This document shows, in pieces, positions 1 through 64,000 of a stretch of 64,000 nucleotides of DNA (the first letter of the stretch is position 1; every line of letters begins with the position of its first letter). The notes under the pieces are model-generated. The model was not told where the DNA came from. It saw only the letters and a program-made list of their open reading frames with translations, and ran no database searches. Source of the stretch: Micromonospora kangleipakensis (GTDB lineage: Bacteria > Actinomycetota > Actinomycetes > Mycobacteriales > Micromonosporaceae); assembly GCF_004217615.1 (NCBI RefSeq), contig NZ_SHLD01000001.1:3720001-3784000 (forward strand). The letters are read 5' to 3'. The position numbers were made by a program, and so were the translations under genes.

Positions 1-1015
1 CCGCCTCGAAGCCGTACCGGCCGAACCGGGCCATCGCCGCCTGCCGGGCCTCGGCCTTCGCGTCGGGGCCGGCCACGGCCCTGACCGCCGCCGGGAAGCC
101 CAGTCGGGAGGCGGTGAGGTCGTGCTCGCTCCGCGCCGACCAGCAGGGCAGCACCGCCGAGTGGCGCTCCTCCCGGCCGTCCCGGGCCCGGGTACGCACT
201 CGCTCCTCGCGCACGCTCCACAGTGCCGTCTCGCCCAGCGGCAGGTCGAACAGCGACCGCCGGCCCGGCTCGCCGCCGCCCACCGCCGCCGCGCCGAACC
301 GGTACGCGACGGCCAGCACGTCACCCGGCGGCACCTCGGGCGCGGCGGCCACCGACAGCACCGTCAGCCCCGCCCGGCCACCCTCCGTGGCCGCCGGCTG
401 GGCCGTCGCCACGTGCACGATCACCTCGCCGGCCCGGTCGGTGGCGGCGATCCAGCACCGGTGGCCGCGCTCGGGGGAGCGCAGCGCCCGGGTGAGCGAA
501 GCGGCCCAGCCGCCGGCCGGCCCGAGGGCCGCGGCGGGGGCCAGGTCGAACGGCTCCGCCCAGGAGATCCGGGTGGCCAGCGCGCTGGCCAGGGCCAGCA
601 CCACCTGCGGCGAGATCCGCAGCGGGAACCGGTCGATCAGCCCGAGGGTGTGCTCCCGGGCCCAGCCGTCCAGCGCGTCCTGCGATGGCAGCGGCCCGGT
701 CGCGGTGCGCGGCGGCAGGCCGGCGTACCAGTCGGCGAGGCCGGCGGGTTCGTACCCGGCGCGGTGCCAGACGGCGGTCGCGGCGGGCACCAGCGGGTGC
801 GGCTCGGCCAGCAGCGCGGCCGCCGTCGCGGCGGCGTCCGACGGGTCCATGCCGAGCACGTCCGCCAGGTCGTCCCGCTCGGCGCCGGTCGCCGCCGGTC
901 CGCAGAGCGCCAGCAGCAGCCACGCGCCGAGCGGGGAGGCGACGTGGTGGCCGGGGTCGACGGCGGCGTGCAGGCGCTCGGCGTACCGGGCGAGGGGCTC
1001 CTGGAGGCTCGTCAT
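1..1015 (-). CDS. Serpin-like protein (C-terminus beyond window)
   Basis: The frame is open from an ATG at 1015 to the window edge (338 codons), so the C-terminus, including any reactive-centre loop, is not visible. The first 50 residues carry a serpin-like helix-A/B pattern (SPLGAWLLLALCGPAATG, then DDLADVLGM). A later stretch (SLFDLPLGETALWSVREE) is compatible with a serpin beta sheet. Family serpins inhibit serine proteases by a suicide mechanism, but bacterial members are variable and many may not inhibit. No signal peptide is seen, so a cytoplasmic location is inferred. It diverges in sequence from classical serpins, and a generic hypothetical protein is the alternative. Confidence 0.5.
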   Translation of the reverse strand, partial: MTSLQEPLARYAERLHAAVDPGHHVASPLGAWLLLALCGPAATGAERDDLADVLGMDPSDAAATAAALLAEPHPLVPAATAVWHRAGYEPAGLADWYAGLPPRTATGPLPSQDALDGWAREHTLGLIDRFPLRISPQVVLALASALATRISWAEPFDLAPAAALGPAGGWAASLTRALRSPERGHRCWIAATDRAGEVIVHVATAQPAATEGGRAGLTVLSVAAAPEVPPGDVLAVAYRFGAAAVGGGEPGRRSLFDLPLGETALWSVREERVRTRARDGREERHSAVLPCWSARSEHDLTASRLGFPAAVRAVAGPDAKAEARQAAMARFGRYGFEA

Positions 1016-1064
1016 GGCTCCACTCTGCCGACCGCCGGCCGGTTCGGCACGCTCACCGGGCCCG

Positions 1065-1583
1065 TCAGGACCAGAGTTCGAACGGCTCGTCGATCTCCTC
1101 GCCGGCCAGGAACGGGGTGAGCAGCGCCGGCAGCCGCCCCGGGTAGAAGCGTTCCCGGCTGGCCACGATCTCGCCGACCGCCCACCAGCGGAAGCCGAAG
1201 TAGTCCTCCACCTCGTAGTCGAGCCGGTCCGACTCGTCGACCGCCGGGCCGCGGCCCGGCACCCGCACCGGCACGACCACCTCGTCCTGCAGGTGCCGCA
1301 GCTGGCGGTGGACGAAGCTGGCCCGCCGCCGCCAGCGAGGCGCCCCGATCTGGTCCGGCCCCACCCGAATTCCGGTCTCCTCGCGCAGCTCCCGCACTGC
1401 CGCGTCGAGGTACGTCTCGCCGGGGTCGAGGCCGCCGCCCGGCAGCTCCCACCAGGTGCCGAGCCGGGGGTGGTCCGGGTCGCGGGTGTGGAAGAGCAGC
1501 ACCCGCTCCTCGGCGTCGAGCACCACCACCCGGACCGCGCGGCGTTCCAGGACCGGCAGGTCCCGGGGCAGTTCGTCGGTCAT
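1065..1583 (-). CDS. NUDIX hydrolase
   Basis: A 172-aa protein with a full Nudix box at about residues 48-70: GGG, then GET, then RELREETGI, which supplies the metal-binding glutamates. Family members cleave nucleoside diphosphates linked to another group; the substrate cannot be read here. The start at 1583 is supported by a strong GGGAGGGAAC ribosome site just upstream. The frame stays open for 150 more codons upstream, but that extension overlaps the divergent methyltransferase at 1638 and is unlikely to be translated. It is followed after 49 bp by the serpin-like gene on the same strand. Confidence 0.85.
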   Translation of the reverse strand: MTDELPRDLPVLERRAVRVVVLDAEERVLLFHTRDPDHPRLGTWWELPGGGLDPGETYLDAAVRELREETGIRVGPDQIGAPRWRRRASFVHRQLRHLQDEVVVPVRVPGRGPAVDESDRLDYEVEDYFGFRWWAVGEIVASRERFYPGRLPALLTPFLAGEEIDEPFELWS

Positions 1584-1637
1584 GAGGTTCCCTCCCCAGG
1601 GGTCACGTGTCCGCGTCCACCCTGCCACGATGGCGTC

Positions 1638-2480
1638 ATGTCCCAGCTTTTCGGTGAGGTGGCCGGCAGCTACGACGAGGCGCGTCCGGGCTACCCGCCG
1701 GAGATCGTCGAGGCGATCCGCGGGTACCACGGCGGGGTGCCCGCCCGGCTGGTCGAGGTGGGCGCCGGGACGGGCCGGGCCACCGGGATGCTGCTCGGGT
1801 TGGGCGCGCCGATGACCTGCGTGGAGCCGGACGCGCGGATGGCCGAGCTGCTGGCGGCCCGGTTCCCCGGGGTCGAGGTGGTGGTGGCGCCGTTCGAGGA
1901 GTGGACGCCACCGCCGGGCGGGGTGCCGGCGCTGGCCTGCGCGATGGCCTGGCACTGGCTGGACCCGGAGACCCGCAACCGCCGGGCGTACGACGCGCTG
2001 AGCCCGGGCGGCACCCTGGCCGTCTTCGCGCACCGCTACGCGTACGTCGACCCGGCGCAGGCCGCCGCGCTACGGACGGCGTTCGAGTCGGCGGACCCGG
2101 CGCGCCACGAGGACCCGGCCGAGGACTGGTTCCACGCCGACATCGCCGGCCGCGGCCGCTTCGCCGACGTCCGGTCGGTGCCCTTCCGCCGCGCGGTGCC
2201 GCTGACCATGGCGGCGTACCAGGCGCTGGTCAGCACGTTCTCCCCGCAGCTTAGGCGGCCGCCCGAGCTGCGGGAGCGGGTGCTGGCGGCGGTCGGCGCG
2301 GCGGTCGACGGGTTCGGCGGGACGGTCGTGCTGGACCTGCGCACCACGCTGGTCCTGGCCCGCCGCCCGGTTGACCGGCTCAGTCCGCACCGGCGTCACA
2401 TGATCGTCGGCGACGCCTCCGCCGTACCTCCACCGCATTTCGGCCGGCGGCCCCGCGCGGTCCCCGGGACCGGGGGATAG
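1638..2480 (+). CDS. Class I SAM-dependent methyltransferase
   Basis: A 280-aa protein. Motif I (VEVGAGTGRATGMLL) lies at about residues 38-52, the acidic residue after beta-2 (CVEPDARM) at about 63-70, and a motif IV-like segment follows (AMAWHWLDPE). The opening residues FGEVAGSYDEARPGYP are typical of the UbiE/Methyltransf_11 group acting on small molecules. The substrate is unknown. The ATG at 1638 is used because homologues begin a few residues before FGEVA. It is divergent from the NUDIX gene across a 54-bp gap that must hold both promoters. Confidence 0.82.
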   Translation: MSQLFGEVAGSYDEARPGYPPEIVEAIRGYHGGVPARLVEVGAGTGRATGMLLGLGAPMTCVEPDARMAELLAARFPGVEVVVAPFEEWTPPPGGVPALACAMAWHWLDPETRNRRAYDALSPGGTLAVFAHRYAYVDPAQAAALRTAFESADPARHEDPAEDWFHADIAGRGRFADVRSVPFRRAVPLTMAAYQALVSTFSPQLRRPPELRERVLAAVGAAVDGFGGTVVLDLRTTLVLARRPVDRLSPHRRHMIVGDASAVPPPHFGRRPRAVPGTGG

Positions 2481-2490
2481 GCTGCCCGCC

Positions 2491-2985
2491 GTGGCAGGTC
2501 TGTTGAGGAACGTGGCGTCGCGGTTCGGCCGGATGACCGGGGGCACGGCGACGCCGGCGCAAAAGCCGGGCCCGATCCCGGCCCAGGTCGCGCGGCGCCG
2601 CCAGGTGGCCGCGCTGCAGCGTCGCCAGCTCGCGTACGCCCCGGAGCTGGACGGGCAGGCCGACCCGGGGGAGATCGTCTGGACCTGGGTCCCGTACGAG
2701 GACGACCCCCGCCAGGGCAAGGACCGCCCGGTGCTGGTGGTGGGCCGGCACAGCCGGACGCTGTTCGGGCTGATGCTCTCCAGCCAGGACGAGCGGGACG
2801 GCCAGCGGCACTGGCTGGCGCTCGGGCCGGGCGCCTGGGACCGGGACAACCGCCCGAGCTGGGTACGTCTCGACCGGGTCCTCACCATGCGGGAGGACAG
2901 CATCCGGCGCGAGGGCGCGGTGCTGGACCGGACCCGCTTCGACCGGGTGGGCCAGGCCCTGCGTGCCGGCTACGGCTGGCGCTGA
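2491..2985 (+). CDS. PemK/MazF-fold protein without visible antitoxin
   Basis: A 164-aa protein starting at a GTG 10 bp after the methyltransferase. Residues about 50-160 resemble the PemK/MazF fold: an early beta strand with VWTWVPYEDDPRQGKDRPVL, a central hydrophobic core, then WVRLDRVLTMREDSI. Family members are mRNA endoribonucleases normally paired with a small antitoxin. No antitoxin-sized ORF lies on either side. The N-terminal 50 residues are basic and possibly helical (VARRRQVAALQRRQL), which is longer than classical MazF. It may be a domesticated member with another role, so toxicity should not be assumed. Confidence 0.65.
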   Translation: MAGLLRNVASRFGRMTGGTATPAQKPGPIPAQVARRRQVAALQRRQLAYAPELDGQADPGEIVWTWVPYEDDPRQGKDRPVLVVGRHSRTLFGLMLSSQDERDGQRHWLALGPGAWDRDNRPSWVRLDRVLTMREDSIRREGAVLDRTRFDRVGQALRAGYGWR

Positions 2986-3028
2986 CCCGGCAGACGACCG
3001 CCGGACGGGGGATTGGCAGGGTGACCCG

Positions 3029-4042
3029 ATGACCACTGTGGACGACCGGCTGGCCGGCTGGCTGCGGGCGGACTTCGGTCTCGTCCTGGTGGCCGCCGAG
3101 CCGGTGCCGTACGGCGCGGACGACGCGGCGCGGCTCTGGCGGGCCACCACCGCCGACGGCGCCCAGTGGGCGGTCAAGCTGAGCGGCGGCGGCACCCCGG
3201 CGGGGCTGCTCGTCACGGCCCACCTCGCCGGGCAGGGCGTGCCGGGCATCGCCGCGCCGCTGACCACCGGGGATGGTCGGCTCTGCGGGGTCCACGAGGG
3301 ACGGCGGCTCTCCGTGGTGCCGTGGCTCTCCGCCGACCGGGCGCTCGCCGGCGGGATGAGCGCCGCGCACTGGCGCGCGTACGGCGAGGTGCTGGCCGCG
3401 ACCCACGGCGTCGCGACCACCGACGAGCTGACGGCGCTGCTGTCCCGGGAGGACCACACCCACGCGGCGATCGGCGCGGCCACCCGGGAGACGGACCGCC
3501 GGTTGCGGGCCGTGGACGGCTCGGCCGACCGGTGGACCCGGGAGGTGGCGGCCCGCTGGCGGGCGGCCGCGGCCGACGTGTCGACGCTGCTGGACCGCGT
3601 GGACCGGCTCGGCGCGGAGTTGCGGGACCGGCCCGCGGACCTGGTGGTATGTCACGGCGATCCGCACCTGGGCAACCTGTTGCTCGACCCGGACGGGCGG
3701 GTCTGGCTGATCGACTGGGACGACGCGGTGCTCGCGCCCCGGGAACGCGACCTGATGTTCGTGCTCGGCGGCGTGCTGGCGTTCGCGCCGGTGACCCCGG
3801 CCCAGCAGGCGGCCTTCTTCGCCGGCTACGGCCCGGTGGACCCCGATCCGGTCCGGCTCGCCTACCACCTCGGCGTGCGGGCGCTGGACGACATCTGTAG
3901 CTGGGCCCGGGACGTGGCCGACGCGGACCGGCCGGAGGCCGAGCGGGTCCGCGCGCTGGAGATCGTGGACGGGCTGTTGTCCCCGGTGGGCCTGGTCAGC
4001 CTCGCCCGCGACGCGCTGCGCGACCTCGGCCGCTGGGACTGA
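3029..4042 (+). CDS. Aminoglycoside phosphotransferase (APH)-fold kinase
   Basis: A 337-aa protein. The kinase signature is clear: the Brenner-type catalytic loop VVCHGDPHLGNLLL (about residues 207-220) followed by the metal-binding segment VWLIDWDDA (about 226-234). The N-lobe lysine is probably in QWAVKLSGG (about residue 50). Family members phosphorylate aminoglycosides, choline, homoserine or other small hydroxyl compounds. Resistance is not implied by the fold alone. The ATG at 3029 is chosen because the frame upstream overlaps the preceding gene. The nearest + strand neighbour upstream ends 43 bp before it. Confidence 0.8.
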   Translation: MTTVDDRLAGWLRADFGLVLVAAEPVPYGADDAARLWRATTADGAQWAVKLSGGGTPAGLLVTAHLAGQGVPGIAAPLTTGDGRLCGVHEGRRLSVVPWLSADRALAGGMSAAHWRAYGEVLAATHGVATTDELTALLSREDHTHAAIGAATRETDRRLRAVDGSADRWTREVAARWRAAAADVSTLLDRVDRLGAELRDRPADLVVCHGDPHLGNLLLDPDGRVWLIDWDDAVLAPRERDLMFVLGGVLAFAPVTPAQQAAFFAGYGPVDPDPVRLAYHLGVRALDDICSWARDVADADRPEAERVRALEIVDGLLSPVGLVSLARDALRDLGRWD

Positions 4043-4050
4043 TCAGTCGG

Positions 4051-4701
4051 TCAGCACTCGGCGAGGTGCGGGGTCTCCACCAGCTGGCGGGCCGGCCGGG
4101 CCGCGGCCACGCTCTTCGCCTGGTACATCGCCGCGTCCGCGCGGCAGAGCGCCTCGGCGAGCTGGGTCGGCCCGTGCACCGGGGCGAGCCCGACGGACGC
4201 GGTCACCTGCACGGTGCGGCTGCCGAGCGGGATCGGCGCGGCGAGGGCCTCGCAGAGCCGCCGGGTGGCGTGCTCGATCCACCGCCGGTCCACCGTCGGG
4301 CTGGCCAGCAGCCCGGCGAACTCGTCGCCGCCGAGCCGGGCGACCAGGTTGTCCCCGGCGAAGGCGGCGAGCCGCTGGGCCACGCTGATCAGCACCTGGT
4401 CACCGGCGGCGTGGCCGTACCGGTCGTTGACCAGCTTGAAGTCGTCGAGGTCGAGCACCACGGCGATCAGCGGGCTGCCGGCGGCGCCGGTGAGCAGGGT
4501 CCCGGCCAGCCGGTAGAAGGCCCGTCGGTTGGGCAGCCCGGTCAGCGGATCGTGGCTGGCGGCGTGCCGTTCGGCCGCCAGTTCGGCCTGCAGGAGCTCG
4601 ATCTCCTCCTCTGCGCGCAGCGCCCGGCGGCGCAGTTGCCAGACGGAGACCAGGGCGCCGGCGGCGGAGATCCCGGACGCGACGGTCATCGGATCCGGCA
4701 C
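4051..4701 (-). CDS. GGDEF-domain protein, probable diguanylate cyclase
   Basis: A 216-aa protein. It has an N-terminal hydrophobic stretch (TVASGISAAGALVSVWQL, about residues 6-23), a short coiled region (EEEIELLQAELAAERHA), then a complete GGDEF domain with DPLTGLPNRRAF, the metal-binding DLDDFKLVND and an intact RLGGDEFAGLL. These support synthesis of c-di-GMP. The RxxD inhibitory site expected five residues before GGDEF is absent (FAGD instead), so product inhibition there is unlikely. A GTG at 4701 is preferred over the internal ATG (4689) because GAGGGAGGG lies just before it. It converges with the phosphotransferase gene. Confidence 0.85.
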   Translation of the reverse strand: MPDPMTVASGISAAGALVSVWQLRRRALRAEEEIELLQAELAAERHAASHDPLTGLPNRRAFYRLAGTLLTGAAGSPLIAVVLDLDDFKLVNDRYGHAAGDQVLISVAQRLAAFAGDNLVARLGGDEFAGLLASPTVDRRWIEHATRRLCEALAAPIPLGSRTVQVTASVGLAPVHGPTQLAEALCRADAAMYQAKSVAAARPARQLVETPHLAEC

Positions 4702-4834
4702 GAACCCTCCCTCGCCACAGCCGTCGATCTCCCGTGGGCGGTGCCTCGACCGCCCGGCCCGGGCCCGTGTTTCCACTGGTCGCCCGGAGAGCGGGGTAAC
4801 CCAAAGTGAACGGATGGGTACACCGCACGTGCGT

Positions 4835-4883
4835 TATCATGCTCGCTGTCCAATGCAGATGCAATAGCAGATGCACGTGCATC
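4835..4883. promoter_or_regulatory. Candidate operator region of the DUF397/XRE pair
   Basis: The 266-bp gap between the GGDEF gene and the DUF397 gene contains a -10-like TATCAT (4835-4840), a direct repeat GCAGATGCA (4855-4863 and 4867-4875, 12 bp apart) and a perfect 14-bp palindrome GATGCACGTGCATC (4870-4883). The sites overlap one another and stand out against the surrounding GC-rich sequence. Binding by the adjacent XRE regulator is inferred from position only. Confidence 0.4.
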
Positions 4884-4967
4884 ATCGTCCTCTGTCGACA
4901 CACCACCCTCGTCGCCGCCACCGCTCCTCCCGCGGCATCGGCTGGCTCTGGCACAGAAAGACGCCTT

Positions 4968-5207
4968 ATGCAGCAGCCCCAGAATGGCGTACCCACCAGT
5001 CAGCTGCCGCCGCTGCGGTGGCAGAAGAGCCGTCGCAGCAACCCCAGCGGAAACTGCGTCGAGCTGGCCGAGCTCCCGGACGGCGCCGGCATCGCGATGC
5101 GCAACTCCCGGCACCCGGAGGGCCCGGCGCTGATCTACACAGTGGACGAGATCACGGCCTTCGTGCTCGGCGCCCGGGACGGGGACTTCGACGACCTGAT
5201 CGCCTGA
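4968..5207 (+). CDS. DUF397 small protein
   Basis: A 79-aa protein with the DUF397 signature: WQKSRRSNPSGNCVELAEL near the N-terminus, then VAMRNS-like AMRNSRHPEGPAL and a C-terminal FVLGARDGDFD. In actinobacteria such proteins are the small partner of XRE/DUF5753 regulators (the WhiJ/AbaA-type families of Streptomyces), where the pair affects development and antibiotic production and behaves partly like a toxin-antitoxin pair. The matching regulator lies 130 bp downstream on the same strand. The ATG at 4968 has only a weak upstream AGAAAG. The start is set by family length. Confidence 0.85.
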   Translation: MQQPQNGVPTSQLPPLRWQKSRRSNPSGNCVELAELPDGAGIAMRNSRHPEGPALIYTVDEITAFVLGARDGDFDDLIA

Positions 5208-5337
5208 CCCGTGTCCCGCCCGCGGGACCGATCGGCCGTCCGGACGAGTTCATCTCACTGACGGTCCATGGCATGCTTACACGTCGGCCGGACTGGGGCG
5301 TCCGGTCGGCCACAGTCGGCATGCGAAGGACGACCAC

Positions 5338-6225
5338 GTGACGATGGTTCCCGGCGAGGACGGCCCGGCCACCGGGCCGACCGTGCTGCGCATGCTGCTC
5401 GGGGCGCAACTGCGGCGGCTCCGCGAGGGCGCCGGGGTCACCCGCGAGGGCGCCGGCTGGGAGATCCGGTCCTCCGAGTCGAAGATCAGCCGGATGGAGC
5501 TCGGCCGGGTCGGCTTCAAGGAGCGGGACGTCGCCGACCTGCTCACCCTCTACGGTGTCTCGGCGACCGCCGAGCGTACGGCGCTGCTCAAGCTGGCCCG
5601 GGACGCGAACAGCCCCGGCTGGTGGCACCGGTACGGCGACGTGCTGCCCACCTGGTTCCAGTCCTACCTGGGGCTGGAGGCCGCCGCCGCGCTGATCCGG
5701 ACGTACGAGGTCCAGTTCGTCCCCGGCCTGCTGCAGACCCCCGAGTACGCCCGCGCGGTCATCCTGCTCGGCCACCGCGGCGCCACGCCAGAGGAGATCG
5801 ACCGGCGGGTGAACCTGCGGGTGGAGCGCCAGGAGCTGCTGCGCCGGACCCGTCCGCCCCAGCTCTGGGCGGTGGTCGACGAGGCCGCGCTGCGCCGGCC
5901 GATCGGCGGGCCGGAGGTGATGCGCGGGCAGTTGGACGCGCTGATCGAGGCGACGGCCTCGCCGCACGTCCGGCTTCAGATCGTGCCCTTCGAAGCGGGC
6001 GGGCACGCCGCCGCCGGGGGCGCCTTCACCATCCTGCGCTTCGGCGACCAGGACCTCCCGGACATCGTCTACATCGAGCAGTTGACCAGCGCGATCTACC
6101 TGGACAAGCGCGAGGACCTCGACTACTACGCGCTGGCCATGGAGCGGCTCTGCGTGGAAGCCGCGCCGCCGGAGCGGACCCCCGAGCTGCTCGGCCAGAT
6201 CGCCGACGAGCTGTACCCGCGCTGA
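5338..6225 (+). CDS. XRE-family regulator with DUF5753 domain
   Basis: A 295-aa protein. The N-terminal helix-turn-helix spans about residues 18-75 (LGAQLRRLREGAGVTREGAGW, SESKISRMELGRVGFKERDV), followed by a DUF5753 domain (about 105-285) with GLEAAAALIRTYEVQFVPGLLQTPEYARA and a C-terminal YIEQLTSAIYLD. This is the standard architecture of the WhiJ-like regulators whose genes sit beside a DUF397 partner. The GTG at 5338 (or ATG at 5344) is the start. It probably binds the repeats upstream of the DUF397 gene, which is inference. Confidence 0.88.
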   Translation: MTMVPGEDGPATGPTVLRMLLGAQLRRLREGAGVTREGAGWEIRSSESKISRMELGRVGFKERDVADLLTLYGVSATAERTALLKLARDANSPGWWHRYGDVLPTWFQSYLGLEAAAALIRTYEVQFVPGLLQTPEYARAVILLGHRGATPEEIDRRVNLRVERQELLRRTRPPQLWAVVDEAALRRPIGGPEVMRGQLDALIEATASPHVRLQIVPFEAGGHAAAGGAFTILRFGDQDLPDIVYIEQLTSAIYLDKREDLDYYALAMERLCVEAAPPERTPELLGQIADELYPR

Positions 6226-6268
6226 CCGTTCCCGGCTCACCGACCGCGCGCTGGCGCGGGCTTGGCCA

Positions 6269-6327
6269 TTGACCGTCCCCGACGCGTGCGAGTAGTCTCT
6301 GGATCGATCCAGACTGAATCGATCCAG
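6269..6327 (+). promoter_or_regulatory. Promoter and tandem LacI-type operators
   Basis: TTGACC (6269-6274) and TAGTCT (6293-6298) are spaced by 18 bp and form a plausible promoter for the LacI gene. Overlapping its downstream edge is a perfect 14-bp palindrome CTGGATCGATCCAG (6299-6312), followed by a near-identical copy with one mismatch, CTGAATCGATCCAG (6314-6327), with centres 15 bp apart. The position just before the GTG at 6340 suggests autorepression. CG at the centre is typical of LacI operators. Confidence 0.75.
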
Positions 6328-6339
6328 AAGGGCGTCGCG

Positions 6340-7395
6340 GTGAAACCGACCCTGCAGGACGTGGCGAAGGCCGTGGGTGTCTCCCGCAGCACCGTCTCCA
6401 ACGCCTACAGCCGCCCCGACCAGCTCTCCGCCGCCCTCCGGCGCCGGATCCTCGACGCCGCGCGGCAGCTCGGCTACCCCGGGCCCGACCCGACCGCCCG
6501 GTCGCTGCGCCGCGGCTTCGTCGGCGCGATCGGCGTGCTCTTCACCTCCCAGCTGTCATACGCCTTCACCGACCCCTTCGCGGTGCGCTTCCTGGCCGGG
6601 CTCAGCGCGGCGGCCGAGCGGCACGGCGCCGCCCTGCTGCTGGTCCCGCTCCCCACCGATTTGGCGCTCGCCCGCGCCGCCGTCGAGAACGCCGCCGTCG
6701 ACGGCTTCTGCGTCTACTGCGTCGGCGACGAGGAGTGGGCGCTCGACGCCATCCGTGGCCGGGCCCTGCCCTACGTCACCACCGCCGCCGCCGAGGGGGC
6801 CGACCCGGCGCACCGCTACGTCGGCATCGACGAGCGCGCCGCCGCCCGCACCGTCGCCGAGCACGTCGCCGCCCTCGGCCACCGGCGGGTGGCCCTCCTC
6901 GGCGACACCGTGCTGCCCGACGCCCCACCCGGACCGCTGCGGCTGGCCGGCCCGGCGGACGTCCCGCACCCCACCACCCGGGGCCGGCTCGCCGGCTTCG
7001 CCGACGCGTTCGCCGCGCTCGGCGTCGGCTGGTCCGCGCTCACCGTGCTCAACGCCACCGGCAACAGCCGCGCCGCCGGCGCCGCCGCGGTGGCCGCCAC
7101 GCTCGCCGGCGACGCCCCGCCCACCGCCGTGCTGGCCTGCTCCGACGTGCTCGCCCTCGGGGTCCTCGACGCGCTCGCCGAGGCCGGTCGACGACTTCCG
7201 CACCCCGTCTCCGTCACCGGCTTCGACGACATCGCCGAGGCCGCCGCGGCCGGCCTCACCACCGTCCGGCAGCCGGCCGAGGAGAAGGGGCGGATCGCCG
7301 CCGAACTCCTCCTGGAGCCGCCGGCCGACCCCGCCGCCGGCCACGTCCTGCTCCGCACCGATCTCGTCGTCCGCACCTCCACCGGTCCTGTCTGA
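6340..7395 (+). CDS. LacI-family transcriptional regulator
   Basis: A 351-aa protein. The first 55 residues are a LacI HTH (PTLQDVAKAVGVSRSTVSNAY, then LSAALRRRILDAARQLGY) with the hinge helix (GPDPTARSLRRG). The remainder is a periplasmic-binding-protein-like sensor domain, ending with GFDDIAEAAAAGLTTVRQP. The effector is unknown. The GTG at 6340 is set by the HTH start; upstream residues would be encoded by the operator. No sugar or transport genes are adjacent, so the only obvious targets are itself and the 67-aa gene 11 bp downstream. Confidence 0.9.
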   Translation: MKPTLQDVAKAVGVSRSTVSNAYSRPDQLSAALRRRILDAARQLGYPGPDPTARSLRRGFVGAIGVLFTSQLSYAFTDPFAVRFLAGLSAAAERHGAALLLVPLPTDLALARAAVENAAVDGFCVYCVGDEEWALDAIRGRALPYVTTAAAEGADPAHRYVGIDERAAARTVAEHVAALGHRRVALLGDTVLPDAPPGPLRLAGPADVPHPTTRGRLAGFADAFAALGVGWSALTVLNATGNSRAAGAAAVAATLAGDAPPTAVLACSDVLALGVLDALAEAGRRLPHPVSVTGFDDIAEAAAAGLTTVRQPAEEKGRIAAELLLEPPADPAAGHVLLRTDLVVRTSTGPV

Positions 7396-7406
7396 AGGAG
7401 CCCACC

Positions 7407-7610
7407 ATGGAACAGCCCACCGGTTACGTCCTCGCCGTCGACGCCGTGACCCGACACGTCAACTCGGCCCGGCCCGACGCGCCGGTCCGCCCCGACCGCC
7501 CCCGCCCGGCCCGGCTGACGCTCACCCGGCTGGCCGCCGCCGGTGCGCTGCGCAGGCTCGCCGACCTGATGGAACCCCGGCCGGCGCCCGTGCCGCACAC
7601 CTGCTCCTGA
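7407..7610 (+). CDS. Small hypothetical protein (67 aa)
   Basis: I do not recognise a family. The ORF starts with ATG preceded by an AAGGAG ribosome site 8 bp upstream and follows the LacI gene by 11 bp, so co-transcription under the tandem operator is likely. The product is basic and proline/arginine rich (RPDAPVRPDRPRPARL), with a central helix-like LTRLAAAGALRRLADLM and a C-terminal HTC. There is no signal peptide or membrane segment. Its link to the regulator is positional only. Confidence 0.6.
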   Translation: MEQPTGYVLAVDAVTRHVNSARPDAPVRPDRPRPARLTLTRLAAAGALRRLADLMEPRPAPVPHTCS

Positions 7611-7745
7611 GTCCCGTCGCGGCCGACCCGCCCGGGTGGCCGGGGCCACCCGGGCGCCAGCCGGATCACCCCATCGGGGGCCAGCCGGTGCCGAACCGGG
7701 CACCGGGTTGGGGGCGGCGGCGATCGGCAGGCAGACTGGGGCACC

Positions 7746-9191
7746 ATGTCGCCGTTCACGCCCACGCTGCGGCTGCACGATCGGTACGTCCTGCGCGAGC
7801 GCATCGGCCTCGGCGGGATGTCCGAGGTGTGGCGCGCCGATGACGAGGTGCTGCACCGCTCCGTCGCGGTCAAGGCCCTCGCGACGCAGCTCGCCGCCGA
7901 CCCGCAGCTGCGCGCCACCATCCAGCGCGAGGCCCGGGCCGCGGCCCGGCTCACCCACCCGAACGTCACCCAGGTGTACGACTACGGCGAGGCGACCCTG
8001 CCCGACGGGTCGGTTGTGCCGTACCTGGTGATGGAGCTGGTGGAGGGGCACAACCTGGCCGACCGGCTGACCGGTGGCCCGCTGGCCTGGCCGGAGGCCG
8101 TCCGGGTGGCCGGTCAGGTCGCCGCCGCCCTCGCGGCCGCGCACCGGATCGGCGTGGTGCACCGGGATGTCAAGCCCGGCAACGTGATGCTCACCGAGAC
8201 CGGCGCCAAGGTGCTCGACTTCGGCATCGCAACGCTGGCCGGCCCGCGCCACCCGCTCGCCGGCCAGACCGGCGAGCTGATGATGGGCACCCCGGCCTAC
8301 TTCGCCCCCGAGCGGATGACGCCGGGCCCGGCCAACCCGGCCAGCGACGTCTACGCCCTCGGCGCGCTGCTCTACCGCACCCTCACCGGGCGGGCTCCGC
8401 TGCCCGTGCAGACCTGGGAGGACGTGCTCGACGTGCAGGCCCGGCGCCCCCCGGTGCCGCCGCTGCGCGTCCCCGGGCTGCCCGCCGACATCGCCGAACT
8501 CACCCTGGCCTGCCTCTCCCCGGACCCGGGCCGCCGGCCCACCGCCGCCCAGCTCGCCACCCGGCTCGGCGCCGGCCAGCCGACCGACCCGCCGACCGCG
8601 ATCCTGCCCACGGTGACCCGGCCGGAGCACCCGCCGACCCTGATCGAGCGGACGCCGGCCGCCGTCCGCCCGGTGCCACCGGCGGTGCCGCAACGGCCGC
8701 CGGCCCGGTCGAACCGGCTGCTCGGCGTGCTGGTCGCCGCCGGTGTCGCGCTGCTGCTCGGGCTGGTCGGCATGCTCGTGTTCACCGATGGGTCGGGGAC
8801 CCCGCCGGTCGCCGACCGGACCACCGGGGCGCCGGTCGAGGAGCTGGCGGAGTCGTCCGGCCCGGCTGAGCCGGCGACCTCCGAGCCGGCCACCACCACC
8901 GCGCCGGCGCCGGTCACTCTGCGTCAGCTCGCGACCACGTTCGCCGCCGTGCTCGCCGACGCGGAGGCCCGGGGCGACATCGACCCGAAGACCGCCGACG
9001 ACCTGCGGGAGAAGGCCGCCGAGCTGGACCGGGGCAGGCCCAAGGACCGCGCCAAGCGGGTCGCCGAGCTGCGCGAACGCGTCGCCGAGGCGGCCGACGA
9101 CGAGCGGATCGGCACCGACACCGCCGCCCGGCTGCAGGAGTTGCTGACCGCGTACGCGCAGCTGCGGGGTGGCCGCGGCGACGAGGGCTGA
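7746..9191 (+). CDS. PknB-type Ser/Thr protein kinase, membrane anchored
   Basis: A 481-aa protein. The kinase domain occupies about residues 10-275: glycine loop GLGGMSEVW, catalytic lysine in VAVKAL, HRDVKPGN at about 139, DFG at about 157 and the activation segment GTPAYFAPE. A proline-rich linker leads to one transmembrane helix (about 323-343, LLGVLVAAGVALLLGLVGMLVF region). An extracellular tail of about 135 residues is rich in Thr/Pro and then in charged helix (LREKAAELDRGRPKDRAKR). It lacks PASTA repeats. The signal sensed is unknown. The gene appears single, preceded by a 135-bp intergenic region. Confidence 0.9.
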   Translation: MSPFTPTLRLHDRYVLRERIGLGGMSEVWRADDEVLHRSVAVKALATQLAADPQLRATIQREARAAARLTHPNVTQVYDYGEATLPDGSVVPYLVMELVEGHNLADRLTGGPLAWPEAVRVAGQVAAALAAAHRIGVVHRDVKPGNVMLTETGAKVLDFGIATLAGPRHPLAGQTGELMMGTPAYFAPERMTPGPANPASDVYALGALLYRTLTGRAPLPVQTWEDVLDVQARRPPVPPLRVPGLPADIAELTLACLSPDPGRRPTAAQLATRLGAGQPTDPPTAILPTVTRPEHPPTLIERTPAAVRPVPPAVPQRPPARSNRLLGVLVAAGVALLLGLVGMLVFTDGSGTPPVADRTTGAPVEELAESSGPAEPATSEPATTTAPAPVTLRQLATTFAAVLADAEARGDIDPKTADDLREKAAELDRGRPKDRAKRVAELRERVAEAADDERIGTDTAARLQELLTAYAQLRGGRGDEG

Positions 9192-9197
9192 GCCGGC

Positions 9198-9350
9198 TCA
9201 GCCGAGCCGTACCGGGTCGTCGCGCCGGACCGGGCCGGGCCGCAGCACCTGCGCGTACGCCCCGACGCACGGCTGCGCCGCCAGCCCGGCCAGCGGTACC
9301 ACCCGGTTCAGCCGGGCCGGGGCGCGCAGGGCGTCCGGGACGCGGGGGAG
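9198..9350 (-). pseudogene. MOSC-domain protein, C-terminal remnant
   Basis: The minus frame ending at 9198 reads LNRVVPLAGLAAQPCVG then AYAQVLRPGPVRRDDPVRL, which matches the C-terminal end of MOSC-domain proteins (the molybdenum-cofactor sulfurase C-terminal fold). No start or N-terminal part exists to the right, where the sequence runs into the tRNA-Val scar. It looks like a chromosomal gene cut by the insertion that created the island. Confidence 0.5.
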
Positions 9351-9423
9351 GGCGCCGGCGTTACCCGGACGGTTGGCCGAGCCAGGCGATGGGCTAGGAC
9401 GCAGGCAGCCGAGGCGCGCAGTT

Positions 9424-9473
9424 CTTACAAGCGAGGGGTCGCAGGTTCGAAACCTGCCGCGCCCACCACCCCT
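9424..9473 (+). other. tRNA-Val(TAC) 3' half, attachment-site scar
   Basis: From the anticodon loop CTTACAA (anticodon TAC) the sequence runs through the anticodon stem 3' strand GCGAG, variable loop, T arm (GCAGG/TTCGAAA/CCTGC), acceptor strand CGCGCCC and encoded CCA. The 5' half (expected GGGCGCG acceptor and CTCGC stem) is absent, so this is not a functional tRNA gene. The break at the anticodon loop is where tyrosine integrases usually cross over. Confidence 0.75.
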
Positions 9474-9547
9474 GACCAGCAGGGGAGCCGATCACATGAT
9501 CAATTCCCCTGGCTAGTTGTAGCAGCGCATGTAGCAGTGGGGAAACC

Positions 9548-9739
9548 TCAACCCAACTGATCATCAAGACGCTTCACCGCCGCCCGCATCGCGTCGAGGT
9601 TCGTATGGGCGTAGATCTTCAAGGTGACATCCACGTGGGCGTGCCGAGCAATAGCCTGCACCAGGTGCGGCGGCACTCCCAGGTCCAAGAGCAGCGTCAC
9701 CATGGTGTGCCGCAGGTCGTGTAGCCGAATCGGTCGCCA
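9548..9739 (-). pseudogene. Tyrosine recombinase (integrase), C-terminal remnant
   Basis: The last 63 codons of a phage-type integrase remain: the HxLR-type motif RLHDLRHTMVTLLLDLGVPP, the downstream histidine (QAIARHAHVDVT) and the catalytic tyrosine (KIYAHTNLDAM), ending QLG-stop at 9548. The frame closes just upstream at 9740, so the N-terminal arm-binding and most of the catalytic domain are gone. Its C-terminus points at the tRNA-Val scar, the usual arrangement for actinomycete integrative elements. Confidence 0.85.
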
Positions 9740-9779
9740 TCAGCTTCACGAGGTTGTACGTCGGTGTCACCATGACCGC

Positions 9780-10148
9780 GTGTTGGTGTTCACGCGATCA
9801 CCGACGGGCGAATGGATCCCGTGGCGGGTAGGCCGGCAGCGCCTCGCATGGCGGCCAGTCCCGCGCGCGCCGTGGCGGGCGCCCTGGTACCACTACGAGC
9901 CGCTCGGCCCACGAGACCGTGAGCTCTTCGACATGCTGAACGTGGTGAGCGCGCTGCTCGCGACACTGGTGGTGTGGCCGTGGCGCGCCATAACGAACAG
10001 GTGGCCAGTGATCGCTTATGTGCCCGACGACCCTGAGGGCAACATTCAAATGCACCGCACTCCACCGATGCGTCGTGCCCAGGCAAAAGCGGTCGCCCGT
10101 GACTGGGCCGAACACATCAGGCGGTACGGCGAGCCGCCCGCGCAGTAG
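9780..10148 (+). CDS. Hypothetical protein with one probable membrane helix
   Basis: A 122-aa frame whose start is uncertain; GTG at 9780 or 9786 excludes sequence antisense to the integrase remnant. No family is recognised. The N-terminus is rich in Trp/Arg/Pro (WRPVPRAPWRAPWYHYEP), followed by a hydrophobic segment (MLNVVSALLATLVVWPWRAI, about residues 52-71) and a soluble tail (VIAYVPDDPEGNIQMHR). Small Trp-rich membrane proteins of this kind are common beside integrases of actinomycete elements. It may be a leftover of the element. Confidence 0.45.
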   Translation: MLVFTRSPTGEWIPWRVGRQRLAWRPVPRAPWRAPWYHYEPLGPRDRELFDMLNVVSALLATLVVWPWRAITNRWPVIAYVPDDPEGNIQMHRTPPMRRAQAKAVARDWAEHIRRYGEPPAQ

Positions 10149-10160
10149 CTCGGCCATCGA

Positions 10161-10418
10161 CTAGTGAGCCTGCCGGCGATTCGCCTCCTGCCGGACCGCC
10201 TCCGTGAGATCCCGCCAGGTGCCGGCCGAGGTCTTCATCATCCGGTCGACCACCGAACGGGCCGATGCTTCGTCCGAGAAGTCGTGCAAGACTTCCTGCC
10301 CTCCGTCGCCACCTAGACGGCCACGGACGCGCCAGAGTCCGCCGTCCGTCAGCAACCAGATGTCGCGCCGGGCCATGCGGCCCCACGACCCGTTCCACCA
10401 GCGACCACGTACCTCCAC
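10161..10418 (-). CDS. Hypothetical protein (85 aa)
   Basis: A GTG-initiated frame. The product begins with Trp/Arg-rich residues, then RRDIWLLTDGGLWRVRGRL and a helical C-terminal half (DEASARSVVDRMMKTSAGTWRDLTEAVRQEANRR). It resembles small DUF-type proteins found on actinomycete integrative elements, but I cannot name the family. It converges on the preceding gene with 12 bp between the stop codons. An internal ATG 14 codons downstream is an alternative start. Confidence 0.5.
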   Translation of the reverse strand: MEVRGRWWNGSWGRMARRDIWLLTDGGLWRVRGRLGGDGGQEVLHDFSDEASARSVVDRMMKTSAGTWRDLTEAVRQEANRRQAH

Positions 10419-10452
10419 CAGCCGCAGCCTAATCGAACGTACGTACGAACCG

Positions 10453-10642
10453 CCCGGCTGCCGGCGTGTCTAGTCCCACCTGACGCTTGACAGTGAGGAT
10501 ATTTTCGGCGGCACCGAGTGGGGCCTGACTCGATGCTTGACCGACGCTTCGGCTGTCCTGGATCCGATCTGTCGGCCTGCTTGGTGTCGTTGTCTGTGCA
10601 CGCGGCCGATCGGGCGTCGTGACCTTATAGCGCCTCTGTGTG
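10453..10642. other. IS481-type end remnant, no gene
   Basis: CCCGGCTGCCGGCG (10453-10466) followed directly by TGTC repeats the junction sequence seen at the IS481-type units at 14488, 16007 and 18478. The next 180 bp contain several TTGAC-type words (10478-10482, 10538-10542) and no convincing ORF, and lead into the IS110 gene. This is probably one end of a related, otherwise deleted element. Confidence 0.4.
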
Positions 10643-11677
10643 TCAAGTCGTCATGGCCGGCCGACGTTTTTGATCTCTCAGGATGTGGCGGTAGATGACG
10701 TTCGCCAGGCGTCGTTTCAGGGCGCGGCGGGCTTCGGCAGGGGTCTTGCCCTCGCTGATTTTGCGCAGGTAGTAGGCGCGTCCGGGGCCGGGGTCGCGGG
10801 CTTGGCAGACCGCGATGGTGTGCAGCGCGGAGTTGAGTTGGCGGTTGCCTCCGGTGTTGAGACGGTGCCGGTTGCGGTTGCCGCTGGAGGCGTCCAGCGG
10901 TGACGTGCCGGTGTAGCTGGCGAAGTGATCGGCGGTCGGGAAGCGGCTGACGTCACCGACGTGGCCGAGGATCTTCGCGGACAACACGACCGCGATGCCG
11001 TGGACCTCGGACAGTGTGCTGCCGGTCGCAGCGACCGCATCTTGCTGCGACACCTCGTTGGCTCTGAGCTGGCGGTCGAGGCGGCGGAGGTCAGCCAGGA
11101 GGTCGCGGGCGATGTCGCGGCGGCACGCGGCGGTGGCGGTGGTCGGCCGGGTTGCCCGGAGCAGGGCGGCGGCCTTGTCCGCGGACAGCCCGGTGGGGGC
11201 GCCGCCGGGGATGAGGTCGCGCAGCATGCCGTGGAGGCGGTTGAGGATTCGAGTGCGTTCGTGGGCCAGGTCGTCGCGGCGTTCGGCTAGCAGTCGCAGG
11301 ATGGTGCTCTGGTCTTCGGCCGTGACCTGGCGCAGACTGCGGTGGCGCAGGGCGACGTGGGCGACGCTGGACGCGTCGGCGGTGTCGGTCTTGCGGCTGC
11401 CGCCGGTGTCCAGCAGACGGGCTCGGGCGGCGAGGGTGGCGGGCACGTCGAGAACGGTCTCGCCGGCGGCGGCCAGTTGTTGGGCGATGCCACGGCCGAG
11501 GCCGTTGGCGCCTTCGACGGCGTAGCGGCGCTGCGGCCACCGGTCCGCCCATCGGGTCAGCTGGCCGAAGGTGCCGGCGTTGACGGTGAAGCGTCGGGCG
11601 GCCAACTGTTGGCCGGTGGCGTCGACGGCGACGGCGGTCAGTGAGGACTTGTGCGGATCGATTCCGATCGTGATCAC
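10643..11677 (-). CDS. IS110-family transposase (DEDD)
   Basis: A 344-aa protein. The N-terminal DEDD/RuvC-like domain starts ITIGIDPHKSSLTAVAVD (first catalytic Asp) and continues through YAVEGANGLGRG (Glu) and the KTDTADA segment (paired Asp). The C-terminal Transposase_20 half has LSEVHGIAVVLSAKILGHVG, a helix-hairpin-helix, and the conserved Ser in PLDASSGNRNRHRLNTGGNRQLN. The length is normal, so it may be functional. The GTG at 11677 follows GGAGAG by 9 bp. IS110 enzymes act with a non-coding bridge RNA made from the element's own end. It is divergent from the second IS110 gene. Confidence 0.92.
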   Translation of the reverse strand: MITIGIDPHKSSLTAVAVDATGQQLAARRFTVNAGTFGQLTRWADRWPQRRYAVEGANGLGRGIAQQLAAAGETVLDVPATLAARARLLDTGGSRKTDTADASSVAHVALRHRSLRQVTAEDQSTILRLLAERRDDLAHERTRILNRLHGMLRDLIPGGAPTGLSADKAAALLRATRPTTATAACRRDIARDLLADLRRLDRQLRANEVSQQDAVAATGSTLSEVHGIAVVLSAKILGHVGDVSRFPTADHFASYTGTSPLDASSGNRNRHRLNTGGNRQLNSALHTIAVCQARDPGPGRAYYLRKISEGKTPAEARRALKRRLANVIYRHILRDQKRRPAMTT

Positions 11678-12003
11678 GAGGGCTGCTCTCCACGGCAATG
11701 GGGTGATGGAGGATCGCCGTGGTGGGCACCCTGACTTGAAGATCGATCGCATGCCTCTGTCGAGCCACGCCACGGCCGGGCGCCGGCCGGCTCGGCACGC
11801 TATCAGTGAGCCAACCCAATTAGGTGGCAAGGAGCCTGCGAACCTGCGCCGACCGGCGCCCTGACGCTACGGGCTGCAGACCCAAGCGCCTGCCCCCAGT
11901 AGACAAGTCAGGAGCCTGTGCGAGAGGCCCCGTCACTGTCTTGTCCGCCCGCCCGACCGGCGCGTGCCGCCCCCGGTGCGAGCGGAAGGACGGCACAACA
12001 AGC
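11678..12003. other. Shared 5' region of two divergent IS110 genes
   Basis: This 326-bp stretch separates the start codons of two IS110 transposases facing away from each other. In IS110-group elements the 5' non-coding end carries the promoter and the bridge RNA that specifies donor and target. If both elements are whole, two such ends abut here in opposite orientation. No other gene fits. The exact element boundaries cannot be read by eye. Confidence 0.45.
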
Positions 12004-13083
12004 ATGACCGAACGAGAGGGCAGGGCACAGCACCCTACGGTGGTCGGTGGCGTGGACACCCACGGCGACACCCACCACGCGGCCGTCGTGGATGAGGTCG
12101 GCCGGCACTTGGCGGACCACGAGTTTCCGACGACTCCGGCCGGCTACCGCCGGCTGTTGGCGTGGCTGCGCAGCTTCGGCCGCCTCGACCGCGTCGGGGT
12201 CGAGGGCACCGGCGCCTACGGCGCGGCGTTGGCGCGGATGCTTGCGCAGGCGGGCGTCACGGTGGTGGAGGTCGACCGGCCCGATCGCAAGGTTCGCCGG
12301 TCGAAGGGCAAGTCCGACCCGGTCGACGCCTACGCCGCCGCATGGGCTGCGCTGTCGGGTCGGGCGGCCGGCACGCCCAAGAGCCGCACCGGTCGCATCG
12401 AGGCGATCCGCACCCTGCGGGTGACCCGGCGCGGCGCGGTCAAGGCCCGCACCCAGGAGATCAACCAGCTCCGCGCCCTGCTGCTGACCGGCCCCGCCGA
12501 GTTGCGCGAACAGCTCCGCGGCCTCGCCACGGCCGCGTTGGTGGGTGCGTGCGCCCGGTTGCGGCCCACCGTCGACCTCGCCGACCCGCGGCAGGCCCTC
12601 AAGGCCGCCCTGCGTCGCCTGGCTCGCCGGCACCAACAGCTGTCCGCCGAGATCGCCGAACTCGACGCCGACCTCGCCGCCCTGGTCACCGCCGCCGCGC
12701 CCGACCTGCTCGATCTGCCGGGAGTCGGCGTCGAAACCGCCGGGCAACTGCTGACCACCGCCGGCGACAACCCCGAACGGCTGCGCTCCGAGGCGGCGTT
12801 TGCTCACCTGTGCGGCGCCGCACCGATCCCGGCGAGCTCCGGACGCACCGATCGGCACCGACTCAACCGCGGCGGCGACCGGTGGGCCAACTGCGCGCTA
12901 CACACCATCGCCCTATCCCGCCTGCGCTGGCACGAACCGACCCGCGCCTACGCCGCCCGGCGCCGACACCAGGGCCTGTCCACCAAAGAGATCATGCGAT
13001 GCCTCAAACGCCTCATCGCCCGGCAGGTCCACTACATCATCCGCCGACTTCCGAGCATCAACCAAGCCCTCATGACCACTTGA
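12004..13083 (+). CDS. IS110-family transposase (second, unrelated copy)
   Basis: A 359-aa protein with the DEDD domain (VVGGVDTHGDTHHAAVVDEVG; GVEGTGAYGAALARML; KSDPVDAYAAA) and a C-terminal Transposase_20 domain (LLDLPGVGVETAGQLLTTAGDNPERL; conserved Ser in PIPASSGRTDRHRLNRGGDRWAN). Sequence and length differ clearly from the 10643-11677 enzyme, so these are two different IS110 lineages and not a duplication. Both proteins end in MTT-stop. The ATG at 12004 is preceded by GGAAGGACGG. It appears intact. Confidence 0.92.
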   Translation: MTEREGRAQHPTVVGGVDTHGDTHHAAVVDEVGRHLADHEFPTTPAGYRRLLAWLRSFGRLDRVGVEGTGAYGAALARMLAQAGVTVVEVDRPDRKVRRSKGKSDPVDAYAAAWAALSGRAAGTPKSRTGRIEAIRTLRVTRRGAVKARTQEINQLRALLLTGPAELREQLRGLATAALVGACARLRPTVDLADPRQALKAALRRLARRHQQLSAEIAELDADLAALVTAAAPDLLDLPGVGVETAGQLLTTAGDNPERLRSEAAFAHLCGAAPIPASSGRTDRHRLNRGGDRWANCALHTIALSRLRWHEPTRAYAARRRHQGLSTKEIMRCLKRLIARQVHYIIRRLPSINQALMTT

Positions 13084-13218
13084 CGATCCATAGGAGCATC
13101 GGATCCGTCCCAGCTGATGCTTGTCGTTTGGCCTAGACATTGAGGGCGACCTTGCGGGTTGGCTGGCTTTGAGGTTGCGGCACGGGTTCTCCGGCTTGCT
13201 GGCGTGGCCACATCGGGG

Positions 13219-13255
<37 letters not shown>

Positions 13256-13292
13256 TCCGGACGATGCCCGGGGCGCCGGGACTCTACTGTCG

Positions 13293-13388
13293 GAGTCGAT
13301 CAACGAGGTCGCGGTGACGCGGCTGCGGCACGCCGTCGCCGCCGTCGCCGCCGCCGCCGGCGCGGCCGGTCTCGCCGGTGACGCGTAA
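13293..13388 (+). pseudogene. Possible N-terminal remnant of an RsbW-like anti-sigma ATPase
   Basis: The + frame reads ESINEVAVTRLRHAVAAV then AAAAGAAGLAGDA-stop. The pattern of a beta-strand followed by LRHAV..AAAGLAGD resembles the beginning of HATPase_c_2 (RsbW-type) domains, but nothing of the ATP-binding boxes follows and the frame stops at 13388. The left side runs into the G tract. This is a weak assignment. Confidence 0.25.
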
Positions 13389-13409
13389 CCTCAGGGAAGT
13401 AGCTGCCGG

Positions 13410-13892
13410 TTACTCCACGAAGTACGAGTCGTGCTTGTCGAAGAACCTGGCGCGCTCTTCGTCCGTGGCATCGGCCAGCTGCGAAAGCCCCTCAAAATAC
13501 CCTTCACGCGGTGCTCCGGGAGTGAAGAGCAGAAGCATGTCAGCCGGCGCGTCGGAGTCGTTGCGGAAGGCATGCAGTCCGCCCTGCGGCACATGGAGGA
13601 AGTCGCCCTGCTGCGCGTCGATCCACTGTTCGCCGTTGAAAAGACGAACAGTACCGTTGAGGATGAAGAAAGACTCCGAGATGGTCTTGTGGAAATGAGT
13701 CTTGGGGCCACCCGCCTTCGCGCTCATCTCGACTCGGAAGAGTCCGTATTCGCCTCGCGTGGTGGTTGTGGTCGCCAGGTAGTGAACGGCGTCCTTACCG
13801 GCTGTGCCGACATTCGGGGGAGTGTCCACCGGCCGGAAATTCGCGTTGATCTCGCCGGTATCTCCCGTGTACACCTGCTTGGGGTACGACAT
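13410..13892 (-). CDS. Cupin-domain protein
   Basis: A 160-aa single-domain cupin. Motif 1 holds the metal ligands (GGPKTHFHKTISESFFILNG, about residues 64-83). Motif 2 is partly degenerate (GDFLHVPQGGLHAFRNDSD, about 97-115). The C-terminal tail PGAPREGYFEGLSQL is typical of quercetinase-like or small-molecule-binding cupins. Function is unknown. The ATG at 13892 is chosen because the longer frame upstream passes through unrelated remnants. It appears complete, unlike the second cupin at 22955. Confidence 0.8.
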   Translation of the reverse strand: MSYPKQVYTGDTGEINANFRPVDTPPNVGTAGKDAVHYLATTTTTRGEYGLFRVEMSAKAGGPKTHFHKTISESFFILNGTVRLFNGEQWIDAQQGDFLHVPQGGLHAFRNDSDAPADMLLLFTPGAPREGYFEGLSQLADATDEERARFFDKHDSYFVE

Positions 13893-14433
13893 GCGAACCA
13901 TCCCTTCCGTACTGTGGATGCGCGACAACGCGCTGGTGGGGCATGTGCGAACCACGCTCGTGGTCCGACGCAGCACCGGCGCGGCCCGGCCGAGGCTCAC
14001 CCCGGCCGGGCCGAGCCACCCACGCAGCGCACCACGCTCATCCGGCCCCCTGCCGCGATCGTGCCGGACCGGCATGGCGCCGCGGGCGCAGATCGGGCAG
14101 GGCGAATGGCTCAGCGCTCTTCTACCTGAACACGGCGGCGGCCCCCGCGAGCACCCCCGCGAGCCGGCAGGCTGGATGGCGTGACCGGGCTGCCCGGCGC
14201 CCAGCCGTCGGCGACGGTGGTGTTCGAGGTCGCCACCGCGCGGCGGGTCGGCGCGCAGCTGCGCTACATCGGCGGCGTGCGCCTGGCCGAGGTGCGGGTG
14301 GCGTACGGGATGCACGGCAAGGACCGCCTGATACCGCTGCTCCACGATCGACAACTCCACCAGTGCCAATCCCGGCCTCCCCAGCCCGCGATGTCCGCAA
14401 CCATCACGCGATGAAGAAGCCGCACATTGATCA
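13893..14433. other. Gene-poor stretch with remnants
   Basis: No complete gene is seen. A + frame from GTG 14181 (GLPGAQPSATVVFEVATARR) reads like an N-terminal fragment of an unknown protein and degrades after about 14325. On the minus strand 14313-14369 encodes VELSIVEQRYQAVLAV, matching the N-terminus of the IS481 transposase at 18432, so it is a transposase remnant. The promoter of the cupin gene should lie just right of 13892. Confidence 0.4.
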
Positions 14434-14487
14434 TGTCAAGCATCTGGTGGGACGCCGGTGTCAAGCATCTCCCGTGACGGGACACCG

Positions 14488-14502
14488 CCCGGCTGCCGGC
14501 GA
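14488..14502 (+). repeat. 15-bp junction repeat, copy 1
   Basis: CCCGGCTGCCGGCGA lies immediately left of the left terminus (TGTCGAG) of the LtrA-carrying unit. The same 15 bp recur at 16007-16021 and 18478-18492, in each case exactly at a unit boundary. Read either as a repeated target-site duplication or as a conserved junction or target sequence. Confidence 0.7.
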
Positions 14503-14560
14503 TGTCGAGTCTCAGGACGTCCGTGACAGAACAGTCTCGGGACGTGGGTGACACTTCCGG

Positions 14561-15736
14561 CTAACCAGGTGGTGAGGGAGGCTCGGGTGGGCGTCCTCTG
14601 GCACGGGCTGCGTCGGATACGGCGACTGCGGCTAGGACGAGGGCAGCGGCGGCGGCGACCAGCACGGGCGGCAGGAGGATCGTTGCCGGGGAGATGGCGG
14701 CGAGTACGAGGATCCCGGCTACGCGGTTTCGGGACACTCGGCCGAACACCTCGTACTCGAGGATGGCGCGTCCGGCGAGGAACAGTGCGGGTCCGCCGAG
14801 GATGACGGCGGCCCATGCTGGGGGTGTGTGTTCGAGCGGGTGGTCGATGATGAGCTCGTCGCCGACGGAGATCGCGACGATGCCGGCGATCATGACCGGG
14901 TGGGCGTAGAACGCTGACACGGCAACGCGGGACGGATCAGGGGCTGCGGCGACGGCCTCGTCCAGCACCTCTCCGGCACGGTGGATGTAGATCCGCCACA
15001 GCAGCACCGTGGTCGTGAATGCCACCGCGGCCGCCGCGCTGCGGTCCGCCTCGAAGCCGTCGCTGGTGAACGCCAGCCCCGTCGTCAGGATCAGCTCGCC
15101 GAGCGCGATGATGAAGAACTGCCGATACCGCTCGGCCAGGTACTCGCCAGAGACCGATAAGTCGACCGCACTGGCGCGGCCCAGCCTCGGCGTGGGCCAG
15201 CGGAATCTGATCGCCGCATAGTCCACAGCCACGGCGAGTGCCCATAGCACCCCACGCGGCCAACCCTGCACGACGCCGCCCGCGAGCCACGGCACCGCCG
15301 ACACGCCGTACCAGAACAGCTCCCGTATCTCGAGACGCTGCCGCTTGTCGCCCCGCGTCACGATCACGAGGAAGAGGCTGCGACCGATCTGGACGGCGAC
15401 GTACGCGCCGGCGAAGAGCAGGCCATGTTCGCCGAACGCCTTGGGCGTCGCGGCCGCCAGCACCATACTGCCGAACATGCATCCGATGACCAGCACCGGT
15501 ATCGCCGGCCGCCGCGAGTCGAACCTGTCGCTTATCACCGCCGTCGCGGTCCAGACCCGCCACATGGCGAGCAGCAGCAGCAGCGTCTGGAAGGCCCCGC
15601 TCCAGTTCAGATGCTCCAGCAGCCCTTGCGAGAGCCGGAAGAGCGCGAAGACGAACACCAGGTCGAGGAACAGGTCCAAGAACGTCGCCCGGTGCCCCCC
15701 CGGTCCCCGCACCAGCCGGGCGGCGCCACTCGTCAT
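14561..15736 (-). CDS. Low temperature requirement protein A (LtrA) family membrane protein
   Basis: A 391-aa polytopic membrane protein with about ten hydrophobic segments. The family hallmark is at the N-terminus (ATFLDLFLDLVFVFALFRL), and the central ERYRQFFIIALGELILTTG is strongly conserved in LtrA proteins. The family was first linked to growth of Listeria at low temperature; the transported substrate is unknown. The ATG at 15736 overlaps the stop of the upstream fragment (ATGA). The stop codon TAG at 14561-14563 is the inner edge of the IS481-type end, so the last residues (SPPG) may be altered by insertion. Confidence 0.88.
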   Translation of the reverse strand: MTSGAARLVRGPGGHRATFLDLFLDLVFVFALFRLSQGLLEHLNWSGAFQTLLLLLAMWRVWTATAVISDRFDSRRPAIPVLVIGCMFGSMVLAAATPKAFGEHGLLFAGAYVAVQIGRSLFLVIVTRGDKRQRLEIRELFWYGVSAVPWLAGGVVQGWPRGVLWALAVAVDYAAIRFRWPTPRLGRASAVDLSVSGEYLAERYRQFFIIALGELILTTGLAFTSDGFEADRSAAAAVAFTTTVLLWRIYIHRAGEVLDEAVAAAPDPSRVAVSAFYAHPVMIAGIVAISVGDELIIDHPLEHTPPAWAAVILGGPALFLAGRAILEYEVFGRVSRNRVAGILVLAAISPATILLPPVLVAAAAALVLAAVAVSDAARARGRPPEPPSPPG

Positions 15737-15945
15737 ATATTCGCCCCGTTTCCGCCGCTTCTGTCAGCCTCTGAAACAGTCGTACCACCCCGCAGCGCTG
15801 GTGGATGTTGGATGTGCTGCTGCGGCCTGAGGTTGAACGGCCTCGCCCGGGGCGGGCGACGGTAGCGGGGGATCAGGTCCTTCCAGCCGTCGCTGCCGGT
15901 TCTGATCAGCTCATCGACCTCGGCCAGGCGTCCGGCCAGTGCCAC
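15733..15945 (-). pseudogene. 5'-truncated ORF coupled to ltrA
   Basis: The 70-codon frame reads ALAGRLAEVDELIRTGSDGW and then KDLIPRYRRPPRARPFNL before losing protein-like character. Its 5' side is cut by the IS481-type right end, and the first codons of the normal transposase (VTLR) are still readable from that end in another frame. It ends TGA overlapping the ltrA ATG. No family is recognised. Probably the C-terminal remnant of the gene that once preceded ltrA. Confidence 0.35.
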
Positions 15946-16006
15946 GGTGGCGGAGTGTCACTCAGGTCCTGATACCGATGTGTCACGCAGGTCCCGAGAC
16001 CGGACA

Positions 16007-16021
16007 CCCGGCTGCCGGCGA
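16007..16021 (+). repeat. 15-bp junction repeat, copy 2
   Basis: CCCGGCTGCCGGCGA sits between the right end of the LtrA unit (CGGACA) and the left end of the transposase unit (TGTCGGG). The two units thus abut with a single shared copy between them. Confidence 0.75.
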
Positions 16022-16115
16022 TGTCGGGCTCCAGTTGATGCGTGACGGATCGGTGTCAGATGTTGGGTGACACGTCCGGCTAGACGATCTTCAGGAAGGG
16101 TCTTCTCGGTTTGGA

Positions 16116-16595
16116 TCAAAGGTAGTCGAAGTAGCGGGTCCACCATGGGTCGTCGGGGGCCAAGGTGCCGCCGGGGCCGTCGTAGCGCTTCCAGAGGGGG
16201 CCTTCGGGGATGAGGGTGTAGCCGAGGTCGTCGAGGGCCGTGCGGATTCGGGTGGTGTCGTTGGGGTGCAGCACCTGTGCGGCTTCCTCGTCGTCCCAGA
16301 CGCCGGGGTTTTCGAGGGCCAGGACGGCCAGGTCGCCGAAGTTGCTGATGACGATCACGAGCTGCTCACCGGTGGCTGTGGCTGCGGCGGGGATGTCGAT
16401 GCGGCCGTGAAAGCTGGCGTCTTGCACCTCTCGGTCGACGAGACATTGGCCGCCGAAGTCGCGGTCGAGTCGTTCGGCCAGTTGGTTGAACCGTGCCCTG
16501 GCTCGGCGGTGGTTGTAGTTCGCGGGGAACTCGAGGTGGTCGGGGTCGTCGAGGGAGCGCAGCAGCTGCCAGAGCTGGGCGTCGTCGGCAGGCAT
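16116..16595 (-). CDS. Hypothetical passenger protein of the IS481 element
   Basis: A 159-aa acidic protein starting 4 bp after the transposase stop, inside the element. No family is recognised. It opens with a helical ADDAQLWQLLRSLDDPDH, then ANYNHRRARARFNQLAERLD, a beta-rich middle (FHGRIDIPAAATATGEQLVI, VISNFGDLAVLALENPG) and a C-terminal helix/strand (IRTALDDLGYTLIPEGPLWK). The layout recalls small immunity or accessory proteins, but nothing in the sequence proves that. The coding style matches the transposase, so it probably moves with it. Confidence 0.65.
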   Translation of the reverse strand: MPADDAQLWQLLRSLDDPDHLEFPANYNHRRARARFNQLAERLDRDFGGQCLVDREVQDASFHGRIDIPAAATATGEQLVIVISNFGDLAVLALENPGVWDDEEAAQVLHPNDTTRIRTALDDLGYTLIPEGPLWKRYDGPGGTLAPDDPWWTRYFDYL

Positions 16596-16599
16596 CCGG

Positions 16600-18432
16600 T
16601 CATTGTGCCTGCCCGTTCTGGGGCCGGGGGTGCTGAGGTTTGCGGGCTTTGAAGCGGGCGATGGGCTTGGTGGTGGTGCGGGCGACCTCGGTGAGGAGCT
16701 GGTCGCCGTCGTAGACGCGGAAGGTGGTGTCGGCGGCTTCGACGGTGACGGTGCGGCCGGCGTGGGCGATACCGGGGTGGATGCGTTGACCGGCGATGAC
16801 GATGCTGCCGCGGCTGCTGACCCGCCGGTCGACGCGTTGGGTGTCGCGGGTCGGGGCCGGTGGTGGTCCGGCGGGGCGGGCGTCGCGGAGGCGGGCCAGA
16901 TCGGTGCGGGTGAGTGGGTTGGGCAGGCTGCGCAGCAGCGTCCGGTCGGCGTCGAGGATGTGCAGGACGCCGTGGTCGAGGCGGGCGATGATCCGGCGGC
17001 CGGCGAGGTGGTAGCCGACCGGGTGCTGCCGCCCGGCGAGGGCGATGAGGCCGTTGGCGGTGACGAGCCGGTCGACCTCGATCGCCCCGCCGGGCTTGGC
17101 CGGGCCGGCGGCGATGGGCGACGGTCCGGCAAGCTTGCCGCCGTCAGCCAGAAGCTGCCGCAGGTGGTCGAGGGTGAGCCGGGACGGGACGGTCTTGAGA
17201 CGGGCGCCGTCCAGCAGCAGGTGGATGATGGTGTTATCGGCCCAGAGGGTGATGGTGCGCCCGGCATGGGCGGGGCCGAGCCAGAACTGCTGCCCGCAGA
17301 CGGCGAGGTTGCCGGAGACGGGAACCACGCGGGTGACCTCGACGGCCAGCTCGAGCGGTTCGCCGCCGACGTCAGGAACCGCCGGCGGCGCTGAAACAGC
17401 CACCGGCCGGTCCGGCAGTCTTTCCGGTCGTGGCTGACGGGGCGCGGGGATGGTGCCGGTGAGCGACGGGGGCAGTCGCAGCGGCAGCTGCTCATCGGGC
17501 GGCCGGGCAGTGAACCGGTCCACCGGGAACGCCATGTCCAGAGACTGATGCGGCCGGCTGGTGTTGTATTCGTGCCGGAACCCGTCGATGGCGGCCTGGG
17601 CCTCTTCCGGGTTGGCCCAGACCTCGACCTCGTCGAGGAGTTCCCGTTGCAGGGTCTGGTGGAACCGCTCGACCTTGCCAGTGGTGGTTGGTGAGCGGGG
17701 CTTGGTCAGCCGGTGGGTGATGCCGTTCTCCCGGCAGATCCGGTCGAACATCACCTCACCACCACCGCGGCCGAACCGGGCGGTGAACTGCTTGCCGTTG
17801 TCGGTCAGCACCTCCTCGGGCACCCCGAACCGCTGCAATGCCTCGGCGAAAGCGAGACACACCGCCCGGCCGGTGGCCCGGCGGACGACAGCGACGATGA
17901 CGCAGAACCGGGAGTGGTCGTCGACGCCGGTGACGACCTTCGCCTCACCGCCATCGGCGAGCTGGATGCCGCCGACGATGTCCATCTGCCACAGCTCCAT
18001 CGGCCGCTCACGCTGCCAGCGCCGGTAGTCCTCCCTCCGGCGTCGGCGAGGTGTGGGATCAATCAGGCCGTGTCGGACCAGCACCCGGTAGATGGTGCTC
18101 AGCGACGGGACCGGTCCGGGGCAACCGCGGCGGCCCAGCTCGTAGTGCAGTCGCCGTTGCCCCCACCGGGGATGGTTGCGGCGCAGTTCGCAGATCACCG
18201 CCTCCACCTCCGCCGGGGTCTGGGCGGGATGCCCATGCGGTCGGTGCGACCGCTCCGCCAGGCCCTCCAAGCCTTGGTCGCGATACCAGCCCAACCAGCG
18301 GTGCACCGCCTGACGCGAGACGCCGAACCGTTCGGCGACCTCGGTCACTGGCAGGCTGGCTTCGACTTCCAGTACTGCGCGGTAACGCTGCTCAGTCACG
18401 CTCAACTCCACCAACACTCGGCGGAGTGTCAC
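16600..18432 (-). CDS. IS481-family transposase with long C-terminal extension
   Basis: A 610-aa protein. It has an N-terminal HTH (VTEVAERFGVSRQAVHRWLG, about residues 29-48), an HTH_29/32 region, and the rve integrase core (about 140-300) with the DDE residues in MELWQMDIVGG, EEVLTDNGKQF and GKVERFHQTL. Two tandem beta-rich repeats follow (about 350-610; each with VVPVSGNLAV/IVIAGQRI, then HAGRTITLWAD/HAGRTVTVEAAD), which probably bind DNA ends. The GTG at 18432 lies within the terminal GTGTCAC box. No lesion is seen. Confidence 0.92.
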   Translation of the reverse strand: MTLRRVLVELSVTEQRYRAVLEVEASLPVTEVAERFGVSRQAVHRWLGWYRDQGLEGLAERSHRPHGHPAQTPAEVEAVICELRRNHPRWGQRRLHYELGRRGCPGPVPSLSTIYRVLVRHGLIDPTPRRRRREDYRRWQRERPMELWQMDIVGGIQLADGGEAKVVTGVDDHSRFCVIVAVVRRATGRAVCLAFAEALQRFGVPEEVLTDNGKQFTARFGRGGGEVMFDRICRENGITHRLTKPRSPTTTGKVERFHQTLQRELLDEVEVWANPEEAQAAIDGFRHEYNTSRPHQSLDMAFPVDRFTARPPDEQLPLRLPPSLTGTIPAPRQPRPERLPDRPVAVSAPPAVPDVGGEPLELAVEVTRVVPVSGNLAVCGQQFWLGPAHAGRTITLWADNTIIHLLLDGARLKTVPSRLTLDHLRQLLADGGKLAGPSPIAAGPAKPGGAIEVDRLVTANGLIALAGRQHPVGYHLAGRRIIARLDHGVLHILDADRTLLRSLPNPLTRTDLARLRDARPAGPPPAPTRDTQRVDRRVSSRGSIVIAGQRIHPGIAHAGRTVTVEAADTTFRVYDGDQLLTEVARTTTKPIARFKARKPQHPRPQNGQAQ

Positions 18433-18477
18433 CCATCAAGTGAAGCCACGGTGTCACGCATCATCCGGAGTCGGACA

Positions 18478-18492
18478 CCCGGCTGCCGGCGA
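18478..18492 (+). repeat. 15-bp junction repeat, copy 3
   Basis: CCCGGCTGCCGGCGA follows the right terminus CGGACA of the transposase unit. Beyond it the sequence (AGTTGTTCAAAG) is not IS-like, so this marks the right edge of the tandem. Confidence 0.75.
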
Positions 18493-18646
18493 AGTTGTTC
18501 AAAGTTTCTGTACGTCTTCAAGCGCGGCCCGCGTCGCGGGCCGCTCGCGCCGCCGAACCTGGGCCGGGCCGATGGCCCGCCGCCGCGCCTCTGGCCTTCG
18601 GCCGCCAGCGCGTCGGTTGCAGCCCGCCGGCGGCGCGACATACGAC

Positions 18647-18688
18647 GAAGCCCCGGGCCGCCTGACATCTCAGGTAGACCGGGGCTTC
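18647..18688. terminator. Terminator-like hairpin
   Basis: GAAGCCCCGG (18647-18656) and CCGGGGCTTC (18679-18688) form a perfect 10-bp stem with a 22-nt loop. No T tract follows. It could end transcripts from either side. Confidence 0.5.
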
Positions 18689-18830
18689 CGAGTTTGGCCG
18701 CAAGAACGTGTGTCCTCGCCGGACGGGCAGACAACCAGGATGATCGACAACCCGACCGATCCTCGGGGAGCGTGGTGGTTGCGGGGCGGAGCCATCCCAC
18801 CCGCCTGCCCAATGGGATGCCGGCCCGGCC

Positions 18831-18868
18831 CCGGGGTGTCAAGCGGTGGGGCGTGCTTGACACCCCGG
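18831..18868. repeat. 14-bp perfect inverted repeat with TGTCAAGC boxes
   Basis: CCGGGGTGTCAAGC (18831-18844) and GCTTGACACCCCGG (18855-18868) are separated by 10 nt. The inner TGTCAAGC word also occurs twice in the IS481-type right end at 14434 and 14459. This may be a fused pair of IS ends, a transposase-binding site or a terminator. Confidence 0.6.
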
Positions 18869-19124
18869 CACCGTGCCGGCATGGCAGAGCCCAGGCGGCC
18901 GGGATGACTCCTTCGGGACGGCTGACCGGGTCGCCCTGGGCGGTAGTCAGGTAAACCGCCACGGTTCGGGGCTCACCGTCAGGGGTGCCCCACGGCAACG
19001 TGACCGGCATCTGGTGGGCTTCACCGAGTGATTGAGTGGTATGAGCCGATGTCTGATCATCTGCACTCTTGAACCGATTCGGAAGCCGGCGGTTAGGGCG
19101 GGTGTCCGGGGGTAACTCCGGGCG

Positions 19125-19811
19125 GTGACCAGGCCATCCGAGGACCCCGACACTCGGTCGGACCTCAGCCGCACCGTCGCTTTCAGCGACGCAGTTCTGG
19201 CCATCATCATGACTCTGCTGGTGCTGGACCCCGTACTGCGGGTTCCGGAGGTCGGGCCCGGCCATCTGCTGCCCGCGCTGCTGGACCAGTGGCCGAGGTA
19301 CGCGGCGTATTTCGCGTCGTTCTCGTACGTGGCCGTCGTCTGGCTCAACCACAAGGCGACGTTTCACCGTATCCGCAAGACCGATCGAGACCTGCACTGG
19401 GCAAACCTGTTCGTCCTGTTCACCACGGCGCTGATGCCGTTCCCGACCGCGGTCGTCTCGCACGCGTTCCTGATGCTCACCTTGCCGGACCAGCGTGTGG
19501 CCATCGCCTTCTACGCGGTGATCGGCGCGTTGATGTGTCTGAGCTGGCTGGCGTTGTTCCAGTACCTGGCCCGGCGCCCCGACCTGGTCAAGGACGAGGT
19601 TGACGAGCGGTTCTATCCCGCCGAGCGGCTGCGGGCAATGGTTGGTGTCATCCTGTACGCCGTGGCCGGAGTTGCCGGCTATCTGATCGCACCGCTCGTC
19701 GGCATGGGGTTCTTCGTGGTGCTGCCCGTGTTCTACGCGATCACCAGTGCTGGCCTGTACGCGGCGCCCTTCGCCCGCCGGATCGCACACCGGCCGCCGC
19801 CGCCCGCCTGA
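19125..19811 (+). CDS. TMEM175-family (DUF1211) channel-like protein
   Basis: A 228-aa protein with six hydrophobic segments. The family signature RTVAFSDAVLAIIMTLLVLD (FSDxxxAI motif in helix 1, about residues 17-36) identifies it as TMEM175-like; bacterial members form potassium-permeable channels as tetramers. SFSYVAVVWLNHKATFHRIRK is the conserved helix-3 region. The GTG at 19125 is the likely start. A second, distinct TMEM175 protein lies at 24704, which is unusual within one island. Confidence 0.85.
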   Translation: MTRPSEDPDTRSDLSRTVAFSDAVLAIIMTLLVLDPVLRVPEVGPGHLLPALLDQWPRYAAYFASFSYVAVVWLNHKATFHRIRKTDRDLHWANLFVLFTTALMPFPTAVVSHAFLMLTLPDQRVAIAFYAVIGALMCLSWLALFQYLARRPDLVKDEVDERFYPAERLRAMVGVILYAVAGVAGYLIAPLVGMGFFVVLPVFYAITSAGLYAAPFARRIAHRPPPPA

Positions 19812-19952
19812 GTTGACCTATGCGCTTCCAGCAGGCAGGGCCAAGCAGTACAGCAGCGAAGTACAGCAACCGACGGCACCAAGCGGAACCACGGTGAGCA
19901 CCATCAGACCATCGACCAGTGGTGCGAGCCGAACGAGACCGCATTGCCGATC

Positions 19953-19997
19953 TCTGGGGGTCAAGGGGTCGTCGGTTCAAATCCGGCCGTCCCGACA
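19953..19997 (+). other. tRNA-Pro(GGG) 3' half, second attachment-site scar
   Basis: The sequence contains the anticodon loop with GGG, stem strand TCAAG, variable loop GGGTC, T arm (GTCGG/TTCAAAT/CCGGC) and acceptor strand CGTCCCG plus A. The 5' half is missing, so no functional tRNA is encoded. It is the typical product of integration into a tRNA-Pro gene, followed by loss or rearrangement. Confidence 0.75.
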
Positions 19998-20619
19998 GTG
20001 TGGAAGTTTCCGCAGGTCTCAGGCTTGCGGGAAGTCTTCTTTGATTGCTGTAGCTCGATGTCGTGGCGTGCAAGCCGCTGCTAGAACCCTTGACTCGGGC
20101 GATTTGGCGGTTCGATCTTGGACTTTACCGGTGTGAATCACCTGGTAAGCCGTCTGCGTCGACGCTGCCGCACCCGTCGCTGGACTGCTTAACGACCGCC
20201 GCGTGTACCAATGGTCAACCTGGCCATGACACCGCCTCCACTGTCCGTTACCTTCCTGTCCCTCCCGTTTCTTAGGGCGGAATCAGCTTGTACCCATATG
20301 CAACCAGCGGTGGCGGGCGAGAACCATGAAGAAGATAGGCAGAACATGGTCCGCGTCCGGGTGAGCTCACAACCGCGGGTCAGAGCGGGCGGGGTGCCGG
20401 CCCCGGGCAGGTCGACGAGGACCAGGGCCAGGCCATCACCAGGCCGGCGGAGTGATGGACGACGCCCAGGCCAAGGGCCGGACGGTGGCGCCGATCTGCC
20501 CATTCCTGAGCGCCTGGCGTCGAAGCCGCGGCGTGTGGGTCGCGTAGCGCGGCGAGCAGCCGGGAGGCCTCTGGCGACGCTTCCACGGCAGGCGTCCGGG
20601 CCCTGCTGATCCTCGATCG
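19998..20619. other. Gene-free stretch
   Basis: No convincing gene is seen on either strand. Overlapping frames of 80-210 codons exist but have arginine- and proline-rich, shadow-like composition. GTACAGCA-type words near 19840-19865, before the tRNA-Pro scar, recall the tails of actinomycete integrase genes. Confidence 0.5.
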
Positions 20620-20760
20620 AGACTCGCCCATAGAAGGTGAAACGCAGCGGCTGGGGGGACACCTTCCGGGTGTCGTCGGGCCCTACGTCGTACAGGAAGG
20701 GGGCTTGGAGGTCGCGTCCGCGATCTCCTGTGCCGCCGGCTCCAGGACGTGCCTCATCAT
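20620..20760 (-). pseudogene. Alpha/beta hydrolase, N-terminal remnant with frameshift
   Basis: The frame from ATG 20760 reads MRHVLEPAAQEIADATSKPP and then leaves frame at a C run; one extra C restores FLYDVGPDDTRKV. Together these match the N-terminus of a family of alpha/beta hydrolases that begins ATSKPPFLYELGP. After about 45 residues homology ends. Its ATG overlaps the stop of the ferritin-like gene, so it was the last gene of that operon. Confidence 0.5.
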
Positions 20761-22574
20761 GCTGTCTTCTGTCCTTCGTCGTTATTCGGTGGTCGGTCTC
20801 CGCCGTCGGCCGGCATTTCCTCATGGAAGCCGATCTTTCGGTGGGTTCCGTCGCACAGTGGCTTGTTCGAGGAGTGGCCGCAGCGGCAGAGCGTCATCCT
20901 GTTGCGGGTCTGCAGTGGCTGGCCGTCTGCGCGGAGGACCGGCACTGCGCCGGTGACCCACAGCGCGCTGGCCAGTCCGTTCTCCTCCTCAAGGACCGAG
21001 ACGGCCTGCGGAAGGTCGGGCTCGATGGAATCGCCGCCGCGTTGGAGGGCATAGCTGTACGACCCGGAGGGGCAGTGGTCGATTCGGCCCATGATGTTGG
21101 AGCGGACGTCGCTGTCGTCGGTGTCGGCGAGCATTGCGGCGATCGGCCTGGTGCGTCCGATGCAGAAGGCGGCGTGGATGCACAATTCGCCGACCCGTTG
21201 GGCCGAGATGCCCACGCCGTCGTGGACATGCTGTAGTTCCTCGTAAGGTCGGACGTCGGCGGTTTCCGTACCGTCGAATCCGATCCGAGCGTGAGTCCCG
21301 TCGCAGAACGGCTTGGCGCTCGAGTGGCCGCAGCGACACAACGCGTAGGTGTCCTCGGTCGTCAGGGTGTCACCGGTTTTCCAGGTCAGCGCGTTGTTCT
21401 CCGCCGAGACGATCTTGCGTTTGCGTCTGAGCGGGACGCCGCCGGACACGACGTACGGGCCGTCGGGGAGTACGACGATCCGCTGCCGGTCATCGATGTG
21501 CCACCGGCGCAGTTCGGGTGGCACGTATTCGAAGGTGGGGCCGGCGGTGGTGCCTTCTTCGTCGGGCATCTGCATCAGGGCCTGGGCTTGTGCCTTGAGC
21601 GTGTACATGGTGCCGATGGCGACCGCGAGCAGCCTCGGGCTGCCGTTGAACGCCTGATCGAGCAAATTCAGCATGGCGCAGTAGGTGTGGTTGAACTCTT
21701 CCTGAGCCGTGCGAATCGCGCTTCCTGGCGCGTGATCGGCGAGGCGCGGGTTACGCCTCATCGGCTGGACGCCGGCGAGGTCCACGGAGATCGCCTCGCC
21801 GGTGGGCCCGGACTGCGGGGTGTCACCGCGCCGGTATCGTCGGCCGACCTTGAGCTCCTGGAACCGGTAGAAGTGCGCGACCTCCTCCCGATCGGGATGG
21901 AAGATGTCCTGGTCGCCGTCCCAGACTTCGCCGCGAGCCGTGCCCTCGCCCTGCTCGACGATTTCCTCCAGCGCGGCCAGTGCCGAGGCCAGATCGTCGA
22001 CCGCGATCAGTCGCCCGCCGGTGTGCCGGAAGTGGACCGCGGTCAGCTGGCGAGCGGGATCGCCGGAGAAGACCTCCCGCTCGCCGAGCCGGTCGCACAG
22101 CTGGCGAAGGCCTTCCTCGATCGCGGCGTAGAACTGCCCGATCGTCTCGTAGTCATCGCCTTCCGCTGGGGCGCCGGGCGGTGCCGGTTGTTCGATCCGC
22201 AGGAACATGTCGAGTGCTTCCGCGCCGAACGGGAGCAGCGACAGTTCCAGCGAGCGGTCGCCGTGGGGCAGCCGCCGAGGATGCGGCGGCAGCATCCCCG
22301 GCGTATCCAGCCGCGGCCGCCCCCCGACCGCGTTGAGCAGATTCGCGACCAACGCCATGTGAAGCATCTCCTCCGCGAAGACACTGCCCACCACCTCAAC
22401 AGCTTCCGGATTCCGCTCCGGGTCGAGCGAATACAGTGCGCACAGGTACGGCGGCAAGGTCGCGTGTTCCAACTCGATCGCCCACTGAAGGTGCTCGCGA
22501 AGACCGTCGAGCGTTGTGATCCGTGCCGACGTCGCGGGAGCAGCGGCGGTCCCTTGCTGTTGTGGGTGATTCAC
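20757..22574 (-). CDS. Ferritin-like / 2x CDGSH / 4Fe-4S fusion protein
   Basis: A 605-aa multidomain protein. Residues about 20-250 are a ferritin-like domain of the VioB/iminophenyl-pyruvate dimer synthase type, with carboxylate and histidine ligands (ELEH at 33-36; EEMLH at 67-71). About 400-430 is a CDGSH [2Fe-2S] domain (CRCGHSSAKPFCDGTH). About 450-510 is a DUF1271/Fer4_19 segment (CIHAAFCIG, then DHCPSGSYSYAL). About 555-590 is a second CDGSH domain (CRCGHSSNKPLCDGTH). It could hold a di-metal site plus up to three Fe-S clusters. The GTG at 22574 overlaps the upstream stop (GTGA), implying translational coupling. Reaction unknown; redox or iron-linked stress role inferred. Confidence 0.85.
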   Translation of the reverse strand: MNHPQQQGTAAAPATSARITTLDGLREHLQWAIELEHATLPPYLCALYSLDPERNPEAVEVVGSVFAEEMLHMALVANLLNAVGGRPRLDTPGMLPPHPRRLPHGDRSLELSLLPFGAEALDMFLRIEQPAPPGAPAEGDDYETIGQFYAAIEEGLRQLCDRLGEREVFSGDPARQLTAVHFRHTGGRLIAVDDLASALAALEEIVEQGEGTARGEVWDGDQDIFHPDREEVAHFYRFQELKVGRRYRRGDTPQSGPTGEAISVDLAGVQPMRRNPRLADHAPGSAIRTAQEEFNHTYCAMLNLLDQAFNGSPRLLAVAIGTMYTLKAQAQALMQMPDEEGTTAGPTFEYVPPELRRWHIDDRQRIVVLPDGPYVVSGGVPLRRKRKIVSAENNALTWKTGDTLTTEDTYALCRCGHSSAKPFCDGTHARIGFDGTETADVRPYEELQHVHDGVGISAQRVGELCIHAAFCIGRTRPIAAMLADTDDSDVRSNIMGRIDHCPSGSYSYALQRGGDSIEPDLPQAVSVLEEENGLASALWVTGAVPVLRADGQPLQTRNRMTLCRCGHSSNKPLCDGTHRKIGFHEEMPADGGDRPPNNDEGQKTA

Positions 22575-22867
22575 AGGCTCTCGTTTCGACTGTTGGAGAG
22601 GTGGATTCGCCGAGTCGGCGTCGTTCGGGGTCTCAGGCACGTCCGTCCGTGGGGTGCCCGAATCGGGGTCGCCAGCGTCTCGACCGCGCCAAGAAGGCTG
22701 CGGAGGCCGACGTCGTCGCGCTGGGCGTCGGCCGGATCGAACAGCCACTCGGTGACCGGTAGCTTGATGGCCTCTTCGGGGTGGCTCGACTCGGCCATGG
22801 CCAGTTCCGCCTTGACCTCGGCCTCGAGCTCGTGCAATGAGTCGTTGTCTCCAGTCGGAGCGCTCAT
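22571..22867 (-). CDS. Hypothetical protein coupled to the ferritin-like gene
   Basis: A 98-aa protein with an excellent AGGAGG site 4 bp before the ATG at 22867. It begins with an acidic helix (DSLHELEAEVKAELAMAESS), then IKLPVTEWLFDPADAQRDDV and an Arg/Thr-rich tail. No family is recognised. The tail composition suggests the frame may be shifted after about residue 65, but no alternative frame is clearly better. It overlaps the ferritin-like start by 4 bp. Confidence 0.55.
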   Translation of the reverse strand: MSAPTGDNDSLHELEAEVKAELAMAESSHPEEAIKLPVTEWLFDPADAQRDDVGLRSLLGAVETLATPIRAPHGRTCLRPRTTPTRRIHLSNSRNESL

Positions 22868-22954
22868 CGTTCCTCCTGCGTGATTTCGATGGATGTCGGC
22901 CTGGCATGCCCGTTGTCGGCTCGCCCGTTGTCGGCTGGAGTGCGGTCGGCGTGG

Positions 22955-23388
22955 TCAGGACGGGCGAGGGGCACGGCGGTCCTTGCGCTGGGCGAGCTCT
23001 TCGTCGCCCACCAGCGTGAGCATCGGCTTGCCGGGTTCGCACAGCATCGTGACAGTGAATCGCAGCGGGATGTGGTCGCGGTTGTTGCCGTCCTGGTAGT
23101 GGATGACATCGCCACCCGGCTCCCAGAACGCCTCGCCGGCGCGCACGACCCTCTCTGGCTGGCCTTCGACCTCCAGCAGCATCTCGCCTTCCAGCAACCG
23201 AACGCGGGGCCGGAGTGGCGGTGCGGCGGCGTTCCGGGGTCGCCGGGCGGGTACTCGATGACGACGGTCATCGCATGCGCTCCCGTCGGGATGAAGGGCG
23301 GCTCGGCCTCCTGCAGCATGGTGAGCGCCATCTGCCACGCGGTCGATCTGCGCTTCGGCTCGGTGCTGGTCGGATCGTTGCCGGGCAT
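22955..23388 (-). pseudogene. Cupin broken by a small deletion
   Basis: The frame from ATG 23388 encodes a cupin start (ALTMLQEAEPPFIPTGAHAM, then PPGDPGTPPHRHSGPAFG). The continuation (LLEGEMLLEVEGQPERVVRA, EPGGDVIHYQDGN) is in a different frame ending at 22955. Comparing the junction near 23195-23200 with the expected FGYVLEGEM suggests a loss of about 4 nt. The rest, including both cupin motifs, is otherwise complete, so the break is recent or a sequencing error. Confidence 0.75.
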
Positions 23389-23434
23389 GGGACGTACATC
23401 CGTTGCTGATGGGTGTGGGGCGGGGACTGGTGCG

Positions 23435-24190
23435 CTACTTGCCGGACCTGGTGCGGCCCAGCCAGTCGGCGTACTTGATCTCTCCGAGCACCGCTTCACC
23501 GACCGGCACCAGACTCTGCTCCGCCAACTCGGATCCGTAGTAGCGCGTGTGCGGGTCGGTGACCACCTCACGCGCGTCACCCAGCGCAGCCAGGGCGTTC
23601 CGGAAGAACTCGTCCATCCGGAGCCGCTCGGGCCCGGCGACCTCGACCCGCCCGTTCAACGGCGACCCCACCGCAGCCCGGACCACTGCCTGGGCCACGT
23701 CGTCGCCGGCGATGGGCTGGAACAGCACCGGTGGCATCCGGACCGTGCCACCGTCCGCGGTGCTGTCGGCGATGGCCGGGACGAACTCGAAGAACTGCGT
23801 CGCGTGCACGATCGAGAACGGGATCGACGAGTCCTCGATCAGCTTCTCCTGCGCGAGCTTCGCCCGGAAGTAGCCGTTTTCGGTCAGCCGCTCGGTCCCC
23901 ACGATCGACAGCGCCACATGGTGGCCCACACCGGCCGTCCCCTCCGCCGCAAGCTGATTGCGGGTGGACGTCTGGAAGAACTCCATCACCGCGGTGTCCT
24001 CCCACGAGGGGGAGTTCGACACGTCGATCACCACGGACGCGCCGGCGAATGCCTCGGCCAGGCCCTCGCCGGTGAGGGTGTTGACGCCGGTATTCGGTGA
24101 CGCCGGCACCGCCTCGTGGCCGAGCTCGCCGAGCTGCGCCACGACCTTCGACCCAATCAGGCCAGTGCCGCCGATTACCACGATCTTCAT
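23435..24190 (-). CDS. NmrA/SDR-type NAD(P)-binding oxidoreductase
   Basis: A 251-aa protein. The N-terminal Rossmann motif is GGTGLIGS (about residues 7-14), followed by the atypical-SDR (NmrA-like) pattern VVIDVSNSPSWEDTAVMEFF and RAKLAQEKLIEDSSIPFSIV. Genes of this type are classic partners of ECF41 sigma factors. The ATG at 24190 has an AGGAAGG ribosome site. The upstream region contains an ECF41-like promoter (24243-24269). It heads the operon continuing through the broken cupin, the 98-aa gene and the ferritin-like fusion. Substrate unknown. Confidence 0.85.
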   Translation of the reverse strand: MKIVVIGGTGLIGSKVVAQLGELGHEAVPASPNTGVNTLTGEGLAEAFAGASVVIDVSNSPSWEDTAVMEFFQTSTRNQLAAEGTAGVGHHVALSIVGTERLTENGYFRAKLAQEKLIEDSSIPFSIVHATQFFEFVPAIADSTADGGTVRMPPVLFQPIAGDDVAQAVVRAAVGSPLNGRVEVAGPERLRMDEFFRNALAALGDAREVVTDPHTRYYGSELAEQSLVPVGEAVLGEIKYADWLGRTRSGK

Positions 24191-24242
24191 GACAAGCCTT
24201 CCTGTTGGCCGGGGCATCGGTTGCCATCCGGTCACCAGTTAA

Positions 24243-24269
24243 GACCGGGAACCTCCCCGGCCTGTGACA
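24243..24269 (-). promoter_or_regulatory. ECF41-type promoter of the SDR operon
   Basis: On the minus strand TGTCACA (24263-24269) is followed after 16 bp by GGTC (24243-24246). The described ECF41/SigJ promoter is TGTCACA, about 16 bp, CGTC. It lies 53 bp before the SDR start codon. The same arrangement recurs at 25407-25433, with the ECF41 gene itself nearby. Confidence 0.65.
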
Positions 24270-24377
24270 CCTCCGCTGAAATGCCCCCGAAGTCGCTGGC
24301 CCCCCCGGCGCCCAGGTGTCACCGGCGGGAGCGCTGTCCTGCCTTTTCAGCTGCAGGAGCATGGAGCGACAGGAGCA

Positions 24378-24612
24378 CTACCTTGCCGCCAGCAAGTACC
24401 GGATGGCGGATCCGGCCTCGGATGAGCGCCCGTGTGATCGACGAGCCGCACCGTGGTGACGGGCGTGCACGCGTTGGGCCGGCTGCCCGCACTGCGAGCA
24501 CGCAACGGCCGCCGCAAGCGTCCGGGCACGGACCGGCACGACCGGTCCCTGATCAACCACCTCGTCAATGAGCAGCGAGGACAGCTGAGGGAGCAACGTC
24601 TTGATCAGGTCT
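24378..24612 (-). pseudogene. ISL3-family transposase, N-terminal remnant
   Basis: The frame encodes LIKTLLPQLSSLLIDEVVDQ, then VACSQCGQPAQRVHARHH, the N-terminal region and CxxC zinc finger of ISL3 transposases. After the zinc finger the sequence degrades and no DDE domain follows. The surrounding 24191-24703 contains nothing else I can identify apart from the SDR promoter. Confidence 0.65.
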
Positions 24613-24703
24613 TAGCCGTACCGGCACCAGCATGCCGCACTCGTGGTGCGGGGTCCGTCGGCCGCGAGAGGATGCAACGAGCGGCGAGGTCGACCTCGCG
24701 CCC

Positions 24704-25318
24704 TCAGTCCGGAGTCGCGTACTGGTGGACCAGCCGGGCGATGCGGCGGTCGGGAACGACCCACATGATCACGATGCCGACGAAGCACGCCATGGCAATC
24801 CAAACTCCGACGTGACCGCTCCGGTCGATCGTCAGGGCGCTGAGGACCCCGACGAGGTCGAACACTACGGAGATCTTGCCCTTGCGGTCAGTGCCGACGG
24901 CCTGGCGCAGCGGCGACTCCGGTCCCTGCTGCCGGATGATCACCCACTGGAGCACGAGGTAAGCGACGGCCGCGCCGAGTAGGTTCAGACCGTAGATGAC
25001 GACCGGGGTCTGCGCGAACCTCGATTCGGACACCCAGGCTGTCGTGAACGGGACCAGCGACAGGCAGAACAGCAGCGCCAGGTTCGCCCACAGCACACCG
25101 CCACTGACCCGTCGAACCAGGTGGAACATGTGGTGGTGGCCGTTCCAGTAGATGCCGATATAGACAAAGCTGAGGAGATAGGTCAGCAGCCCGACGCCGG
25201 TCGTGTGGACGAGGTCGGAGAGATCGTGACCTTCGGGCGCTCTCAGCTCCAGCACCATGACCGTGATGATGATGGCAAGCACCCCATCACTGAATGCCTC
25301 CAGTCGATTTGACCTCAC
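24704..25318 (-). CDS. TMEM175-family (DUF1211) channel-like protein
   Basis: A 204-aa protein with the signature RLEAFSDGVLAIIITVMVLE in helix 1, followed by SFVYIGIYWNGHHHMFHLVR (helix 3) and four further hydrophobic segments. The GTG at 25318 is chosen since the family starts just before RSNRLEAFSDG and an AGAAGGGTGG site precedes it. An ECF41-like promoter lies 89 bp upstream (25407-25433), so it may be co-regulated with the SDR operon. Confidence 0.87.
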   Translation of the reverse strand: MRSNRLEAFSDGVLAIIITVMVLELRAPEGHDLSDLVHTTGVGLLTYLLSFVYIGIYWNGHHHMFHLVRRVSGGVLWANLALLFCLSLVPFTTAWVSESRFAQTPVVIYGLNLLGAAVAYLVLQWVIIRQQGPESPLRQAVGTDRKGKISVVFDLVGVLSALTIDRSGHVGVWIAMACFVGIVIMWVVPDRRIARLVHQYATPD

Positions 25319-25406
25319 CGCGCCACCCTTCTCCCTCCGATACCCTGAATCTCGCCTCGAGCGCCCCCATGAGCGCCGTACTAATTTCGGTGTCTCCACC
25401 AGCCGA

Positions 25407-25433
25407 GACAGCGCGGCCGCGGACTCTGTGACA
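25407..25433 (-). promoter_or_regulatory. ECF41-type promoter of the TMEM175 gene
   Basis: On the minus strand TGTCACA (25427-25433), 16-bp spacer, TGTC (25407-25410). One base differs from CGTC. Position and spacing match the site before the SDR gene exactly. Confidence 0.55.
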
Positions 25434-25541
25434 GGGACGCGTGGTCGCCAACGTCACTTCCAGGGTCCGTTGGCGATTGCGGCGTGGTCGGCCAACGATT
25501 GGCCTGGTAGCAGCCGCGACGTGATCAGACGGGGGCGAGCG

Positions 25542-26447
25542 ATGGTGGATTGCGGTGGGAACCACGAGCCGGTTGGCGCGGATGATCTCGAGGAGGCCGC
25601 GGCGGACTTCACGAGCCTGCGGCCACGCCTGTTCGGGATCGCGTATCGCATGCTCAGCAGCGCCACCGAGGCCGAGGATCTGGTGCAGGAGGTGTGGCTG
25701 CGGTGGCAGACGTGTGACCGCGGCGCGGTGGTCAACCCGGCCGCGTTCCTGGCGACGACGACGACCCGGCTGGCCATCAACGCACTCCAGTCGGCGCGGG
25801 TGCGGCGCGAGACGTACATCGGACCGTGGCTGCCCGAACCCGTCGACACGAGCGCGGACCCGTACCTGGGCGCCGAGCGCGGTGAGGCCCTGGAGTTCGC
25901 GGCCCTGCTCCTGATGGAGAAGCTCACGCCGAACGAACGCGCCGCATATGTCCTGCGGGAGGCCTTCGACTACCCGTATGCGCAGATCGCCGACATCCTG
26001 CAGTCCACCGAACCCGCGGTGCGCCAGCTGATCAGCCGGGCGCGCAAACACATGACGAAGGAGAGGCGCACGCCGGCGAGCGCGGCCGCGCAGCGGCAGC
26101 TGCTGACCACCTTCATCGCGGCCGCCCGCTCCGGCGACATGACCGCGTTGGAGCGGCTCTTCGCGAGGGACGTGACCAGCCTGTCCGACAGCAACGGCGC
26201 AAAGGGCGCCGCCCGGCGGCCGGTGGTGGGGGTGGCACGCGTGGCGAAGTTCCTGAGCGCTTTCTCCGCCGCCTGGGACGGCCTCGACGTGCAGTGGGCG
26301 AACATGAACGGCCAGATTTCCGCCGTGCTGCGGCGCGACGACGGCAAGGTGTACGTGCTCGCGGTCAGCGCCTCGACCGAGGGGATCGATCAGGTGCTGT
26401 GGATGATGAACCCCGAGAAGAACACGGCGGTGTCCGCCCTGGCCTGA
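25542..26447 (+). CDS. sigJ: ECF41-group RNA polymerase sigma factor (SigJ-like)
   Basis: A 301-aa protein. Sigma-2 covers about residues 18-85 (LRPRLFGIAYRMLSSATEAE, DLVQEVWLRW), sigma-4 about 120-175 (LTPNERAAYVLREAFDYPY, QIADILQSTEPAVRQLISRA), and a SnoaL-like/NTF2 domain fills about 185-295. The fused SnoaL domain is the hallmark of ECF41, in which it modulates activity in place of an anti-sigma factor. Such factors control adjacent oxidoreductases or decarboxylases. The ATG at 25542 is set by family length. It is divergent from the TMEM175 gene and 1.3 kb from the SDR operon, both with matching promoters. Confidence 0.88.
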   Translation: MVDCGGNHEPVGADDLEEAAADFTSLRPRLFGIAYRMLSSATEAEDLVQEVWLRWQTCDRGAVVNPAAFLATTTTRLAINALQSARVRRETYIGPWLPEPVDTSADPYLGAERGEALEFAALLLMEKLTPNERAAYVLREAFDYPYAQIADILQSTEPAVRQLISRARKHMTKERRTPASAAAQRQLLTTFIAAARSGDMTALERLFARDVTSLSDSNGAKGAARRPVVGVARVAKFLSAFSAAWDGLDVQWANMNGQISAVLRRDDGKVYVLAVSASTEGIDQVLWMMNPEKNTAVSALA

Positions 26448-26515
26448 CGCGGCGACGTCACAGAACAGCGTGCTATCCGGTCATAGCTGGCGACTGCGAG
26501 AGAGCAGAGGACCGC

Positions 26516-26963
26516 ATGCGTGCGACGTATCAGCCATTTCTTCCCGAGGTGCTGGCCGGATCGGTGGGGCCACCCGCGCAGCTACCTGTCCGGTTCGTGC
26601 CTGCTCTACCGGCACGACGATGTCGTGCGCAGGTTCGCCGAGGCCTGCCAGCTTGGAGACATCGCCGCGCTCCGGGCCGCTCTGGACGGTGATGCCATCG
26701 CCGTGTGCGACAGCGGCGGGCTGGTGCCCACCGGGGTGGGTTCCATTCAGGGCGCGCAGGACGTTGCCCAGCTGGTCGCGGCCCTGCTGGGCGGGCAACC
26801 GGGCACCGAAGTGACCATCGAGGCCGTCAATGGCCGTGCTGGGCTGGTGCTGCGCCGCGGCGGCCAGGCCATCGCGGTAGTCGCCGTCCAGACGGCCGGC
26901 ACAAAGGTCACCGTGCTCTGGACGGTGCTCAACCCGGCCAAACTACGCGGTTGGCATCGATGA
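26516..26963 (+). pseudogene. SnoaL/NTF2-like protein with frameshift
   Basis: The frame from ATG 26516 reads MRATYQPFLPEVLAGSVGPP. The continuation RHDDVVRRFAEACQLGDIAA and onward to LWTVLNPAKLRGWHR-stop (26963) is in another frame, joined around 26585-26605. The second part resembles the SnoaL-like domain of ECF41-related proteins. A single indel separates them. It follows the sigma factor by 68 bp. Confidence 0.6.
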
Positions 26964-27057
26964 CGGCGTCGCCCGAGGGGGCGGCGAACAGGCCGGCGCT
27001 GTTGTCGGTGATGACGGTGCGCTGGTCACCGTGGGCGGCGAGGGAGATCTTGCCGGG

Positions 27058-27705
27058 ATGATCCGAAAACGCTTGGGAGGTGTGGTGGCCGGTTCTTCGT
27101 TGGGTCTGCGGTTGCGGGAGTTCCGGCAGTCGGCGGGGATGACTATTGAGGATCTGTCCGAGGCGTCCGGGGTGAGTGGCCGGGCGATCAGTGACATGGA
27201 GCGGGGGCACAGTCGCGCGCCGCAGGAGCGGACGTTGGCGGCGTTGGCCGACGCGCTGAAGCTCAGTGATGGCGATCGTGCTGGTCTGGTCGAGTTGGCG
27301 CGTTCGGGCCGGTCGGAGAGTCGGGTCGGGCGGCCTCGGGTGGGTGAGCTGCCGCGGGGGATCAGTGACTTTGTTGGTCGGGCGCGGGAGTTGGAGTTGC
27401 TCCGCCGCCACGCACTGGCGGCGTCTGTCGGTGGACCGACGCTGGTGGCGGTGGTGCACGGCCAGCCGGGTTTGGGGAAGACGGCGTTCGCGGTCAGCGC
27501 GGCCGAGCAGTTGCGGGAGGTGTTTCCCGACGGGCAGTTCTACCTGGACCTTCGGGGTACGGATCCGGTTCCGACGCCGGTTGGTGAGGCGTTGAAGCGG
27601 CTGTTGCGGGCGCTGGACGTCAACCCTGCAGGATCGCCGACGATGAGCAGGAGCGGGCCAGCCAGTTGCGGGCGATTCTGCAGGCATTGGGGCGTAGGTG
27701 CTTCA
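27058..27705 (+). pseudogene. XRE/NB-ARC regulator, truncated
   Basis: An N-terminal HTH (RLREFRQSAGMTIEDLSEAS, GRAISDMERG) is followed by the start of a STAND/NB-ARC ATPase with an intact P-loop (GQPGLGKTAFAVSAAEQL). Shortly after YLDLRGTDPVPTPVGEALKR the frame shifts (about 27635; ADDEQERASQLRAIL continues in another frame) and all similarity ends near 27700. The family normally has several hundred more residues with TPR repeats. Starts at 27031, 27058 or 27085 are possible; GGGAGG favours 27085. Confidence 0.7.
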
Positions 27706-27716
27706 GAGCGGTGGGG

Positions 27717-27900
27717 TTATCGGTCGGTGCGGCTGAGGGTGCGGCTGATGGCGGGGACTACGGCCAGCGCGAGAGCGTAGCCGAGGATCTGCAGGGCCAG
27801 CGCGATGGCGTAGCTGGTGCCGGTGATGGTGACGTTTTCGCGGATGCCGAAGGGTGCGGTGGGCACGGTCGTGTCAGGGCGAGGAGCAGGGCGTTGGCGT
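27717..27900 (-). pseudogene. C-terminal fragment of a membrane protein
   Basis: The last 55-60 codons before TAA at 27717 read FGIRENVTITGTSYAIALAL, then QILGYALALAVVPAISRTL, a plausible extracellular turn followed by one membrane helix. Upstream the frame is low in complexity and interrupted by stops. The family cannot be named. Left over between the truncated regulator and the protease fragment. Confidence 0.3.
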
Positions 27901-27976
27901 TGGTGTTGCTGGTATGGGTGTGGCGAGGGTGCTGGCGAAGCACAAGCGCCGGTACATCATCGCGGTCAGCGCCGGA

Positions 27977-28216
27977 TCATCGAGTCTTGCCGGGCCGCCC
28001 TGCTTCAATGATCGTGGCACCGCTGGTCTGCTGGATCCAGTCCGCGATCCGGTCCACCCGCGCCGTCGTCTCCTGCTGGGAGTGCGGGCACGGCGGCCCG
28101 TCGGATTCGACTGAGACCAGCGTCTGGGTGCCGTTCGTGTTCTCGCGGAAGTACGGGGCGCCGGAGTCCCAGAGGCATGCGCTGGTGTCGGCCTCCAGCG
28201 CGTAGCCGACCACCAT
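27977..28216 (-). pseudogene. Trypsin-like serine protease, C-terminal remnant
   Basis: The frame contains ALEADTSACLWDSGAPYF, the GDSG-type nucleophile region of S1 peptidases, followed by LVSVESDGPPCPHSQQETTA and RVDRIADWI, the usual C-terminal helix. The His and Asp of the triad, and any signal peptide, are missing upstream of 28216. The nucleophile motif reads DSGAP, as in some actinobacterial S1 proteins. Confidence 0.55.
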
Positions 28217-28264
28217 GACGGACGAACCGGAGGTGCGGCGCTAGTCCGGGCGCAGCTCTACCCG

Positions 28265-28564
28265 GTGTCGCCCGAGCGACCGACCACCATCGGGCACACC
28301 CGCAGTCACGGCCTCCCTGACTCCCGCACAGGAGAGCAGTACCGGACGCGGGCTGACGACCTGGCGCAGCCGGGTCCCCAGCTCATCGAAGCCGCGGCGC
28401 TGCTGCTCGACGAGCTCGGGCAGGCGTTCGGCGTGCCGGAGATGGGCCAGCTGTCGCGCGACGGCCGGATACGCAGGCCCTACTGGGCAAGCCACGGCTT
28501 GCGTGGCCCGATCGTGGCCTGGGCCGAGAAGAATGACATCGAGGTGACCGACGAAACGATCTGA
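28265..28564 (+). CDS. Hypothetical protein (99 aa), possibly 5'-truncated
   Basis: A GTG-initiated frame. The C-terminal 75 residues look like real protein (QPGPQLIEAAALLLDELGQA, GRIRRPYWASHGLRGPIVAW) and end EKNDIEVTDETI. The N-terminal 25 residues are less convincing. No family is recognised. It lies next to the right-hand attachment-site repeat, so it probably belongs to the integrated element. Confidence 0.4.
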   Translation: MSPERPTTIGHTRSHGLPDSRTGEQYRTRADDLAQPGPQLIEAAALLLDELGQAFGVPEMGQLSRDGRIRRPYWASHGLRGPIVAWAEKNDIEVTDETI

Positions 28565-28836
28565 CGCGAGCACCGCTGTCGATATCAAGGCCGAGAGCAA
28601 CCACTCGGAAGATGGATGCCGGGTGTAGCAGCGGCTGTAGCAACGACGATGGACGAAGGCGCACGATCACGTGCTTCCGGAGAGCCGGACCGAGCGAGGG
28701 CAGTCGGAGGTGGACTCTGCCGACAAGCCGCCCAGAACTTACAAGCGAGGGGTCGTCGGGGTGCAGCCGCGAGAGGCAGCGTGCCGGGAAAGATAACGGG
28801 CTGTCGTCATCTCCGCTGTTCGGCGAGCATGACGGG
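28565..28836. other. Right edge of the island, no gene
   Basis: It contains GTGTAGCAGCGGCTGTAGCA at 28624-28643, very like the GTAGCAGCGCATGTAGCAG beside the integrase remnant (9520-9538), then the 18-bp repeat. This mirrored pair of landmarks supports an element end. Confidence 0.5.
28738..28755 (+). repeat. 18-bp att-like repeat, right copy
   Basis: Identical to 9424-9441 (anticodon loop, stem and variable loop of tRNA-Val). After it the next bases TCGG also match the tRNA-Pro scar, and no T arm follows, so this end is rearranged. Confidence 0.6.
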
Positions 28837-29355
28837 GTGCCTGACCTTGTATGGGAAGAAGTCAAGAATTTCTTCGACCCGGACCTGATGGGTTCATTGC
28901 CGGACGTTCGTGTCGAAGATGCTTCGCTGGAGGATTGGCAGGCGGTGTTCGACCTGGTCGAGACGAAGGGCTGGAGGTGGGAGTATTCAGTGGGCGACGC
29001 CGTCGTACCGCTTCCTCCAGCAGCCGACGTGTTGGCGAGACCGGCTGACGCTGAGCTGCCGATCGTGCGGGTATGGCCGGTCCCTGGCGTCCTGGTGAAC
29101 TTCTGGCCATACTCGGCCGCTGAGATCGACTTTGACATCGACCTGCGGGAGCTGCAAGGTCAGGAGCGGCTGGACATAGTGTGCGGGTTCTTTGCAGCGA
29201 TCGGGCGCAGGCTCCGCAAGCCGGTCTTGATGGCTCCCGAGGGCGACTACCACCATCCGGTGCTCGGCTTTGATGTCGAAGCTGACCGTGTCGTACCGCT
29301 GGCTGACCCACGTTTGCCTAGCAAGAGGCAAGGCGGCGCGTTGGCGGGTGACTAG
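28837..29355 (+). CDS. Conserved hypothetical protein
   Basis: A 172-aa acidic protein from GTG 28837. The frame is open back to 28612, but that part crosses the att repeat and lacks protein character, so the native N-terminus may have been replaced. The body (DLVWEEVKNFFDPDLMGSLP, VEDASLEDWQAVFDLVETKG, AAEIDFDIDLRELQGQERLD, GFDVEADRVVPLADPR) has a clear, evenly composed, conserved look that I associate with a small actinobacterial family without assigned function. No motif indicates catalysis. Confidence 0.6.
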   Translation: MPDLVWEEVKNFFDPDLMGSLPDVRVEDASLEDWQAVFDLVETKGWRWEYSVGDAVVPLPPAADVLARPADAELPIVRVWPVPGVLVNFWPYSAAEIDFDIDLRELQGQERLDIVCGFFAAIGRRLRKPVLMAPEGDYHHPVLGFDVEADRVVPLADPRLPSKRQGGALAGD

Positions 29356-29667
29356 CTGGGAGGAAGCAGGCTTGCCGGTGCAGGACCACCCGCGCCCCGG
29401 CCCCGCCTACGGCGAGCATCGCGATGTGTGGCCGGCCACCGGCGCCGTGCCCCGGGCCGCCGGCCAGCGCCAGCGACCCGGTCTCGGCCGGGCCACACCC
29501 CCGTCGTGGGCGCGGTCCGCGCGTCGGCGCCGGTTCTTTCCTGGGGGTACGGGGCACCCCCTGCTGGCGTTGACCCCTGGCCGGGTTTGGGGCGGGTCGC
29601 CGGCGTTTGGTGCCCTGCCGGCTCGCGCCCGCTGCGTGCTGGCTGGGGCGTGATCGACTCCATGCCT
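29356..29667. other. Intergenic, no gene seen
   Basis: GC-rich sequence with only shadow frames. It precedes the first copy of the duplicated 1-kb unit and has no counterpart before the second copy. Confidence 0.4.
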
Positions 29668-30056
29668 CCGATGCGGCGGTGTCCGGCAGGCGCGGATACC
29701 GCCACATCGGGGATGTGGTGCCGGTTGTCCGTTTCGCCCCGACCGGGCAGCGGGTGATCTGGGATCGGATGTCCGTTTCTGGGGTGACCGCTGGCATCCT
29801 CGGGCCGGAATGATGGCCAGGCGGGGGTCGTTACATCTGGCGTACGACCGAGTACCTGGCCCGCTCGACCGGGCCGAGGCCCCGGAATGATGGCGGGCCG
29901 GCGGTCGTTGCACATGGTCCCGGCGCCGCGAAGAGGCCCCCGCCCCGCGGTCGGACCGGGCAGAGACTTTCCCCTTTTTGCTTTTGAGCGCCTGACGGTG
30001 CTTGCGCTCTCCCGGCCCCCACCGGGTGTGCGCCAACCCCCCAAGGAGCTTTCGTC
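29668..30056 (+). promoter_or_regulatory. Leader region of duplicated secreted protein, copy 1
   Basis: Highly similar to 34089-34480. It starts with a hairpin (CCGATGCGGCGG 29668-29679 against CCGCCACATCGG 29699-29710, one mismatch), then GGTCGTTACA (29826-29835) and GGTCGTTGCA (29903-29912), and ends with an AAGGAG ribosome site before ATG 30057. Conservation outside the coding part suggests function; I do not recognise a known riboswitch. Confidence 0.5.
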
Positions 30057-30641
30057 ATGAACACGATGCTGCGTAAGAGCGTGCTCGGTATTGCTGGTCT
30101 GGCGTTCGCCGGTGGTCTGGCCGCCGGTCCGCTGAACCACCACGACGCCACCCCGACCAGCGCGATGACCCCGGCCGCCGTGCAGGCCGACAAGCCGGAC
30201 AGCGGCAAGCTGATCCCGCACGGTGTGCAGGGCGCGCAGTCGAAGATCACCCTGAACGACGAGCAGACCGCCAACGCGAAGGCGATCATCGCCGCGACGA
30301 AGAAGGCCGGCCTGCCGGAGCGGGCCGCGGTCATCTCGATCGCCACGTCGCTGCAGGAGTCGAAGCTGGAGAACCTGGGCCACCTGGGTGACCGCAACGA
30401 CCACGACTCGCTGGGCCTGTTCCAGCAGCGCCCGTCGAGTGGTTGGGGTACGCCGGAGCAGATCACCGACCCCGAGTACGCGACCCTGGCGTTCGAGAAG
30501 GGTCTGAAGCAGGTCGACGGGTGGCAGGACATGCCGCTGACCGAGGCCGCCCAGACGGTGCAGGTGTCGGCCTACCCGGACGCCTACGCCCAGTGGGAGA
30601 AGCAGGCCGCCCACATCGTCGCCCAGCACTGGAACAGCTGA
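30057..30641 (+). CDS. Secreted lysozyme-fold protein, copy 1
   Basis: A 194-aa protein. The N-terminal signal sequence (LRKSVLGIAGLAFAGGLAAG) is followed by a linker and a domain with the transglycosylase-like pattern AAVISIATSLQESKLENLGH, DHDSLGLFQQRPSSGWGTPE, QITDPEYATLAFEKGL. The ES and GLFQQRPSxGWG motifs occur in actinobacterial lysozyme-like secreted proteins. From ADKPDSGKLIPHGVQG onward it differs from copy 2 by a single residue (Thr/Ser), while the signal regions differ, which points to recent duplication or gene conversion. A clear AXA cleavage site is lacking. A perfect terminator follows. Confidence 0.8.
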   Translation: MNTMLRKSVLGIAGLAFAGGLAAGPLNHHDATPTSAMTPAAVQADKPDSGKLIPHGVQGAQSKITLNDEQTANAKAIIAATKKAGLPERAAVISIATSLQESKLENLGHLGDRNDHDSLGLFQQRPSSGWGTPEQITDPEYATLAFEKGLKQVDGWQDMPLTEAAQTVQVSAYPDAYAQWEKQAAHIVAQHWNS

Positions 30642-30656
30642 CCTGTAGAGCAATAC

Positions 30657-30699
30657 GCCGCTGGCCGGCACCCCAAGACACGGGGTGCCGGCCAGCGGC
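30657..30699. terminator. Strong terminator hairpin, copy 1
   Basis: A perfect 18-bp stem (GCCGCTGGCCGGCACCCC, 30657-30674; partner 30682-30699) with a 7-nt loop AAGACAC. Identical in core to the hairpin at 35077-35121. It may serve both the secreted-protein gene and the convergent hydrolase gene. Confidence 0.85.
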
Positions 30700-30771
30700 A
30701 TATCCACATCCCAAGCCTGATCGCCCGGAGCCGGGGACGGTCGCCCCCAGCCCCCAACAGCAACCAATTAC

Positions 30772-32139
30772 TCAGGGGCAGGGCGCGTACAGACGCCGGG
30801 TGCCGGCGGCCGCGGCGTACGCGGCCCGGTCGCTGAACCGGCAGCCGAAGTCCGGCGCCGCCACCGCCTGAGGATCGGTCACCGCGTCGCCGTCGGGACG
30901 GTCGCCGGTGCGTACCCAAGAGGTGAGGTCGTCCCAGGCGTTGCCGGCCTCGGCCGGGCTGAACTCGCAGTGCTGGGAGGCCCGGATCGCCCGCTGCACC
31001 ACCAGCCGGCTGCGTCCGTGCCACGCCACGTCCCGGGCGTACGCCTGCTCCATGGCGAAGGGCACGAAGAGGTCGCCGAGGTCGTGCAGGCTGACCACCG
31101 GCGCGGTCGGCCGGCCGCTGATCCGGGGCACCTCGGTAAGCGTGGGGGAGAGGCGCTGCCACAGGTTGTCCGGGGCGACCCGCTGCACGGTGGCGTTGAC
31201 GTCCACCGGACTGTTCGGGGTGTACCGGGTGAGCAGGTTGGTGGCGAGCTGGCCGGGCCGCTGCGCGGGGGACTCCCCGCCGTTGGTGGTGCTGATCGCG
31301 AAGAGGAAGTCCTTCCAGACCGCGAAGGAGGCCTCGGCGCCGGGCCGGTCCCCGCCGGAGCGGTCGATGGTGATGTTCCGGAGCTGCTTGCCCAGCTCGT
31401 TGGTGGTGTCCGGCCCGCCCGGCTTGAGCCCGGCGAGGCCGAGAGTCACCTGGATGCGCGGCACCGCGTTGGTGAGGTAGTCCGTCGGCGTCGGGTACGC
31501 CCGCACCCCGGCGAGCGCCTGCGCGACGAGGTTGTAGTCCAGGAAGAAGTCGAGCAGCTGGTGGTCGCCGAGCACCCCGCACATCGGCAGCGCGCCGTCG
31601 TAGAAGCCGGGATACTGCTCCAGCGACCGACCGATGATGTAGCCGCCCATCGACACCCCGGCCATCAGCACCCGCTTCGGCCGTTCGACGGTACGGCCGA
31701 ACAGGTCGGCGAGGTCGCGGGTGCTCAGCACGCCGGAGCGGATGTCGAAGCCGTTGCTGTAGTACGACGACGACGCCCAGGCGTACCCCTGCTCCAGCAT
31801 CCGCTGACGCAGGCCGAACGCCGGGGCCTCCGGGGAGAGCACGGTGGTCTGGCCGCGGTAGCCGTGCGTCCACATCACCAGGTCGCCGTTCCAGTCGGCG
31901 GGTACCTCGATGATGTAGCCGGCGTGTTCGTGCACGCCCTGACGGACGGTGGTGGCCACGCCGCGCACGACCAGCGGGTCCAGTGGCGGGTTGCTGATGG
32001 TGTAGCCGGGCAGCGGCTGGCTGCCGTCGTCGCTGTCGGCGGCGGCGGCCGGTGTCGCGCCGGCGAGCCCGACCGTGAGGGTCAGGGCCGCGCCGGCGGC
32101 GAGCAGCCGGCGGACCAGGCGGGTGGTTGAGGTCAGCAT
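30772..32139 (-). CDS. Secreted alpha/beta hydrolase
   Basis: A 455-aa protein with a Sec signal peptide (RRLLAAGAALTLTVGLAGAT, cleavage near ATPAAAA). The hydrolase nucleophile elbow is GVSMGG (about residue 160, MAGVSMGGYIIG). The oxyanion region is probably VMWTHGYRGQ, the acid in VVSLHDLGDLFVPF, and the base in SQHCEF. It resembles large secreted esterase/lipase-type proteins. The substrate is unknown. It runs convergently with the duplicated gene and sits between the two repeat copies. Confidence 0.8.
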   Translation of the reverse strand: MLTSTTRLVRRLLAAGAALTLTVGLAGATPAAAADSDDGSQPLPGYTISNPPLDPLVVRGVATTVRQGVHEHAGYIIEVPADWNGDLVMWTHGYRGQTTVLSPEAPAFGLRQRMLEQGYAWASSSYYSNGFDIRSGVLSTRDLADLFGRTVERPKRVLMAGVSMGGYIIGRSLEQYPGFYDGALPMCGVLGDHQLLDFFLDYNLVAQALAGVRAYPTPTDYLTNAVPRIQVTLGLAGLKPGGPDTTNELGKQLRNITIDRSGGDRPGAEASFAVWKDFLFAISTTNGGESPAQRPGQLATNLLTRYTPNSPVDVNATVQRVAPDNLWQRLSPTLTEVPRISGRPTAPVVSLHDLGDLFVPFAMEQAYARDVAWHGRSRLVVQRAIRASQHCEFSPAEAGNAWDDLTSWVRTGDRPDGDAVTDPQAVAAPDFGCRFSDRAAYAAAAGTRRLYAPCP

Positions 32140-32299
32140 CGTTGCTCCCCGGGGACGGTGCCGCCCACCGGGGGCGACCAGGCGGGACGGTGCCTACCGG
32201 CCGGTAGCGCCCTGAAACTAGGCCCGCCCGTCGATCGCTGTCAATCACCTCCTGACCGAACGGTCAGCCAGCTCCGTCCGGTCCGCCCACAGTGTTCGG

Positions 32300-33652
<1,353 letters not shown>

Positions 33653-33747
33653 TCAGTCCCGGCGGCGGCCGCGTCGCCACCCCCGGATCGGCATCCCGCC
33701 GACGTCCCCGGATACGGATCGTCACCGCTGTCCGGTTCACTGGTCGG

Positions 33748-34059
33748 GTGGATGAGTCGATCTGGGACGCGGTCCGGGCCTCCCGCGGCTGGCTGGACGC
33801 CGCCAACGGCACGGACGACGCCGAGCTGACCTGTCGGATCCTGAAGCTCACCGAGGAGGCGGGAGAGGCGGCGGGCGCCTGGATCGGGGTGCTCGGTCAG
33901 AATCCCCGCAAGGGCGTGACGCATCGCCGCGAGGACGTCGCCGCCGAGCTGGCGGACGTCGTCTTCACGGCGCTCGTCGCCATCGAGAGCCTGGGGTTGG
34001 ACGCGCGGTCCGTGGTGGCGGCGTGTGCGGCGAAGGTGCGGGATCGCGCTTCGACCTGA
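33748..34059 (+). CDS. MazG-like nucleotide pyrophosphohydrolase
   Basis: A 103-aa protein. The all-alpha NTP-pyrophosphatase pattern is present: KLTEEAGEAAGAWIG (EExxE, about residues 36-50) and EDVAAELADVVFTALVA (ExxxD, about 70-86), the Mg-binding residues of the MazG superfamily. Likely hydrolyses a non-canonical or surplus nucleoside triphosphate. The GTG at 33748 is the start. It is divergent from gdhA across 101 bp. Confidence 0.82.
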   Translation: MDESIWDAVRASRGWLDAANGTDDAELTCRILKLTEEAGEAAGAWIGVLGQNPRKGVTHRREDVAAELADVVFTALVAIESLGLDARSVVAACAAKVRDRAST

Positions 34060-34088
34060 GCGTTCCTTCGTAGTTTGCCTGCATGTCG

Positions 34089-34480
34089 CCGATGTGGCGG
34101 TGTCCGCAAGGCGCGGATATCCGCCACATCGGGGATCTGGTGCCGGCTGTCCGGTCCGCCCGCAGGATGGCGGGTGGTCTGGGTCGGATGTCCGTTCCGG
34201 GTGTGACCGGTGGCATCCTGGCGGCGGAATCATGGCCAGGCGGGGGTCGTTACATCTGGCGTACGACCGAGTACCTGGCCCGCTCGACCGGGCCGATGGT
34301 CGGGCCCCGGAATGATGGCGGGCCGGCGGTCGTTACACATGGTCCCGGCGCCGCGAAGAGGCCCCCGCCCCGCGGTCGGACCGGGCAGAGACTTTTCCCC
34401 TTGTGCTTGTGAGCGCCTGACGGTGCTTGCGCATGTCCCGGCCCCCACCGGGTGTGCGCCAACCCCCGAGGAGCTTCATC
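34089..34480 (+). promoter_or_regulatory. Leader region of duplicated secreted protein, copy 2
   Basis: It begins with a perfect 12-bp inverted repeat (34089-34100 and 34121-34132, 20-nt loop), then two exact GGTCGTTACA words (34245-34254, 34328-34337) and a GAGGAG ribosome site before ATG 34481. Long stretches are base-for-base identical to 29811-30056. Confidence 0.5.
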
Positions 34481-35062
34481 ATGACTTCGATCATTCGTAA
34501 GAGCGTGCTGGGTGTTGCTGGTCTGGCGTTTGCCGGTGGTGTGTTCGCCGGTCCGATCGCCGCTCACGCCGACACCGCGGTGGCTGGCAAGCCCGTCGCC
34601 GTGCAGGCCGACAAGCCGGACAGCGGCAAGCTGATCCCGCACGGTGTGCAGGGCGCGCAGTCGAAGATCTCCCTGAACGACGAGCAGACCGCCAACGCCA
34701 AGGCGATCATCGCCGCGACGAAGAAGGCGGGTCTGCCGGAGCGGGCCGCGGTGATCTCGATCGCCACGTCGCTGCAGGAGTCGAAGCTGGAGAACCTGGG
34801 TCACCTGGGTGACCGCAACGACCACGACTCGCTGGGCCTGTTCCAGCAGCGCCCGTCCTCGGGTTGGGGTACGCCGGAGCAGATCACCGACCCCGAGTAC
34901 GCGACCCTGGCGTTCGAGAAGGGTCTCAAGCAGGTCGACGGGTGGCAGGACATGCCGCTGACCGAGGCCGCCCAGACGGTGCAGGTGTCGGCCTACCCGG
35001 ACGCCTACGCCCAGTGGGAGAAGCAGGCCGCCCACATCGTCGCCCAGCACTGGAACAGCTGA
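34481..35062 (+). CDS. Secreted lysozyme-fold protein, copy 2
   Basis: A 193-aa protein. Signal peptide IRKSVLGVAGLAFAGGVFAG with a good AHA cleavage site (IAAHA-DTA), unlike copy 1. The mature domain is the same as in copy 1 except for one residue (Ser for Thr after QSKI). Role inferred as peptidoglycan-acting or cell-wall-associated, with the Glu in LQESK the only obvious catalytic candidate. Its own terminator follows 14 bp after the stop. Confidence 0.8.
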   Translation: MTSIIRKSVLGVAGLAFAGGVFAGPIAAHADTAVAGKPVAVQADKPDSGKLIPHGVQGAQSKISLNDEQTANAKAIIAATKKAGLPERAAVISIATSLQESKLENLGHLGDRNDHDSLGLFQQRPSSGWGTPEQITDPEYATLAFEKGLKQVDGWQDMPLTEAAQTVQVSAYPDAYAQWEKQAAHIVAQHWNS

Positions 35063-35076
35063 CCCATAAAGCAAAA

Positions 35077-35121
35077 CGCCGCTGGCCGGCACCCCAAGAC
35101 ACGGGGTGCCGGCCAGCGGCG
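35077..35121. terminator. Strong terminator hairpin, copy 2
   Basis: A perfect 19-bp stem (35077-35095 with 35103-35121) and 7-nt loop AAGACAC. Part of the duplicated unit, which ends just after it. Confidence 0.85.
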
Positions 35122-35214
35122 TATCCACGCCCCCACCGCAACCAGCGACGAGCAGGTGATCCGGACGACCCCCGGGTACGTACTCCCTGCGGGGACCGGG
35201 GAGAGGGGATCAGC

Positions 35215-36111
35215 ATGGCCGCATCGGGGGACGACGGGTATCGCCGGGTCGAGGTGGCGGGGGAGCCGGCGGTCGAGGTGTCCGGTGATCCGGATCCGGT
35301 GTCGTCCCGGCGCTGGTCCTGGCCCGGGCCGGTGCGGCTGCTCAGCGTCGCCGCCGTGCTGGTGGTGGCCCTCGGCGTCGTCGCCGTGGTGGCGACGCTC
35401 TCCCACCCGGCCCGACTGGGCTTTGCCTTCTCCGGCGGCGAACCGCCGGCCGTGACGACCTCCGCCGAGCCGGGTGGGGTCGGCGCGGCGGAGGCCGCCG
35501 CCGAGCAGGCCGTGACCGCGCCGCTCGCCGGCCGGCGCCGGGCCAGCTTCGAGCTGGTGGACGGCCTGACCACGTTCGGCCTGCGCACGGCCGACCTCGG
35601 CGACGAGCTGTACCGGATCGAGGTGCCGACCGACGGGGGCGTGACGCCGCGCCCGAAGGTGCGGGGCGACCGGGTGCGGCTGCGCGTCGAGGAGAACGGG
35701 CGACGCGGTCCCGCCGCGGTCGAGGTGCTGCTCAACTCCCGGGTCGAGTGGCGGCTGCGGCTGGCGGGCGGGGTCAGCGACCAGCTGCTGGACCTGAGCG
35801 GGGGCCGGCTGACCGGGATCGAGTTGATCGGCGGCTCGTCCCGCACGGAGCTCCGGCTGCCCCGGCTCGCCGGGACGCTGACCGTGCGGATGACCGGTGG
35901 GACGAGCCTGCTGACCGTCCGGGTCCCCGACGCGTCGCCGGCCCGGGTCCGAGCCGCCTCCGGCGCCGGCTCTGTCGCCGTCTACCAGGAGCGTCGGGAC
36001 GGGGTGGTTGCCGGCGAGCTGGTCAGCTCGCCCAGCTGGGACCGCGCGGTCGACCGGCTCTACGTCGACCTGGTGGCCGGGGCGAACACGGTGACCATCG
36101 AGGAGGGCTGA
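35215..36111 (+). CDS. Membrane-anchored hypothetical protein
   Basis: A 298-aa protein with a cytoplasmic N-terminus of about 40 residues, one transmembrane helix (LLSVAAVLVVALGVVAVVAT, about 41-60) and an extracellular beta-rich domain (LRTADLGDELYRIEVPTDGG, LLDLSGGRLTGIELIGGSSR, LRLPRLAGTLTVRMTGGTSL). The repeating strand-turn pattern suggests a beta-helix or adhesin-like fold similar to DUF4097-type proteins. No catalytic motif. The ATG at 35215 has GAGAGGGG upstream. The pirin gene follows after 15 bp. Confidence 0.65.
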   Translation: MAASGDDGYRRVEVAGEPAVEVSGDPDPVSSRRWSWPGPVRLLSVAAVLVVALGVVAVVATLSHPARLGFAFSGGEPPAVTTSAEPGGVGAAEAAAEQAVTAPLAGRRRASFELVDGLTTFGLRTADLGDELYRIEVPTDGGVTPRPKVRGDRVRLRVEENGRRGPAAVEVLLNSRVEWRLRLAGGVSDQLLDLSGGRLTGIELIGGSSRTELRLPRLAGTLTVRMTGGTSLLTVRVPDASPARVRAASGAGSVAVYQERRDGVVAGELVSSPSWDRAVDRLYVDLVAGANTVTIEEG

Positions 36112-36126
36112 GCGTAGAGTCGGGCG

Positions 36127-37098
36127 GTGGACCGTACCGAATCGTTGCCGGCGCAGACCCTGCCACCCGGCGTGCCCTCCAGCGACCCGGGCAGCGTGCT
36201 GCTGCCCGGCCACGACGTGCCGCTGGGGCGCTACACCACGGTGCGGCGGCTGCTGCCGCAGCGGCAGCGCCGGATGGTCGGGGCCTGGTGCTTCGTCGAC
36301 CATTTCGGACCGGACGACGTCGCCGAGCGGCCCGGCATGGAGGTGCCGCCGCACCCGCACACCGGCCTGCAGACGGTGACCTGGCTGCTCGACGGGGAGA
36401 TCCTGCACCGGGACAGCCTGGGCAGCGTGCAGCCGATCCGGCCCGGACAGTTGAACGTGATGACCTCCGGGCACGGCATCGCCCACTCCGAGCGGTCACC
36501 GGCCGAGCATCCGCCGGTCATGCACGGCGTGCAGCTGTGGGTGGCGCTGCCCGATCCGGCGCGGGCCGGCGCCGCCGATTTCGCCCATCACGCGGAGCTG
36601 CCCCGCTGGCGGGACGGCGACCTGGACGTCACGCTGCTGGTGGGTGAGATCCGCGGCGAGCGCTCCCCGGCCGTGGTGCACACCCCGCTGGTCGGCGCGC
36701 AGCTCGAGGTGCGCGGTCCGGCGCCGGCCACGGTGCCGCTGCGCCGCGACTTCGAGTACGGGCTGCTGGCGATGTCGGGCTCCGCGGTGGCGGACGGGGT
36801 GTCGCTCGCCCCGGGTGCGCTGCTGTACCTGGGCGCCGGCCGGGACACGGTGACCCTGCGCGCGGCGCCCGGCAGCCGGCTGCTGCTGCTCGGTGGCGCG
36901 CCCTTCGACGAGCCCCTGGTGATGTGGTGGAACTTCGTGGGCCGGTCGCACGAGGAGGTCGCCGCCGCCCGGGAGGACTGGATGGCCGGCCGGCGGTTCG
37001 GGACGGTGGCCGACGATCCGGCGCCGCCGCTGCCGGCCCCGGCGCTGCCCACCACCCGGCTCAAGGCCCGCGACCGTCGCGGCGGCCTCATCGGCTGA
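36127..37098 (+). CDS. Pirin family protein
   Basis: A 323-aa bicupin. The N-terminal cupin has the pirin metal site MEVPPHPHTGLQTVTWLLDG (His ligands) and, further on, VMTSGHGIAHSERSP with another His and the Glu. The C-terminal cupin is less conserved (APGALLYLGAGRDTVTLRAA). Pirins bind iron and act as quercetinases or redox-sensitive co-regulators. Length is at the long end of the family. GTG start at 36127. Probably co-transcribed with the membrane protein before it. Confidence 0.9.
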   Translation: MDRTESLPAQTLPPGVPSSDPGSVLLPGHDVPLGRYTTVRRLLPQRQRRMVGAWCFVDHFGPDDVAERPGMEVPPHPHTGLQTVTWLLDGEILHRDSLGSVQPIRPGQLNVMTSGHGIAHSERSPAEHPPVMHGVQLWVALPDPARAGAADFAHHAELPRWRDGDLDVTLLVGEIRGERSPAVVHTPLVGAQLEVRGPAPATVPLRRDFEYGLLAMSGSAVADGVSLAPGALLYLGAGRDTVTLRAAPGSRLLLLGGAPFDEPLVMWWNFVGRSHEEVAAAREDWMAGRRFGTVADDPAPPLPAPALPTTRLKARDRRGGLIG

Positions 37099-37130
37099 TT
37101 GGGCGGCCCCGTCCCGGGTAGACGCCGGGC

Positions 37131-37796
37131 ATGCCGACCAGTGCGATCTCCAACATCGAGGACAAGAAGCGACTGGTACGCCGGCTCGCCGGTGACGGTC
37201 GCGGTTTCGCCGAGCAGTACGGCTTCCGGGTCCTGAACAACCCGTCCAACCTGTTCCAGGTGCTCGGTCTGTCCGTCCTGCTGTCCCGGAAGGGGGATTT
37301 CCGCCGGGCGGTGGAGGCGGCGGCCGCGCTGCGCGACGAGGGTTGGGACAGCGCGGCCCGGTTGGCCCGTTCGTTGCACGCCGACCGGGTGCGGGTGCTG
37401 CGCGCGCACGGCCAGCGCGGCGATGTGGACGGGCTCGCCGAGGTGCTGGGCGACCTCGCCCGCGCCGTCGTGGACCGCTACCGGGGCGACCTGCGGCGGT
37501 TGCGGACGGAGGCGCACCAGGATCCGGCCCGGGAGCGGAAGCTGCTCACCGACCTGCCCGGGGTGGACGACGAGGTGACCGAGTTGTTCCTGCGGGAGGC
37601 GCAGGCCGTGTGGCGGGAGGTGGCGCCGGTGGCCGACCGGCGGGCCCTCGTGGCCGCGCGCCGCCTGGGCCTGGGCCGCTCCGCCGACGACCTGGCCAGC
37701 CTGGCCGGCAGCGGCGAGTCGGAGCGGTTGGCCTGGCTGGTCGGGGCGCTGGCCCGGGTGGACCTGGAGAAGCGGTACGCGGAGCTGACCGGCTGA
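37131..37796 (+). CDS. HhH-type DNA glycosylase/endonuclease-like protein
   Basis: A 221-aa protein. The segments NPSNLFQVLGLSVLLSRKG (about residues 37-55), ALRDEGWDSAARLARS and LTDLPGVDDEVTELFLREAQ (about 140-159) follow the layout of endonuclease III-like helix-hairpin-helix proteins. The hairpin LPGVDDEV is degenerate, and neither the catalytic Lys nor the Asp is certain. There are no Fe-S cysteines. It could be an inactive or DNA-binding relative. It starts 32 bp after pirin. Confidence 0.55.
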   Translation: MPTSAISNIEDKKRLVRRLAGDGRGFAEQYGFRVLNNPSNLFQVLGLSVLLSRKGDFRRAVEAAAALRDEGWDSAARLARSLHADRVRVLRAHGQRGDVDGLAEVLGDLARAVVDRYRGDLRRLRTEAHQDPARERKLLTDLPGVDDEVTELFLREAQAVWREVAPVADRRALVAARRLGLGRSADDLASLAGSGESERLAWLVGALARVDLEKRYAELTG

Positions 37797-38008
37797 TCAG
37801 GACGTGCCGCGGGACACAGTTTCGCGATACTCACCCGAAAGGCTGATCCCGCATCGTATGATGATCGTGGCAGCGATGCCCGCCCGGTTCGGGCGAACAT
37901 CCACCGCCTGGCGGTCGCGATCCGGTTCGGGCGCGGACCGCCGGGAGCAGGTGCTGCGTGGCGCCCCAGGTCGCGGTTCGTGACCCGGGGCGCCCGCCTG
38001 TCACCGGG

Positions 38009-38668
38009 CTACCTCGCGAGGCCGACGACCAGGTTGACCGTGGCCGCGATGATGACCGCTCCGAACACGTACGACACCAGCATGTGCCGCAGCACGGTGC
38101 GGCGCATCTCGGCGCTGCACAGGTCGGTGTCGGAGACCTGGAACGTCGCCCCCACCGTGAACGCCAGGTACGCGAAGTCGGCGTAGCAGGGCGCCTCGTC
38201 CTGATGGAAGTTCACGCCGCCCGGTTCGCCGGCGTAGTACAGCCGGGCGTACCGGGCGGTGAAGAGGGTGTGCACGACGAACCAGGAGAGCACCACGCTG
38301 AGCACGCCCAGCCCGCCGTAGGCGTCCAGCGGCAGCCCGGGCGGCACCTCGTGCGCGGTGGTGAGCACCACCCCGACCGCGAGCAGGCTGGCCAGGCACG
38401 CCCCCAGCAGCAGCCCGTCCCGCATCGGGCGGTTCGGGTCCTCGTGCACCGCGAGCTGGGCGGTGTGGTCGGCGTCCAGGCGCCACAGCCGACCCCAGAG
38501 CAGGGCCAGCCAGCTCAGCGCGGCGGCGTCCCAGCCCACCAGCGGGCCGACCGTCGGCGAGACCAGGGCCGCGAACAGTCCACCGCAGACCACCCCGACC
38601 AGCCCCATCACGGTGAGCTGGACCGCCGCCGGGGTGTGCCCGTCCGGGTCGCGGATCGTGCGCCGCAC
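38009..38668 (-). CDS. DUF1345 membrane protein
   Basis: A 219-aa protein with five or six membrane helices. The family core is GGVNFHQDEAPCYADFAYLA and FTVGATFQVSDTDLCSAEMR, which are diagnostic of DUF1345. Function is unknown. The GTG at 38668 is the start. It follows the DUF2795 gene on the same strand by only 12 bp, so the two are probably one transcript. The 212 bp between it and the convergent gene at 37796 contain no gene. Confidence 0.85.
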   Translation of the reverse strand: MRRTIRDPDGHTPAAVQLTVMGLVGVVCGGLFAALVSPTVGPLVGWDAAALSWLALLWGRLWRLDADHTAQLAVHEDPNRPMRDGLLLGACLASLLAVGVVLTTAHEVPPGLPLDAYGGLGVLSVVLSWFVVHTLFTARYARLYYAGEPGGVNFHQDEAPCYADFAYLAFTVGATFQVSDTDLCSAEMRRTVLRHMLVSYVFGAVIIAATVNLVVGLAR

Positions 38669-38680
38669 CGGCGGCGGTGA

Positions 38681-38953
38681 TCAGATGCCGCGCAGGTGCT
38701 GCGAGACCCGCTGGTGCCGTTTGTCGCGGGTCTGCGCCGCCCGCTGCGCGGAGCCGACCTCCGGGGCGGCGTCGATGCCGGCCGACCGGGCGACCTCGTT
38801 GCCGTTGGCGTAGTCGACCGGCGGCAGGGCCCGCAGGGCTTGCAACACCTCCGGCGGCGCGCCCTCCCGCTCGGCCTCGCGGACGACGTCGTCCTTGCCG
38901 GCCGGGTAGTCCAGCGCGGACAGGTAATCAAGGACGTCGGTGTAACTCGCCAT
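38681..38953 (-). CDS. DUF2795 protein
   Basis: A 90-aa protein with the DUF2795 core: a short helix pair YTDVLDYLSALDYPAGKDDV, then APPEVLQALRALPPVDYANG and NEVARSAG. Such proteins are small, presumably nucleic-acid or protein binding; function is not established. The ATG at 38953 has a GAGGAG site. First gene of the two-gene unit with DUF1345. Confidence 0.88.
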   Translation of the reverse strand: MASYTDVLDYLSALDYPAGKDDVVREAEREGAPPEVLQALRALPPVDYANGNEVARSAGIDAAPEVGSAQRAAQTRDKRHQRVSQHLRGI

Positions 38954-39111
38954 GGGTGGGGCTCCTCGCGCGTCGGTTGCAATCACGACCGGCGGCGGTT
39001 ACCCGCCGGGCGGCGGGTCACGCGTGGTCGTACGCGGAATTTCGCGGCCCGTTTCCGCCCCGGCCGGGCGGGTAGGCGGCGACGGCGGAAGAGCCGAAGG
39101 GGGTACCACCG

Positions 39112-39519
39112 ATGAACTACGACACCTTCGTCGACCAGGTCGCGCAGCGGACCCGGGCGTCCTCGGAGCGGGCGGTCGAGTTGACCCGGGCCACGTTGGA
39201 GACGCTGGCCGAGCGGTTGACCGGCGGCGAACTGCTCGACCTGGCGGCCCAGCTGCCGAAGCCGCTGCAGCTGGTGCTGAAACCGAGCCCGGGCACCGAG
39301 GCGGCTGAGCGGTTCGGCGCGGCCGAGTTCGTCGCCCGGGTCGGGCAGCGGGCCGGCATCGACGAGAACGCGGCCCGGGACACCGTCCGGGCGGTCTTCA
39401 CCACGCTGCGCGAGGCGGTTACCGGTGGGGAGTTCGACGACATCGTGGTGCAGCTGCCGCGCGACTACCGGGACATGGTGGAGCCGGTCCTGGCCCCCGG
39501 GGCGACCCTGCGCCGCTGA
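39112..39519 (+). CDS. DUF2267 protein
   Basis: A 135-aa all-helical protein covering one DUF2267 domain (YDTFVDQVAQRTRASSERAV, ATLETLAERLTGGELLDLAA, RAVFTTLREAVTGGEFDDIV, QLPRDYRDMV). The family is widespread in actinobacteria and linked to stress genes; function unknown. The ATG at 39112 is the start. A second, fused version occurs at 57703. It is divergent from the DUF2795/DUF1345 unit. Confidence 0.9.
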   Translation: MNYDTFVDQVAQRTRASSERAVELTRATLETLAERLTGGELLDLAAQLPKPLQLVLKPSPGTEAAERFGAAEFVARVGQRAGIDENAARDTVRAVFTTLREAVTGGEFDDIVVQLPRDYRDMVEPVLAPGATLRR

Positions 39520-39547
39520 CCGGGCGCCATGGCGGCTCCGGGCGCGG

Positions 39548-40714
39548 TCAGCCGATCGCGCCGTCGGCGCGCAGGGCGGCGATCCGGTCGGCGTCGAAGC
39601 CGGCCTCGGCCAGCAGTTCGTCGGTGTGCTCGCCGGGCTGCGGCGGCGGTCGGCGTACCGCGGTCGGGGTGCCCGAGAAGCGCGGCGCCGGGGCCGGCTG
39701 GGTCACCCCGTCGTGTTCGACGAAGACGCCCCGGGCGGCCAGGTGGGGGTGCTCCGGCGCCTCCCGCCAGTCGAGCACCGGCGCGACGCAGGCGTCCGAC
39801 CCGGCCAGCAGCTCCGCCCACTCGTCCCGGGTCCGGGTGCGGAAGAGCCGGTCCCACGCCGCGCGCAGCGCGGGCCAGTTCGCCGGGTCGGTGCGGTCGA
39901 GGGCCTCGTCGCCGGCGAGCGGGAAGCCGGTGAGCCGGACCAGCTCGTCGTAGAACCGCGGCTCCAGCGCGCCGACGGCGAGGTGCCGCCCGTCGGCGCA
40001 CTCGTACGTGTCGTAGAAGGGCGCCCCGCCGTCGAGGAGGTTCACCCCCCGCTCGTCCTGCCACATGCCGAACCGGCGCAGCGCGTGGATTTGGGTGGCG
40101 AGCACCGACACACCGTCCACGATGGCCGCGTCGACCACCTGGCCGGGCGCGCCGGCGCGGACGGCGTAGAGGGCGGCCACCACGCCGAGGGCCAGCATCA
40201 TCCCCCCGCCGCCGAAGTCGCCGAGCAGGTTCATCGGCGGCACCGGGCGCTCGCCGGCCCGGCCGATGCCGTGCAGCGCGCCGGTCAACGCCAGGTAGTC
40301 GATGTCGTGCCCGGCGGACGCCGCGAGGGGGCCCTGCTGCCCCCAGCCGGTCATCCGGCCGTAGACCAGCCGTGGGTTGACCGCGAGGCAGTCGTCGGGG
40401 CCGAGCCCGAGGCGTTCGGTCACCCCCGGGCGGAAGCCCTCCAGCAGCGCGTCCGCCCGGCCGACCAGGGCCAGCACCACCTCCCGGCCGGCGGCCGACT
40501 TGAGGTCGACGGCCAGGGAGCGGCGGTTGCGGTTGAGCAGGTCCCCGGGCGGGCTGCCGAACGCGGCGGGCGCCGTCCGGTCCACCCGCATCACGTCGGC
40601 GCCGAGGTCGGCCAGCATCATCGCGGCGAAGGGGCCGGGCCCGATGCCGGCCAGCTCGATCACCCGGACGCCGGAGAGGGGGCCGACCGGGGCGGGCGGC
40701 GCGTCGTCGGTCAT
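39548..40714 (-). CDS. CaiB/BaiF family CoA-transferase (alpha-methylacyl-CoA racemase-like)
   Basis: A 388-aa protein. The N-terminus LSGVRVIELAGIGPGPFAAM is close to the alpha-methylacyl-CoA racemase (Amacr/MCR) branch of the family. The CoA-binding segment VDLKSAAGREVVLALVGRAD and the catalytic Asp region NLLGDFGGGGMMLALGVVAA are present. Expected reaction: epimerisation of 2-methylacyl-CoA esters, or CoA transfer. The ATG at 40714 is set by family start; longer open frames on this strand are shadows. It ends close to the convergent DUF2267 gene. Confidence 0.9.
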   Translation of the reverse strand: MTDDAPPAPVGPLSGVRVIELAGIGPGPFAAMMLADLGADVMRVDRTAPAAFGSPPGDLLNRNRRSLAVDLKSAAGREVVLALVGRADALLEGFRPGVTERLGLGPDDCLAVNPRLVYGRMTGWGQQGPLAASAGHDIDYLALTGALHGIGRAGERPVPPMNLLGDFGGGGMMLALGVVAALYAVRAGAPGQVVDAAIVDGVSVLATQIHALRRFGMWQDERGVNLLDGGAPFYDTYECADGRHLAVGALEPRFYDELVRLTGFPLAGDEALDRTDPANWPALRAAWDRLFRTRTRDEWAELLAGSDACVAPVLDWREAPEHPHLAARGVFVEHDGVTQPAPAPRFSGTPTAVRRPPPQPGEHTDELLAEAGFDADRIAALRADGAIG

Positions 40715-40835
40715 CGGGCCACGATAGGCGTCGGGCGTCGGTCCCGTCGCCCCCGGTCGCCCCTGGGCGTCGGCGCACCCCCCCCACACAGCGGTTGACC
40801 AGGGCAACCAGCTGACCTGGGGTGGTGCGTCGGAC

Positions 40836-40864
40836 TTGGCGGACGAGGTGAGCGGCCCTAACCT
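40836..40864 (+). promoter_or_regulatory. Promoter of the terC riboswitch transcript
   Basis: TTGGCG (40836-40841), 17-bp spacer, TAACCT (40859-40864). A transcript starting near 40871 would begin directly at the riboswitch P1 stem. Confidence 0.65.
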
Positions 40865-40872
40865 TGACGCCA

Positions 40873-40996
40873 CGAGGGGAGTACTTCCCACGAACCATTC
40901 CGGTCAGTACGGCGCGCCCCGGGCGCGCCCCGGGTGGTTGCCCACGACGAATCGTGGGTGAAGGAGACCTCGAACATGTCACGGTGTTCGAGGAGG
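40873..40996 (+). promoter_or_regulatory. yybP-ykoY (manganese) riboswitch with anti-Shine-Dalgarno hairpin
   Basis: GGGGAGTA (40876-40883) and GGAGACC (40963-40969) are the conserved arms of the yybP-ykoY class. CGAGG (40873-40877) pairs with CCTCG (40968-40972) as P1. The same CCTCG begins CCTCGAACA (40968-40976), which is perfectly complementary to TGTTCGAGG (40985-40993), and that covers half of the AGGAGG ribosome site (40991-40996). The two pairings exclude each other, giving a translational switch. Metal-stabilised P1 would free the ribosome site of terC, which starts at 41001. Confidence 0.82.
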
Positions 40997-41000
40997 CCCC

Positions 41001-42023
41001 ATGACCGAGTTGTCATACCTGTCCGCCGCCAGCGAGCTGTCATCGGTCGGCACCCCCACGCTGTGGGGGGTGACCATCGCCGGGGTGCTCGCCCTGCTGG
41101 TGCTGGACTTCCTGGTCACCCGCCGCCCGCACGAGGTGTCGATCAAGGAAGCGCTCGGCTGGTCGGCGTTCTACATCGCCCTGCCGCTGGCCTTCGGCGG
41201 CTGGATCTGGTCCCGCTTCGGCTCCGAACTGGGCGTGCAGTACCTCACCGGCTACCTGGTGGAGAAGTCGCTGTCGGTCGACAACCTCTTCGTCTTCATG
41301 CTGCTGCTGGCCGCCTTCGCGGTGCCCGCCGTGCTCGCCCAGCGGGTGCTGCTCTACGGCATCGCCGGCGCGCTGGTGCTGCGCGCGATCTTCATCGCCC
41401 TCGGTGCCGCCGCCCTGCAGACCCTCGACTTCGCCTTCCTGCTGTTCGGCCTCATCCTGATCGCCACCGCGGTCAAGCTGCTGCGCGACGCCCTCTCCGG
41501 GCACCAGCAGGAGGTCGACATCAACAAGATGCGGTCGGTCCGGCTGCTGCGCAGAGTCATGCCGGTGGTCGACGAGTACCAGGGCACGAAGATGACGGTC
41601 CGGCAGAATGGCCGGCGCGCGCTCACCCCGCTCGCCCTGGTCGTGGTCGCGGTGCTCGCCACCGACATCGTCTTCGCCGTCGACTCGGTGCCCGCCGTCT
41701 ACGGCATCACCGAGGACCCGTACCTGGTCTTCGCCACCAATGCGTTCGCCCTGCTCGGCCTGCGGGCGCTCTACTTCGTGCTGCACGCCGCGCTCAGCCG
41801 GCTGGTCCACCTCAGCTACGGCCTGGCCATCATCCTCGCCTTCATCGGGGTCAAGCTGGGCCTGCACTGGGCGCACGGTGTCTGGGCCGGCGTGCCGCAG
41901 ATCCCGACCCTCGCGTCGCTCGGCGTGATAATCGGGGTCCTGGTGGTCGTGACCCTGACCAGCCTGCGGGCCACCCGCGACCGCGCGGCCGGCGACACCC
42001 AGGTTGTCGCCGACCGGCATTGA
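41001..42023 (+). CDS. TerC-family membrane protein (Alx/MntE-like metal handling)
   Basis: A 340-aa protein with about nine helices. Hallmarks are YLVEKSLSVDNLFVFMLLLA and VVAVLATDIVFAVDSVPAVY (acidic membrane residues), and NAFALLGLRALYFVLHAAL. TerC/Alx proteins under yybP-ykoY control export manganese and support metal loading of secreted proteins. Both the riboswitch and the acidic membrane motifs fit. ATG 41001 is preceded by AGGAGG (40991-40996). Confidence 0.92.
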   Translation: MTELSYLSAASELSSVGTPTLWGVTIAGVLALLVLDFLVTRRPHEVSIKEALGWSAFYIALPLAFGGWIWSRFGSELGVQYLTGYLVEKSLSVDNLFVFMLLLAAFAVPAVLAQRVLLYGIAGALVLRAIFIALGAAALQTLDFAFLLFGLILIATAVKLLRDALSGHQQEVDINKMRSVRLLRRVMPVVDEYQGTKMTVRQNGRRALTPLALVVVAVLATDIVFAVDSVPAVYGITEDPYLVFATNAFALLGLRALYFVLHAALSRLVHLSYGLAIILAFIGVKLGLHWAHGVWAGVPQIPTLASLGVIIGVLVVVTLTSLRATRDRAAGDTQVVADRH

Positions 42024-42117
42024 CCCTCGGGAGCCGGCCGCCGCGGTGGGTCGCCCACTGCGGCGGGTCCGGCCGATCGGGATGTCCGACCCCACCCCGA
42101 GGTGGTACGACTGTCGG

Positions 42118-42717
42118 GTGGGAATTGTGTCGCCGGGCTTCCAGGGTCGGCCCCGCTCGGCCGAACCGGCCCTGCCGCCGGGCCAGTACCTGACCGAGGA
42201 CTTTCCGGTGCTCTCCGCCGGCCCGACGCCGCGGGTGCCGCTGGACACCTGGGAGTTCGTCGTCACCGCCGAGGGCGGCGTCGAGTTCCGGTGGACCTGG
42301 GACGAGCTGATGAGCCTGCCGCAGGACATGCCCACGGTGGACATCCACTGCGTCACCCGGTGGTCCAAGCTCGGCACCAGCTGGCAGGGGGTGTCGCTGG
42401 ACACCCTGCTGGAGGGGATCGACACCGGCGCCCGGTACGCGCTGGTCCACTCGTACGGCGGGTACACCACCAATCTGCCCCTGGACGACCTGCGCGGCGG
42501 TCGGGCCTGGGTTGCGCACACCTACGACGGCGGCCCGCTGCCGGCCGAGCACGGCGGCCCGGCCCGGCTACTCGTTCCGCACCTCTACTTCTGGAAGTCG
42601 GCCAAGTGGGTGCGCGGCATCCGGCTGCTGGTCGACGACAAGCCGGGCTTCTGGGAGACCGCCGGCTACCACGACTACGGCGACCCGTGGCGCGAGCAGC
42701 GCTACCAGGGCGACTGA
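42118..42717 (+). CDS. Sulfite-oxidase-fold molybdopterin oxidoreductase
   Basis: A 199-aa protein of the YedY/sulfite oxidase Moco fold. The putative Mo-ligating cysteine is in MPTVDIHCVTRWSKLGTSW (about residue 78). ALVHSYGGYTTNLPLDDL and ARLLVPHLYFWKSAKWVRGI are typical of the short single-domain members. No Tat signal is visible, so it is probably cytoplasmic, unlike YedY. Substrate unknown. Start GTG 42118, or 42127. It is followed by a reductase whose start overlaps the end of this gene's 3' region by 1-2 bp spacing, forming a three-gene operon. Confidence 0.82.
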   Translation: MGIVSPGFQGRPRSAEPALPPGQYLTEDFPVLSAGPTPRVPLDTWEFVVTAEGGVEFRWTWDELMSLPQDMPTVDIHCVTRWSKLGTSWQGVSLDTLLEGIDTGARYALVHSYGGYTTNLPLDDLRGGRAWVAHTYDGGPLPAEHGGPARLLVPHLYFWKSAKWVRGIRLLVDDKPGFWETAGYHDYGDPWREQRYQGD

Positions 42718-42718
42718 G

Positions 42719-43477
42719 GTGGCCGCACCCACGACTGACCGGGTGGCGGGGCCGCTGACCTGGCGGGTGGCCCGGCTGGTGGAGCGCCGGACGGAGACGC
42801 CGACCGCGCAGACCCTGGTGCTGGAGGTGCCCGGCTGGCCGGGGCACGTGGCCGGGCAGCACGTCGACGTCCGGCTCACCGCCCCGGACGGCTACCAGGC
42901 CGCCCGTTCGTACTCCCTCGCCGGCCCGCCCGACGGGGACCGGATCGCGCTGACCGTCCAGAAGGTGCCCGACGGGGAGGTCTCGCCGTACCTGATCGAC
43001 GTGTACGGCGCGGGCGACCCGGTGGAGGTGCGCGGCCCGGTCGGCGGCTGGTTCGTCTGGCGCACCGAGGAGACCGCCCCGGTGCTGCTGGTGGCCGGCG
43101 GCTCGGGCGTGGTGCCGCTGATGGCGATGATCCGGGCCCGCCGGGACGCGGGCAGCCGGGTGCCGTTCCGGCTGATCTACTCGGTGCGCACCCCCGCGGA
43201 CGTGATCTACGCCGACGAGCTGCGCCGGCGGGCCCGCGACGACCAGGGCCTGGACGTGGCGTACGTGTACACCCGGGAGGCGCCCGAGGGGTGGCGGGGC
43301 GAACCGCACCGGGTCGGCCTGGCCGACGTGAACACCCACGGCTGGCCGGCGGACCTGGAGCCGCTCTGCTACGTCTGCGGCCCGACTGGATTCGTGGAGA
43401 CGGTGGCGGACCTGCTGGTCGGGCTGGGGCACCAGACCCGGCGGGTGAAGACCGAACGGTTCGGCCCGACCGGTTGA
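42719..43477 (+). CDS. FAD/NAD(P)H oxidoreductase of the ferredoxin-reductase fold
   Basis: A 252-aa protein. FAD binding: RSYSLAGPPDGDRI (RxYS motif, about residues 63-76). NAD binding: VLLVAGGSGVVPLMAMIRAR (about 123-142), and the C-terminal CYVCGPTGFVETVADLL. No 2Fe-2S domain is fused, so it probably passes electrons to a separate partner, most simply the molybdoenzyme encoded immediately upstream. GTG start at 42719. Confidence 0.88.
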   Translation: MAAPTTDRVAGPLTWRVARLVERRTETPTAQTLVLEVPGWPGHVAGQHVDVRLTAPDGYQAARSYSLAGPPDGDRIALTVQKVPDGEVSPYLIDVYGAGDPVEVRGPVGGWFVWRTEETAPVLLVAGGSGVVPLMAMIRARRDAGSRVPFRLIYSVRTPADVIYADELRRRARDDQGLDVAYVYTREAPEGWRGEPHRVGLADVNTHGWPADLEPLCYVCGPTGFVETVADLLVGLGHQTRRVKTERFGPTG

Positions 43478-43493
43478 GCGGCGAGGAGACCTG

Positions 43494-43787
43494 ATGACCG
43501 ACATGTCCTACCTGGACGGCAACATGCTCGACGGGCCGCTGCGCGAGCTCTTCGCCGTGGACCTGAGCAGCGCCACCGGCCGCTGTGACTCGTGCGGGAC
43601 GCTCGGCCCGGTGGCCGGGCTGCACGTCTTCTCGCACGCGCCGGGCCTGGTGGGCCGCTGCCCGGCCTGCAGCGAGGTGATGCTGCGGCTGGTCCGGGCG
43701 CCCGACCGGGCCTGGCTGGACCTACGCGGCACGACCTTCCTCCAGGTGCCGATGCCGCTGGACCAGCCGCATCCCCGGCCGCTGTAG
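43494..43787 (+). CDS. DUF6510 zinc-ribbon protein
   Basis: A 97-aa protein with two CxxC pairs (GRCDSCGTLG, about residues 30-39, and GRCPACSEVMLRLV, about 53-66) forming a zinc ribbon. The remainder (YLDGNMLDGPLRELFAVDLS) is the conserved N-terminus of DUF6510. It starts 16 bp after the reductase and is a consistent third member of this operon type. Possibly an electron-transfer or assembly partner; that is inference. Confidence 0.8.
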   Translation: MTDMSYLDGNMLDGPLRELFAVDLSSATGRCDSCGTLGPVAGLHVFSHAPGLVGRCPACSEVMLRLVRAPDRAWLDLRGTTFLQVPMPLDQPHPRPL

Positions 43788-43881
43788 CTCCCGCCCTCCC
43801 CACCGACCCGCGACGGCCGGCCCTGGCCCGAGCCCGGCCTCCGTGACGTGTGTGGGCCGGCCGGCCGTCGGCGATCGACGG

Positions 43882-45615
43882 TCAGGAGGTGGGGGTGAGC
43901 TGGCCGATCGGCAGGTCGCCGCCGCGGCCGCGCTCGGCGTGGTTTCCGGTGCCGACGGTCGCCGACGGGCCGCCGACCGGAGCCGGCGTCGGTGCGGTGC
44001 CGGCGGCGTGGGCGGCCCGGGTCGGGGCGGGCACCACCGGCGCCGGCGTGGGCGCCACCCGGGCGGGGCCGGCCGGAACCGCCCGGCGGAGCCGCCGGGC
44101 CAGCCGGCTGACCAGCTGCCCGACGGTCACCGGGACCACCGAGAGGACGAGCTGCCCGCTGCGCGGGTCGACGGTGGCGGCGACGCCGTACAGGCGCAGG
44201 CCGTGCCGGAGCAGCCGGGGACGGCCGGTGGCCAGCCGCGGCGCGCGGACCGGGGCGCTGCCCCGGCCGTGCGTACCGGTCAGCTCGGCGCGGACCGGGT
44301 GCCGCTGGCCGGTCGCCGCGCTGGCGGCCAGCAGCCGGTCCACCGGGAAGTCGGTGCGGACGGTCCGGCCGGTGGGGTCGGTGGCGTCCAGCAGGGTGGT
44401 GCCGGCGAGCTGCCCGGCGACCAGCCGGACCGGACCGGCCTCCGCCGCGAACCGGGGGTACGGGCTGCGGGTGGTCACCGCGAGGGTGTGCCCGCCCTCC
44501 CAGGTCACCTCGACGGTGTCGAGCTTGGCCAGCCAGTCGGCCCGGACGTCGGTGACGTCGGCCCAGCCGCCGGTCCGGGCGCCCGGGTAGCCGGCGTGCC
44601 ACCGGCCGTCCTCGACCACCGTCGGCGGGACGCCGCGCTCGGCGTCCTGGTCGATGACGGCGAGCAGGTCGTCCACCCCGCCCGCGGTCACCGCGCCGAG
44701 CCGCAGCCGGGCCTCGATGTCGAGCCGGTCCCGCAGGTCGTCGGTGACGTACCGGTCGACCAGCCGGCGGACCACCGCGTGCACCTGTTCCTGGTCGGCC
44801 CGGTCCAGCCGGCGGAAGTCGTCGCCGACGAGGTTGGCCAGCTCAAGCCCGACGTGCCGGCGCAGCACCGCGTCGCGCCGGGGCCCGGCCGGGATCAGCG
44901 CGGCGACGAACGCGAAGAGCCGCTCGACGCTGACCAGGCGGGCCGCCACCCGGCTGTGGTAGGTGATGTTGCGGGCGTTCAGCCGGCGTACCGCGTGGTA
45001 GTAGTCGTAGTCGGCGAGCACCGAGATCCGCCGGGCCCGGTAGCAGGCCTCGAGGGTGAACGGCTGGTCGCTGAGGACCGGCATGTCCTCCGGGAAGCGC
45101 AGCCCGTGCCGCTCGACCAGCTCCCGCCGGAACAGCTTCGTGTTCGCCAGGGACCAGGGCAGCGCCGAGTCGAACAGATCCACGTCGACCGCGTTCCCGG
45201 CGTTGAAGACGTCGGAGAAGACGTGCCGGCCGTTGACCCCGACCACCTTGCCCAGCACGACGTCCGAGCCGTGCCGGTCGGCTGCGGCGACCAGGCGTTC
45301 CAACGCCTCCGGGCCGAGGTGGTCGTCGGAGCCGAGGAAGAACACGTACCGGCCGGTGGCCAGCTCCAGGCCCCGGTTGCAGGGGGCGGCCGGGCCGCCG
45401 GAGTTGGCCTGGTGCACCACCTTGACCGTGCCGGGGTGCCGGGCGGCGAGCCGGTCCAGCAGCCGCCCGCCCCCGTCGGTGGAGCCGTCGTCCACCGCCA
45501 CGATCTCCATCCGCTCGTGGCCGATGGTCTGGTCGAGCAGCGAGGAGAGGCAGGTCCGCAGGTACGGCATGGTGTTGTAGACGGGGACGACGACGCTGAC
45601 GTCGGGCGCGGTCAT
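43882..45615 (-). CDS. Family 2 glycosyltransferase with C-terminal extension
   Basis: A 577-aa protein. The GT-A domain spans about residues 1-230: VSVVVPVYNTMPYLRTCLSS, EIVAVDDGSTDGGGRLLDRL, GRYVFFLGSDDHLGPEALER (the DXD-equivalent SDD), and a QPFTLEAC region. A long C-terminal part has helical and beta-rich segments and a Pro/Ala-rich tail. Similar enzymes add sugars or polyols to cell-wall glycopolymers. The ATG overlaps the stop of the upstream glycosyltransferase (ATGA), so the two are translationally coupled. Confidence 0.88.
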   Translation of the reverse strand: MTAPDVSVVVPVYNTMPYLRTCLSSLLDQTIGHERMEIVAVDDGSTDGGGRLLDRLAARHPGTVKVVHQANSGGPAAPCNRGLELATGRYVFFLGSDDHLGPEALERLVAAADRHGSDVVLGKVVGVNGRHVFSDVFNAGNAVDVDLFDSALPWSLANTKLFRRELVERHGLRFPEDMPVLSDQPFTLEACYRARRISVLADYDYYHAVRRLNARNITYHSRVAARLVSVERLFAFVAALIPAGPRRDAVLRRHVGLELANLVGDDFRRLDRADQEQVHAVVRRLVDRYVTDDLRDRLDIEARLRLGAVTAGGVDDLLAVIDQDAERGVPPTVVEDGRWHAGYPGARTGGWADVTDVRADWLAKLDTVEVTWEGGHTLAVTTRSPYPRFAAEAGPVRLVAGQLAGTTLLDATDPTGRTVRTDFPVDRLLAASAATGQRHPVRAELTGTHGRGSAPVRAPRLATGRPRLLRHGLRLYGVAATVDPRSGQLVLSVVPVTVGQLVSRLARRLRRAVPAGPARVAPTPAPVVPAPTRAAHAAGTAPTPAPVGGPSATVGTGNHAERGRGGDLPIGQLTPTS

Positions 45616-47240
45616 CGGATCGCTCCTTGGGCGGTTGGCGGATCGGTCAGCGGCACGCCGGGCGTCGCGGGGTCGGGCGCCGCGGGCGGTCCGGCGTCGG
45701 CCAGCAGCCGCTGGTAGACCCCGTCCAGCACCTCGGCCTGCGCCCGCCAGGTCCAGCTCTCCAGCAGCCCCGGCCGGTCGTACACGGCGCGGTGACGGGC
45801 CGGGTCGGCGAGCACGGCACCCACCGCGCGGACGAAGTCGTCGACGTCGGCGGCCCGGAAGACCTCGCCCTGACCGGTCTCCCGCACGGTGGCGGCCATG
45901 GTCCGCACGTCGCTGACCACGAGCGGCAGCCGGGCGTGCGAGTACTCGAAGAACTTGGTGATCAGCGCGATCTCGTGGTTGGGCCAGCGGTGGATCGGGA
46001 TCACCCCGACGTCGGCGCAGGAGAGGAAGGGCACCACCTGCCAGTGCGGCACGTACGGCAGGACGTGCAGCCGGTCGGCCACCCCGGCCCGGGCGGCCCG
46101 GGCAGCGAGCTGCTCGACGTGCCGCAGCGCGGGGTTGACCACCAGCGCGACGTGCACGCCGGGCAGCCGGGGCAGGGCGTCGACGAGGGTGTCCAGGCCG
46201 CGTTGCGGTGCGGCCGCGCCGCTGTAGACCAGCAGCGGCACGTCGGCGTCGAGGCCGCACTCGGCACGGATGTCCGGCGGCGGCGCGTCGTCGGTCGGGC
46301 CGTGCTCCGCCGCCGGGGCGTTGAGCAGCACGGCGGGCGGCGCGGGCAGCCGGTGCTCCCGGCGCAGCAGCTCGGCGAGGTCCGCCGAGACGGTGAGCAC
46401 CGCGTCGGCGTGCGGGGCGTACTCCCGCTCGTGCGCCCGGTGCGCCGGCAGCCAACGGGCGTGGTCGCGCCACGGCTTGATGCCGGGCAGGAACTCGTGC
46501 GCGTCCCAGACCAGCGCGACCCGCCGGCCCTGCCCGGCGGCGCGGATCTTGGCGCGGGCGCCGACCCCGAGCATCCGGAAGTCGTGGGCGTGGATCAGGT
46601 CCGGGCGGAGCCGGTCGACCTCCGGGCCGTAGGCCAGCTCGTAGTCCCAGAGCCCGGGCTCCAGCCGCCGCCAGGCGCGGTCGCCCTGCACGACCTGCCA
46701 GAACAGGGTGTACGCCCGGTCCCACGGGTTGCGGAACTTCCGCCCGCTGCGGACCCGGTTCATCATCTTCGTGCGCAGCCACACCCAGCGGCCGACCAGC
46801 CGGGCCGCCGTGGCGCGTCGGCGCAGTCCCCGGCGGGCCCGGCGCAGCCGGTCGGGGCCCAGCTCGCCGGCGCGGGCCCGCTGCTCGAGCAGCGCGGCGC
46901 GGACGGTCAGGTCGGCCTGCCAGGCGCGCACCCACTGCGCCCGGTGCTCGGCGATGCCGCCAAGCCGGTACGCCAGCGGCCAGCGCAGCCAGGAGCGGCG
47001 GAACTCGTGCCGGCGCCGGTCCAGTGGGTTCGGCATCGGCAGCAGCCGGACCTCGGCGGCGCCGAGCTGCCAGCTGTGCTCCACCGCGTCCGGCGACCGC
47101 CCCAGCAGCGTGACGTCCCAGCCCGCCTCGGCGGCCGAGCGGGCGATCTTCTGCACCCGGGAGTCGCCCTCGACCTTGTTGTCGACGAGCATGACGATCC
47201 GGCCGCGGCGCGGCCCGGCCGTCGTGTCGTCCTGTCCCAC
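45612..47240 (-). CDS. GT-B (family 4-like) glycosyltransferase
   Basis: A 542-aa protein with an N-terminal GT-B half (RIVMLVDNKVEGDSRVQKIA, LIHAHDFRMLGVGARAKIRA) and a C-terminal donor-binding half (VPLLVYSGAAAPQRGLDTLV, VGVIPIHRWPNHEIALITKF, SHARLPLVVSDVRTMAATVR). A central helical insert (about residues 95-200) is unusually Arg-rich. GTG at 47240 with GGAGG upstream. Probably acts with the coupled GT2 in assembling a surface glycan. Confidence 0.88.
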   Translation of the reverse strand: MGQDDTTAGPRRGRIVMLVDNKVEGDSRVQKIARSAAEAGWDVTLLGRSPDAVEHSWQLGAAEVRLLPMPNPLDRRRHEFRRSWLRWPLAYRLGGIAEHRAQWVRAWQADLTVRAALLEQRARAGELGPDRLRRARRGLRRRATAARLVGRWVWLRTKMMNRVRSGRKFRNPWDRAYTLFWQVVQGDRAWRRLEPGLWDYELAYGPEVDRLRPDLIHAHDFRMLGVGARAKIRAAGQGRRVALVWDAHEFLPGIKPWRDHARWLPAHRAHEREYAPHADAVLTVSADLAELLRREHRLPAPPAVLLNAPAAEHGPTDDAPPPDIRAECGLDADVPLLVYSGAAAPQRGLDTLVDALPRLPGVHVALVVNPALRHVEQLAARAARAGVADRLHVLPYVPHWQVVPFLSCADVGVIPIHRWPNHEIALITKFFEYSHARLPLVVSDVRTMAATVRETGQGEVFRAADVDDFVRAVGAVLADPARHRAVYDRPGLLESWTWRAQAEVLDGVYQRLLADAGPPAAPDPATPGVPLTDPPTAQGAIR

Positions 47241-47421
47241 TGCTGGTCCTCCGCTGGTCGGCCGGCGTCTCCGGCGCGACCCCACGCTGGTGGAGCCAGT
47301 CGTCGCAGCGGCAACGTGGACGTGACGTCCAGGCGACCGGCGGGCGGCGGTTGAGTTGTGACCCAGGGCACAGGGACCGCCGGTGGGGAGGTCGGACCGG
47401 CCTCCCCGCCGGCGGCGCCGG

Positions 47422-48651
47422 TCAGCCGTCGGCGGCGGCGAGCCGTCGCCAGACCAGCGCGGTGAGCAGCGCCATCGCCGCGCCCGCCAGCCAGAACGGC
47501 GCGACGACGCTCCCCGTCGCCTGGGCGATCAGGCCGCCGGTCGCCGTGCCGACGGCCGCCCCGCCCAGGTCGGCCAGGGCGTACGCGCCGTTCACCCGGC
47601 CGCGCAGCCGGTCCGGCACGAGTCGCTGGCGCAGCGACACCACCAGCACGCCCCAGACCATGGTGTGCACGCCCCAGACGGCCAGGGCCGCCCCGGCCAC
47701 CCAGGGTTGCCGGGTCGTGGCGAGCACGACCTGGAGCCCGACCTCGACGAGCAGCCCGACCCGCAGCAGCGCCGGGGTGCCGAACCGGGCCCGCAGCCGG
47801 GGCGCCAGCGCGGTGCCGGCCAGCCCGCCGAGCGCGGCGGCGGTCAGCAGCACCCCGTACCCGATCTCGGTGAGGCCGAGCCGCTGCCGGGCGTAGAGCA
47901 CGAACGCCGCGAACGCCGCGCAGAACGCCACGTTCATCACCGCGATGCAGCCCACGAGGGTGCGGAGTACCGGCACACCCCAGAGCGCGCATACCCCGGC
48001 GGCGATGTCGGCCCGCAGCGACCTGGGCCGCTCGCTGGCCGTCGGCTCCGGCGTCGCCGGGGGTACCGGACGCCAGCGCAGCAGCGCCAGCAGCAGCGCG
48101 GCCAGCCCGAAGGTGGCCGCGTCGAAGGCGAACGGCGCCGCCGCGGCGAGCACGAAGAGGTACGCCCCGAGCGGCTTGGCCGCGAACTGGTTGCCGACCA
48201 CGAAGGTGGCGAAGAGCCGGCTGTTGGCCTGCTCCAGCCGCTCCGGCGGGACCACCGAGGGCAGCAGCGCCCCGGCGGCCGTGTCGGCCAGGGTCTCCCC
48301 GACCCCGGTGAGGAAGAACGCTAGGCAGATCAGCGGCACGGTGGCCCACCCGGCGAGTACCGCGACGGCGAGCGCGGCCAGCACCAGGCCCCGGCCGACG
48401 TTGACGCCGACGATCAGCCGGCGTCGGTCGAGCCGGTCGACGAGAGCCCCGCTGACCAGGGCGAAGAGCAGCCACGGCAACTGCTGGGCGAGGACCGCCG
48501 CGGCGACGGCGGCCGGGTCCCGGGTGAGCGAGGCGACCAGCAGCGGTCCGGCGACCATGGTGACGCCGTCGCCGAGGTTGGTGACGGCGCTGGCGGTCCA
48601 GAGGCGGCGGAAGTCGGGGCCGAGCCGGCCGGTGGGGACGGTGGCGGTCAT
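47422..48651 (-). CDS. MFS transporter (efflux type)
   Basis: A 409-aa protein with 12 predicted helices. Motif A-like VSGALVDRLDRRRLIVGVNV between TM2 and TM3, and an N-terminal FRRLWTASAVTNLGDGVTMV, typical of the MFS_3/enterobactin-exporter-like group. Likely exports a drug or metabolite. ATG at 48651. A strong hairpin (48676-48703) and a possible 21-codon leader peptide (48909-48974) lie in its 5' region. Confidence 0.88.
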   Translation of the reverse strand: MTATVPTGRLGPDFRRLWTASAVTNLGDGVTMVAGPLLVASLTRDPAAVAAAVLAQQLPWLLFALVSGALVDRLDRRRLIVGVNVGRGLVLAALAVAVLAGWATVPLICLAFFLTGVGETLADTAAGALLPSVVPPERLEQANSRLFATFVVGNQFAAKPLGAYLFVLAAAAPFAFDAATFGLAALLLALLRWRPVPPATPEPTASERPRSLRADIAAGVCALWGVPVLRTLVGCIAVMNVAFCAAFAAFVLYARQRLGLTEIGYGVLLTAAALGGLAGTALAPRLRARFGTPALLRVGLLVEVGLQVVLATTRQPWVAGAALAVWGVHTMVWGVLVVSLRQRLVPDRLRGRVNGAYALADLGGAAVGTATGGLIAQATGSVVAPFWLAGAAMALLTALVWRRLAAADG

Positions 48652-48675
48652 GCCGACCACCGGGCAGGGGTGTGA

Positions 48676-48703
48676 CGTCCGGGCGCGACGAGGCGCCCGG
48701 ACG
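48676..48703 (-). terminator. GC-rich hairpin before the MFS gene
   Basis: CGTCCGGGCGC (48676-48686) and GCGCCCGGACG (48693-48703) form a perfect 11-bp stem with a 6-nt loop, ending 24 bp before the MFS ATG. Could act as an attenuator or mask the ribosome site. Confidence 0.55.
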
Positions 48704-48908
48704 GGTTGTCCGGAAACACGAGGAACTCCCTCGGAAGCGATGTGGGTTGGCGTGGTCACGCCATGACGGAGGACCCGCGCGGGGGCGGGTCACCTGATCG
48801 CTTCGCGGCGAGGAGTGGTGTCGAGGGGACGAGCCCGCTCCCGGCGGCGGGGCCGGCGGTGGGCGGGATCGGTGGGCCGGGCGGCGCCGGGGCGCCGGAC
48901 GGCTCGGG

Positions 48909-48974
48909 TCAGGACACCGCGGTCCCCAGCGGCGAAGCGGGAGCCAGCACCGTGCCGAGAAGAGCCATACCCAT
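48909..48974 (-). CDS. Possible 21-aa leader peptide
   Basis: The short frame MGMALLGTVLAPASPLGTAV plus Ser is preceded by an ideal AGGAGG site 6 nt before the ATG at 48974. Nothing else in the 423-bp gap has comparable initiation signals. It lies on the MFS strand, 257 bp upstream of the MFS start. It could be a leader peptide or a small membrane-active peptide. The hydrophobic composition does not decide between these. Confidence 0.4.
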   Translation of the reverse strand: MGMALLGTVLAPASPLGTAVS

Positions 48975-49074
48975 GATCGACCTCCTGCCGTCGAGGCGTC
49001 ACGCTAGTGGGCGGCGGCCCGGTCCGCGACCCCGGTTAAACGTCGGCCGGGCCGGTGAGCGAGAGTGTGGCCAC

Positions 49075-49602
49075 GTGAGATACCTGCGCACCGACGGGCG
49101 GGTCGGGATCCGCCGCCCGCGCCCCGCCGACGAGGGCGAGTTCATCGCCGCCGTCCGGCGCAGCCGGGACCTGCACCACCCGTGGCTCGCCGCCGCGGAC
49201 GACCCGGAGAAGTACGCCGCGTACCTGCGCAAGGTGCGGGGACGGGACAGCTCGGGCTACCTGTTCTGCGACCAGGCCACCGGGGAGATCGCCGGGTACG
49301 CGACCATCAGCGGCATCGTGATGGGCGCCCTGCGCGGCGGCTATCTCGGGTACGCCGCCTTCCTGCCGTACGCCGGGACGGGGCACGCCTCCGCCGGCAT
49401 CGGTCTGGTGCTCGACCACGCCTTCACCGGGCTCCGGCTGCACCGGCTGGAGGCGAACATCCAGCCCGGCAACGAGCCGTCCAAGCGCCTGGCCCGCCGG
49501 CTGGGCTTCCGGCTGGAGGGCTTCTCCCCGGACTACCTCTTCATCGACGGGGCGTGGCGGGACCACGAGCGCTGGGCGATCACCGCGCCGGAACCCGGCT
49601 GA
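49075..49602 (+). CDS. GNAT acetyltransferase (RimJ/RimL-like)
   Basis: A 175-aa protein. N-terminus VGIRRPRPADEGEFIAAVRR; the acetyl-CoA site region is GYLGYAAFLPYAGTGHASAG, followed by GLRLHRLEANIQPGNEPSKR and LARRLGFRLEGFSPDYLFID, the RimJ/RimL pattern for N-terminal acetylation of proteins such as ribosomal proteins. GTG 49075 is set by family start; the frame is open further upstream but low in complexity. Next to the S4-paralogue operon, which is convergent. Confidence 0.88.
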   Translation: MRYLRTDGRVGIRRPRPADEGEFIAAVRRSRDLHHPWLAAADDPEKYAAYLRKVRGRDSSGYLFCDQATGEIAGYATISGIVMGALRGGYLGYAAFLPYAGTGHASAGIGLVLDHAFTGLRLHRLEANIQPGNEPSKRLARRLGFRLEGFSPDYLFIDGAWRDHERWAITAPEPG

Positions 49603-49648
49603 CAGCGCGGTGGCGGCCGCCGTACGGCGACCGCCACCGGATGTCGGC

Positions 49649-49810
49649 TCAGCGTCCGGGGCCGCGTGCCTGCGGACGCTGCCCGGTCAGGCGCTCCAGC
49701 CGCGCCTGTTTGTGCTCGACGCGCCGCCGCTGCCGGGGCGTCAGCTCCGGGCGGCCACTCTGCCGCAGGTATGTCGGCACCCGCCGGTCGTTCGGGATCG
49801 GCAGCTTCAT
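49649..49810 (-). CDS. Small basic protein coupled to the S4 paralogue
   Basis: A 53-aa protein (MKLPIPNDRRVPTYLRQSGR, then PELTPRQRRRVEHKQARLER and LTGQRPQARGPGR). Strongly basic, suggesting RNA binding. Its ATG overlaps the stop of the S4-like gene (ATGA), so the two are translationally coupled. I cannot assign a family. Confidence 0.65.
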   Translation of the reverse strand: MKLPIPNDRRVPTYLRQSGRPELTPRQRRRVEHKQARLERLTGQRPQARGPGR

Positions 49811-50418
49811 GATCCGGTCCTCCGTTCCTCATGGACGGCGAGGGGAAGGTCCCGCAGCACCGGCACCTCCTGCCGCTGCGGCTCCCGGGTCAGCGTCGCG
49901 GTGAACCGCTCCGGCCGCACCTCCAGGTACGGCGGGGCGTCGCCCTCGGCGTACCCGGCGACCGCGACCGCGACCGGGGCCCGGCACCGCCGCTCCGGCC
50001 GCACCCGGATGGTCTGCCCGGGGCGGACCAGGTACGAGGAGCGGTTCACCTTGCCGCCGTCGACGGTGAACGTGTTGTGCGCGACCAGGCCCCGGGCCTC
50101 GTCGATGGAGCGCGCGAAGCCCGCTCGGTGCACCAGCGCGTCCATCCGCTGCTCGAGCTGCCCGACCAGGTTCTCCGCCGCGTCGCCGGGCTGCCGGCCG
50201 GCCGCCGTCAGGGCGCGGGCCAGCTGCCGTTCCCGCAGCTCGTAGCCGGCGCGTACCCGATGCCGCTCGGCGTCGTCCAACCGGTAACCCCGCGGGGCGC
50301 GCCGTGGCCCGCCGCGCACGCCGACCGGATGCCGCTGTCGCCGCAGCCGGTAGCCGTGCGCCGGATGCAGTGGGACGACATCCTCCGGTGAGGGACGTAC
50401 CGTGGTCCGGACCGCCAT
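49807..50418 (-). CDS. Ribosomal protein S4 paralogue (S4 domain)
   Basis: A 203-aa protein. The S4 RNA-binding domain is clear (about residues 90-150: QRMDALVHRAGFARSIDEAR, then DGGKVNRSSYLVRPGQTIRV), followed by the typical end APPYLEVRPERFTATLTREP and EVPVLRDL. The N-terminal part lacks the zinc-binding cysteines of many S4 proteins and is Arg-rich. Many actinobacteria carry a main S4 in the ribosomal operon; this gene is outside such an operon. It may be an alternative S4, perhaps for zinc limitation or stress. ATG at 50418. Confidence 0.75.
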   Translation of the reverse strand: MAVRTTVRPSPEDVVPLHPAHGYRLRRQRHPVGVRGGPRRAPRGYRLDDAERHRVRAGYELRERQLARALTAAGRQPGDAAENLVGQLEQRMDALVHRAGFARSIDEARGLVAHNTFTVDGGKVNRSSYLVRPGQTIRVRPERRCRAPVAVAVAGYAEGDAPPYLEVRPERFTATLTREPQRQEVPVLRDLPLAVHEERRTGS

Positions 50419-50502
50419 GTCATTTCCTCCCTTTCTCGCGGTCCCACCACCCTCCGCCGCCGTCGGGTGAGGCGACCCCACCCGGTGCGGGTGAGCCGGC
50501 GG

Positions 50503-51952
50503 TCAGCTCCCCGGCTTCGGGAAGGCCACCGGGCTGCGGTGCCCGTCCCGGTCCACCGCCCGGACGCCGAAGAAGACGTTGTCCTTGGAGAGGTCCACGG
50601 TCACCTCGGTGACGTCGCCGACCGGGATCACCTGCTGCCACTCGGCGGCCGTGGTCTCCCGCCACACCACCTCGTAGCCGGCCAGGTCCGGCTCGTCGCC
50701 GCGCTGCCAGGGCAGGGTGGTGTCGTTGGTGAGGTTGGTGGTGACGATGGTGGCACCCTTCGGGGTGCCCGGCGCCTGGGCGAGGGACCAGAGCGCCGCG
50801 CCGTTCACCCGGGCGACCCGGGTGATGTACCCGAAGTCGCAGAACTCCGGCAGGTCGCCGTACTGCACGCCGTCGAGCACCCGGACGTCCTGGTGCTGGT
50901 GGGCGAAGTCCTCGTTCGGCTCGGTGAACCGGCCGGCCGGCCAGCCCTCCCGCAGGAACGAGATGTGGTCGCTGCCGCGCAGGTAGCGGTCCCGGCGGTA
51001 GATCACCCGCACCCGCATCCCGGTCGCCCCGTTCTCCGCCACGTCGCAGACGAACCGGGCGAGCTGTCGCGAAGGGGAGTCGTTCTCGCCGCCCACGGAC
51101 TGCCGGGTGCTCGCCTCGGCCGGCGTCTCGGCGGTCGGCACTCCCTCGGCGAAGAGTCGGACAGCACGCGGGTCGCGGGTGCCGTCGTCGGCGGTGCTGC
51201 TGCCGACGATGTCGTCGCTGAACATGCCCTGCACGTCCACGCCGGCCGCCTTCAGCTGCTTCGCCAGGTACGCCGATCCGTACAGGCCCTGCTCCTCGCC
51301 GGCGACGGCGGCGAAGACGATGGTCGCCTCGGTGCGCCGGGTGGCCATCACCCGGGCCAGCTCGATCAGCACCGCCACGCCGGAGGCGTCGTCGTCGGCG
51401 CCCGGGGCGTCGCTGACCGCGTCCATGACGTCGGTGGCCCGCGAGTCGTAGTGGCCGGTGATGACGTAGGTCCGGTTCGGGGCGGAGTCGCCGCGCAGGG
51501 TGGCCACCACGTTGGTGATCCGGGGCGCGGTGGGGATCCGGGAGGCGGGCTCCTGGACGTACGACTGCAGTTCCACGGTCATCCGCCCGCCGGAGGCGGC
51601 GGCGTACCCGGAGAACTGCGCGAAGATCCAGTCGCGGGCGGCGCCGACGCCCCGGACGGGGTCGTCCTGGCTGGAGAGGGTGTGCCGGGTGCCGAAGGCG
51701 GCCAGCCGGCGGACGGTGGCCTCGATCCGGTCGCGGTCCACCTCCCGCAGCAGCGCGGCCAGCTCCCGGTCGGGCGGCTGCGGCCGGACCGGCCGGCCCG
51801 GACCGGGCGGCGGGCCGGCCTCGTGCGCCGCGGCGGGCGCGGCGGCGAGCGGAGCGGCGACGGTGGCGGCGGTGGCCGCGGCGGAAGCGGTCAGGAAGCC
51901 TGCGCCGGGTCGGCCTCGTGGGCCGGCCCCCGGCGGTTTCGTGGGTTCCCAT
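50503..51952 (-). pseudogene. Secreted M28-family aminopeptidase, signal peptide out of frame
   Basis: The catalytic part (to 50503) is intact: YVITGHYDSRATDVMDAVSD (first Zn His), PGADDDASGVAVLIELARVM (bridging Asp), AVAGEEQGLYGSAYLAKQLK (catalytic Glu pair), a later Asp/His region, and a C-terminal beta domain. Its frame has no ATG/GTG before residue GTG 51741, inside the domain. The frame from ATG 51952 encodes THETAGGRPTRPTRR and, with one base removed near 51898, continues RRFLTASAAATAATVAAPLA, a textbook twin-arginine signal. Either a real 1-nt insertion or a sequence error. Confidence 0.8.
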
Positions 51953-51985
51953 CAGCGCATCCTCGCCCCGGCGTACGAGGTTTGT

Positions 51986-53581
51986 CTATGTCTTCCGGGG
52001 CTGGGGGATGCTCAGGTCCGGCTTGCCCGCCGGCTCCCCGTCCGCTGCGTCGTCCGGCACCGGCGCGTCCTCGGGCAGTTCCCGCTCCGGGGCCTGGGCG
52101 GCCTCGTCCGGCGGCCCGGCGTCGCTGGCCGTCGCCGCCGCGGGGCCGGCGAGCGCGGGGGCGCGGCGGCGCAGGGCGGTAACGCCGTCCGCCAGGCACG
52201 CCGTGACCGCCTCGAGGGCGGCGGCGGCCAGCACGATCAGCCCGACCCGCAGCAGCACCGCCTCCTGGATGCCGAAGCGGCTGTACTCCCCGGCGGAGTA
52301 CATCATGCCGGCGACCGCGCTGGCCGTGCTGGCCAGCGCGAGCAGCGCCCCGGCCCCGGCCAGCCAGCGGGCCCGCCGGAAGGCCCGCGCCAGCAGGCCG
52401 ACGCCGAGCGCGACCAGGAAGAGCACGCCGGCCTGGGGCAGCACCTTGTGCCGGTCGGGGAAGAAGACCTTCTCCGGGAAGGTGGGCAAGCCCGGCACCG
52501 GCTGTGCGTACCGGCCGGCGGTGCCGTCCAGCGAGGACGGCAGCACCTTGAGCACCTGCTCGGTGTAGTGGTCGGGGTGGGCGCGGGCGTACCGGTAGCC
52601 GACCGACCCCTTCTCCCGCTGCACCCACGCCATCAGCTCCGGGCACTCCCGGTACGCCTTGATGAACGGGCCCATCGCCCAGAAGGGCGTCTCCGCCAGC
52701 CGTTCCGCCCGCTCGCACCCGGGCATCCCGAACTCCTGCTGGTACGCCGCCTTCACCTCGGGGTCGTTGAGCACCTGGAACCGCAGACGGTAGAGGAAGG
52801 TCGCGTCGGACAGGCTCAGCCCGGTGCCCCACGAGCGGTAGCTCTGGTCAATGGTCGGCACGATGGACAGCTGCCAGCCGACGGTGCCGAGCAGCAGCAC
52901 CGTGGCGACCAGCCCGCCCCACCGGTAGCGCCGCCGCGCGGCGTGCCCGGCCAGCACGACCACGAGCAGCACCACGTACGGCAGCACGTCCTGCCGGGTG
53001 AAGGCCCACCAGGTGGTGACCAGGACCAGCGCCCCGAGGGCCGTCCAGGAGCGGGTGGTGACCCAGATCGTCAGCAGCGCCAGCGCCGCCACGCCGAGGC
53101 TGATGGAGAGCGACTCGGAGAGGATGGCGTGGTCCCACGTGTAGACCGAGCGGGCCAGCGCCAGGCAGATCAGCGCCGCGGCGCTGAGCAGCCGCGCCGG
53201 CAGGTGGCGCAGCCGCCCCCAGCACGCGCAGATCAGCAGCGACCAGGCCAGCGTGCCGATCGTCCATTGCAGCGTGACCCGCGCCGCGTCGGTGTCGACC
53301 AGGGCGTAGAGCAGCGGGACGCCCCAGGGCCGGGGCGCGTGCCCGGTGAACGACAGCGTCTCGATCGGCGTCCCCGGCCGGTCCGCGTACGAGCCGGTGT
53401 CCGGGGCGGTGAAGAGGGCGTAACCGGTCAGGATGCGGATCCGGGCGTACAGATAGACCCCGAGCAGGACGAGCAGCGGCAGGTGCCGCCAGGGCAGGCG
53501 GCGGAGCCGCCGGCGCGGCGGCGGAGGCGACGCGGTCGACGTGGCGGGCTGTTCCGTGGCTTCGGCGGCCTCGGTGGCCAT
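51986..53581 (-). CDS. Polytopic membrane protein, GT-C glycosyltransferase-like
   Basis: A 531-aa protein. A short cytoplasmic Pro/Arg-rich N-terminus is followed by about ten helices with a large extracytoplasmic loop. The first loop contains FTAPDTGSYADRPGTPIETL, with acidic residues placed as in GT-C enzymes that use lipid-linked sugars. HAILSESLSISLGVAALALL follows. The C-terminus is an acidic, disordered tail. No direct homologue can be named. It is immediately upstream (33 bp) of the M28 gene on the same strand. Confidence 0.65.
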   Translation of the reverse strand: MATEAAEATEQPATSTASPPPPRRRLRRLPWRHLPLLVLLGVYLYARIRILTGYALFTAPDTGSYADRPGTPIETLSFTGHAPRPWGVPLLYALVDTDAARVTLQWTIGTLAWSLLICACWGRLRHLPARLLSAAALICLALARSVYTWDHAILSESLSISLGVAALALLTIWVTTRSWTALGALVLVTTWWAFTRQDVLPYVVLLVVVLAGHAARRRYRWGGLVATVLLLGTVGWQLSIVPTIDQSYRSWGTGLSLSDATFLYRLRFQVLNDPEVKAAYQQEFGMPGCERAERLAETPFWAMGPFIKAYRECPELMAWVQREKGSVGYRYARAHPDHYTEQVLKVLPSSLDGTAGRYAQPVPGLPTFPEKVFFPDRHKVLPQAGVLFLVALGVGLLARAFRRARWLAGAGALLALASTASAVAGMMYSAGEYSRFGIQEAVLLRVGLIVLAAAALEAVTACLADGVTALRRRAPALAGPAAATASDAGPPDEAAQAPERELPEDAPVPDDAADGEPAGKPDLSIPQPRKT

Positions 53582-53797
53582 GCGGAATCCTCACCGTGTG
53601 TGGGCTGGACCGGCGGAAGCGTAGCCAGCCGGCGTCCGTCCTGTGTGCCCCGAACCCGTCCTGCCGGAATTGTCGTCCGCAAGACGTCGGTTCGGTGGGG
53701 TCGGTAGGGGCCGGACGGACGACCGCCCCGCTCCTCCTCGGCGGTAGTCAGAAACGGTCGCCGGCCGCACGGGCTTTCACCCGGAGCCGCCGTACGC

Positions 53798-54030
53798 GGC
53801 GACGGCACCGCCGACGGCGCCGAGCTCTGGCTGATCCTGCTGTCGGAGTACTGGCGGTGGACCCGGGACGACGAGACCCTGCGGTTCCTGCGCGACAACG
53901 CCCTGGCCGTGCTGCACTGGAGCGACGACCACGGCGACCGGGCCGGCGACGGCCACGTCGGGCATGCCACCCGCTGGCCCGCTCGCGGACCCGGCGCTGG
54001 CCCAGCGGCTGCGCGCGGACACCGCCCGGC
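53798..54030 (+). pseudogene. Glycogen-debranching-type glycosidase remnant
   Basis: A + frame reads AELWLILLSEYWRWTRDDET, LRFLRDNALAVLHWSDDHGD, matching the alpha/alpha-barrel of amylo-alpha-1,6-glucosidase-type proteins around the conserved WxxDxxGD turn. The frame is lost after about 53975; ADPALAQRLRADTARR follows in another frame. The stretch 53582-54252 otherwise contains no gene. Confidence 0.5.
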
Positions 54031-54252
54031 GGTGCCCTGGTCCGGGGCGATGCTCGGTCTGAACCGGTGGACGGGCTGGCTGGCGCTGGACCCGGACGCC
54101 CCTGCCGAGCTGGGACGGGATCACCGCCCAGCGGGTCCCGGGCCTTCGGCCACCGCTACGACCTGGCGGCCGTCGGCCGCGGCGGGTACGTCCTCCGGGC
54201 GCCCGACCGAGTGGCACGTTTGTCGCGCGTTTCGGCGGGAACGGCAGCGGGC

Positions 54253-55551
54253 ATGACGAAACCTCGTGTGGTGATCGTGGGGGCCGGGTTCGCCGGATAC
54301 CACGCGGCGAAGACGTTGAGCCGGCTGGCCGGCAAGCGGGCCGAGATCGTCCTGCTGAATTCGACCGACTACTTCCTCTACCTGCCGTTGCTGCCCGAGG
54401 TCGCCGCCGGGGTGGTCGAGCCGACCCGGATCTCGGTGCCGCTGTCGGGCACCCTGAACGGCGTCCGGGTGGTGATCGGCGAGGCGGACCGGGTCGACCT
54501 GCAGAACCGTTGGGTGGGGTACCGGCAGCAGGAGGGCGACCGCGGCCAGTTGGCGTACGACCGGCTGGTCCTCGCCGTCGGCAGCGTCAACAAGTTGCTG
54601 CCGATCCCCGGGGTGACCGCGTACGCGCACGGCTTCCGCGGCCTGCCGGAGGCGCTCTACCTGCACGACCACGTGGTCCGGCAGATCGAGCTGGCCGAGC
54701 TGACCGAGGACCCGGCCGAGCAGCGGGCCCGGACCACCTTCGTGGTGGTGGGCGCCGGCTACACCGGCACCGAGGTCGCCGCGCACGGGCAGCTCTTCAC
54801 CGATCGGCTGATCGCCCAGCGTCCGCACCTGAAGGTGCGCCCGCGCTGGATGTTGCTCGACGTCGCGCCCCGGGTGCTGCCCGAGCTGGGCGATCGGATG
54901 TCGCGGACCGCCGACCGGGTGCTGCGGCGGCGCGGAGTCGACGTACGGATGGGCACCTCGGTGTCGGAGGCCACCCCGGACGGGGTGATGCTGACCGACG
55001 GCGAGTACGTGCCCACCTGCAGCCTGGTCTGGTGCGTGGGGGTGCGCCCAGACCCGTTCGTCGCGGAGCTCGGGCTGCGCACCGAGAAGGGCCGCCTGGT
55101 GGTCGACGAGTTCCTCAACGTCCCCGGCTACCCCGAGGTGTACGCCTGCGGCGACGCGGCCGCCGTGCCCGACGTGACCCGCCCCGGCCAGATCTGCACG
55201 ATGACCGCCCAGCACGCGCAGCGGCAGGGCAAGCTGGCCGCGCAGAACATCGCCGCCTCGTACGGGCAGGGCAGTCGTAAGCCGTACAAGCACTACGACC
55301 TCGGCTGGGTGGTGGACCTGGGCGGCAAGGACGCCGCGGCGAACCCCCTGAAGGTGCCCCTGTCGGGCCTGCCGGCCAAGGCGGTGACGCGCGGCTACCA
55401 CCTGCTGGCGATGCCCGGGAACCGGGCCCGGGTGGGCGCCGACTGGGTGCTCGACGCGACGATGTCCCGACCCGCCGTGCAGCTCGGCCTCGTCCCGGCC
55501 AACGCGGTGCCGCTGGAGAGCGAGTCGCCCGAGATGGTCCGCCGCGCCTGA
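54253..55551 (+). CDS. Type II NADH dehydrogenase-like FAD oxidoreductase
   Basis: A 432-aa protein with two Rossmann dinucleotide sites: FAD (VVIVGAGFAGYHAAKTLSRL, about residues 6-25) and NAD (FVVVGAGYTGTEVAAHGQLF, about 163-182), plus the FAD C-terminal motif VYACGDAAAVPDVTRPGQIC. The order and the NSTDYFLYLPLLPEVAAG segment are characteristic of NDH-2 enzymes. It would oxidise NADH and reduce quinone at the membrane without pumping protons. C-terminal residues include GWVVDLGGKDAAANPL. ATG 54253. Confidence 0.88.
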   Translation: MTKPRVVIVGAGFAGYHAAKTLSRLAGKRAEIVLLNSTDYFLYLPLLPEVAAGVVEPTRISVPLSGTLNGVRVVIGEADRVDLQNRWVGYRQQEGDRGQLAYDRLVLAVGSVNKLLPIPGVTAYAHGFRGLPEALYLHDHVVRQIELAELTEDPAEQRARTTFVVVGAGYTGTEVAAHGQLFTDRLIAQRPHLKVRPRWMLLDVAPRVLPELGDRMSRTADRVLRRRGVDVRMGTSVSEATPDGVMLTDGEYVPTCSLVWCVGVRPDPFVAELGLRTEKGRLVVDEFLNVPGYPEVYACGDAAAVPDVTRPGQICTMTAQHAQRQGKLAAQNIAASYGQGSRKPYKHYDLGWVVDLGGKDAAANPLKVPLSGLPAKAVTRGYHLLAMPGNRARVGADWVLDATMSRPAVQLGLVPANAVPLESESPEMVRRA

Positions 55552-55558
55552 GCGACGG

Positions 55559-56719
55559 TCAGCCGTCGGCCGGTGGCGGCGCCCCACCGGTTCCGGGGGG
55601 CCGCCGGTTTCCGGGCCCGCCGCGCGTCGACTCCGGGGCGTTCGCGGTGGCGTCGGCGGTGCCGGTGGCGGGGGGCGGCACGGCGCGCAGCCCCTTCGGG
55701 GCGAGCTCGCGGAGCAGGATCTGCGCCATCCCGGCGGCCGGGATGGCAAGCAGGGCACCGACCAGACCGGCCAGCTCCGCCGCGAGCAGCACGCTGACCA
55801 GCACGGTCAGCGGGTTCAGCCGCACCGCCCGGGACATGATGACCGGCTGCAGCAGGTGGTTCTCCGCCTGCTGGTAGACGACGAAAAAGACCAGCACGAT
55901 GATGCCGGCGGTGGGGGAGTGCAGGAACCCGGCGCCGGCGGCGATGACCGCGCCCAGCGTCGCGCCGACCAGCGGGATCAGGTCGGCGATGGCGACCAGC
56001 AGGGCGATCACCCCGGCGAACGGCACGCCGGTGAGGAAGAGCACCGCGAAGGTCAGCCCGCCGCAGATGACGCTGATCAGCAGGTTGCCGCTGAGGTAGC
56101 CGGTAATGGTGCGGGACGAGTCGCGGCCGATGCGGCGCAGCCGTTCCGCCCCGCCGTCGCCCGCCAGGGCCAGCGTCCCGGCAATGATCTTCGGGGCCTC
56201 CAGCACCATCAGGTATGCCAGGACGATCACCGTGAGCAGCCCGGCGACCGTCTGCAGCACGCCCCGGACCAGCCCCACGGCGGGCTGGCCGAGCCGTGAG
56301 CCGTACCGCTGGAGCTGGTCGGCGTGGGTATTGGCGTACTCCCGCAGCCGGAGCCGGGTAAGCGCCTCACCCACCGGGCCGCGGCCCGCCCGGGCCTCCC
56401 GCAGCAGGTCCGGGGCCTGGTGGGCGAACCGGGCCACCTCGCCGACCAGTGGCAGGACGATCATCGCGGCGAGCGCGCCGAGCAGGACGAACGCGGCCAC
56501 GAAGACCAGCAGGGTGGCCAGCGCGCGGCGTCGCACCCAGCGGCGTTCCAGCCGGTCGACCAGCGGTTTCAGGGCCACCGCGAAAAACGCCGCGACCAGG
56601 GCCCAGACCAGCACCCGCCGGGTGGCCCAGACCAGGGCCAGCCCGAGCACGGTGGCCAGCACCAGGCCGATGACGATCAACGCCCGCCGGGCGGTGGACC
56701 GGTCCTGGGCGTCGCTCAT
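55559..56719 (-). CDS. AI-2E family (PerM) membrane permease
   Basis: A 386-aa protein with seven or eight helices. Family features: an N-terminal hairpin of helices, FFAVALKPLVDRLERRWVRR, the re-entrant GVPFAGVIALLVAIADLIPL, GATLGAVIAAGAGF and the C-terminal YQQAENHLLQPVIMSRAVRL. Members export small molecules or ions (Na/H antiport has been described); AI-2 export is not general. A disordered Pro/Gly-rich tail follows. Convergent with the NDH-2 gene by 7 bp. Confidence 0.88.
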   Translation of the reverse strand: MSDAQDRSTARRALIVIGLVLATVLGLALVWATRRVLVWALVAAFFAVALKPLVDRLERRWVRRRALATLLVFVAAFVLLGALAAMIVLPLVGEVARFAHQAPDLLREARAGRGPVGEALTRLRLREYANTHADQLQRYGSRLGQPAVGLVRGVLQTVAGLLTVIVLAYLMVLEAPKIIAGTLALAGDGGAERLRRIGRDSSRTITGYLSGNLLISVICGGLTFAVLFLTGVPFAGVIALLVAIADLIPLVGATLGAVIAAGAGFLHSPTAGIIVLVFFVVYQQAENHLLQPVIMSRAVRLNPLTVLVSVLLAAELAGLVGALLAIPAAGMAQILLRELAPKGLRAVPPPATGTADATANAPESTRGGPGNRRPPGTGGAPPPADG

Positions 56720-56831
56720 CCGGCGCGGCTACCCGGCCGGGCTCCGGAAAAACCCCCAGAACGGCCCACACCGCCGGCCGCCCGGTCCGCGGCCCCGCTC
56801 CGGTCTGGTCCGGCTTGGGCGGGCCGTCGGG

Positions 56832-57623
56832 TCAGTCCGCGGCGAGGGTGGCGTCCGTGGCCGGGCGGGCGCCGGAGACGAAGGCGTCCAACGTGGGGCC
56901 GTGCAGCACCCCGCCGGGGACGGGGTCGGCGGCCACCCGGGCGGCGAGCCGGCGTACCGGCAGGCGGTCGGGCCGGTGCGCGGCGGCGAGCACCAGGTTG
57001 CCGTACCGGCGCCCGCGCAGCATCCGCCGGTCGGCGACCAGGCAGACGTCGGCGAACACCGCCCGCAGGGTGGCGACCTGGGCGCGGCAGAAGACCAGCG
57101 GGGGGAGGTCGGTCACGTTGACCAGGTAGACGCCGTCGGGGTGCAGCGTCCGGGCCGCCTCGGCGGCGAACTCGACGCTGGCCACGTGCCCGGGCATCCG
57201 GGCCGCCCGGTAGACGTCGGCGAGGACCAGGTCGTACCGGCCGGTCGGGGCGTCGGTCACCGCGTCCCGGGCGTCGGCGACCGCCACGGTCACCTCGGGC
57301 GGCAGCGGCGGCAGCTCCCGGCGGACCAGGCCGACCACGGCCGGGTCCCGCTCGACCGCCAGCTGCGCCGATCCCGGGCGGGTGGCGGCCAGCCAGCGCG
57401 GCAGGGTGAGCGCGCCGCCGCCGAGGTGCAGGGCGGTCAGCGGCCGCCCCGGCGGGGCGGCCAGGTCGATCACCGCGGCCATCCGCCGGACGTACTCGAA
57501 GTGCAGATGGCGCGGGTCGACGACGTCCACGTAGGACTGGGCGACGCCGGCCGCGAGCAGCGTACGCCCGGTCCGTCGGGCCGGGTCGACGACCAGCGCG
57601 AGGTCGTCGGCGGCGCTCTCCAT
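56832..57623 (-). CDS. Spermidine synthase-like methyltransferase-fold protein
   Basis: A 263-aa protein. SAM-type motif I is LHLGGGALTLPRWLAATRPG, then AVERDPAVVGLVRRELP and a motif II/III-like VAVADARDAVTDAPTGRYDL. DVYRAARMPGHVASVEFAAE matches the spermidine synthase-like (fused or orphan) group of actinobacteria. The polyamine-specific pocket residues are not evident, so the substrate is uncertain. ATG 57623 is preferred over the TTG at 57632. Confidence 0.78.
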   Translation of the reverse strand: MESAADDLALVVDPARRTGRTLLAAGVAQSYVDVVDPRHLHFEYVRRMAAVIDLAAPPGRPLTALHLGGGALTLPRWLAATRPGSAQLAVERDPAVVGLVRRELPPLPPEVTVAVADARDAVTDAPTGRYDLVLADVYRAARMPGHVASVEFAAEAARTLHPDGVYLVNVTDLPPLVFCRAQVATLRAVFADVCLVADRRMLRGRRYGNLVLAAAHRPDRLPVRRLAARVAADPVPGGVLHGPTLDAFVSGARPATDATLAAD

Positions 57624-57702
57624 GGCCGGCAACGGTAGCCGATCCGGTCGGGCGGCCGGCCGGGTCGGGCCGGCGGGCTCGCGGCCCGCCGGCCCGGCCC
57701 GC

Positions 57703-58680
57703 TCAGCCGGCGTTCATCCCGGCGCCGACCTCCTCGATCGCGTCCTCGATCCGGTGGGCCAGTTCGACGTCGAGGACGGTCACCCCGTCGACCCGTTGGG
57801 TCCGCACGGTCAGCACGGCGCTGTCCGGGTCCGGCCGGCCGATCTGCGGGGCGCGGCCGACCTCGGTCCGGAGTTGGTCGAGCCGGTCGAGCACCCGGTC
57901 CAGGTTGTCCGGCGGCAGCTCGATCGTGCGCACCAGCGACCGCCGGTCGCTCGACCAGTACCGCAGGCCGCTGAGCGCGTCCCGCAGCTCCTGCTCGGCC
58001 AGTGGGGCCGTGGCCGACCTCGGACCCACCAGGCCACCGCCGGGCTCCGGCGGCGTGAGCAGGTCCCGCAACCCGTCCGGTACGCGCAGCGACTCGACGA
58101 GGTCGCCGTCGGCGTGGGCCAGCGCCGCGAGGGTCGCCTCGGCCTGGTACCGCGCCTGCTCCGGGGTGCGGCCGCTGATCCGGGCCACCTCGGCGAGGAA
58201 GCCCGCCAGGTCGTGGTGCCGTTCGATGCCGTCCACCGGCACCACGTCGTGCAGCTTCATCGGCACCGCCTCGAGCAGCCGTTCCCGCGCCGCCTCGTCC
58301 AACGCCCAGGCCAACGCCAGCACGGTCGCCTCGGCACCCACCTTGGCGGTGGAGAAGTCGACCCCGGCCCGGCGGCCGACGTCGTCGACCAGGGCGCGAT
58401 ACCCGACAGCGGTCACCGCGGGAGTGCCCTTGCCGGGCTCAGGGAGCGGCCGACCGGGCTGCTGCACAGAGCGCTCCGGCGGGGCGGGACCGCCCCGGGG
58501 GATGTTCGGCTTGCGCCGACCGGCGGGCGGCGGACCGTGCCGCCGGCCCTGGTCCAGGGAGGTGATCTGCTTGGACGCGCTCAGGCTCGCGCGGACCTGG
58601 CTGGGCTGCCGACCCCGCTCCCGGGCCTCCCGGGCCAGGGCCCGGCGGCGCTGGTTGTCGCCCTCCATCTGCTTGCGCAT
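57703..58680 (-). CDS. DUF2267 plus pterin carbinolamine dehydratase-like fusion
   Basis: A 325-aa protein. After a basic, Pro-rich N-terminal 90 residues, about 91-215 form a DUF2267-type helical domain (VGYRALVDDVGRRAGVDFST, ALAWALDEAARERLLEAVPM). About 235-320 resemble the PCD/DCoH fold (SGLRYWSSDRRSLVRTIELP, ending TVLDVELAHRIEDAIEEV). The HHP-type catalytic triad of PCD is not evident (GRPDPDSAVLTV instead), so catalysis is doubtful. ATG 58680 with GAGG is preferred. Confidence 0.65.
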   Translation of the reverse strand: MRKQMEGDNQRRRALAREARERGRQPSQVRASLSASKQITSLDQGRRHGPPPAGRRKPNIPRGGPAPPERSVQQPGRPLPEPGKGTPAVTAVGYRALVDDVGRRAGVDFSTAKVGAEATVLALAWALDEAARERLLEAVPMKLHDVVPVDGIERHHDLAGFLAEVARISGRTPEQARYQAEATLAALAHADGDLVESLRVPDGLRDLLTPPEPGGGLVGPRSATAPLAEQELRDALSGLRYWSSDRRSLVRTIELPPDNLDRVLDRLDQLRTEVGRAPQIGRPDPDSAVLTVRTQRVDGVTVLDVELAHRIEDAIEEVGAGMNAG

Positions 58681-58881
58681 CGTCACACCTCGTTCCTCGT
58701 CGGGTTCGGCCTTCCGCGCGTCGCCTTCCCGCCGTCGCGGGGAAGGAAACGGCCACGGCCGGCGCGCCGCGGGGAGCGCGTGTCAGCTTCATTCGCTGGG
58801 GGTGAGGGGCGTTCACCCGGCGGCGGCCCACGATCGGGGTGGACCGGGAAACTTCCGATGCACGCGGAAGGGAAGGTCGTC

Positions 58882-59196
58882 ATGAAGAGGATCGTCGAGA
58901 TCGTCCCCGCCCGACCCGGCTGGTACGCCCGGTGGCAGGTCGACCCCGAGGCCACCCGCTGCTACCCGGTGACCCTGTGGGCGCTGCTGGAGGAGACCGA
59001 CGGAACCGGCCGTGAGGTGGTCGGCGTCGACTCTGTCGGACAGTGGCCCGGAGCGGACGACAACGAGGCGGGTGGGGAGTTCGTCCGCTATCTCTTCCAG
59101 ACGCCCGATTCCGGCCCGCCGGATGACGCGGAGCCGTCCGCGGCGAAGGAGCTGCGGTCGACGGGCCCGCGGTTGCAGCCGGTCCCCGCCGCCTGA
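58882..59196 (+). CDS. Hypothetical protein (104 aa)
   Basis: An ATG preceded by GGAAGGGAAGG. The product starts KRIVEIVPARPGWYARWQVD, then TRCYPVTLWALLEETDGTGR, EVVGVDSVGQWPGADDNEAG and a Pro/Ala-rich tail. No motif or family is recognised; the N-terminal half looks like a small beta-sheet domain. The gene is divergent from the DUF2267 fusion and convergent with the STAS gene. Confidence 0.65.
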   Translation: MKRIVEIVPARPGWYARWQVDPEATRCYPVTLWALLEETDGTGREVVGVDSVGQWPGADDNEAGGEFVRYLFQTPDSGPPDDAEPSAAKELRSTGPRLQPVPAA

Positions 59197-59272
59197 GCCA
59201 CCCTCCCCGGCCCCCGGCCCCTGGTCCCAGGGTCGGGGGCCATCCCCTTGCCACGGGCGGGATGACCCGCGA

Positions 59273-59620
59273 TCAGCCCGCCTCGCGGGCGTCGTCGGTC
59301 GCGGCGGGCCGTGGCACCGCCAGCAGCTCGCCCAGCCCGGTGCGGTCGAGCAGCTGCTGGACCTGCGGGTTCATCCCGGTGAGCTGGATCGGCCCGGTGC
59401 CGGCGCGGTGGATCACCACGAAGGCGCTCAGCCCGGAGGAGTCGCAGAGCCCTACGCCGCCGAGGTCGATCAGCAGCTCCTGGTAGCCGTCGAGACGGAG
59501 CTCCGCGGCGGTGGCGATGAGTTCCGGCGCGGTGTCGAAGTCCAGCTCGCCGGTCAGCCGCAGCCGGGCTCGTCCGGCGCCGAGCCGGCTCACCTCGATG
59601 GTCAACAGCTGGGCGGGCAT
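59273..59620 (-). CDS. STAS-domain anti-sigma factor antagonist
   Basis: A 115-aa protein that is a single STAS domain. ARLRLTGELDFDTAPELIAT, LLIDLGGVGLCDSSGLSAFV (the phosphorylatable Ser in DSSG) and VQQLLDRTGLGELL are canonical for SpoIIAA/RsbV-type antagonists. When unphosphorylated they bind and sequester an anti-sigma kinase. No anti-sigma kinase gene is adjacent. It faces away from the SpoIIE phosphatase gene across 427 bp. ATG 59620. Confidence 0.9.
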   Translation of the reverse strand: MPAQLLTIEVSRLGAGRARLRLTGELDFDTAPELIATAAELRLDGYQELLIDLGGVGLCDSSGLSAFVVIHRAGTGPIQLTGMNPQVQQLLDRTGLGELLAVPRPAATDDAREAG

Positions 59621-59667
59621 GGGTTCATGTTCCCAGGCCGACGTGATCGGGAAACCCCGGGTGTGCC

Positions 59668-59830
59668 TCAGGCGGAGGCGGATCTCTCCCTGGCGTCCCC
59701 GGCGGTGGGCCACCCGGGACGGACGCTGAGCGGTGGCCGGGCGAGCAGGCCGGTGACCCCGGTGATGTCCAGGATCGTCGCCAGGAACCGGGGGGTCTCG
59801 GGTAGCCGGATCACGGTGCCGTGCTGCGAC
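59668..59830 (-). pseudogene. STAS-like C-terminal remnant
   Basis: The frame ending at 59668 reads TVIRLPETPRFLATILDITG, then VTGLLARPPLSVRPGW, similar to the last helix of STAS domains. No N-terminal half is present upstream in any frame. The rest of the 427-bp gap (59621-60047) holds the promoters of the divergent STAS and SpoIIE genes, including a weak SigB-like GTTT/GGGTAG pair (59988-59991, 60004-60009; 12-bp spacer). Confidence 0.35.
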
Positions 59831-60047
59831 CCTGATCGCGGGAGCGCCCGGGTCGGAGCGGTCGGATCGTAACAACCCCGGAACCACCCCGCTCGGCGTC
59901 GCCGACGGCGGCTGGCGGACCTGCCGTGCGGTGCCGGTCCCGGCATACCGGCGTAGGGTGGGGCGAGGGGATTGGACCACATACGCCGTTTCGGGTGGAC
60001 CGCGGGTAGCGACGCCGCGGGTGTCGACAAGGAGTGGGGCTTAGCTG

Positions 60048-61808
60048 GTGACTGCTGCCGACGTCAGGGATGCTGACCCGGGCGACGGACGGATCTCCAC
60101 GCCGAGTACCGCACGGGCTTCGGCGCGGTCCGCCGGCGTCCCGGCGGCGTCCACCCTGCCACCGCTGGCCCCGGATCGCGGCGCGGCCACCCCCGACTGG
60201 TCCGAGGTGGTGGAGCACTTCCGCGAGGGACTGATCGTCTGCGACGCCGATGGCGTGGTGCGACACCTCAGCCCGGTCGCGGAGCGGCTCCTGCCGGAGG
60301 TCGTGCCGGGCGAGCTGCTCGCCGCCGCCGGTCTCGCCTCGCTCACGGGCGGCGGACCCGCCGAGTTCACCCACCATGGTCACCGGCTGCGGGTGCGGCA
60401 GGTGCCCCTCTCGGCCGCCCGCTGCTGCTGGTACGTCGAGGACGTCACCGAGAGCGTAAGCCGCGCCGACGCGCTGCTGGCCGAGCGGGCCCGCTCGGCG
60501 TTCCTCGCCGCGGTCGGGGAGAAGCTCGGCAACCCGCTGCACCCGGACCGCGCCGCAGCCGCCGTGGTGCGGCTCGCGGTGCCCACCCTCTCCGACGTCG
60601 CCGTGCTGGTGCTGGCCCCCCGCTCAGGGCGGGCCCGCTGGTGGCGGGCGTCCCGGTCCGACGACGAGGCGCCGGCGGTGGACAGCGGCGTGCTGACCGC
60701 CGCCGACCTGCCCGCGGCGATCGAGGAGGGGCTGGCGGGCATCGAGCCGCACACGCTGGACTGGCTGGTCGAGCAGGCGGTGGAGGCCGGCTGGCTGCCC
60801 GGGATGACCGCCGCCGAGGCGACCGCCCGCGTCGTGCCGCTGCCCGGCCGGGACATGCCGGCCGGGGTGCTGCTCGTCGCCCGGCGCGCCAGCCGGTGGT
60901 ACGACGAGGCCGACGTCCACCTGGTCCGGGCCTTCGCGGCGCGGGCCGGCGCCGCGCTGACCACCGCGGTGCTCTACCGCGACCAGGCCGAGGTCGCCGA
61001 CACCCTCCAGGCCAGCCTGGTGCCGGTGGAGCCGGCCCCGGCGCCCGGAGTGCAGTGGGGCACCGCGTACCGGCCGGCGCAGGCGGGGTTGCGCATCGGC
61101 GGCGACTTCTACGGCTCACACCGGTTGGCCGACGGTGGCTCGGTCTTCTTCCTCGGGGACGTGTCGGGCAAGGGGGTGGAGGCGGCCGTCTTCACCGGCC
61201 AGCTCCGGCAGTGCCTCCAGGCGCTGCACCGGGTGGAGTCGCACCCCGGACGCCTGCTGCGGCTGCTCAACGACGCGCTGCTGGAGACCACCCAGGCGCA
61301 CGGACAGGGGCGGTTCGCCACCATGGTGCTCGGGGTGGTCCGCCCGCACCGGGACGGCAGCCTCAGCCTGATGATGGCCGGCGGCGGGCACCTGCCGCCG
61401 CTGGTGCTGCGCGCCTCCGGCGAGGTCGAGGTGGTGCCGCTGAGCGGGATGCTGATCGGCGTGGTGCCGGATCCCCGGATCGGCGAGGTCACCGTCCGGT
61501 TGGAGCCGGGGGAGACCTGCCTGCTGTACAGCGACGGGGTGACCGAGGCCCGTGGCGGCCGGCGCGGCGACGAGCAGTTCGGCGCCGAGCGGCTGTTCAC
61601 CGCGCTCTCCGGCTGCCACCGGATGCCGGCGCCGGCCCTGGCCGAGCGGATCGAGCAGGTGACCTGCGACTGGCTGGCCCATGGTGACCACGACGACATC
61701 GCGGTGCTCGCCCTGCGGGCGACCGGTCCGGGGGCGCGGACGCCCCGACACCTGCACGCGGTGCCGGCCCCGGCCCGCCCCGACCACTCGAGGGAGACCT
61801 ACGCGTGA
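60048..61808 (+). CDS. GAF-SpoIIE (PP2C-type) protein phosphatase
   Basis: A 586-aa protein. About residues 45-130 form a PAS-like segment (VVEHFREGLIVCDADGVVRH). About 145-300 is a GAF-like domain (AFLAAVGEKLGNPLHPDRAA, VHLVRAFAARAGAALTTAVL). About 335-555 is the SpoIIE/RsbU phosphatase with the metal-binding aspartates in LRIGGDFYGSHRL, VFFLGDVSGKGVEAAVFTGQ, LLYSDGVTEARGG and HGDHDDIAVLALR. It is expected to dephosphorylate STAS proteins. GTG start at 60048. The end overlaps the B12-binding gene (GTGA), so the products are made in a coupled fashion. Confidence 0.92.
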   Translation: MTAADVRDADPGDGRISTPSTARASARSAGVPAASTLPPLAPDRGAATPDWSEVVEHFREGLIVCDADGVVRHLSPVAERLLPEVVPGELLAAAGLASLTGGGPAEFTHHGHRLRVRQVPLSAARCCWYVEDVTESVSRADALLAERARSAFLAAVGEKLGNPLHPDRAAAAVVRLAVPTLSDVAVLVLAPRSGRARWWRASRSDDEAPAVDSGVLTAADLPAAIEEGLAGIEPHTLDWLVEQAVEAGWLPGMTAAEATARVVPLPGRDMPAGVLLVARRASRWYDEADVHLVRAFAARAGAALTTAVLYRDQAEVADTLQASLVPVEPAPAPGVQWGTAYRPAQAGLRIGGDFYGSHRLADGGSVFFLGDVSGKGVEAAVFTGQLRQCLQALHRVESHPGRLLRLLNDALLETTQAHGQGRFATMVLGVVRPHRDGSLSLMMAGGGHLPPLVLRASGEVEVVPLSGMLIGVVPDPRIGEVTVRLEPGETCLLYSDGVTEARGGRRGDEQFGAERLFTALSGCHRMPAPALAERIEQVTCDWLAHGDHDDIAVLALRATGPGARTPRHLHAVPAPARPDHSRETYA

Positions 61809-62851
61809 CCGCCACGACCATCGAGACCGACCCGGCCCACGCCTACCCCGGCTACCTCCAGTCCCTGGAGGAGGCCGACGAGTACGCCGCCGTCGAGGTG
61901 GCGCTGGGGCTGCTCGAGGCCGGGGTGCCGGCGGAGCGGGTGCTGCTCGACCTGGTCGCCCCGGCGCAGGCCGAGGTGGGGGAGCGCTGGGCGCGCAACG
62001 AGTGGAGCGTCGCCCAGGAGCACGCGGCCACGCACATCAGCGAGCGGGTGGTGGCAGCCGTCGCCGGGTACGCCAACCCGCGGCCGACCCGCGGCCGGCT
62101 CGTGGTCGCCTGCCTGGACGGCGAGTGGCACGCGCTGCCGCCCCGTCTGGTGGCCGAGGTGCTGCGCCTCCGGGGCTGGCAGGTCACCTTCCTCGGCGCC
62201 AGCGTCCCCGCCGCGCACCTGGTGTCCTACCTGCACCGGTACGACGCGCACGCGGTCCTGCTGGCCTGCGCGCTGCCGATGCGGCTGCCGCACGCGCACC
62301 GCATGATCGAGGCGTGTCGCCGCTCCGACGTGCCGGTGGTGGTCGGGGGGCGCGGGTTCGGCGACGACGGGCGCTGGGCGCGACGGCTGGGGGTGGCGTG
62401 GGCGCCGGACGCGCCGACCGCCGCCGACCTGGTCGCCGACGAGCGGGCGCTGCGCCGGGTACCGCCGACCCAGCTCGACCACCTCGCCGACGACGAGTAC
62501 GCCAGCCTGGTCAGGCGGCGCGGCGAGCTGATCGACAGCGCGCTGGCGGACCTGCGGGAGCGGGTGCCCGCGGTGCACGACTACACCCCGGCGCAGCTGG
62601 ACTCGACCATCAGCGACCTGGGCTACATCATCGACTTCCTGGCCGCCGCCCTCTACGTCGACGACGCCACCCTCTTCACCGACTTCGTCGGGTGGCTGGT
62701 GACGATCCTGACCAGCCGCGGGGTGCCGGCGGGTGCGGTCGGGCTCACCCTGGAGCATTATGGACAGACGCTGCGGGACTTTCCCCGGGCGGCGCGGTTC
62801 CTCGACGGCGGCCGGGCGCTGGTGAGCGCAGCAGGCCGGCCGCGGCGCTGA
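61805..62851 (+). CDS. Cobalamin-binding protein with CarH-type light-sensor signature
   Basis: A 348-aa protein. Residues about 25-95 are a helical B12-binding cap (B12-binding_2) with W62, nine residues, then E72-H73: exactly the Wx9EH signature of CarH/LitR photoreceptors. About 98-215 is the Rossmann-like B12-binding domain with GEWHALPPRL; H109 is the candidate lower-axial ligand, 36 residues after H73 (35 in CarH). VPVVVGGRGFGDD is the SxL/GG-equivalent end. There is no MerR HTH. A helical C-terminal domain (about 225-340) is of unknown role. Its GTG overlaps the phosphatase stop. Confidence 0.87.
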   Translation: MTATTIETDPAHAYPGYLQSLEEADEYAAVEVALGLLEAGVPAERVLLDLVAPAQAEVGERWARNEWSVAQEHAATHISERVVAAVAGYANPRPTRGRLVVACLDGEWHALPPRLVAEVLRLRGWQVTFLGASVPAAHLVSYLHRYDAHAVLLACALPMRLPHAHRMIEACRRSDVPVVVGGRGFGDDGRWARRLGVAWAPDAPTAADLVADERALRRVPPTQLDHLADDEYASLVRRRGELIDSALADLRERVPAVHDYTPAQLDSTISDLGYIIDFLAAALYVDDATLFTDFVGWLVTILTSRGVPAGAVGLTLEHYGQTLRDFPRAARFLDGGRALVSAAGRPRR

Positions 62852-62938
62852 CCGGTCAGGTACGGGCGTCGGGACGCCTCCTGCTTATACTTGCTGCACT
62901 GCAAGCATTCGCCTGCGGTGGGAGCGAGAGGGACCGCG

Positions 62939-63286
62939 TTGCCGTTCACCGTCACCTACGCCCAGCGGGCCGACGGTCGGGCGTGCCTGCGGCTCGCCGG
63001 TGAGCTCGACATGAGCACCGCCCCCGAGCTGAACGCCGAGATCGACCGGCTCCGCGCCGACGGTGAGCGGTACCTGCTGATCGATCTCACCGAGCTGACC
63101 TTCTGCGACTCGACCGGCATCGCGGCGTTCGTCCGCGGCGACAACCGGGCCTCGGCCGACGGCGGCTGGCTGCGGGTCACCGGGGCCAGCGGGCGGGTGG
63201 AGCGGGTGCTGCAGGTGACCGGGCTCGCCGAGGTCCTGCGCTACGACGCGGACACGCCCGACCCGGCCTCGCCGTCGCGCCCCTGA
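62939..63286 (+). CDS. STAS-domain anti-sigma factor antagonist
   Basis: A 115-aa protein. ACLRLAGELDMSTAPELNAE, LIDLTELTFCDSTGIAAFVR (phosphorylatable Ser in DSTG) and VERVLQVTGLAEVLRYDAD. A TTG start at 62939, preceded by GAGAGGGA, fits the domain boundary; the ATG-initiated frame further upstream has an unlikely N-terminus. It follows the B12-binding gene by 87 bp and is the obvious substrate of the SpoIIE phosphatase. Confidence 0.88.
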   Translation: MPFTVTYAQRADGRACLRLAGELDMSTAPELNAEIDRLRADGERYLLIDLTELTFCDSTGIAAFVRGDNRASADGGWLRVTGASGRVERVLQVTGLAEVLRYDADTPDPASPSRP

Positions 63287-63357
63287 TGGGCTAGATTTCC
63301 CCGCCAGCAGGTGACCGAGAGGTCCCGTTCCGCCACCGAGACGAAGCAGGTAAACCG

Positions 63358-63804
63358 ATGGGTCCAGGCAGCCCGAGCCCCGTTCGTATCCTGGTGGTGG
63401 ACGACGATCCGGGCGACGTCCTGATGATCGAGGAGGCCCTCGAGGACTCCGACGTCGAGAAGGTCATCGACGTGGTCAACGACGGCCAGGAGGCGATGGA
63501 GTTCCTCCGGCGCGAGGGTCGGCACATCGACGCCCGCCGCCCCGACATGATCCTTCTGGACCTGAACATGCCCCGGATGGACGGCCGGCAGGTGCTCGGC
63601 GAGGTGAAGCAGGACGAGGACCTGCGCACCATCCCGATCGTCGTGCTCACCACGTCGAACGCGGACACCGACATCGTCGGCAGCTACACGCTGCAGGCCA
63701 ACGCGTACGTGACGAAGCCGATCGACCTCGACGACTTCAACGACGTGGTGCGGCGCATCGACGAGTTCTTCGGCCGCGTGGTCGTGCTGCCCAAGCGCTC
63801 CTGA
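63358..63804 (+). CDS. Single-domain response regulator, Rcp1-like
   Basis: A 148-aa receiver domain only. The acidic pocket is LVVDDDPGDVLMIEEALEDS; the phosphoacceptor Asp is in MILLDLNMPRMDGRQVLGEV; the switch Thr/Ser is in IVVLTTSNADTDIVGSYTLQ; and the conserved Lys is in AYVTKPIDLDDFNDVVRRID. The GDVLMIEEAL opening and the length are characteristic of the Rcp1/CheY-like regulators that partner phytochromes and other photoreceptor histidine kinases. A kinase gene may be the one starting at 63986. Confidence 0.9.
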   Translation: MGPGSPSPVRILVVDDDPGDVLMIEEALEDSDVEKVIDVVNDGQEAMEFLRREGRHIDARRPDMILLDLNMPRMDGRQVLGEVKQDEDLRTIPIVVLTTSNADTDIVGSYTLQANAYVTKPIDLDDFNDVVRRIDEFFGRVVVLPKRS

Positions 63805-63985
63805 GCGTCGTTCGTCCGGATCGCCGCCGGCTGGGGTGCCGGGGGCGGGGATTGTCCACGCGCGGTCGCCGGTCGTCGACCGCCCTCGGATGCTGAACAT
63901 TTTTCCTGAACCGCCCCGGCGGTCACCGGCAGCACCCAGGATCGGCAGGTGGGGAAGAAACATCAGCTGCCTGGGGGGCGACAGT

Positions 63986-64000
63986 ATGAGGTTCTCCGTC
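63986..64000 (+). CDS. Start of a gene cut by the window end
   Basis: ATG followed by four codons (RFSV), preceded by GGGGGG as a possible ribosome site. In Rcp1-type loci this would often be a phytochrome-like or GAF/PAS histidine kinase, but no sequence is available to judge. The 181 bp before it contain no gene and presumably its promoter. Confidence 0.35.

Follow-up and report, generated by a model that had tools for sequence, protein, structure and literature searches.

The window analysed here, a 64,000-nucleotide stretch of the Micromonospora kangleipakensis genome, carries the features listed below, where all five genes of the initial annotation were found in place by open reading frame and Pfam checks.

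59273..59620, minus strand: divergent STAS protein of the anti-sigma-factor-antagonist type, DSSG motif (Pfam STAS_2 E 1.6e-14, STAS E 9.1e-11)
59690..59890, minus strand: remnant of a second divergent STAS gene, resembling the ends of the STAS present here in 44 relatives
60048..61808, plus strand: SpoIIE/RsbU-type PPM phosphatase, 586 amino acids
61805..61808, plus strand: GTGA, the 4 nt shared by the end of the phosphatase gene and the beginning of the photocobilin gene (read from the sequence)
61805..62851, plus strand: photocobilin, 348 amino acids
61853..62401, plus strand: B12 half of the photocobilin, residues 17-85 and 98-199 (PF02607 E 2.5e-14, PF02310 E 1.7e-16)
62477..62842, plus strand: globin half of the photocobilin, residues 225-346, including D271 and W297
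about 62939..63286, plus strand: downstream STAS protein, DSTG motif, start uncertain (TTG) (STAS E 1.2e-16)
63358..63804, plus strand: single-domain response regulator (PF00072, Response_reg, E 1.2e-21)

The product of 61805-62851 belongs to the photocobilin family, which was named in 2024 and is represented by the structures 8J2W, 8J2X (SasPcob) and 8J2Y (AbDPcob) (PMC10979010). Its B12 half is composed of a four-helix bundle (residues 17-85) and a Rossmann domain (residues 98-199), which were detected in a Pfam scan as B12-binding_2 and B12-binding respectively with nothing else in the product. The residues W62, E72, H73 and H109 had been given exactly, with the spacing Wx9EH, and belong to a CarH-like set of B12 motifs (W62, E72, H73 and E107-W108-H109) that includes the lower axial histidine. 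Residues from about 225 to 346, overlooked initially, form a bilin-binding-type globin of five helices which is packed at the C-terminal side on the B12 domain, the arrangement that defines a photocobilin. The protein matches SasPcob, the standalone photocobilin of another species, Saccharothrix syringae, nearly end-to-end by both sequence and fold with about 53% identity. The biliverdin contacts Asp270 and Trp296 of SasPcob align with D271 and W297, and the cysteine for covalent bilin attachment is absent, as no cysteine was found at all in the translation of residues 225-348. The protein is predicted to bind both adenosylcobalamin and biliverdin.

CarH and LitR resemble this protein in the B12 domain, the Wx9EH motif and the lower axial histidine, but CarH carries an N-terminal HTH, has no globin and acts on DNA. 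In the present protein the Pfam scan found no HTH such as the N-terminal MerR-type one of CarH, in agreement with the absence of a DNA-binding domain reported initially, and the score against the NCBIfam CarH equivalog is 61.1 bits with a cut-off of 400. We rejected the view that the protein is a CarH relative merely short of its HTH, since it is explained by its globin half together with its match to a photocobilin over nearly the full length.

The upstream phosphatase consists of a disordered region (residues 1-59), a PAS-like region (60-132), a GAF-like region (166-280), a long helix (287-323) and the PPM domain (330-560). The matches to GAF_3 (E 0.0011) and PAS_4 (E 0.057) are both weak and under the Pfam cut-off, and by our reading the order of helices and strands in the predicted model fits PAS and GAF folds in these parts, which lie outside the coverage of the fold search. 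Helix 287-323 of the predicted model forms the alpha-helical linker between the sensory part and the PPM domain, with pLDDT below 50 at residues 312-319, and RssB was found to align with residues 280-558 in the fold search. The catalytic motifs are intact, with the metal-binding Asp residues present in the PPM domain and the same motifs observed in all 29 phosphatases aligned.

The pairing of a photocobilin with a SpoIIE-type phosphatase, usually together with a STAS protein, was observed to be evolutionarily fixed. A phosphatase is located directly upstream on the same strand of 95 of the 108 distinct photocobilin genes (127 loci minus 19 identical copies), and of 95 of the 96 genes of the same class. 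The linked genes comprise 25 non-orthologous modules and 70 Micromonospora-type orthologues, and the sample is uneven because the latter make up 70 of the 108 genes. The pairing is far beyond chance, as only 12 matches to the 60048-61808 phosphatase (E <= 1e-5) are found in the organism's own genome of 7.27 Mb. The 4-bp overlap between the phosphatase and B12 genes is real, a start that allows it is available in 88 of the 95 linked relatives, and the coupling is thus stronger than the initial annotation claimed. In these counts, the gap to a neighbour (11 to 305 nt) runs from one HMM domain edge to the next, contig ends truncate some of the loci, and the locus of the window was counted without its left flank (as L032). 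Furthermore, phosphatase-1 and photocobilin-1 co-occur perfectly within the genus, with both present in 29 and neither in 8 of 37 genomes.

The chromophore-contacting residues were also observed to be highly conserved. Among the 95 linked genes, W62 is found in 95, E72 in 94, H73 in 94, H109 in 95, W297 in 92 and D271 in 80, with the B12-contact residues forming the most conserved set; 12 SpoIIE-linked genes lack the biliverdin Asp. We looked for genes that keep the neighbourhood and lose W62, H73 or H109, and the lone exception, at H73, comes from a fragment (L178) that is frameshifted and has a gap at that position. The photocobilin genes of L177 and L178 are frameshifted (draft error or decay) and that of L173 is truncated; these three are counted within the 95 and were excluded from the photocobilin tree, which is a quick tree that leaves 11 forks open and contains some long branches.

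We consider it rather probable that the locus is a light-responsive input to partner switching in which the photocobilin serves the phosphatase encoded upstream as a sensory partner in trans. The photocobilin would bind adenosylcobalamin, plus biliverdin where available, and green light directly, or red light via biliverdin, would break the Co-C bond and rearrange the protein. It may then contact the PAS/GAF/helical-linker part and switch the phosphatase on or off, in a role much like that of RsbQ for RsbP or RsbT for RsbU. The phosphatase would in turn dephosphorylate the conserved serine of a STAS protein, either the downstream, the divergent or another one, and the dephosphorylated STAS protein would capture an RsbW-type kinase encoded elsewhere and free its target, probably a sigma factor. 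Direct control of the phosphatase by light is presumed in this scheme, in which the physical contact, the sign of regulation, the STAS target, the kinase and the sigma factor are putative elements.

RsbT is a kinase-like protein, and neither RsbQ nor RsbT is known to be a photoreceptor. As an example of a similar arrangement, RsbQ of the bicistronic rsbQP operon of Bacillus subtilis is a separate partner that activates the PPM phosphatase RsbP, and RsbQ modules also pair with kinases and cyclases, the sensor being separate and the partners exchangeable (PMC3183031). RsbQ-RsbP (PMC3183031) and RsbT-RsbU (PMC12143880) share with the present locus a separate partner, a PPM phosphatase, a helical linker and partner switching, but RsbQ is an alpha/beta hydrolase, unlike the photocobilin. 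OsaC of Streptomyces coelicolor has the same PAS/GAF and PPM architecture with a helical linker, and the available part of its source mentions no photocobilin partner (PMC12143880).

In light-sensitive photocobilins, the W and E-H residues stack on or network with the adenosyl group (PMC10979010, section 7), and SasPcob is photoactive with either colour (PMC10979010, section 6). AbDPcob is a photocobilin-diguanylate cyclase fusion in which His replaces the biliverdin Asp and the output is c-di-GMP (PMC10979010); light activates its fused cyclase more than 10-fold, and photocobilin domains also act on a cyclase in trans (PMC10979010, section 8). In the absence of biliverdin, a test cyclase was activated by SasPcob in the dark and apparently inhibited by its light state (PMC10979010). 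AdoCbl binding alone brought the cyclase activity of AbDPcob below that of the apo form (PMC10979010, section 8), which would fit a rival reading in which the photocobilin of this locus senses the level of adenosylcobalamin (or of bilin or heme) rather than light and acts on the same phosphatase, its light reaction being incidental. The ranking of the B12-contact residues above all others, the 12 linked genes without the biliverdin Asp and a match to B12 adenosyltransferase in the organism's genome are consistent with such a sensor. The distribution of heme oxygenase points the same way. This enzyme is recognisable in 12 of the 37 genus genomes (for G035 only as a partial match), all of which carry photocobilin-1 (one-sided Fisher 0.028, uncorrected for relatedness), while none was recognised in 17 of the 29 photocobilin-1 genomes. 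This result speaks against a universal supply of biliverdin and makes the supply doubtful in many carriers. The organism's own genome has one heme oxygenase match (37.5 bits, weak but above the cut-off, with no NCBIfam family) and no phytochrome by PF00360. We nevertheless regard a pure cofactor sensor as quite unlikely, given that W62 and E72-H73 are the very residues that contact the adenosyl group in light-sensitive photocobilins and that the closely matching SasPcob responds to light.

Other neighbours might also serve as the partner. A same-strand STAS gene follows the photocobilin in 74 of the 95 linked relatives and a response regulator in 69, of which 68 are Micromonospora orthologues; the divergent STAS orthologue is retained beside the module in many relatives. 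It is conceivable, if rather unlikely, that the genes are co-transcribed and the photocobilin acts not on the phosphatase but on the STAS protein, the response regulator or an RsbW-type kinase, with light entering the same pathway elsewhere. The frequency of the same-strand STAS gene would fit this, as would the behaviour of the second module: phosphatase-2 occurs in 26 genus genomes and photocobilin-2 in 7 of them, so that such phosphatases can be retained where their neighbour is missing, as in the other 19, which include the organism's own genome. A fusion of photocobilin and SpoIIE was likewise not found among the five long proteins returned, out of the 8000 best candidates, by a search with both window proteins joined as one query; this absence weighs little because the search reaches only proteins with common 5-residue words. 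These five comprise a photocobilin with a histidine kinase (P0124), a response regulator/winged helix/PAS/EAL protein (P0125), a response regulator/winged helix protein (P0126) and two with B12 domains only (P0122, which also has a DUF6559 match under the cut-off, and P0123). The long N-terminal part of P0123 looks to us like a wrong-frame reading of an upstream gene. Control of the phosphatase is favoured over these partners because no neighbour is as constant (all 95 linked genes have it, whereas STAS is found in 74 and the regulator in 69), because 21 linked loci, some of them cut by contig ends, lack a STAS gene on the same strand within 800 nt, and because phosphatase-1 is absent from all 8 genomes without photocobilin-1.

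TIGR00377, a model of anti-sigma-factor antagonists, is matched by the two STAS proteins, with only the downstream one above the cut-off. The serine of their DSTG and DSSG motifs is presumably the phosphosite; of the 14 downstream STAS proteins that were aligned, 13 have Asp-Ser, including that of the window, and the phosphosite region is missing from the remnant at 59690..59890. RsbW-like kinases were searched for within 4.5 kb around the 108 loci with an HMM built from 14 of the organism's own HATPase_c_2 matches, and none was found at 105 loci, including that of the window. The three with a match are L176 and L100 on the same strand and L095, which is weak and on the opposite strand; L100 has an additional match on the opposite strand. 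The lack of such a kinase within 4.5 kb of the locus could suggest that the output is not a sigma factor but some other target linked to STAS proteins, such as a second-messenger enzyme or a transporter. Some partner-switching phosphatases of other bacteria, SiaA among them, act in biofilm regulation. We consider this output very unlikely in view of the TIGR00377 matches, the 51 HATPase_c_2 matches found genome-wide (only some being of the RsbW type) and the Paractinoplanes locus L176, where the genes run in the order STAS, RsbW-like kinase, phosphatase and photocobilin.

Among the 13 unlinked loci, the neighbour scan covered nine (10 proteins). Outside the class, c-di-GMP enzymes adjoin the photocobilin in four of these nine, with GGDEF at L103, L107 and L114 and EAL at L106. 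The other five have ABM, thioesterase, heliorhodopsin and two neighbours without a family. The c-di-GMP neighbours, like the long proteins P0124-P0126 with their histidine kinase or response regulator, are in keeping with the light-input reading of the locus.

The initial annotation was right in reading a photosensor of the B12 type that has the residues of CarH and is coupled to a SpoIIE-type phosphatase gene; its views that the system is undescribed and that the protein is a CarH without its HTH are not supported. STAS, SpoIIE and PP2C-like phosphatases have been proposed as potential partners of SasPcob (PMC10979010, section 9), and the function of standalone photocobilins was described as 'less clear' (PMC10979010, section 8). 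Compared with SasPcob, the phosphatase pairing is here drawn from gene order in 95 relatives together with the 4-nt overlap. Relative to the available sections of PMC10979010, the new observations are the depth of this conservation, the lineages without the biliverdin Asp and the frequent absence of photocobilin-2 where phosphatase-2 is retained.

The constant phosphatase neighbour, in 95 of 96 genes of the class and by co-occurrence across 37 genomes, provides a concrete partner candidate for standalone photocobilins. The soil genus that carries it can be cultivated, and both STAS phosphorylation and light-dependent transcription could be measured as outputs. More tentatively, the photocobilins of this class might be dedicated light subunits of RsbU-type phosphatases which give a two-colour input to partner switching in phytochrome-less bacteria, with the range tuned by the biliverdin Asp. 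Two linked lineages might then have become B12-only (green) independently, and the orphan phosphatase-2 of strains like the present one might be driven by the remaining photocobilin or by none. If true, B12 and bilin photochemistry would be tied to the stress and development switches of actinomycetes, and the locus would encode a natural trans-acting phosphatase that is switched by light.

The window takes up positions 3,720,001-3,784,000 of the 7.27 Mb single-contig genome, and a run of five genes was found at its end:

59273-59620, minus strand, STAS protein
60048-61808, plus strand, SpoIIE-type phosphatase
61805-62851, plus strand, B12 protein (photocobilin)
about 62939-63286, plus strand, second STAS protein
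63358-63804, plus strand, single-domain response regulator

The overlap of the phosphatase and B12 genes is real (sequence GTGA), and the residues of the B12 protein had been correctly assigned in the initial annotation. Its proposal of an undescribed system does not hold, as the photocobilin family and its suggested STAS/SpoIIE partners have already been published, with Micromonospora yangpuensis among the species of the network analysis (PMC10979010). No experimental test of the phosphatase-photocobilin pairing was found in searches of open-licence papers. Within the run, at positions 59690-59890 (minus strand), another divergent STAS gene that 44 relatives carry has left a remnant, in which the end matches survive and the phosphosite region is absent. 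A DUF2267 protein with a borderline pterin-4a-carbinolamine dehydratase match (57703-58686, minus strand) also adjoins the module in many relatives.

Homologues were taken with their flanks from 61 genomes including our own (33 of them matching at E <= 1e-20), 396 genomes drawn from the phylum (38 with a match, B12-half-only matches being left out) and named genome contigs (61 loci), giving 127 loci and 108 distinct genes. A same-strand SpoIIE-type phosphatase gene is situated directly upstream in 95 of the 108; the 13 unlinked genes comprise L040, a gene from the same taxonomic order in which position 62 is Ala, together with 12 from other classes. A start codon at the 4-nt overlap is available in 88 of the 95 linked genes, 70 of which are Micromonospora-type orthologues and the other 25 paralogous or from other genera. 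STAS follows on the same strand within 800 nt in 74 linked loci (12 of those 25), and 69 have a response regulator within 1,500 nt, all but one of these (68) being Micromonospora-type orthologues. Between photocobilin and regulator, STAS is missing from five full-length orthologues (L159, L160, L164, L167 and L174). These counts define the phosphatase and photocobilin as the core of the module; STAS is a usual member, whereas hardly any locus other than the orthologues has the regulator.

The window pair and its orthologues, termed phosphatase-1 and photocobilin-1, occurred together in 29 of the 37 genomes of the genus, and the remaining eight had neither gene (counts uncorrected for relatedness). 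A second pair is 40-44% (phosphatase) and 46-51% (photocobilin) identical to the first. Phosphatase-2 occurs in 26 of the 37 genomes, with photocobilin-2 alongside in seven; among the other 19, 18 have photocobilin-1 and G002 has neither photocobilin. In our genome, phosphatase-2 (L191:3659-5641) is an open reading frame, 79-81% identical to those of three photocobilin-2-bearing relatives, and all that follows it is a segment similar to the last ~30 residues at the C-terminus of photocobilin-2 (L191:5716-5835). The photocobilin-2 gene was therefore lost, a loss read at locus level in this one of the 19 genomes; in G010, the phylum search gave a partial match beside phosphatase-2. Retention of phosphatase-2 without its partner argues that photocobilin is not an obligate subunit in that lineage.

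Residues W62 and H109 are invariant in the linked genes (95/95), and E72 and H73 are each found in 94, the exception being the frameshifted fragment L178. The biliverdin contacts W297 and D271 are kept in 92 and 80, with gaps at both in L173, L177 and L178, which are truncated or frameshifted, and residue 271 is V, A, G or T in 12. In L177 and L178, both from draft genomes, the photocobilin gene lies in several broken frames, reflecting either draft error or decay, and the phosphatase matches the whole model. A quick tree of 49 rows (nine of 67 full-length orthologues, 25 other linked and 13 unlinked genes, SasPcob and AbPcob) needs two changes for the SpoIIE link and at least three for the Asp/Glu state at 271, which fall at L040 and in two lineages of linked genes, each with six members. 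Since the weaker biliverdin binding of the photocobilin AbPcob was tied to His at the equivalent place (PMC10979010), lineages lacking Asp are predicted to be mainly B12 (green) sensors.

We found a CobO/BtuR-family adenosyltransferase match in our genome. Heme oxygenase, the usual biliverdin source, was recognisable in 12 of the 29 photocobilin-1 genomes compared with none of the eight others, and therefore many strains may leave the bilin site unoccupied or fill it from an outside source. ABM-domain (PF03992) monooxygenases, whose superfamily includes heme-degrading enzymes, were observed beside photocobilin at L103:7948-8301 and L104:6636-6971 and might be a bilin source. Other B12 or light proteins were also noticed: a photocobilin-like gene with a heliorhodopsin gene immediately after it, placing two light-related proteins side by side (L117:6869-8717); a photocobilin-histidine kinase protein (P0124) with a Phycobilisome domain match in Pfam (23.3 bits, cut-off 22.2); and a second B12-type protein in our genome (L002:1294-2262, minus strand), in which, judged by eye, the N-terminus is MerR-like and EH is retained, with Trp seemingly missing.

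Most likely, the light state of photocobilin would be passed to the phosphatase through protein contact, and the state of the phosphatase would then most likely determine STAS phosphorylation. The standalone SasPcob of Saccharothrix syringae activated a test cyclase in its light state with biliverdin and in its dark state without it (PMC10979010), and thus light could act on the phosphatase with either sign. A profile search of the flanks found no RsbW-like kinase within 4.5 kb in the window locus. In Paractinoplanes atraurantiacus (L176:4007-6921), STAS, an RsbW-like kinase, phosphatase and photocobilin are consecutive, and this arrangement offers a clean starting place for studying the pathway.
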